A stretch of DNA of 29,154 bases from Dysgonamonadaceae bacterium (GTDB lineage Bacteria; Bacteroidota; Bacteroidia; Bacteroidales; Azobacteroidaceae): positions 1 to 29,154 of the forward strand of contig JAIRRK010000049.1 in NCBI GenBank assembly GCA_031256015.1, given 5' to 3'. The notes below the pieces were generated by a model. The model did not search any database and was not told the origin of the DNA. It saw nothing but the letters and a program-made list of their open reading frames with translations. Both the position numbers and the translations under genes were made by a program. This document shows, one piece after another, positions 1 to 29,154 of the stretch (position 1 is the stretch's first letter; each line of letters opens with the position of its first letter).

Positions 1-242
1 CACTCATAAAGCAGGGTGGTACATTCCATTGAAGTTTTTGCTGTCTTAATTTTTTCCAGCATCAATTGATTGTGAATGTTATATGCCGCTAACCCTTTTT
101 TATCGATAATATACTGAAAACCGGCATCATTTTCCTCAAATGTCTTTTTTACCCACTCGAAATTACTTTCGCAGGTACAGGTTTGCCCGCTGGCGGGGCA
201 TGCAAAAAGGACAGCTAATGTAATAAAAAATAAATGTCTCAT
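1..242 (-). CDS. Secreted protein, probable S41-family peptidase N-terminus (partial)
   Basis: Reading the minus strand from an ATG at 242 gives 80 codons without a stop, running off the left edge. The first 15-20 residues (MRHLFFITLAVLFACPASG) form a signal peptide, so the product is exported. The mature part begins with a Cys-rich TCTCESNFEW stretch followed by VKKTFEENDAGFQYII. From memory this resembles the N-terminal helical region of Bacteroidota S41 (tail-specific, Ctp-like) peptidases; no catalytic residue lies inside the window. The Cys at residue 15 (LFAC) could be a poor lipobox, but Phe before the Ala makes ordinary signal peptidase I cleavage more likely. Export is well supported; the peptidase assignment is tentative. 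Confidence 0.55.
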   Translation of the reverse strand, partial: MRHLFFITLAVLFACPASGQTCTCESNFEWVKKTFEENDAGFQYIIDKKGLAAYNIHNQLMLEKIKTAKTSMECTTLLYE

Positions 243-625
243 ACCTTATTCAAAATTTATTATTAATTGATATTCAACTTATTACGTAATTCACCACCAC
301 GATCTCGGCATTGCCCACAATGTCGTTCATTACTTTTCCCGTTTCTTTTCCTTCCTTCCATATCGCAAGCCATTTAAAATCCTATCGCAAAGGTAAACAA
401 ATAATTATAAATAAAAAGATTGGATACTCCGTTGAACGAAGTACTGAAAGGACATGACTTTTATAATCGCAGGTCGCTGACCTGCAGGAAAGATAGAAAT
501 CAAAGACTAATTACGTAAAAGTGATAAAAATCTTCATTTTTTATTGGATTGTCTTTCTTTATTTGTAAATTTATGCGTTTTTGTTGGAATATCGCTTAAA
601 AAATTTATCTTAATAATATAAAAAT
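243..625. other. Intergenic region upstream of putA, with a possible gene remnant
   Basis: No convincing gene lies in these 383 bases. On the minus strand at 381-274 there is a 35-codon open stretch (reading DFKWLAIWKEGKETG and ending in VVVNYVIS) that looks protein-like but is preceded directly by a TAG stop and has no usable start codon. It may be the decayed 3' end of a gene. A GC-rich inverted repeat sits at 469-485. The 100 bases before putA are very AT-rich and hold TTTATTTG at 558-565, a one-mismatch version of the Bacteroidota -7 box, but no good -33 partner. I cannot place the putA promoter. Confidence 0.5.
469..485. repeat. Small inverted repeat (7-bp arms, 3-base loop)
   Basis: GCAGGTC (469-475) and GACCTGC (479-485) are perfect complements around the loop GCT. 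The stem is GC-rich inside strongly AT-rich DNA, so it stands out. No T-run follows on either strand, so it is not a clear terminator. Its core, GTCGCTGA, recurs in the hairpin at 4175-4191, and both are followed within a few bases by GGAAAG, which hints at a small dispersed repeat. Confidence 0.45.
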
Positions 626-3600
626 ATGGAAAAAGTAGCTGCATTAGAAGTTGTGAATTGGGCAAAACAATTTTTGGAGAAAGCCGATAGAGAGCTTACT
701 CCCGACGAAGTGAAAGAGCAAAAGAAATATGCTTCATTGGTTCAAACGCCCGAATATAAAACTTTACTGTCTAAAATGTTAGATGAATCGTCTCAAATCA
801 GAGACAATTCAAAATTGAATCGGCGGGTAAAGCAAATCATAAAAGAATACGGTATTCCCGATTTTTTCAGTCCTTTCGATCGTTTACTTTTAAAGGCTTA
901 TATGAGCGTAGGATATTTATTTCCGGGTATTGCCATGCCGATATTCAAGCAAAAGCTGAGAAGCGAAACAACCAAAATTATTATAGCGGAAGAACGTCCT
1001 AAACTGACAAAACATCTGGAAAACAGATGGAACAGTCATATCGGACAAAATGTAAACCTTCTGGGAGAAGTTGTTTTGGGCGACGGAGAAGCCAATAATC
1101 GTTATCTCCACTATCTGGAAGCATTGGAAGAACCCGATATCAATTATATCTCCATTAAATTGTCGGGAATTTATGCTCAGATACATCCTCTGAGTTATGA
1201 ACAAAACAAGAAAGAACTTTGCGACATGGTTGCCTCCGTTTACCGGAAAGCCATAGACAATCCGTATGTGGATATGAAAGGAAATAAACGGGCGAAATTC
1301 GTTAATCTGGATATGGAAGAATACAAAGATACCGAATTAACTCTTGAAGTATTCATTGATGTCATGAGCCGTCCCGAATTTAAGAATTATCAGGCCGGAT
1401 TGGTTATTCAAGCATATCTTCCGGATGCCTCCCGTTTGCAGAAACGCTTGCTGGATTTTGCGAAAAAACGTTATGCGGAAGGCGGAGCTCCCATTAAAAT
1501 GCGTTTGGTGAAAGGGGCAAACCTGCAAATGGAAAGCATTATTTCTTCATTGAGAGGTTGGCCCAATCCCGTTTATCCGACCAAAGTGGAAGTAGATGCA
1601 AATTATCTGCATATATTGGATGTAGCTCTCCGGCCCGAAAACATTCAGGCTTGTCATGTAGGAGTTGCTTCTCATAACTATTTCAGTATAGCTTATGCAC
1701 ATTTATTGGCAGAAAAAAATGATGTCATGAAGTTTGTTACTTTCGAAATGTTGGAAGGAATGGCCAATAATTTGCCTCGTGTAATGCGTAAGCTGGAAAA
1801 GCAAATTATTCTTTACACTCCGGTAGTCAAATCAAATCATTTCTTGAATGCAATTTCTTATTTGGTTCGTCGTCTGGATGAAAATACGGGAAGAGACAAC
1901 TTCTTAAGTTATTCGTTCAATTTGAAATTAGACAGTCCTCAGTGGAACTTTTTAGCCGGTCAATTTTTAGAAGCCTATCAATTGAAAGAAACTGTTCGGA
2001 AAGAACCGTTCCGTACTCAAAACCGGAATGAAAAACCTGTTCCCGCAAACGATATAAATGTTTTTGAAAACGAACCCGATACCGATTTAGACCTTCCGTG
2101 GAACAGAGAATGGGCATTGAAGAAACTACATAAATGGCAAAATGAAGTGAATGACAAAAATTTCATTGTCCCTGTTCAAATTGGAGATGAAGAATTGATT
2201 ACGAAAGATAAAAAACTATACAAAGACAGAAGTCGAAACAATGAATTTACTTTTTGTGAAGCCAATTTATCTTCATTAGACGAAGTGAAGCAAATTATTG
2301 AGGCAGCGGAAAAAGATGCTTCAGGTTGGCGAAAAACTCCAATCGATAAAAGAAATAAACTATTACATAAAGTGGCAGATAACCTGAATGAAAAACGAGG
2401 CGATTTAATTGGTTGCATGGCTTCAATTACGGGAAAAACATTCACGGAAGGAGACGTGGAAGTTTCGGAAGCAATCGATTTTTGTCGTTATTATCCAATC
2501 TCGATGAAAGCCTTTGACGACCTAAAAACCGTTAAATCGAATCCCAAAGGAATTATTTTGGTTATTCCGCCTTGGAATTTCCCGTTAGCTATTCCTGTTG
2601 GAGGTGTTGCATCTTCTCTGGCAGGCGGAAATACCGTTATTTTGAAACCGGCAACAGTGGCCTTGCCGGTAGCATGGGAATTTGCCAAATGCTTCTGGGA
2701 TGCAGGAGTTCCCAAAGATGCTTTACAAGTTGTTTGTACCGCCGACCGTTCTTCGTTAAGTTATCTAACCGGTCATCCTTCGATTAAGCATGTAATTTTA
2801 ACCGGAGGAACCGATACGGCTTTCCGTTTATTGGAAAACAGTCCGCGTACTCCTTTGTCGGCCGAAACCGGAGGAAAAAACGCAATCATTGTTACTGCAA
2901 ATGCCGACCAAGATCATGCGATATTGAATATTGTTTCTTCGGCATTCAGTAATGCCGGACAAAAATGTTCTGCTTGCTCGTTATTGTTGTTGGATAAAAA
3001 AACCTACGAAGACGAAACTTTCAAATCGAAATTGAAAGATGCGGTAACCAGCCTGAGAACAGGCAGCGTTTGGGATACAATGAATATGGTAGGACCGATG
3101 ATTGATAACGATAATGAAAAATTATTGCATGCAATCGCCAATTTGGAACCGGGCGAATCATGGTTGGTTGCTCCTGAATTTTTAGACGAAAAGAAATACA
3201 TTCTTAAACCGACCGTTAAATGGGGAGTGAAACCGAGCAGCTTCACTTTCAAGAATGAATTATTCGCACCTTTATTATCTGTCGTTTGCATTGATGATTT
3301 GGAACAAGGTATCGAATACGCCAACTCGTCGGAATACGGATTAACAGCCGGATTGCAAAGCTTGAACGAAGAAGAGCATTTGATTTGGAAAAATAAAATA
3401 GAAGCCGGAAACTTATATATTAACAGAGGAATTACCGGCGCAATTGTTCGTCGTCAACCTTTCGGAGGAATGAAACGTTCGGCATTTGGCGGAGGAATCA
3501 AAGCCGGAGGTCCTAATTATGTTTCTTGTTTTATCGAATTTACCGAACAAAAATTACCTGAAACTCAAACTTCTTTTTGGAGTGAGATTTTGTCGAACGA

Positions 3601-4129
3601 TACAGAAAAAAATCGCTTGAATTATGCTTTTGAAAGCTTCACAAAAGCTTGGAAAAACGAATTCGGTAAAGAGAAAGATGTAAATCATATTTATGGCGAA
3701 GAAAACAAATTCCGTTATCTTCCATTAAAAAATGTAGGATTTCGAGTTCAAAATGAGGATGAATTATCGGATATTCTGTTGGTTATTTATGGTGCAAATA
3801 CAGCAAAAACGCCTTTGACGGTAAGTCTTTCCAACGAAAATAAATACAAGGGAGAAATAGAGAAAGTTATTTCCAAATTACCGAATATTACGCTTAAAAT
3901 TCAACCGGAATCAGAGTTTATTGAAGAAATGGATTCCTATGAGCGAATCAGAGCTTGTTCATCCCATCTTTCGGATGAAGCTTATAAAAAAGCCGCGAAA
4001 TCAGGGAAACACATTGCCGACATCAAACCGCTTGCCGAAGGACGTTTGGAATTACTGCATTACTTGAAAGAACAAAGTATAGCATACGAATACCATCGTT
4101 ACGGAAGTATATTCGGAGAAGAAAAATAA
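626..4129 (+). CDS. putA: Bifunctional proline dehydrogenase / L-glutamate gamma-semialdehyde dehydrogenase
   Basis: This enzyme oxidises proline to glutamate in two steps: an FAD proline dehydrogenase makes pyrroline-5-carboxylate and an NAD(P)-dependent aldehyde dehydrogenase finishes the reaction. The 1167-residue product has the PRODH barrel at about 80-450, with LVKGANLQ and a Y412..R415-R416 substrate-binding helix. The ALDH domain runs at about 540-1010, with PPWNFP (Asn651), ETGGK (general base Glu747) and the nucleophile Cys781 in AGQKCSAC. The last 130 residues, ending in YEYHRYGSIFGEE, look like the C-terminal ALDH-like domain and tail of longer PutA proteins. It lacks the N-terminal ribbon-helix-helix domain of E. 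coli PutA, so it should not be a DNA-binding repressor. The ATG follows an A-rich leader with no Shine-Dalgarno motif. It is monocistronic, and convergent with the chromate-transporter pair. Confidence 0.95.
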   Translation: MEKVAALEVVNWAKQFLEKADRELTPDEVKEQKKYASLVQTPEYKTLLSKMLDESSQIRDNSKLNRRVKQIIKEYGIPDFFSPFDRLLLKAYMSVGYLFPGIAMPIFKQKLRSETTKIIIAEERPKLTKHLENRWNSHIGQNVNLLGEVVLGDGEANNRYLHYLEALEEPDINYISIKLSGIYAQIHPLSYEQNKKELCDMVASVYRKAIDNPYVDMKGNKRAKFVNLDMEEYKDTELTLEVFIDVMSRPEFKNYQAGLVIQAYLPDASRLQKRLLDFAKKRYAEGGAPIKMRLVKGANLQMESIISSLRGWPNPVYPTKVEVDANYLHILDVALRPENIQACHVGVASHNYFSIAYAHLLAEKNDVMKFVTFEMLEGMANNLPRVMRKLEKQIILYTPVVKSNHFLNAISYLVRRLDENTGRDNFLSYSFNLKLDSPQWNFLAGQFLEAYQLKETVRKEPFRTQNRNEKPVPANDINVFENEPDTDLDLPWNREWALKKLHKWQNEVNDKNFIVPVQIGDEELITKDKKLYKDRSRNNEFTFCEANLSSLDEVKQIIEAAEKDASGWRKTPIDKRNKLLHKVADNLNEKRGDLIGCMASITGKTFTEGDVEVSEAIDFCRYYPISMKAFDDLKTVKSNPKGIILVIPPWNFPLAIPVGGVASSLAGGNTVILKPATVALPVAWEFAKCFWDAGVPKDALQVVCTADRSSLSYLTGHPSIKHVILTGGTDTAFRLLENSPRTPLSAETGGKNAIIVTANADQDHAILNIVSSAFSNAGQKCSACSLLLLDKKTYEDETFKSKLKDAVTSLRTGSVWDTMNMVGPMIDNDNEKLLHAIANLEPGESWLVAPEFLDEKKYILKPTVKWGVKPSSFTFKNELFAPLLSVVCIDDLEQGIEYANSSEYGLTAGLQSLNEEEHLIWKNKIEAGNLYINRGITGAIVRRQPFGGMKRSAFGGGIKAGGPNYVSCFIEFTEQKLPETQTSFWSEILSNDTEKNRLNYAFESFTKAWKNEFGKEKDVNHIYGEENKFRYLPLKNVGFRVQNEDELSDILLVIYGANTAKTPLTVSLSNENKYKGEIEKVISKLPNITLKIQPESEFIEEMDSYERIRACSSHLSDEAYKKAAKSGKHIADIKPLAEGRLELLHYLKEQSIAYEYHRYGSIFGEEK

Positions 4130-4148
4130 AAACAAAGTTGATTTGAGG

Positions 4149-4238
4149 GGTTGGGGTGAGGATGTCCTCCTTCTGTCGCTGAGTCAGCGACTTACGGAAA
4201 GCCATGCTTCCCCAACCATTGTTCGGAGGGAAAACCTC
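4149..4238. terminator. Structured region between convergent putA and CHR genes
   Basis: Three nested or adjacent stems fill the gap between convergent genes: GGTTGGGG (4149-4156) with CCCCAACC (4210-4217); inside it GTCGCTGA (4175-4182) with TCAGCGAC (4184-4191) around a single-base loop; and GAGG (4226-4229) with CCTC (4235-4238), followed on the plus strand by a T-rich stretch. The position fits a transcription stop for putA. The large loop of the outer stem is unlike a textbook intrinsic terminator, so the block could instead be a small repeat element inserted at the convergent junction. Confidence 0.4.
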
Positions 4239-4252
4239 TTAACTTTTAATTG

Positions 4253-4780
4253 TCAGTAAACGAATAGTCCGGCTATTCCCGCCAGCAAGATTAACAATAT
4301 CGGATGTAGTTTGGTAAACATCGTGATAGTAAACGCTATTATAAAAATCAGGATACCGGTATAATCAATGAAAGTATCTTTATTCATTAATAATAAAGCG
4401 GCGGCGGCAATCAAACCTACTGTAACCGGACGTAAGCCCAGAAGAGCATATTCAACATACCGGTTTTTCCTGAATTTCAGGAAAGTTCTCGAAATGAGTA
4501 ATACCAAAATAAACGAAGGAAGGCATACCGCGAGTGTGGCTGTAATAGCTCCCCATACATTGTACGTAACCGTATACCCGATGTAAGTAGCCGAATTAAT
4601 TCCGATAGGTCCGGGAGTCATTTGGGAAATGGCAATTATATCGGCAAATTCGTTGTTCGATATCCATTGATGTTTGTCTACAATTTCATACCGGATAAGA
4701 GAAAGCATGGCATATCCCCCGCCGAAGCCGAAAAGTCCAATCTTAAAATAAGTCCAAAACAGTTGCCAATAAATGATCAT
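4253..4780 (-). CDS. Chromate transporter family protein, second half of a CHR pair
   Basis: This 175-residue protein is a single CHR domain with about six hydrophobic segments. It shows the family signature near the N-terminus (FGFGGGYAMLSLIRYEI, then DKHQWIS) and the downstream SQMTPGPIGINSATYIGY loop. Full-length ChrA proteins join two such domains; in bacteria with short forms, two adjacent genes make antiparallel partners that work together. Its partner lies 9 bases upstream and shares the same motifs. ChrA exports chromate in well-studied species, but the substrate here cannot be read from sequence, and many CHR proteins have no tested role. It is the last gene of the minus-strand series that includes porPKLMN. 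Confidence 0.9.
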   Translation of the reverse strand: MIIYWQLFWTYFKIGLFGFGGGYAMLSLIRYEIVDKHQWISNNEFADIIAISQMTPGPIGINSATYIGYTVTYNVWGAITATLAVCLPSFILVLLISRTFLKFRKNRYVEYALLGLRPVTVGLIAAAALLLMNKDTFIDYTGILIFIIAFTITMFTKLHPILLILLAGIAGLFVY

Positions 4781-4789
4781 TTGATAGAA

Positions 4790-5323
4790 TTATTTCCGCC
4801 ATTTTCCATAAACGATTCCACCCAAAGCAGCAATCAAAACAATATAAACAGGCGATAATCCCCAATACCAAATAAGCAAAGCAGCCGCAACGGGAATAAC
4901 AAGTGTTTTCAGGTTTATTCCGACCGATTTTGCAGTGGAAAATACGGGAACGGCAATTAATGCAACAACCGCCGGCCGAATGGCTTTAAACATTTTCCCG
5001 ATGTAAATATTGTCCTGAAAATTTCGGAAGAACATTGCAATCAGCAGTATCACCATAAACGAAGGAAGTATCGTTCCCAAAGAGGCAATTATACTTCCTG
5101 AATTTCCTTTCATCCGATAACCTGCAAATATGGCCGTATTAACGGCAAAAATTCCCGGAACGGATTGCGAAATGGCAATCATATCAACGAAATCTTTCGA
5201 GGATATCCATTGCTTTTTATCCACTATTTCTTTTTGAATCAGCGGAAGCATGGCATAACCTCCACCTATGGTAAACATACCTATTTTGGCAAAAGTATAA
5301 AATATTTGCCAATACATTTTCAT
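4790..5323 (-). CDS. Chromate transporter family protein, first half of a CHR pair
   Basis: This is a 177-residue single-domain CHR membrane protein with N-terminal FTIGGGYAMLPLIQKEI, DKKQWIS, and the SQSVPGIFAVNTAIFAGY loop, aligning end to end with the next gene. The two probably form a heterodimer. Its ATG at 5323-5321 overlaps the porN stop codon (ATGA, four bases), which suggests translational coupling to porN and places the pair in the type IX secretion operon. A second in-frame ATG at 5317 is an alternative start that would remove the overlap. Nothing is known to link CHR transporters to type IX secretion; shared transcription may be incidental. Confidence 0.9.
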   Translation of the reverse strand: MKMYWQIFYTFAKIGMFTIGGGYAMLPLIQKEIVDKKQWISSKDFVDMIAISQSVPGIFAVNTAIFAGYRMKGNSGSIIASLGTILPSFMVILLIAMFFRNFQDNIYIGKMFKAIRPAVVALIAVPVFSTAKSVGINLKTLVIPVAAALLIWYWGLSPVYIVLIAALGGIVYGKWRK

Positions 5324-6351
5324 CGTCTGTTTCGTCTTACACTTCGGGTCGGAGTTGATTTTTCGGAGTTGGAACGATTCTCGTCAGATGAGGCTTTTTC
5401 GTTTGTCGTATTCCTTTTCACGGAACGTTCTCTTTTGTTTTGCGTATCGGCTGCCGCTATTGTTGTTGTGTCTTTTTCCGTGGAGATTACCCAAAGTTTT
5501 TTGTTGAAATCCTTCAGTTGTCCCTCGATACTATCTTGAGCATGCTTCAAAGCTTCCGGTTCATTCCCGACTTGTTGAGCCAAACTTTGTCCCATTAAAT
5601 TGGTTGTCTTGACAATTTCCCCGGAATACATTTGTTTTCTGAAATAATCATCAATCGTATAAGTCAAGGCATTATTATAATTAGAAGTCATAATCATCTC
5701 GCGTGAGATATAAGGGCGAATGTCATCGTATTTAACCCAAAATAAAGGGTCGTTCGTTGTGCCGCCGAAATCGTCGTCATATCGTACCAGTAAAGGACAC
5801 AAAGCCATCACTTCCGTTTGAAAAGTTCCGGTTGCGGCATCGAAAAAGTAACGTTCTTTAATCATGTACATTGTCACTTCCGGACTGGGAATATCAATAT
5901 CTGCTACCGAAATACGTTCTCCTTCTTTGGAATACAATACTTGATACTTTGTCAATAGATTTTCGAAGTCGATTTTTTCTTCTTCGGTAAACACTTCTCT
6001 TCCGTCCAAGAAATTATAAGCCGGGATTTTGCCATCCATCAATAATTTGAACAGTATGGTGAAAAGATTCATTCTATTTCCGACAGGTTGAATCGGAAAA
6101 TACAAAGCTGCATTATTCTCTTTCGTGAGGTCCACAAAACGATATATTTCCCGTTCCCACAAAACATGTTCCGGAGCTTTCGACTCTATTTCGTTTTTTA
6201 TTTTGGCTCTTTCAGTCAAGGAAGGCAAAACATTCGAAGCGGTTTGTTCCGATGGTCTTTGGCGCACTCTCCTTTCCCTTTCCTGTCCCCATGCAGTTTG
6301 AGAGAAAACAAAAAACAATCCCAATAAAACAATATAATAAGCCGGTTTCAT
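5320..6351 (-). CDS. porN: Type IX secretion / gliding motility protein PorN (GldN)
   Basis: PorN is the periplasmic partner of the lipoprotein PorK; together they form the large ring under the outer membrane and contact the PorM shaft. The 343-residue product starts with a signal peptide (MKPAYYIVLLGLFFVFSQTAWGQ). The conserved core at about 45-285 contains LWEREIYRFVDL, a run around the ILFKLLMDGKIPAYNF helix, and MYMIKERYFFD, as expected for GldN. The last 50 residues are low-complexity, Ser/Lys/Arg-rich and end in RSVRRNRR; an Arg-rich stretch (RERRVRQR) also follows the signal peptide. It is last in the porPKLMN order, 13 bases after porM, and its stop codon overlaps the following CHR gene. 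Confidence 0.95.
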   Translation of the reverse strand: MKPAYYIVLLGLFFVFSQTAWGQERERRVRQRPSEQTASNVLPSLTERAKIKNEIESKAPEHVLWEREIYRFVDLTKENNAALYFPIQPVGNRMNLFTILFKLLMDGKIPAYNFLDGREVFTEEEKIDFENLLTKYQVLYSKEGERISVADIDIPSPEVTMYMIKERYFFDAATGTFQTEVMALCPLLVRYDDDFGGTTNDPLFWVKYDDIRPYISREMIMTSNYNNALTYTIDDYFRKQMYSGEIVKTTNLMGQSLAQQVGNEPEALKHAQDSIEGQLKDFNKKLWVISTEKDTTTIAAADTQNKRERSVKRNTTNEKASSDENRSNSEKSTPTRSVRRNRR

Positions 6352-6364
6352 ATAATTAATACTT

Positions 6365-7930
6365 TTAATTTACAATGATTTCTAAAGGTGTATTCAATCT
6401 TCTTTCGGTTCCGTCAGGCCCACGGACAACAATTCCTCTTAGCAAAGCAGTACTGTTTCTTTGTAAACCTCGGATCATATTTTTTTGACGATCAGAGAAA
6501 CGGGCTCCATTGGACGATTCTCTGACAGTAAGGTCCATCGACCCCAAAGTACTCACTTCAAAGCTGATAACGGTAAACTGTATATCCAAAATTCCGTCAT
6601 CGATGGCTGCATTCAAAGATTCGGCGGCAAGTAAAGCCGTTTTCGATAATCGGCCTCCTTTGAATCGGGTTTGATTTCCATCCGGATTGGTGATATTGAT
6701 ATAAGCCGAAGGATCGGGCAATTGCCGCACTCTGAAAGTGCTTTTTGCCATTTCTTGAGTTCGTCCTCCTGCAAGACGCGCATTAACGCTTATAATTGCA
6801 TCGGAGCCTAATCGAGGTTTCGCCACCCAAATACCATTTCCTCTATTTGTTAATGTTCCATTTGAAATGGTTGCGGTTACATTTTGATTGGCAACTCCCG
6901 GAACCGCTATTCTTATTTCGTTATCGATTCCCGCATACAACATATTCATTAAAACAGGAGCGACCGTCGCACTCGGCTCTACGACAAAGTATTGAGAAGT
7001 AAAATCATGTTTGGAGAAAGAGCCGTCACTGCGAGGCATCTCAATGTATCCGTTCACATTGAAAGAGCCGGTAGCAGCCGTTCCCGCTACATATTTTCCG
7101 TTCAATTCGTCATCCAACATTTTCCCATTTACAAAAACTCTCGGTTTTTGCGTTGAATCTAAGGCCGCTAAAACAATATCGGCACGATAAGGAGTTCCTC
7201 TCATTACCGTTTGTGCTTCCGGGATAACGAAAGCTTCGATTTTGTTTACGCGGAAATCATCTATATCGATATTTTTTCTCAAGTCGGCCAAAACTTCTCC
7301 TTCTGCGTAACGAATATCATTCTGCATTTTTGTCAAGAAAGCAATGGCTGCGGCCATAGGCACATCCAAGAATAAAGATTCTTCCCAAGATTCTTTGTTC
7401 TTTTTTGCTTTGGCGGAAGGTTCCGTACTCAGATTACTTTCGATGGTCGACTTGATTTGAGGATTATTTACCAATGACGACGCAAATACACGATAATTAT
7501 CCAATTCTTCTTTCAATTTTTTCGCGTGATTTTCTCCTCTTTTGAACATCACTTGAGTGGAAGCATTCAAATCATCCGGGTATTTCATGTTTTCCGGATC
7601 ACCGTCTTTTCCATCCGATTTTTTTACGATGTTTACCTTTAAATCTTGAATATAATTGAAAATAGAATCTGTTTTTGCTTTCACGGCAGCTGCGTGATCG
7701 TACCATTCTTTTGTTTTTTCCGGATTTGTTTCATAAGAAGTTTCCAAATCTTCAAAAATACGATCGTTGCGTTCTGTCGATGTTTTTACCGAGCGTAACA
7801 AGCTTTCTTCCACCAGCTCTATTCCTTCCAATACTTCGGTCGGAGCGTTCAGAGCTAACATGGCAATGAAAACCAGATACATCAGGTTAATCATTCTTTG
7901 TCTTGGCGAGTTTGCACTGTTTGCAGCCAT
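6365..7930 (-). CDS. porM: Type IX secretion motor shaft protein PorM (GldM)
   Basis: PorM is anchored in the inner membrane, pairs with PorL to form the proton-driven motor, and spans the periplasm to reach the PorK-PorN ring. The 521-residue product has one N-terminal transmembrane helix at about 13-30 (MINLMYLVFIAMLALN) preceded by basic residues Arg10 and Arg12; an Arg at this place in the flavobacterial homologue pairs with the PorL glutamate. A helical domain follows (about 35-225), then Ig-like beta domains, ending in LNTPLEIIVN. Length and layout match the family. It sits 25 bases downstream of porL. Confidence 0.96.
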   Translation of the reverse strand: MAANSANSPRQRMINLMYLVFIAMLALNAPTEVLEGIELVEESLLRSVKTSTERNDRIFEDLETSYETNPEKTKEWYDHAAAVKAKTDSIFNYIQDLKVNIVKKSDGKDGDPENMKYPDDLNASTQVMFKRGENHAKKLKEELDNYRVFASSLVNNPQIKSTIESNLSTEPSAKAKKNKESWEESLFLDVPMAAAIAFLTKMQNDIRYAEGEVLADLRKNIDIDDFRVNKIEAFVIPEAQTVMRGTPYRADIVLAALDSTQKPRVFVNGKMLDDELNGKYVAGTAATGSFNVNGYIEMPRSDGSFSKHDFTSQYFVVEPSATVAPVLMNMLYAGIDNEIRIAVPGVANQNVTATISNGTLTNRGNGIWVAKPRLGSDAIISVNARLAGGRTQEMAKSTFRVRQLPDPSAYINITNPDGNQTRFKGGRLSKTALLAAESLNAAIDDGILDIQFTVISFEVSTLGSMDLTVRESSNGARFSDRQKNMIRGLQRNSTALLRGIVVRGPDGTERRLNTPLEIIVN

Positions 7931-7955
7931 TCGTTATTTATTAAGAATTTGAAAA

Positions 7956-9041
7956 TTATACATTTGGATTTCCTTGTCCCGGATTCTGCGGATAAACCGG
8001 AGGTTGAGGATTGTATCCTCCTGTCGGTTGTTGCGGATAAGCCGGAGGAGTGTACATATTTACCGTCATCGCATTTAACAAGCGGCTATAAACTCCATTC
8101 AACTGTTGAAGTTGTTGAGCCATTTTTTCCGTTTCACTTCTGAATACAGAACTGTCGACAATGGATCCGTCATATAAATCTTTGATTCGCATCAAGCCCG
8201 AATTGATTCTTTCAATGGCATCAATTTGTGAACTGATACTTTTCAGTTGAATTTCGTAAATTGTATTTAATCCTTGTATATTTCTATTCAAACTTTCCAT
8301 TTGTAGAACATAACCTTTGGAAGACTGATTAATTCCGTCCGAATTATCGGTGATACTCTTGTACGAATTCAATAAAATATCGGAAACATTTGTCAGGTTG
8401 TTGGTAACTTCGCTGAACTTCTTCATGTCTTCCGACATGGAAGTCACTTGATTCAGATACTCTTGAGTAGCATCGGTCATTTCCGCCATTTTGGATAAAT
8501 GATCGGCGGCGGCGGCCATTTTTTTGATGCTTGCCGTCAGAGCATTGGTATCTTCTTCTGAAATATCAACCGCATTAGAAATGCCGAATGATTGACGTAC
8601 TTGTTCCGTAGACATATTTTCCACTGCTTCCGAATGGCTTTGAGGAGATTTTTCTCTTCCAAAGCTTGCTCCTCCGATAATTACGGTGCCTCCGCTGCCG
8701 GAAACACCCGTACTGGCTTCCGTGTTGGAAGATGCTCCGTTTTTTCCATTCTTAAAATCCGGTCGATCATCTTCTTCTCCCGTCTCCAATACCGGAAAAA
8801 CCCGATCCCATTGATATTCTTTGGAAGGACGATCGAATGCGGAAACAAAGAAAATGACAGCTTCAAAAACCATCCCTATTGTAAGTATTTCACTTCCTTT
8901 CTCCCAGTGATTAATTTTCGCCAAAGCTCCGATAATAACCACAGAAGCTCCGATACTGTAAAAAAATTGGAAAAACCGTTTCCCTTGATCTTTTGCTAAA
9001 AACTTCTCTACAAAGTTTTTATATTTTCTCTTGATTCCCAT
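7956..9041 (-). CDS. porL: Type IX secretion motor protein PorL (GldL)
   Basis: PorL is the ring component of the PorLM rotary motor in the inner membrane, powered by the proton gradient. The 361-residue product has two transmembrane helices near the N-terminus (about 24-42 and 50-68). The second contains the conserved Glu60 in IGMVFEAVIFF, which corresponds to the membrane glutamate essential in characterised homologues. The rest is a cytoplasmic domain with a long helical, coiled-coil-like part at about 155-320 and a Pro/Gln/Gly-rich tail (PPAYPQQPTGGYNPQPPVYP). It lies between porK and porM in the usual order. Confidence 0.96.
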   Translation of the reverse strand: MGIKRKYKNFVEKFLAKDQGKRFFQFFYSIGASVVIIGALAKINHWEKGSEILTIGMVFEAVIFFVSAFDRPSKEYQWDRVFPVLETGEEDDRPDFKNGKNGASSNTEASTGVSGSGGTVIIGGASFGREKSPQSHSEAVENMSTEQVRQSFGISNAVDISEEDTNALTASIKKMAAAADHLSKMAEMTDATQEYLNQVTSMSEDMKKFSEVTNNLTNVSDILLNSYKSITDNSDGINQSSKGYVLQMESLNRNIQGLNTIYEIQLKSISSQIDAIERINSGLMRIKDLYDGSIVDSSVFRSETEKMAQQLQQLNGVYSRLLNAMTVNMYTPPAYPQQPTGGYNPQPPVYPQNPGQGNPNV

Positions 9042-9075
9042 TATATAATGATGTCTAAATTTATTTGTTTTTAAT

Positions 9076-10575
9076 TTATCTTCTTCTCACACTGTTTCTT
9101 GCGCCTCCACCTCCGGAACCTCCTTTTGCGAATCCGACTTGAGTTCTCACGCAACGAAATCCTATATAAGACCGTTGTTCGTTTTGATACTCAAAAGTAC
9201 GGACATCCGATCGAATAAAGTGAGCCACATCTTTCCATGATCCACCTCTTACGACTTTCTTTTTCATTGCATAAGGATCTTCTTTTGCTGCGCTGTATCG
9301 GTATTCCGGATTAATATCATTCATGATATCCGGTCCCGATTCAAGATAAGCAGTTGACGTCCACTCGGAAACATTTCCGGCCATGTCATACAATCCGAAT
9401 TCGTTCGGAGAAAAAGAAGCCACTTTCGAGGTAATCAGATGACCGTCGGCAGTATAATTTCCTTCTCCCGGTTTGAAGTTTCCCAAGAAACAATCTTTAT
9501 TTCCTCGAGTTCCTTCGCTCATCCACGGATAAACGTTTTCCGATTGTCCGTTTCTCGCGGCATATTCAAATTCCGTTTCCGTTGGCAGGCGATAAGGTTC
9601 TATGGTATTTCTATGAGACTCCGGAAGCGATTTTTTCAAAAATTCCGTTCTCCAGTTACAAAAAGCGTTCGCTTGTTCCCACGAAACTCCCACAACCGGA
9701 TAATCATCGTATCCCGGATGATTGAAATACAAACGCATATAAGGTTCGTTGTATGCATTGTTGAAATCGTTTATCCAAACCGATTCATCCGGATAAACAT
9801 TAAGGATATAGCTGTTTTGAAAATCCCAAAGCGATTCCAATTGTCGAGTAATTGTTTCATTGATAATTCGACCTTCATCGTCGTAATAAGCCGTATCTTT
9901 TGAAATCATGATGACTTCTTCGAGGTCGGCCGCAACATCGGTGTTATAAACTCTTCTTTCGGGATTTAACCGGTTTCGCCTCAAAGCTGCTTGTGCAGCG
10001 TCAAAAGTAGAATAGCGATAAATCATTTGTTCCGGATCGAGCCTTACTTCTTTTGTAACCGGATGAGTCCAATTCACACTCAGGATAGCAGCCAATTCAT
10101 CCTCATTTGCTCTTCGTTCCGAAGGGATAGGTCTTTTCCAATCGAGAATAGGAGGTTCGTATGGATTTCCATCTCTATCTTCCTCTATTTTAAACAAATC
10201 GTTTCCTCCATAAGCCGGGTCATACAAACGTTCTCTTATAATGGAATCGCGCACCCAATAGACAAATTGTCGATATTCGGCATTGGTAATCTCCGTGTCA
10301 TCCATCCAAAAATTATCTACTGAAATTCCTTTCGGATTTTGATGTATTCCCCAAATCGTATCGTTCTCCGGCGGACCCATCTCAAATGACCCTCTTTTAA
10401 TAAGTATCATTCCATGCGGATTGGGTTCCGACCAAGACATGGCCTTTACTCCCGTAAGTTCGCCTCCGTCCCCTGCGGAAGATCTTCCACAAGACACAAG
10501 AGCGAATGTAAAAAACAAGAACAACGAGGAAAGAGAAAAAATCATTTTCAATCCTCTCTGTTTTTTCCTTTTCAT
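9076..10575 (-). CDS. porK: Type IX secretion lipoprotein PorK (GldK), FGE-sulfatase fold
   Basis: PorK is an outer-membrane lipoprotein that forms the periplasmic ring with PorN. The reading frame extends up to an ATG at 10629, but the start at 10575 (MKRKKQRGLKMIFS) gives a proper lipoprotein signal: basic n-region, hydrophobic core and the lipobox LVSC, with the lipidated Cys at residue 29. A third ATG at 10545 has AGAGAGGA seven bases before it and remains possible. The body is a formylglycine-generating-enzyme-like domain, with VNWTHP, PVVGVSWEQANAFCNWR, LPTETEFEYAARNG, LYDMAGNVSEWTS, and VVRGGSW...YIGFRCVRT near the C-terminus. In PorK this fold is structural. The protein ends in a Gly-rich linker and NSVRRR. 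Confidence 0.94.
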   Translation of the reverse strand: MKRKKQRGLKMIFSLSSLFLFFTFALVSCGRSSAGDGGELTGVKAMSWSEPNPHGMILIKRGSFEMGPPENDTIWGIHQNPKGISVDNFWMDDTEITNAEYRQFVYWVRDSIIRERLYDPAYGGNDLFKIEEDRDGNPYEPPILDWKRPIPSERRANEDELAAILSVNWTHPVTKEVRLDPEQMIYRYSTFDAAQAALRRNRLNPERRVYNTDVAADLEEVIMISKDTAYYDDEGRIINETITRQLESLWDFQNSYILNVYPDESVWINDFNNAYNEPYMRLYFNHPGYDDYPVVGVSWEQANAFCNWRTEFLKKSLPESHRNTIEPYRLPTETEFEYAARNGQSENVYPWMSEGTRGNKDCFLGNFKPGEGNYTADGHLITSKVASFSPNEFGLYDMAGNVSEWTSTAYLESGPDIMNDINPEYRYSAAKEDPYAMKKKVVRGGSWKDVAHFIRSDVRTFEYQNEQRSYIGFRCVRTQVGFAKGGSGGGGARNSVRRR

Positions 10576-10644
10576 TCTGATTGGGGTCGATTTACTTTGG
10601 AAACTTTTATTTTCAAGTATTTCCTTCATGTTTTAATCTTAAAT

Positions 10645-11679
10645 TTATAGTATTCGAACACTTTTATATTTTCCTTTTTTCCCTTTTTTGAGATTCATAT
10701 CCATGCTGTATTTGAGAAATAATTCGTGACTTCCGGTTGTTGCCGTTCTTATATCCGAAATCGGGAAATCGTAAGCGTAACCGATTTCAAACATTTTAAA
10801 TCGGCCTCCGAGCATAATCACAACGGCATCATCTTTTCTCCACGAAACGCCTCCCCATAACAGATTGTTGTAAACCATTCTCAAAGAAACATCTATTTGA
10901 GTTTGATTCCACATTCCTTTTAATGTATTTTCTTTTGTTACGGGAACAATGGAATCCTGCTCGATAGAAAGAGAACTCAATTCGACTGTTTTCACTAAAA
11001 CAGACGGTTGCAATTCTATTAACGGATTGTTTAATTGTATATTGTATCCGGCAGTGAAATAATATGTACGGGGAATTTCCAAATCAACATGATCGGTTAA
11101 TGATAATTTAGGATTGACAAGATGGGTAACCGAAAGTCCGACATACCATTTCTTTTTACTGAAAAATAAACCGAATGCAGCATCAAAAGACGATCCTGAA
11201 ACTTCGGTTCCCGGTATGGCGTCGTCATTACTTCCGGTTTGTAAATTTTCACTTTCATCGTCTCCGGGAAGCTTTACTTTGCTTCCGTCAAAAGATTCGT
11301 TGATATAACCGAGTTGGATACCAATACCCAAGTCTCCATTCAATATTTTATGTTTATAGGAGAACTGTCCGGATAAAACGCTCGATTTGAAAAGTCCGAT
11401 TCGGTCGTTATACATACTTACTCCGACTCCGTGTTGTTTGCCGAAAAGCTTCAAGGGCATATCTCCTACGACAACAGCCGATTTAGGAGCGTTTTCAATT
11501 CCTAACCATTGCAAACGGTATAAGCCCGTTAATTCCAATTTTCCGGATTGTCCTGCATATCCGGGATTGAAAAAATTAGGAACAGCCCAATAGTTGCTCA
11601 GTTGAGTGTCGAATTGAGCTTTCAATGAATAATTGATTGAAAACACGAAAAGAAATGATATAACAATGTACTTTTTCAT
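10645..11679 (-). CDS. porP: PorP/SprF family type IX secretion outer-membrane protein
   Basis: PorP/SprF proteins are outer-membrane beta-barrels associated with type IX secretion and gliding. The frame opens at 11724, but the ATG at 11679 begins a standard signal peptide (MKKYIVISFLFVFSINYSLKAQ) directly behind AGGAG, so the product is taken as 344 residues. After the signal comes FDTQLSNYWAVPNFFNPGYAG, the typical family opening, then alternating beta-strands (LTGLYRLQWLG, HGVGVSMYNDRIG, KWYVGLSVTHLVNP, YYFTAGYNIQL) and MFEIGYAYDFPIS near the C-terminus. First gene of the porPKLMN series, with its own promoter upstream. Confidence 0.93.
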   Translation of the reverse strand: MKKYIVISFLFVFSINYSLKAQFDTQLSNYWAVPNFFNPGYAGQSGKLELTGLYRLQWLGIENAPKSAVVVGDMPLKLFGKQHGVGVSMYNDRIGLFKSSVLSGQFSYKHKILNGDLGIGIQLGYINESFDGSKVKLPGDDESENLQTGSNDDAIPGTEVSGSSFDAAFGLFFSKKKWYVGLSVTHLVNPKLSLTDHVDLEIPRTYYFTAGYNIQLNNPLIELQPSVLVKTVELSSLSIEQDSIVPVTKENTLKGMWNQTQIDVSLRMVYNNLLWGGVSWRKDDAVVIMLGGRFKMFEIGYAYDFPISDIRTATTGSHELFLKYSMDMNLKKGKKGKYKSVRIL

Positions 11680-11697
11680 TCTCCTAATAAACGAATA

Positions 11698-11729
11698 GAA
11701 AGATAAATAATTGTATATTTGCATTCAAA
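11698..11729 (-). promoter_or_regulatory. Probable porP promoter
   Basis: Read on the minus strand, TTTG (11729-11726), a 20-base spacer and TATCTTTC (11705-11698) match the Bacteroidota -33 TTTG / -7 TAnnTTTG promoter with one mismatch. The -7 box lies about 20 bases before the chosen porP start, leaving a very short leader. The annotated long version of porP would start inside the promoter, which further supports the ATG at 11679. Confidence 0.55.
11714..11721 (+). promoter_or_regulatory. Probable -7 box of the NSS transporter
   Basis: TATATTTG matches the TAnnTTTG consensus exactly and lies 24 bases before the transporter ATG. No clear TTG is seen about 20 bases further upstream. The site overlaps the porP promoter on the other strand, so the two divergent transcription units compete for the same 50 bases. 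Confidence 0.45.
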
Positions 11730-11745
11730 AAAATAACGCTAAATC

Positions 11746-13080
11746 ATGAAACGAGACGGATTCGGCTCTCAATTGGGAGCTTTGATGGCACTAATCGGCT
11801 CTGCTGTAGGTTTGGGGAATCTCTGGAAATTTCCCTATATGACCGGAATCAACGGAGGTGCTGCTTTTATTATTATTTATGCCGGATTTATGTTTATTCT
11901 TTGTTTGCCATTAATGCTTTCGGAGTTTATTATCGGTCGGCGTTCTCAATCAAATCCTGTGGGAGCTTTCAGAAAAATATATCCGAAAGGAAAGTGGTAT
12001 TATACCGGAATATTGGGAGTATTAGGTGCTTTTATCATTCTTTCGTTTTATTCCGTTGTAGGAGGTTGGGCTTTCAAGTATTTTTTTACCGCTTTACAAT
12101 TCGGATTTACGGATATAGCCGGAGCAGAATCACAATTTAATCAATTTATACAATCGCCGTTTGAACCTATTTTTCTGCATTTGTTATTCTTGGGAATTAC
12201 AATGGCTATCCTGTGGACAGGTGTGAAAAACGGAATAGAAAAGTATTCCAAAATACTGATGCCTCTTTTGTTTTTTATGGTTTTAATTTTGGCGGTATAT
12301 GCAATCAATCTTCCCGACGCGAAGTTAGGGATTGATTTCATGATTCGGCCGGATTGGTCGAAAGTAACGCCGAGTGTTATCCTAAATGCATTGGGACAAG
12401 GTTTATTCTCTTTGAGTTTAGGCATGGGAGCCGTGATTACTTACAGCTCCTATATGGGAAAAACCGAAAACCTGACTAAAATTGCCGTTCTGACTATTCT
12501 GATGGATTTGGTTTTCGCATTGTTAGCCGGGTTGGTTGTTCTTCCGGCTGTTTTTTCTTTTGGTTTTGAGCCTACTCAAGGTCCCGGATTATTGTTCATT
12601 ATTCTTCCTGAAGTTTTTGCGAGTATGCCCGGAGGAAATCTGTTCGGCATTGTTTTCTTTATTGTTCTTCTCATTGCGGCCATAACTTCGGCGATTTCGC
12701 TGTTGGAAGTAATCACTTCTTATTTAACGGAAGAAAAGAAAATAAGTCGTCACAAAGCACTGATATATTCGGGAATAGCATTGCTTATTACCGGTTCCGT
12801 ATGTTCTTTATCGATGGGTGTATTATCCGACATACTGATTTTCGGAAAAAACATCTTCGACTTCTTCGATATGATTTCTTCTACTTACATCATGCCTATC
12901 GGTGCTTTTTTCATAGCTGTTTTTGTCGGTTGGAAAATGAAGAAAAAAGATGTCAAAGCCGAATTAAGCAACAATGGGAAACTAAAACTGAGAACATTCA
13001 ATCTGTTTTTGTTTTTAGTTCGGTTTTTTGTTCCCATTGCCATTGTTGTTATTTTCTTAAATCTGTTGGGGATTTTTTAA
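11746..13080 (+). CDS. Sodium-dependent transporter, NSS (SNF/SLC6) family
   Basis: This is a 444-residue inner-membrane secondary transporter with the LeuT fold, using the sodium gradient to take up an amino acid or related amine. The N-terminus carries the family signature GSAVGLGNLWKFPYMTGING (residues 17-36), whose unwound helix binds sodium and substrate. About eleven hydrophobic segments follow, including SLGMGAVITYSSYMG (helix 6 region) and ITSAISLLEVITSYL (helix 8 region). The shorter 11-12 helix form is common for bacterial family members. Substrate cannot be assigned from sequence. It is transcribed alone, divergent from porP and convergent with the ferric-reductase-like gene 15 bases away. 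Confidence 0.93.
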   Translation: MKRDGFGSQLGALMALIGSAVGLGNLWKFPYMTGINGGAAFIIIYAGFMFILCLPLMLSEFIIGRRSQSNPVGAFRKIYPKGKWYYTGILGVLGAFIILSFYSVVGGWAFKYFFTALQFGFTDIAGAESQFNQFIQSPFEPIFLHLLFLGITMAILWTGVKNGIEKYSKILMPLLFFMVLILAVYAINLPDAKLGIDFMIRPDWSKVTPSVILNALGQGLFSLSLGMGAVITYSSYMGKTENLTKIAVLTILMDLVFALLAGLVVLPAVFSFGFEPTQGPGLLFIILPEVFASMPGGNLFGIVFFIVLLIAAITSAISLLEVITSYLTEEKKISRHKALIYSGIALLITGSVCSLSMGVLSDILIFGKNIFDFFDMISSTYIMPIGAFFIAVFVGWKMKKKDVKAELSNNGKLKLRTFNLFLFLVRFFVPIAIVVIFLNLLGIF

Positions 13081-13087
13081 GCACAAA

Positions 13088-13104
13088 ACACAGCTTCACC
13101 GTGT
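13088..13104 (-). terminator. Possible terminator of the iron-uptake cluster
   Basis: On the minus strand ACACGG (13104-13099), a five-base loop and CTGTGT (13093-13088) form a 6-bp stem with one G-U pair, followed by TTTGTGC and an A/T-rich tract. It overlaps the stop codon of the ferric-reductase-like gene and lies in the 15-base gap to the convergent transporter gene. The stem is weak. Confidence 0.3.
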
Positions 13105-14067
13105 CGTTTTCCCGGTTGCGTCTTTTTTTGCCTTTCTTAATCGAAGATACAGGTACGAGCCGAAAATCAACAACAGGGAAGCTATATGTATGTGTCTTTT
13201 CGTTTTAGAACCAACTTCAATATCCGAAAATCCTTTGCTTTGTACATGCCCCCTGTTTCCGGCAGGACGTGCCGTTTGCACTTCACTTCTTGCTTCGGCG
13301 TTGTTATTGCCTCTTTGATTTTCTGTATTCGAAGCCTTTACTTCGATTGTTGGTCGAGACATCTCTCTTTCTCTTGGATTCAGCATATAGCCGACTTGCA
13401 GACACATCGCATGGATAAAAAGAGTTGCATACAAAACGTAAGACCATCGTTGCAGCTTCTTCCATTTAACGGTTCCCATGCGTTTCCGTATGGAATCGAA
13501 CGATGTAACCCAAAGAGGAATGAAGAGAGCCAACATCAAAATACCTAATACCAAGCTGAAATTGGTTATTCCGGCTCCTAATCCGTTGGTTACTTTTGAA
13601 GTTGCCATGTACCCCTCGTTGTCGGTGAAAAACTTTAATGCATTGGGAAAGTTATTGAACACCCGGATTAACGAATGGGTAAGAATCGGAAAACCCGACA
13701 GGATGGATAATTCTTTCCGGATGCTGAGAAGTCTTTTTACATACATGTTTTTGGGATTTAATGCTCCTACATACATAATGATAATCAGCAAAGGAAAGCC
13801 TAAGGTTCCCATGTGTATGTAATCTCTCAAGATGCCTCCTAAAAAGGGAATACTGTTGAAGTTGTATGTTTCGATACCCAATTGACGGCAAACAAACGGA
13901 ACGACAACCAATACAAGAGGAATCGCCGAAACTGTATAATAGATTTTCGCGTGTTTTTTTATTGACTTTGCCAAGAGAATGGACAATAGAGTCAAAATGG
14001 CCAAAGAGGCAAACAATGGAACAACCGTGTTCAGAAATTGAATGAAATCGATTAATAGCTTAACCAT
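13096..14067 (-). CDS. Ferric-reductase-like transmembrane haem protein
   Basis: This 323-residue inner-membrane protein has about six helices in residues 10-230 and one more near the C-terminus (IHIASLLLIFGSYLYLRL). Histidines sit where ferric-reductase-like (FRD/MsrQ type) proteins bind haem: His85, His131 (KELSILSGFPILTHSL) and His219 (WKKLQRWSYVLYATLFIHA). The WKKLQR..Y..Y.....H pattern is the clearest family signature. There is no FAD or NAD domain, so electrons must come from a quinol or a partner. A hydrophilic linker (235-285) separates the last helix. As third gene of a receptor-lipoprotein cluster, it may reduce imported iron, filling the place of the PepSY protein XusC; that role is inference. 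Confidence 0.75.
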   Translation of the reverse strand: MVKLLIDFIQFLNTVVPLFASLAILTLLSILLAKSIKKHAKIYYTVSAIPLVLVVVPFVCRQLGIETYNFNSIPFLGGILRDYIHMGTLGFPLLIIIMYVGALNPKNMYVKRLLSIRKELSILSGFPILTHSLIRVFNNFPNALKFFTDNEGYMATSKVTNGLGAGITNFSLVLGILMLALFIPLWVTSFDSIRKRMGTVKWKKLQRWSYVLYATLFIHAMCLQVGYMLNPREREMSRPTIEVKASNTENQRGNNNAEARSEVQTARPAGNRGHVQSKGFSDIEVGSKTKRHIHIASLLLIFGSYLYLRLRKAKKDATGKTTR

Positions 14068-14097
14068 AGTTGTAAGTTTTATGAAAATTTATAATAC

Positions 14098-14131
14098 AGA
14101 ACGTTCGATACAATATTGCATCGAACGTTCT
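14098..14131 (-). promoter_or_regulatory. 34-bp near-perfect hairpin between the lipoprotein and reductase genes
   Basis: AGAACGTTCGAT (14098-14109) and ATCGAACGTTCT (14120-14131) are perfect 12-bp complements. The ten bases between them contain CAATATTG, itself a palindrome, so pairing can continue after one A-C mismatch almost to the centre. On the transcribed minus strand no U-run follows, so it is not a standard terminator. It could set the relative expression of the two genes by partial termination or RNA stability, or bind a dimeric regulator. Confidence 0.7.
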
Positions 14132-14147
14132 ATTTGGATAAAACTAT

Positions 14148-15476
14148 TTAGAAAATTCCGATGTAATGATTTCCTGCTTTATTCACTAACTTGGCACCTT
14201 TTGTAGCCGCTCCGGTTTTGCTGTCTATGATATAGATATTGCCGTCTTTTCCTGTCGGAGTTACTGCAATATATACTTCATCGCCGCTAACTAAAAGACC
14301 TTGATACTGACCGAAATTCAGACTTTCATCGTAAGGTATATCCGTAATCTTAACGGCCGTTTTTGCATATAAATCTACATACGCGACATAGCCTTGTGAG
14401 TTGTCGTATGTGTACAGGACAATCGCCTTGCCGTTTCCGGCGTATCTCCAACAATCGACATATACATTCGATACGTCTAAGGCCTCATCCAAACTAAATA
14501 CGTAAGAATTATCGTATTCATTGTTTTTGTTTATTTTGAGAATATAAGAACCGATACCATCGGATTCCCTCTGCGTAGCCTGATAAATATTTCCATCATC
14601 AGCAAGGAAACTGTTGAAACTGCGGTATCCGCTGCAATCGCCGTGACCGACTGTGGATGTGATTACTTTTGGATTCTCCAAAGAAGGGTAATCTACTACT
14701 ACCGATTTAGTACCTAATCGAGTAAAGTCTTCTTCCTCGTATTTTCCTGTTGCCGGATTGTATTTTCTCATCCATGTTCCGATAATTAATTTATCAGCAG
14801 CCTTATTCAGGACGGGTGCATCCAAACGAAAGATGCAATGCCCCAAAGCTTCTTCCTCGGTTGTAAGCGGGATTTCATACTGCTTGTAGCCCTTGATTTC
14901 TACTTCCTGTAAATCAAGAGCTAATACGGTGGCCGTTCCCCTGTAATACTCGAACGGCTTTGTTGCATCGGAAGCATTGTTTGCCGCAATACCGGCTACG
15001 TTAACCGCAATACCTGTTTTATCTCCGTCAAATAATTTAGCCCAACGGGGTGAAGTACTTGCATATTGAGAAATATTCACAGACACATCTTCCTGAACAA
15101 AATCACTTCCGCCATGTACGGCATAACGTGAAAATTCTCCTCCATTATCACCGGTATAGGCAATATTGAAGAGTGTCTCCCCATCTTCCGAAGACTGTAA
15201 GCGAGCTGTTCTGTTAGATTTTACCGAATAACCATCGTCATAAACACTAATTGAATAATCAGGGTTTTTCGCATCTTCTTCGCTGACGGAATACACCTTG
15301 GTTCCTCCATTCCCATCACCCGGATTTTGACCCATTAATGCACCGGCAACGGTAATCCATCTTTCGGCGGGAGGAGGCGGAGGAGGAGTAGGTTCATTAT
15401 TATCATCACAACTTGTAAAAGGAATTGCTATCGCTAAAATTCCAAAGGATAAAGACTTTAAAAAACTTTTTTTCAT
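14148..15476 (-). CDS. DUF4374 surface lipoprotein, XusB-like
   Basis: The 442-residue product is a lipoprotein: MKKSFLKSLSFGILAIAIPF then TSC, with the lipidated Cys at 23 followed by DDNNEP and a poly-proline spacer. Acidic residues just after the Cys fit the lipoprotein export signal that sends Bacteroidota lipoproteins to the cell surface. The body, starting WITVAGALMGQNPGDGNGG, matches DUF4374, with repeated beta motifs (TKSVVVDYPSLENP, NIYQATQRES, EVYIAVTPTGKDGNIYIID) expected of a beta-propeller. In Bacteroides thetaiotaomicron the related XusB, as I recall it, binds ferric siderophores beside the TonB-dependent receptor XusA. Here too it directly follows a receptor gene (11-base gap), supporting a ligand-capturing role. 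The actual ligand is unknown. Confidence 0.85.
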   Translation of the reverse strand: MKKSFLKSLSFGILAIAIPFTSCDDNNEPTPPPPPPAERWITVAGALMGQNPGDGNGGTKVYSVSEEDAKNPDYSISVYDDGYSVKSNRTARLQSSEDGETLFNIAYTGDNGGEFSRYAVHGGSDFVQEDVSVNISQYASTSPRWAKLFDGDKTGIAVNVAGIAANNASDATKPFEYYRGTATVLALDLQEVEIKGYKQYEIPLTTEEEALGHCIFRLDAPVLNKAADKLIIGTWMRKYNPATGKYEEEDFTRLGTKSVVVDYPSLENPKVITSTVGHGDCSGYRSFNSFLADDGNIYQATQRESDGIGSYILKINKNNEYDNSYVFSLDEALDVSNVYVDCWRYAGNGKAIVLYTYDNSQGYVAYVDLYAKTAVKITDIPYDESLNFGQYQGLLVSGDEVYIAVTPTGKDGNIYIIDSKTGAATKGAKLVNKAGNHYIGIF

Positions 15477-15487
15477 TTTCTCTTCAT

Positions 15488-17908
15488 TTAAAAATTATTA
15501 ATTGTATAATTCAACTTTATATAGAAAGCTCTTCCGGGCTTTTGTACTGCGAAATTATCATAGGCTTGTTTGTCGAAAATATTCTTGGCATCAAAGCTTA
15601 CGACGAATTTTCTGTTCGGAAACAAATAACTTATTCCCATGTCTTGAATGAACTGGTCGGGAACCTGAAAGGCTTCTAATTGCAGCCAATTCGTATAAAA
15701 GCTTTTCACAAATCCGCAGTTATAGTACACATTCAAGGTTGAGTGTTTTTGTATGAGATTACGGAACGCATATTTCGCCATTCCGTTGACGGTGAAATAA
15801 GGTTCGTTCGGTAATTGTTTGTTGTAATAGTCGTATTCACGTCCATTGGAATCGTGTTTGGTGTTGAATACGGAATTAAACTTGGACATATTCAAAGAAA
15901 CATCCAGTTTTCTGTCGTAGGAATAGTTCAGTTCGACCTCAACTCCTTTTGCCTTCGTCTTTCCCAGATTTTCAAAGGGAGCTGTTTGAACGGCATCATT
16001 GATTCTTGTACTGATTTGCTGTACAATCTTATCCTTTGTGTCCCGGACAAATACGGATGCAGCCGCATCAAACCGGTGTTTCCCGACGGGGAAAGGACCG
16101 GTTTTAACTCCTATGTTGAGGTTGTCGCTTATTTCGGCATTCAAGGCGGTGTTTTCTACGATATTCTCTCCCGGACTGCCGAAAACTTCACTCTCGGAAG
16201 GCATTCTCACCGCTCTTTCCGCCGATACTTGCAGTTGGAGTTTGGGTAAAACGGAATAAAACAGCGTCAAACCATATCCGGTTGCCGTTTTCTTGTTATC
16301 CGTTTTCTCTTCGACCCGAACACTTTCTCCATCGACCACCTTCAACGAAGGGTCTGTTTTGTCAATCTTTTGTTGATAGTATTTTCCGAAAAGAGTCGTT
16401 GTCAGTTTGCCTCGGAAAGTCGTCATCTCATAGGCCAGGGATGTAATGTTTTTCTGTAAATCCCTTGTGCCGATAAAGTTTCGTTCTGTCTCCGAACGCA
16501 TCAAATCCTGCCGGGTATGGTCGGTATCGTAAAAAATATGGTTCAGTATGATTTTATGATTGCGGAGAACATCATAATTAAGACCGGTTCGGAATGTCTT
16601 TATCTTCCGATTGATATGATTAAGCGTTGGCGCCCCTTGTTGCGCTCCGTTCGGACGCAAAATAGGTTCGCCGTTCAATCCTGAACTTATTTCCCCGAAC
16701 CAATTGTAATTCCATTTCACGGTATCCGTAACAACTTCTTTACGACGGCTGTACATTCCGTCCAATGTAAATTCCAATCCCTTCATCAGAATATCTTTTT
16801 TTCTGTAGTTCAGACTGAATACGTGTGCCCGGGAATCCGAAGTTCTTCCTTTGTACGGAACAGACATGTAAGTGCCATGTTGAATCTCGTTGTAAGCATC
16901 GGAGCCGTTGTACCCGATATAAAACCGGTCGGCCCATTTCACTCCGGTAAAACCGAATTCCATGCGTCCTCCGATTGATTTGTAGGCATCATTAAATCTT
17001 TTGGCGCGAACATAATCGTATCTTCCGTTGGGCAATATATTTCTTACGAATTTGCCCCACACTTCATAGTCGTTGTCGGAATAGTTATAAAAGCCGGAAG
17101 CTTTGACCGTAAAGCCGGTTTTATCGTCCCTGTACAAAGCGTTGAAATTTGCCTGTTGCGTATTGAAGGAACCGTACATAACAGAGGCGGTAAGCGTATT
17201 TTGCATGCCCTTTTTTAATACCACATTGATTGCTCCGCCCAACGCATCGTCCGACAAATAGGCGGGAATGACACCTTTGTAAACTTCTATGCGCTCTATC
17301 AATGAGGGTGGAATGCTGTTAAGACTGAATGAAGCTCCGTAGGTAGAGACGGGTATTCCGTCGACAAAAATCGAGATAGAGTTTCCCGACATTCCGTTCA
17401 GGTTGTAACTCGTGGCCGAACCGAGTCCGCCGTTCTGTCTTACACGTACTCCGGCTGTCCGGTCAAGCAGTTCGGTCGTTTGAGTGGACTGAAGCGACAG
17501 CTTTTGAGTTTCTATCACATTCACGGCAAAACCTTTGGTTTCAATCTCTTGTTTTTCGCTTTTACCGACAACGACTACTTCGGATAACGAATTCACATTT
17601 TCTTTCAGAACCACATTCAGCTTTTTGTTTTCGCCGTCCGACAGGGAAATAATGTGTTCCGATTTCACGAAATTGAAGCAGTAGAATTGAAGCCGGTGAT
17701 TGCCGGGAGGAAAGCTCAAGGAATATTCTCCGTTTTTATTCGTTGAAGTTGATTGATTCGATTTATCCGCAGAAACGATTGCAAACGCTACGGGTTTACC
17801 GTCGGCAGATGTCACGATTCCGCTTACGACAGAACTTGGTGAGTTTGCGAAAACGCAAAACCAATGAAAGAGGAATAAAAAGGGAATTAAAAGGTATTTC
17901 TTTGCCAC
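15488..17908 (-). CDS. TonB-dependent outer-membrane receptor, XusA-like
   Basis: An 806-residue receptor that would import a scarce ligand, probably a ferric siderophore or haem, using TonB energy. It has a signal peptide (1-22), a carboxypeptidase-regulatory-like domain (28-105), the plug (about 120-232, with LDRTAGVRVRQNGGLGS, NGMSGNSISIFVDGIP, IERIEVYKG and LGGAINVV) and a 22-strand-type barrel ending in Phe806 (FYIKLNYTINNF). Length is that of a siderophore-type receptor, not of the larger SusC class, and no SusD partner is present. Translation begins at a GTG: the codon two upstream is a TAG stop and no ATG occurs near. The next gene encodes a DUF4374 lipoprotein. No clear Fur box was found. 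Confidence 0.92.
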   Translation of the reverse strand: MAKKYLLIPFLFLFHWFCVFANSPSSVVSGIVTSADGKPVAFAIVSADKSNQSTSTNKNGEYSLSFPPGNHRLQFYCFNFVKSEHIISLSDGENKKLNVVLKENVNSLSEVVVVGKSEKQEIETKGFAVNVIETQKLSLQSTQTTELLDRTAGVRVRQNGGLGSATSYNLNGMSGNSISIFVDGIPVSTYGASFSLNSIPPSLIERIEVYKGVIPAYLSDDALGGAINVVLKKGMQNTLTASVMYGSFNTQQANFNALYRDDKTGFTVKASGFYNYSDNDYEVWGKFVRNILPNGRYDYVRAKRFNDAYKSIGGRMEFGFTGVKWADRFYIGYNGSDAYNEIQHGTYMSVPYKGRTSDSRAHVFSLNYRKKDILMKGLEFTLDGMYSRRKEVVTDTVKWNYNWFGEISSGLNGEPILRPNGAQQGAPTLNHINRKIKTFRTGLNYDVLRNHKIILNHIFYDTDHTRQDLMRSETERNFIGTRDLQKNITSLAYEMTTFRGKLTTTLFGKYYQQKIDKTDPSLKVVDGESVRVEEKTDNKKTATGYGLTLFYSVLPKLQLQVSAERAVRMPSESEVFGSPGENIVENTALNAEISDNLNIGVKTGPFPVGKHRFDAAASVFVRDTKDKIVQQISTRINDAVQTAPFENLGKTKAKGVEVELNYSYDRKLDVSLNMSKFNSVFNTKHDSNGREYDYYNKQLPNEPYFTVNGMAKYAFRNLIQKHSTLNVYYNCGFVKSFYTNWLQLEAFQVPDQFIQDMGISYLFPNRKFVVSFDAKNIFDKQAYDNFAVQKPGRAFYIKLNYTINNF

Positions 17909-17934
17909 GAGCTATTGCTTATTTTTTTCAAGCG

Positions 17935-17966
17935 CAAAGGTATTCTCAATAAAGATGCTGTTCAAT
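17935..17966 (-). promoter_or_regulatory. Probable promoter of the receptor-DUF4374-reductase cluster
   Basis: On the minus strand TTG (17965-17963), a 20-base spacer and TACCTTTG (17942-17935) match the Bacteroidota -33/-7 consensus exactly. The -7 box lies 26 bases before the GTG start. The spacing equals that of the porP promoter. The -33 element sits at the edge of the GC-rich repeat-like block upstream. Confidence 0.6.
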
Positions 17967-18009
17967 CCCCATTTGTAGGTATTTTAGCGGATGTATTTAC
18001 AGGTTGAAT

Positions 18010-18039
18010 CTTCTTCTTTGTCTTGATACAAAGAAGAAG
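18010..18039. repeat. Perfect 12-bp inverted repeat inside the GC-rich block
   Basis: CTTCTTCTTTGT (18010-18021) and ACAAAGAAGAAG (18028-18039) pair perfectly around a 6-base loop CTTGAT. In RNA of either strand this makes a stable hairpin near the end of the GC-rich block next to the receptor gene. Confidence 0.7.
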
Positions 18040-18091
18040 CAAGAAAAATCAATGCTTGGCTTTTCGGCGACCCGCTAGCGATTGGTCGGCT

Positions 18092-18132
18092 AAAATCCGG
18101 AGAACTCGCTTCGCTCAGACAGCCCGGATTTT
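18092..18132. repeat. Inverted repeat, 9-bp arms, inside the GC-rich block
   Basis: AAAATCCGG (18092-18100) and CCGGATTTT (18124-18132) are perfect complements around 23 bases that include the imperfect CTCGCTTCGCTCAG. On the plus strand the right arm continues into TTTTTTAAC, giving terminator-like character in that direction. Confidence 0.55.
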
Positions 18133-18320
18133 TTAACGCCGCCTGCATCGAGCGGGTACCCCGCCTACAAAGTCTAGGCCGTTTTAAACTCTGCGCCCTA
18201 CCTCCGAGCTGCGTTTCGCTTGACTCTCCTCGCATGATGACTACCACTCTCCTTGCAGGGTGGCTACCGGGAAAGGACACCTCTCGCTGCGCTACGCGCA
18301 AAGCTAAATTTTGATCATTT

Positions 18321-18337
18321 TTGCCCCAAAGCGGCAA
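18321..18337 (-). terminator. Weak terminator-like stem downstream of manA
   Basis: On the minus strand TTGCC (18337-18333), a seven-base loop and GGCAA (18325-18321) form a short stem followed by AAATG, not a U-run. It lies 28 bases past the manA stop codon and marks the outer edge of the GC-rich block. Evidence for termination is position only. Confidence 0.25.
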
Positions 18338-18364
18338 TGAAGAATCGTTGTTTCAATCAGGAAT

Positions 18365-19336
18365 CTAGATGAAAGTTTCCAATAGCTTGCTGTCTTTTTC
18401 GGGATGAATTATGACTAAATGAGCGTTCTCGGCCGGAATCAGGCAGGTTTCTCCCTGTTTCATGAAAAGGGTGTTGCCTTTATTATCGGTCAGTCGTATG
18501 TTTCCTTCAATACAGATATAAATGACGAACGTGTTATTGTGTGTAAGATGAATATTGTTTCCTTTTTTTCCTTCAATCAGGTTTGTAATAAAGTAATCGG
18601 AATCAACCAAATTCCGGACCTCGTTTCCTTGCTGATAGGTTAATTTATATTCCGGATAAAGCCGATAGTCGATGGCCTCTTTAGCCAATTCGGTGTGCAG
18701 TTCTCTTTTTTTTCCGTCTTTATCTTTCCTGTCGTAATCGTAAATGCGATAAGTTATATCGGAAGTCTGTTGAATTTCGGCAATCAAGCATCCCGCACCG
18801 ATAGCATGAACTCGCCCGGCGGGGATGAAAAAAACATCGCCCGGTTTTACTTTGTGTTTTGCAAGATAACTCAAAAAGGTACCGACATTCAAACTTTGCA
18901 GATAGCGTTCCGGTGTTATTTCTTTCGAAAAACCGGAATACAAATACGAATCTTCGGAAGCCTTGATAACGTACCACATTTCGGTTTTCCCCGATGCGTG
19001 ATGCCTTTCCCGGGCTAATCTGTCGTTCGGATGTACTTGAACGGATAAATCTTGTTTTGCATCAATCAATTTAATCAGAAGAGGGAAGGTATAACCGAAC
19101 TGTGTTATTGCTTTCTTTCCGAGTAATTTTTCTCCGTAAGAAGCAATTAAATCGGTTAAAGATAGTCCTTTTAACTTTCCGTCGGCTACAATCGAAACAT
19201 TGCCGGGCAACGCCGAGATTTCCCAACTTTCGCCGATTCCATCCAAGCGGGGATGAATGTGTTTGTACTTACTTATTGCGTCTCCGCCCCAGAGTACCGA
19301 TTTAAAAACAGGTTTGAACGTGAAAGGGTAAAGCAT
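18365..19336 (-). CDS. manA: Mannose-6-phosphate isomerase, class I
   Basis: This zinc enzyme interconverts mannose-6-phosphate and fructose-6-phosphate, feeding GDP-mannose and surface-sugar synthesis or mannose breakdown. The 323-residue product is the short cupin form common in Bacteroidota and Firmicutes. Zinc ligands are visible as Gln100 and His102 (LSVQVHPND), Glu119 (SGKTEMWYV) and His177 (PAGRVHAIG); the active-site Arg is likely in DITYRIYDYDR. The N-terminus shows SVLWGG and GIGESWEIS. The ATG lies 12 bases after glgB, so it probably ends the secA-dnaJ-cbpM-glgB-manA transcript. The association with glgB suggests linked hexose-phosphate metabolism. Confidence 0.93.
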   Translation of the reverse strand: MLYPFTFKPVFKSVLWGGDAISKYKHIHPRLDGIGESWEISALPGNVSIVADGKLKGLSLTDLIASYGEKLLGKKAITQFGYTFPLLIKLIDAKQDLSVQVHPNDRLARERHHASGKTEMWYVIKASEDSYLYSGFSKEITPERYLQSLNVGTFLSYLAKHKVKPGDVFFIPAGRVHAIGAGCLIAEIQQTSDITYRIYDYDRKDKDGKKRELHTELAKEAIDYRLYPEYKLTYQQGNEVRNLVDSDYFITNLIEGKKGNNIHLTHNNTFVIYICIEGNIRLTDNKGNTLFMKQGETCLIPAENAHLVIIHPEKDSKLLETFI

Positions 19337-19348
19337 GATTGTGTACGA

Positions 19349-21358
19349 TTAGTCTGTTCGTTTCAGTACGATGGCGCTTCGTGCCGGAAGATACACTTTC
19401 AGCCATTCCTTTTTCTCTTTTTCGTATAAAGGGTCGGAAACCGTAAAATGTTCGATTGATTCATCAATAAGTCCGAACCCTCCGAATTGTTTGTTATCGG
19501 TATTCAATACGATTTCGTACTTTCCGGGAGAAACCAAAAAACCGTAATCAGTGAACGACTTCACCGGGTTGAAGTTAAACAGGAACACCAAATCTTTTCT
19601 TTGGAAGGCCAATATTTGGTCGCCGTCATTGTCCCACACTTTTTGAATCGGTAAAGCTTGAAATGTCTTTGTTTTTCCGATTAGATGAATCATTACTTTA
19701 TCGAAATCACCGAGATATTTATATTTTAAGTTCGGATTATCCACCAAATCCCATTGTCTGCGGGCATATTTGTACGACCATCCGTTATTTTGTCGAGGGA
19801 AGTCAATCCATTCGGGATGGCCGAATTCATTTCCCATAAAATTCAAGTAACCTCCGTTGATAGTGGATGCGGTAATTAATCGAATCATTTTATGGAGAGC
19901 GATTCCTCGGTCGACAGTTAAATTCTCATCGCCAATCATCATGTGCCAGTACATATCGGAATCAATCAATCGGAAGATGATTGTTTTGTCTCCGACCAAA
20001 GCTTGGTCGTGACTTTCGGCGTAACTGATTGTTTTTTCGTCGGCTCTTCGGTTGGTTGTTTCCCACCATATTCCGGAAGGATGCCAATCCTGATCTTTTT
20101 TCTCTTTAATTAATTTGATCCAATAATCCGGAATATTCATAGCCATTCGATAATCAAATCCATAGCCTCCGCCATCGACCGGAACGGCTAATCCGGGCAT
20201 TCCGCTTACTTCTTCGGCTATGGTGATGGCATTTTTATTTACTTCGTGTATCAATTGATTGGCTAAGGTCAGATAACAAATAGCATCCGCATCCTGATTT
20301 CCGTTGTAATAATCGCTGTAATTCATGAAAGCTTCGCCCAATCCGTGACTGTAATACAGCATGGAAGTTACTCCGTCGAACCGGAAACCGTCGAACTTAT
20401 ATTCTTCCAGCCAAAACTTGCAATTGGACAAGAGGAAATGAATAACTTCGTTTTTTCCGTAATCGAAACACAGTGAATCCCAAGCCGGATGTTCCCGTCT
20501 GTCTCCTCCGTGAAAATATTGTGTATAGGAACCGTCGAATCGTCCCAATCCTTCCACTTCATTTTTAACGGCGTGAGAATGAACAATATCCATAATAACG
20601 GCAATTCCCATCGAGTGAGCTTTATCGATTAATTCTTTCAACTCGTCGGGAGTTCCGAAACGAGAAGATGCGGCAAAGAAGCCGGAAACGTGATATCCGA
20701 ATGAACCGTAATAAGGATGCTCCTGAATAGCCATAATCTGAATGGTATTGTAGCCGTCGTCCTTGATTCGGGGGAGGATGTTTTCGGAAAACTCTTTATA
20801 AGAGCCGACTTTTTCTTCCGAAGTTGCCATTCCGATATGACATTCGTAAATCAATAACGGATCGGTTCGGGGTTTGAAATCGGTTACTTTAAATTGATAC
20901 TCATTTTCAGGATTCCAAACCTGAGCACTGAAGATATATGTTTTCTCGTCTTGAACAACTCTTTTTGTCCAAGCCGGGATTCTTTCTCCGGAACCTTCTC
21001 TCCAATGAATTTTTAATTTATATAAGTCTAAATGAGACAGCACATTCAGCGGGAGCCGGATTTCCCAAACACCTTGCCCGATGGAAGACAGTTTGTACTC
21101 GGGTTTTTCTTCCCAATGATTGAAATCGCCGATTAAATAAATATCGCTCGCATAGGGAGCCCATTCGCGGAATACCCATTCATCATCAGTTCGATGCAAC
21201 CCGAAATATAAATACCCGGAAGCAAAATCGGTTAACCCGATTTGATGGTTTTTGGTCAACTCTTTCTCTTTATTCAAAAAATAAGTATATCGACTCTCTA
21301 TCTGAGAGCGATGAGGCTCCAGCCAAGGGTCATTAGTAAGTAATCCGAGAGTATTCAT
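19349..21358 (-). CDS. glgB: 1,4-alpha-glucan branching enzyme, eukaryote-type (GH13_8)
   Basis: This enzyme makes the alpha-1,6 branches of glycogen. The 669-residue product has an N-terminal CBM48-like domain (about 45-150, with REWAPYASDIYLIGDFNHW), the GH13 barrel (about 165-530) and a C-terminal beta domain. Catalytic residues are visible: nucleophile Asp328 (FDGFRFDGV), acid Glu382 (IAEEVSGMP) and Asp451 (AESHDQALVGDKT). Motifs such as MDIVHSHAVKN and ESHDQALVGDKT belong to the eukaryote-like subfamily GH13_8 and not to the E. coli-type GH13_9. No other glycogen gene is in the window. The ATG is 10 bases after cbpM. Confidence 0.93.
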   Translation of the reverse strand: MNTLGLLTNDPWLEPHRSQIESRYTYFLNKEKELTKNHQIGLTDFASGYLYFGLHRTDDEWVFREWAPYASDIYLIGDFNHWEEKPEYKLSSIGQGVWEIRLPLNVLSHLDLYKLKIHWREGSGERIPAWTKRVVQDEKTYIFSAQVWNPENEYQFKVTDFKPRTDPLLIYECHIGMATSEEKVGSYKEFSENILPRIKDDGYNTIQIMAIQEHPYYGSFGYHVSGFFAASSRFGTPDELKELIDKAHSMGIAVIMDIVHSHAVKNEVEGLGRFDGSYTQYFHGGDRREHPAWDSLCFDYGKNEVIHFLLSNCKFWLEEYKFDGFRFDGVTSMLYYSHGLGEAFMNYSDYYNGNQDADAICYLTLANQLIHEVNKNAITIAEEVSGMPGLAVPVDGGGYGFDYRMAMNIPDYWIKLIKEKKDQDWHPSGIWWETTNRRADEKTISYAESHDQALVGDKTIIFRLIDSDMYWHMMIGDENLTVDRGIALHKMIRLITASTINGGYLNFMGNEFGHPEWIDFPRQNNGWSYKYARRQWDLVDNPNLKYKYLGDFDKVMIHLIGKTKTFQALPIQKVWDNDGDQILAFQRKDLVFLFNFNPVKSFTDYGFLVSPGKYEIVLNTDNKQFGGFGLIDESIEHFTVSDPLYEKEKKEWLKVYLPARSAIVLKRTD

Positions 21359-21368
21359 GATAAATAAA

Positions 21369-21656
21369 TTATTCTGATAATCGAAGTTGACTCCGTAAAT
21401 TTTTCAATTCTTCCTGCAGACCGTTTATCTGGTTCAACAAATTTTGAATCACGTCGATACCTTCGATATTAATGGATAAATCGTAATATAAACGAGCGAA
21501 TCTTTCCATGTCGGCCAATTCATCGCTATGGAGAAACCGTTCGTTTTCAAATTCATAAATATGTATTAACCCGTTTTCCTCCAGCAAATGAATAAAATCA
21601 GGTTCGATATTGCAATGTTCAATATACTTTTTTATGATGATATAATCGGGTTCCAT
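21369..21656 (-). CDS. cbpM: Chaperone modulator CbpM-like protein
   Basis: A 95-residue, acidic MerR-like protein. CbpM in E. coli binds the J-domain of CbpA and blocks its use of DnaK. Here the N-terminal half (YIIIKKYIEHCNIEPDFIHLLEENGLI) has the helix-turn layout of the family, followed by DLSINIEGIDVIQNLL and a C-terminal coiled coil (INGLQEELKNLRSQLRL), as in E. coli CbpM. It lies 11 bases after the CbpA-type dnaJ gene, the same order as in E. coli, which strengthens a call that sequence similarity alone would leave uncertain. DNA binding is not expected. Confidence 0.85.
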   Translation of the reverse strand: MEPDYIIIKKYIEHCNIEPDFIHLLEENGLIHIYEFENERFLHSDELADMERFARLYYDLSINIEGIDVIQNLLNQINGLQEELKNLRSQLRLSE

Positions 21657-21667
21657 AATTCACGTGT

Positions 21668-22585
21668 TTATTTGTTTGTTTTTTGCAATTCGAGGAATAA
21701 CTCTCTTTGCCTGTCTGTTAACTGCGAAGGAAGCTGTACATCATAGGTTACGATTAAATCGCCGAACTGACCGTCTTTTTTATAAATCGGAAAACCTTTC
21801 CCTTTCAAACGAGCCTTAGAGCCGGGTTGAGTTCCTTCTTTCACCTTCATTTTCACTCTGCCGTCGAAAGTATCAACCGATAGTTCTCCTCCCAATACGG
21901 CCGTATAAAGGTCTAAGGAGACATTAATATGCAAATCGTTCCCATTCCGTTTAAATATCGGGTCGGGTTGAATAATAAAAGTCAGATATAAATCGCCGCT
22001 GGGAGCTCCGTTCAATCCCGGTCCGCCTTGCCCTTTCAATTTGATTTGTTGCTCGTTGGCAATTCCGGCGGGAACGGTTATCCTTAACTTTTTGCCGTTG
22101 ACTTCGATTGTTTGTTTGTGCGTTTTTGCAGCATCTCGAAGATTTAAATGGACTTCACCATGAAAATCTTGCCCTTTATACGCTGACGTTCTGTTTCTTC
22201 CGCTTCTTCCTGCATTTCCAAACAGATTTTCAAAGAAATCGGAGAATCCTTCGGCATTTCCTCCGTCGAAGTGACTGAATCCTCCCGAAAAATCCCGATA
22301 GGAATGATTTCCGCCACCGTATTCGCCGCTTTGTTGTTTGGCTTGTTCGTATTGTTCGGCATGTTTCCAATTTTCACCGTACTCGTCGTATTTTTTTCTT
22401 TTCTCCGAATCGCCGAGTACTTCATTTGCTTCGTTTATTTCCTGAAACTTGACGTGCGCCGAGTTGTCATTCGGATTTAAATCGGGATGATATTTGCGGG
22501 CCAGTTTTTTGTAGGCTTTTTTGATTTCATCTTGCGAAGCCGTTTTACTTACTCCCAATATTTTGTAATAATCGATATAAGCCAT
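21668..22585 (-). CDS. cbpA: DnaJ/CbpA-type co-chaperone (no zinc finger)
   Basis: A 305-residue J-domain protein that would stimulate DnaK. The J-domain covers residues 1-70 with the HPD motif at 33-35 (RKYHPDLNP). A Gly/Phe/Ser-rich linker (about 80-125, [20 protein letters not shown]) and the two C-terminal substrate-binding beta domains (about 135-300, with [23 protein letters not shown] and [19 protein letters not shown]) follow. The four CXXCXGXG zinc repeats of true DnaJ are missing, which defines the CbpA class. The partner cbpM follows after 11 bases; secA ends 66 bases upstream. Confidence 0.93.
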
Positions 22586-22602
22586 AATAATTAATGTGTT
22601 AA

Positions 22603-22639
22603 TGTGCCGATGCGCCGTAATAAATAAAAGGTCGGCACA
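22603..22639. terminator. Hairpin between secA and the cbpA-like gene
   Basis: TGTGCCGA (22603-22610) and TCGGCACA (22632-22639) are perfect 8-bp complements with a 21-base A/T-rich loop, in the 66-base gap between secA and the J-domain gene. No U-run follows on the minus strand. It might give partial termination or protect the secA transcript end; it may also drive independent control of the downstream genes. Confidence 0.35.
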
Positions 22640-22651
22640 TCGACGCTTTTT

Positions 22652-25600
22652 CTATCTTCCGCAACAAGCTTTGTATTTTTTTCCGCTTCCGCAAGGACAA
22701 GGATCATTTCTTCCAACAGTTTTTTCCACGCGAACAGGTTCTCTTTTTTGTTCGCGGGTATCACGTCGTGCGACATCACCCTGTAGTTTTCTGCTATCGG
22801 CTAATTCGTCTTTTTGCGTTTGGTATCGACTGTAATCCGTTTTCTTTTCCGGTTCGGCTTCTCGGATTTCTTGTTCACGAATGTAAACCTGTCCTCTCAT
22901 TAATACGGAAACAGTCTTTTTGTTCATCGAATTAACCATGTTCTTGAACAAATCGAACGATTCCAATTTATAAATCAACAAAGGGTCTTTATTTTCGTAA
23001 CTTGCATTTTGAACCGATTGTCTTAAATCGTCCATTTCGCGAAGATGTTCTTTCCACGACTCGTCAATCGAATGAAGCAGAATCGATTTTTCGAATGATT
23101 TCACAATGTCTTTCGATTCCGTTTCGTAAGCTGTTTTCAAATTACAACTGATATTGTAAATCTTTTTTCCGTCGGTTATCGGAACCATAATATTTTCAAA
23201 ACGATTTCCAAATTCTTTGTAAGCTCGTTCGATATTCGGCTGAGCAACTTGAATCATCCGTTCGTTTTTCCGTTTGAAACTATCCACTGCCGCACTGAAA
23301 ACAGTTTCAACTATTTCATCTTTCTTTGTATCTTTAAACTGTTCTTCCGTAACGGGAGTTTCCAATGCCAATGTTTTGAAAAGTTCAAATTTCAGACCTT
23401 CGTAATCTTTTGATTCATAAAAATCTTCCGATATGGTTTGAGATGTATCATATAATATATTCAAAACATCCAATCCGATGCGTTCTCCCATCAAGGCATT
23501 TCTCCGGCGTTTATAGATTACTTCTCTTTGGGAATTCATTACATCATCGTATTCAAGCAATCGTTTACGAATACCGAAGTTGTTTTCTTCCACTTTCTTT
23601 TGGGCTCGTTCTACCGATTTGTTCAACATGCTATGTTCCAACACTTCACCTTCTTTGAATCCCATTTTATCCATCATTCCGGCGATTCTTTCAGAGGCGA
23701 ATAAACGCATCAAATCATCTTCAAGTGAAACGAAGAATACGGAAGAACCCGGGTCTCCCTGACGACCGGAACGACCACGCAACTGCCTGTCGACGCGCCG
23801 GGAGTCATGGCGTTCCGTACCGATAATTGCCAAACCTCCTGCTTCTTTCACTTCCGTAGAAAGTTTGATGTCGGTACCACGACCGGCCATGTTCGTAGCG
23901 ATAGTAACCGTTCCTTTTTGTCCGGCTTGAGCAACAATTTCGGCTTCTTTCTGGTGCAATTTCGCATTCAAAACATTGTGCGGAATTTTACGCATATTAA
24001 GCATCCGACTTAATAATTCGGAAATTTCCACTGAAGTTGTTCCGACCAATACCGGACGTCCTTGTTCTCTCAAATTAATAATTTCTTCAATTACGGCAGC
24101 ATATTTTTCCCGAGCTGTTTTGTAGATACGATCGTTCATATCGTTTCGAGCAATGGGCCTATTCGTCGGAATAACAACTACATCCAGTTTATAAATATCC
24201 CAAAATTCACCGGCTTCCGTTTCCGCAGTACCGGTCATACCGGCTAATTTATGATACATTCTGAAATAGTTCTGTAATGTAATCGTTGCGAAAGTTTGAG
24301 TGGCCGCTTCTACCGTCACTCGTTCTTTGGCTTCGATTGCCTGATGCAACCCATCGGAATACCGACGACCTTCCATAACCCGACCGGTTTGCTCGTCAAC
24401 AATTTTCACTTTATTATCGACAACGATATATTCATCGTCTTTTTCGAATAAACAATAAGCTTTCAATAATTGGTTTACCGTATGAACCCGTTCCGATTTG
24501 ACGGCATAGTTTTGCATCAATTCATCTTTCTTCGCTTGTTTTTCATTATCCGAACCGGCTTCTTTTTCGATTTCCGCTATTTCAACTCCGATGTCGGGAA
24601 GGACAAAGAAATACGGGTCTTCCGAATTTCCGGTTAATAAATCGATTCCTTTATCGGTCAACTCGATGGAGTTATTCTTTTCATCAATTACAAAAAACAA
24701 TTCATCGGTGATGATATGCATTTCGCGGTTTTGCTGTTGCATATAAAACTCCTCCGTTTTCAACATATTTGCCTTAATTCCCGGTTCACTCAAGAATTTA
24801 ATCAAGGCTTTGTTTTTGGGCATTCCTTTGAAAGAGCGGAACAGCAATTTAAACCCTTCTTCGTTGATTTTCGAATCTTCCGAACCTATCAGTTTTCTGG
24901 CGTCGGTTAAAAGATTGTTGGTTAATTTTTTCTGGATACCGACTAAACTTTCCACCCTTCCTCTGTATTCTTCATACAATTGATCTTCTCCTTTCGGAAC
25001 CGGTCCCGATATGATAAGAGGCGTACGGGCATCGTCAATCAATACGGAATCGACCTCATCGACGATGGCATAATTGTGTTTTCTTTGAACTAAATCTTTC
25101 GGACTGATTGCCATATTGTCTCTCAAATAATCAAAACCGAATTCGTTATTCGTTCCGAATGTAATATCCGCTTCGTAAGCTTTGCGGCGTTCGGGAGAAT
25201 TGGGTTTATGTTTATCGATGCAATCGACAGACAGCCCATGAAACATATACAAAGGCCCCATCCATTCCGAGTCGCGTTTCGATAGATAATCGTTTACCGT
25301 TACAACATGAACGCCATTGTGAGTCATTGCATTCAAGAAAACGGGCAAAGTAGCAACTAAAGTTTTTCCTTCTCCGGTAGCCATTTCGGCGATTTTACCT
25401 TTGTGAAGCACAACGCCTCCGAACAATTGAACGTCATAATGAATCATGTCCCAGACAATCTCGTTTCCTCCGGCTACCCAATGATTTTTATAAACGGCTT
25501 TATCTTTTTCGATGGAAACAAAATCGTGATCGACAGCCAATTGCCTGTCAAATTCCGTTGCCGTAACTTCGATGGTTTCGTTTTGAGTAAACCGTCGAGC

Positions 25601-25951
25601 CGTATCTTTTACGATAGCAAAAACTTCCGGAAGAATTTCTTCCAATGTTTTTTCGTGTTCATCCGTGATGTCTTTTTCTATTTTATCTATTTCGTTCCAA
25701 ACGGATTCTCTTTCTTCTAATTCCAAATTTTCAATTGTTGATTTTAATTCGATGATTTTTGCCTGTTTTTCGGCCACTTTTTCTTGAATTAAATTCATTA
25801 ATTCTTGCGATCGTTTACGCAAATCGTCATTGGAAAGTTTTTCTATTTCGAAATAAGCCGCCAAGACTTTTCTTACATAAGGATCAATCTCTTTTAAATC
25901 TCTTTGAGATTTATTTCCGAATAATTTTGTTAGGATATCATTAAAACCCAT
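22652..25951 (-). CDS. secA: Preprotein translocase ATPase SecA
   Basis: SecA powers export through SecYEG. The 1099-residue product carries Walker A (MATGEGKT, 190-197), the DEVD box (298-301), [15 protein letters not shown], the second nucleotide-binding domain with [10 protein letters not shown] and [14 protein letters not shown], the scaffold helix and the C-terminal zinc-binding tail [18 protein letters not shown] (Cys1085, 1087, 1096, 1097). It is about 200 residues longer than E. coli SecA (901). Much of this is a charged helical insertion at about 50-130 before Walker A, and there is another around 330-420; both are usual in Bacteroidota. It follows the PafA-like gene by 29 bases. Confidence 0.98.
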
Positions 25952-25980
25952 GATTTTTATATTGTTTATTTTTTTCTGAA

Positions 25981-27558
25981 TTATTTATTTGTAATTTCTC
26001 TCAATGCAAATTCTTTGCACGCATTGGGAGGTCGTATTCGTAAAATGAAGGAAAGAGACGATGCTATTTCCGCGACATTTATTCTTCGGTCGATGTTTTC
26101 TTTTTTAATGTTTCGTCCGTAAATGAATAATGGAGACGGAATCATATTATCACGTCGATATTCTTTCTTATCATTTCCTTTTTCGTCTACAATTATCCAT
26201 CCGGGCTGTAATTCGACAAAAATATCTCCGCTCAATTTGGAGTACATTCCTCTGCGAAAGTAAGCCGAACGTTCCGAATCATTGTTTATTTGTTGTCCGG
26301 ATGTCGTTACATCTTGAACTCCGGTAAACTGAGAAACAAACTCGGCCGCTTTCCGAAGCAGTTCTTCCCATTTGACTTGTTTCTCTTCAGCCAATTTTTT
26401 GTTCAGATATATCTGATTTTGATAAAAAGCATTCACCCAATTGCCTTGTCCGTAAACGGCCATCAAATACATATTTAACAAGGCCGTACAACGGTTTGGA
26501 TGAAACTCTCCGGCTGGCTGATAACCTTCGGGCAATAGATTGAGAGAATCATAATATCCCGATGAAGTGAGAAGAATCAGCGCATTTCCCATTCCCACTT
26601 TTTTATCGATTGTATCGAATAATTTTTCCAACTCTTTATCTAAGCGATAGTAGATGTCTTGAATTTCGAAACTGTATTCTTCACAATTTTCACCGAATTT
26701 ATAATTTCCCGCGTAATAAGTAAGAGCCAATAAATCGGGAGTTACATTTCGACCGAGTCCGTTCGATTCCATAAATTGAATGGCCAAATCGGTTACTTCG
26801 CTATTAATCAGCGATGATTGTTTTATTTTCAAAAAACGATTGTTGTCCGATTTGGGAAACGAATAGGAGAACGAAGTTGTTCGTGTTGAATAAGGGAATC
26901 CGATGTAATGAGAATGTGACTGAGTCCATGTTTTATCGGAATAATTTCCTATGGATGACGTCGAATTATATCTATCGACAAAATACGGTAAATCCTTATA
27001 ATAAGTCGTAGTAGCCCATTTTCCGTTGTAATCATCGAGCCAAAAAGCACCGTCGGCATACCTTCCGGCCGAAACAATTGCCTGTGCTGCATTAGGTGCT
27101 ATGGAATAAACTTTACTTTTCCCATTCGAAGCGATTTTCAATTCATCACCGATTGTACTTGCCTGTAAACTCAGCGGAGAAAATCTGTCGGTGGTGTAAT
27201 TCCCCATGAAATTATTATCGGCAACAATCGAAACTTCTCTGTTTAACGAGAAATCGTATTTCTTATTACCGGTTATTCCGTGATAATAAGGATATGTTCC
27301 CGTATAGATACTTGCCGCAGAAGAGGCTTCGCTTAAGTTGGGAAATCCAAATTCGACCGAATAATAATACAATCCTTCATTCATGAGCCTCTTAAATCCT
27401 CTTTCTCCGAATAAGGAACTGAAATAATCCAAGTAATCTCCTTTTAATTCGTTAACAACAATACTCACAACCAACTTGGGAGGCGTTACTGTCGATTGCT
27501 GAGCTTTTAATCCCGTTACACTTAAAAGCACGATTAAAGGTGCTAACCATTTACTCAT
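25981..27558 (-). CDS. PafA-like alkaline phosphatase superfamily protein, probably catalytically dead
   Basis: The fold is that of the PafA/nucleotide pyrophosphatase branch: [59 protein letters not shown] and [12 protein letters not shown] lie in the expected order. Compared with PafA, key residues are gone: Asn36 replaces the first metal Asp, the Thr nucleophile region reads [10 protein letters not shown], the K-x-R pair near [12 protein letters not shown] is absent, the DYVGH site reads GNYKFG, the Asp-His of LTADHG reads SSG, and Met472 replaces the last His. The ATG at 27558 starts a signal peptide ([20 protein letters not shown]), so it is periplasmic. A TTG at 27579 would overlap lnb and is less likely. 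It lies between lnb and secA; a binding or scaffold role is inference. Confidence 0.85.
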
Positions 27559-27568
27559 TTGAGATCGT

Positions 27569-28774
27569 CTATTTTCCAAATCTAAATCTTTTATTTTTTT
27601 TCATGTAATAAAACCAAGAAACCGATGCAAGGAACAAACATAAAGCATAAGGAATATTCGCTGTATTCAATGTTTGCGGAATCCATAACCATCCGAATAA
27701 CAAGATGCACAAAAGTACTAAATTAAGCCCATGAAACAAAGTGATAAGAGGGTAAGATTTCTTGAAAAAATATCCGGCAAATCCGATAAAATGCAAAGGA
27801 TGCAACCACAAAATATTCCAATTGGGAGAAACACAGGGATGCTCCGAAAAGAATAATAAGAATCCGACGACGATTCCGCAAAGTCCGGCAATCAGGAAAA
27901 GGATACTGAAAACTCCCTTGAACATGCGTTTCTTTCGAATACTCCAAACAGTGACTATCAGATAAAAAACGAAAATCAAAATTCCTACACGGAAAGCATC
28001 AAAAAAGCTTGCCGTTTTTTCGTTTTGTTGTGACTCGGTTTTTAATATTGTTTGAGACAATTCAACAATCGGCCGTTTCACGGTTGTTGAATCCGTTTTC
28101 TCGATTACATAGCTTTCATCCCAAAATTCTTTTAAGTTCACAGGCAGAAACATTTGCTGCCGAACATTGATTAACGAATCCGCTCCGTTTCCGATAATAA
28201 GATCAATGCCGAAAGACATCCACGGATAGGGAGAGGTACAGGAACGGATTAAATCACGAAACGTAACTTCTTTTTCCGAAGCAGGATAAATCACCCGATT
28301 GTCCGTTATTTTTTCGATAATGTCTCTTATTCGGGTCGTGCAATTATCGAACAAAAAATTGTACCGGTAAACGATATTTTGAGGAAGCAAATTATTCGAT
28401 AATATTTCCAGCAGTTTTTCCTTCTCTCCGGAAGAAAGGTTCAATACCTGCTCTTCGATGGTGGAGTTTCCCAGCGCGTAATAATACAGAAATTCGTTGT
28501 AATCCGATACGCCCAATGAATAATCGGTTTCCCCCTTGATAAAGCGATACAAAAAAAATGAATGATTAAAACTGAATATTCCCCAATTATAGACATCGTT
28601 TATTCCTTTTTCGGGATAATATAAACGCAAAGCGGAATGTCCGTAAACCGTATAAACCTCATTCGGACGAGGCATTACAGTCAGCAGGCTGACTTGCAAA
28701 CTGTCGGTATTTATCGATTTAACGGATGGAACGGAAAATAAAAACAGAAAGACGACAATAAGATATTTTCTCAC
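27569..28774 (-). CDS. lnb: DUF4105 membrane protein, lipoprotein N-acyltransferase Lnb
   Basis: The 401-residue product has a signal peptide (1-20), a periplasmic DUF4105 domain (about 25-250) and about five transmembrane helices (255-395). The domain contains the likely catalytic pair of a papain-like fold: His46 in VYGHSALRLYY and Cys145 in FLFDNCTTRIRD, with YNWGIFSFN between them. DUF4105 proteins of Bacteroides have been identified as Lnb, which adds the third acyl chain to lipoproteins where Lnt is missing. That fits a genome with many surface lipoproteins such as PorK and the DUF4374 protein here. Translation starts at GTG. A -7-like box lies 27 bases upstream. The PafA-like gene follows after ten bases. 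Confidence 0.82.
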   Translation of the reverse strand: MRKYLIVVFLFLFSVPSVKSINTDSLQVSLLTVMPRPNEVYTVYGHSALRLYYPEKGINDVYNWGIFSFNHSFFLYRFIKGETDYSLGVSDYNEFLYYYALGNSTIEEQVLNLSSGEKEKLLEILSNNLLPQNIVYRYNFLFDNCTTRIRDIIEKITDNRVIYPASEKEVTFRDLIRSCTSPYPWMSFGIDLIIGNGADSLINVRQQMFLPVNLKEFWDESYVIEKTDSTTVKRPIVELSQTILKTESQQNEKTASFFDAFRVGILIFVFYLIVTVWSIRKKRMFKGVFSILFLIAGLCGIVVGFLLFFSEHPCVSPNWNILWLHPLHFIGFAGYFFKKSYPLITLFHGLNLVLLCILLFGWLWIPQTLNTANIPYALCLFLASVSWFYYMKKNKRFRFGK

Positions 28775-28800
28775 GAAACAACTGTTTATGTTATAGGATA

Positions 28801-28808
28801 CAAAAGTA
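28801..28808 (-). promoter_or_regulatory. Possible -7 box of the lnb operon
   Basis: On the minus strand TACTTTTG matches TAnnTTTG exactly and ends 27 bases before the lnb GTG. No TTG lies at the ideal spacing upstream, so support is half a promoter. If real, it would drive lnb and perhaps the PafA-like gene and secA. Confidence 0.4.
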
Positions 28809-28852
28809 AGTTATTTTTGCAAATAAAAATTCGGCTTCTAATTGCAATTCTT

Positions 28853-28860
28853 TACATTTG
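28853..28860 (+). promoter_or_regulatory. Possible -7 box of the right-edge gene
   Basis: TACATTTG matches TAnnTTTG and lies 22 bases before the ATG at 28883. A TTG is present at 28842-28844, but only 8 bases away, too close for a -33 element. Confidence 0.4.
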
Positions 28861-28882
28861 CTTAAATATTGTAAAACGGCTT

Positions 28883-29154
28883 ATGAACAAACATTTATTT
28901 TCTCTTTTTCTATTGATGTTTTTATTCTTGGTTTCAGAAGGAAAAGCTTCATCCCGGAGCATGGATTTAGCCGTCAATGCGGAATCGGATTTGGACGATT
29001 TATTGTCTGAATCTTCGGGATTGGTTTACCGGAGAGGCAAAATATGGACTCATAACGACAGCGGAAGCGAAGCGGAAATTTATACGGTTAATCCTCAAAC
29101 GGGAGAAATAGAGCAAACCATTCGATTGGAAAATATTATCAATCACGATTGGGA
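28883..29154 (+). CDS. Secreted protein of unknown function (partial, runs off right edge)
   Basis: The frame from the ATG at 28883 stays open for 90 codons to the end of the window. Residues 1-22 (MNKHLFSLFLLMFLFLVSEGKA) are a signal peptide. The mature part has SESSGLVYRRGKIWTHNDSGSE, then AEIYTVNPQTGEIEQTIRLEN and NHDWE. The ESSGL...W..NDSG...Y..N...G pattern is that of secreted beta-propeller proteins (SdiA-regulated / phytase-like propellers) often found in Bacteroidota. Only the first blade is visible, so neither function nor a type IX C-terminal sorting domain can be judged. It is divergent from lnb, 108 bases apart. Confidence 0.75.
   Translation, partial: MNKHLFSLFLLMFLFLVSEGKASSRSMDLAVNAESDLDDLLSESSGLVYRRGKIWTHNDSGSEAEIYTVNPQTGEIEQTIRLENIINHDW

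Follow-up and report, generated by a model that had tools for sequence, protein, structure and literature searches.

The window, a stretch of 29,154 nucleotides from a Dysgonamonadaceae bacterium (GenBank assembly GCA_031256015.1, contig JAIRRK010000049.1), carries a gene for a PafA-derived pseudophosphatase that lies between lnb, encoding a lipoprotein N-acyltransferase, and secA (Table 1). The Lnb of the window scores 357.7 bits, below the NCBIfam cut-off of 550. Elsewhere in the window, gldN, gldM and gldL stand at 5320-10629 with an FGE-sulfatase-domain gene, which we take to be GldK-like, as a type IX secretion core cluster. Positions 626-4129 hold a gene for a proline dehydrogenase/aldehyde dehydrogenase fusion and 4253-5323 a chromate-transporter-family gene pair.

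Table 1. The pseudophosphatase gene, its altered active-site codons and its neighbours (window positions)
Feature	Position	Strand	Basis
PafA-derived pseudophosphatase gene, 525 aa	25981..27558	(-)	
Signal-peptide-like start, about residues 1-20	27499..27558	(-)	by eye; AlphaFold pLDDT <50 at residues 11-22
Asn36 codon, against PafA Asp38	27451..27453	(-)	alignment
Lys39 codon, against Arg in 119/119 listed homologues	27442-27444		
Glu77 codon, against PafA nucleophile Thr79	27328..27330	(-)	alignment
Asn285 codon (YAGNY motif), against PafA Asp305	26704..26706	(-)	alignment
Ser333-Gly334 codons, against PafA Asp352-His353	26557..26562	(-)	alignment
Lys465 codon, against PafA His486	26164..26166	(-)	alignment
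lnb, lipoprotein N-acyltransferase, 401 aa, YGHS and DNCTT motifs (His and Cys)	27569..28774	(-)	
secA, 1099 aa, downstream neighbour	22652..25951	(-)	

An AlphaFold model and a structure comparison revealed the PafA fold along the full length of the window protein, bearing out the fold assignment of an earlier note on this DNA. The two-zinc site of PafA, which we take to consist of D38, D305, H309, D352, H353 and H486, aligns with N36, N285, E290, S333, G334 and K465 of the window protein, while T79, N100, K162 and R164 align with E77, N98, N156 and A158, so that only N100 is retained. None of the seven ligand and nucleophile residues is kept, as the earlier note had read by eye, and the losses are shared across the Bacteroidales. 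Further, the protein differs from PafA (PDB 5tj3; NCBIfam NF042991) not only at all seven positions but also in its score of 315.3 bits against the family model, below the equivalog cut-off of 650, and in its site between lnb and secA. By these predictions, the window protein is a catalytically dead, PafA-type pseudoenzyme of the alkaline phosphatase fold.

Our homologue searches, one with the single gene and one with a fusion to Lnb, each scored about 8000 candidates, of which the best 120 were listed. Among the 119 listed close homologues of the window protein, none has a His at the position of H309, H353 or H486 and at most three of the seven residues are retained; at most two are retained in 80 named loci and in two groups of Lnb fusions, A (73 proteins) and B (46 proteins). 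Homologues in the same place were examined for a full catalytic set and none keeps one. An intact set of ligands elsewhere in the protein was also looked for and not seen, and no His is conserved at 97% in 120 sequences. Cys357 was considered as a new catalyst and rejected: it is conserved in the close family but is Ala in L033 and L034. The protein could still be an enzyme that uses another metal set or another chemistry, in keeping with the Asp found at the D38 position in nearly all close homologues (119 of the 119 listed) and at D305 as well in 36 of the 119. We consider this very improbable given that no His is conserved, that the window protein itself has lost every one of the seven residues, and that the H353 position is Gly in 118 of the 119 listed homologues and all 80 named loci and Pro in all 73 group A fusions. 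Because D38 is Asp in every listed homologue, Asn36 is, by alignment, a further change particular to the window protein's own lineage; Asn at this position recurs in 17 of the 73 group A fusions. Asn36 and Lys39 are both lineage-specific departures beside the dead site.

The residues that replace the catalytic set are themselves conserved. Across 146 core sequences, Gly334 is found in 144 and Tyr335 and Gly284 in 134 each, and these and other positions are at least 90% conserved, unlike in intact PafA. The pair Gly334-Tyr335 serves as a core-clade signature, from which fusion group A differs. The signature set was drawn from 20 of the 118 single-gene homologues, 16 of the 46 group B fusions and 19 of the 73 group A fusions. 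Since conservation of the substitutes signals constraint, the replacement of the active site looks like a remodelled pocket and not like drift. One possibility is that the old active site still binds phosphate-bearing ligands such as lipid A or phospholipid head groups, making the protein a lipid sensor akin to PbgA/YejM. The remodelled pocket loops YAGNY and TSTGYY are conserved, which fits this idea, and there is a precedent in PbgA, described in the sections drawn on here as having an AlkP-fold domain that lacks the usual catalytic residues, lies beside five membrane helices and binds cardiolipin (PMC7018646). However, the nucleophile, K162, R164, H309 and H486 positions are highly variable among homologues so no shared phosphate clamp is visible, and we regard a lipid sensor of this kind as unlikely. 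The earlier note's proposal that the protein binds phosphate-bearing ligands such as lipid A is, with these positions varying freely, unsupported.

Decay of the gene in this one genome was rejected because the same losses are common to the whole clade and because, save for one stop in G116, every match in the linked genomes is an open frame. Together with the signal-peptide-like start, this agrees with the view that the protein is maintained and exported. Intact PafA is also present separately in three genomes (G035, G116 and G156), so the pseudophosphatase is not merely a worn-out sole phosphatase.

To define the distribution of the gene, we built a profile from nine lnb/secA-linked sequences and set a presence threshold of 485 bits. 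PafA-like matches of any kind occur in 97 of 158 Bacteroidales genomes; 24 of the 158, the window's included, reach the threshold and the next score is 431. A draw of 119 genomes from across the class yields just four that reach it (G000, G090, G131 and G181), all of them of this order, and the next best score is 376. Three lower scorers (G116, G172 and G074) were added because lnb adjoins the gene or is fused to it, which gives a linked set of 27 genomes from 18 families. A scan of named genomes found 532 relatives, and the best 80, picked by sequence similarity, come from Parabacteroides, Tannerella, Dysgonomonas, Seramator, Massilibacteroides and unnamed relatives. No pseudophosphatase match was identified in G003 and G021, two reduced endosymbiont genomes of the window's genus (about 1 Mb, 99% complete) that keep Lnb. 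In G003, a different gene follows lnb.

The order lnb, pseudophosphatase gene, secA, which the earlier note pointed out at this locus, recurs widely. Among the 24 score-picked genomes, lnb adjoins the gene in 22 (exceptions G063 and G165) and secA in 23 (exception G165); with the three added genomes, the counts are 25/27 and 24/27, respectively. A scripted rule found both neighbours adjacent in 72 of the 80 named loci. The laboratory commensal Parabacteroides distasonis (L095) is among the species with the cluster. At one further locus (L090) both neighbours are present and frames overlap, five run off the contig on one side, and L080 and L134 have secA beside the gene with no lnb nearby, Lnb being present elsewhere in the L134 genome. 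The linkage is looser in the window's own genus. There, 22 of the 24 other genomes with a match were tallied (the partial matches in G012 and G016 were dropped), 15 of them having lnb beside the gene and 13 having secA; three loci show neither neighbour despite enough sequence to do so, and all seven genomes without an adjacent lnb still have Lnb.

These counts bear on whether the pseudophosphatase is instead a SecA- or Sec-linked periplasmic export factor, perhaps chaperone-like, with lnb merely a shared operon neighbour. Adjacency to secA is slightly more frequent than adjacency to lnb in the score-picked genomes and holds in nearly all of the 80 named loci with room to see it, and secA stays beside the gene where lnb does not in L080, L134 and G063 (the last representing family f31, with lnb located elsewhere). 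However, family f42 has the gene with lnb and no secA within the fetched stretch, and in family f66 (G098) a gap of about 190 bases separates lnb from its neighbour secA, with no pseudophosphatase gene present. The presence of the gene also tracks Lnb, and the fusions seen, which were found with an Lnb-fusion query, are to Lnb. Other than one Lnb fusion of 926 aa, no open frame of the gene in the 27 genomes exceeds 574 aa, too short for a SecA fusion. On balance we find a role in export improbable.

Lnb is present in 24/24 pseudophosphatase genomes compared to 53/134 others (Fisher p 4e-9, for genomes that are non-independent and uncorrected for phylogeny), or, in a partly circular comparison, in 27/27 compared to 50/131 when the three adjacency-picked genomes are included. 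The reverse does not hold: 50 of the 77 Lnb genomes have no pseudophosphatase, so the protein is not generally needed by Lnb. Lnt scores above its curated cut-off in 94 of the 158 genomes, in none of the 24 score-picked genomes and in one of the 27 (G172, which has both Lnb and Lnt). The pseudophosphatase is found in 26 of 59 genomes with Lnb and no Lnt above the cut-off and in none of the 76 Lnt-only genomes. The many genomes in which Lnb occurs alone, along with the loose linkage in the window's own genus, would suit an unrelated envelope role for the protein, its position beside lnb and secA being inherited gene order. We think this quite unlikely, as gene-order inertia alone would hardly produce Lnb fusions in separate lineages together with co-occurrence in 24 of 24 genomes.

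In G074, a single open frame of 926 codons, read from the DNA, encodes Lnb and a pseudophosphatase domain. This fusion as a query found 164 proteins; among the 120 listed, 106 combine the Lnb_N, 5TMH_Lnb and PF01663 domains and 14 have Lnb domains only, and loose patterns for the Lnb motifs recover the His in 114 and the Cys in 116. The source names include Paludibacteraceae, Bacteroidaceae and Bacteroides sp. Lnb and a dead phosphatase occur in one protein in at least two well-populated lineages (P0194, of 642 aa, was left out of all fusion counts and P0099 out of groups A and B). In a quick tree with SH-aLRT support only, the fused state needs three changes, each forced by well-supported branches. 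Most simply these would be three separate fusions, but a single gain with two losses would account for them as well. The third fusion rests on P0099, a single metagenome protein that may be an assembly artefact, and without it two fusion lineages remain. The printed junctions of 41 fusions show, by eye, basic residues and a hydrophobic signal-peptide-like stretch past the last Lnb helix. This stretch would carry the second part into the periplasm, and the fusions may be cut apart there. An AlphaFold model of one fusion, made with 78 sequences, has both parts well folded (pLDDT 87.5) and a disordered linker. Its pTM of 0.56 is about the value that would be expected of one domain alone, and so a rigid interface between Lnb and the pseudophosphatase is not supported and we claim none.

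Building on the established PafA fold, the clade-wide loss of ligands and nucleophile, the conserved substitutes and the co-occurrence, adjacency and fusion with Lnb, we propose that the dead PafA-type protein is an exported, periplasmic and lineage-specific accessory of Lnb, either a subunit or a dedicated helper, in Bacteroidales that mostly lack Lnt. We would give this reading a probability of roughly 0.55. The earlier suggestion of an undescribed envelope factor therefore stands, with Lnb as its best-supported partner, but the function guessed for it needs changing. The pseudophosphatase would be exported and meet Lnb in the periplasm, the signal-peptide-like stretch carrying the domain across in the fusions. 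There it may aid Lnb by presenting the diacylated lipoprotein, by positioning the phospholipid donor or by gating activity. The dead domain itself would perform no phosphate chemistry, and its exact job is the least certain step of this scheme.

Lnb itself was reportedly published by Armbruster in 2024. It is described as a permuted NlpC/P60-type acyltransferase, and DUF4105/Lnb as displaced by Lnt in three gene contexts, in a source whose section 11 does not mention a phosphatase (PMC12994826, in the parts drawn on here). Relative to the known Lnb (DUF4105) of Bacteroides, the pseudophosphatase is an adjacent gene or a fusion partner and has no NlpC/P60-type domain of its own. By analogy only, the Lnb fusion resembles PbgA/YejM in its coarse layout, with an AlkP-fold domain next to five membrane helices, and PbgA shows that such a domain can act on lipids although it lacks the usual catalytic residues. 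The sections drawn on for PbgA describe no NlpC/P60-type domain such as the Lnb fusion has (PMC7018646). Moreover, PbgA/YejM has its own membrane domain whereas the window protein has nothing of the kind beyond a signal-peptide-like helix at its N terminus. Our limited literature search found no published account of a pairing between Lnb/DUF4105 and an alkaline phosphatase, though print may hold one. If true, a dedicated Lnb partner that is fused to it in whole lineages would alter the view of lipoprotein maturation in gut Bacteroidales.

The nearest relatives of the linked clade in our tree are unlinked PafA-like proteins of the Bacteroidales. The window protein falls into starred sets of 3, 6 and 32 rows, in which every row carries an lnb/secA-linked or Lnb-fused label, although L158 and L165 in the 32-row set have no lnb beside them. 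The linked and fused rows sit inside a grade of PafA-like proteins that are unlinked and for the most part degenerate, which suggests that catalysis was lost no later than the tie to lnb arose. However, the intact L173, L179 and L182 also lie within that grade and several branches are weak, so that any succession of losses is tentative. Of 31 unlinked proteins fetched, 23 retain at most four of the seven residues and eight retain all seven. In Bacteroidales proteins named "alkaline phosphatase family" by way of PF01663, the unlinked ones included, much of the PafA catalytic set is often missing, a caution for surveys that tally them as phosphatases.

With the 27 linked genomes set aside, PafA-like matches occur in 39 of 50 Lnb genomes compared to 30 of 81 others (uncorrected for phylogeny, with the weak match G188 left out). 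In six genomes (G043 C15, G152 C82, G118 C109, G123 C6, G110 C9 and G150 C17), the PafA-like gene has a full Lnt gene 0.65 to 18 kb away, by distances taken by eye and against a chance expectation of 0.55 that was set by hand. The distance is shortest, about 0.7 kb, in two of the six that belong to one genus. A broader and more doubtful idea is that Lnb and a dead AlkP domain form a two-part N-acylation machine in many Bacteroidales, in which the domain would sense or present a lipid or lipoprotein and set the activity of Lnb, with a PbgA-like layout of independent origin. Because PafA-like matches track Lnb and two genomes have one so close to lnt, the unlinked degenerate proteins may serve such a machine in trans.

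None of the 31 unlinked loci has lnb within the fetched stretch. L188 has secA 2.8 kb away. Some unlinked loci show a different, recurring neighbourhood, varying subsets of which are shared by L036, L041, L042, L046, L178, L182, L185 and L189. We take its genes, named by eye, to be GGGP-synthase-like, Sfp-like, GldD-like and GldE-like on one flank and M14-peptidase-like and YchF-like on the other; the GGGP-synthase-like gene is found in 8 of the 28 loci compared.
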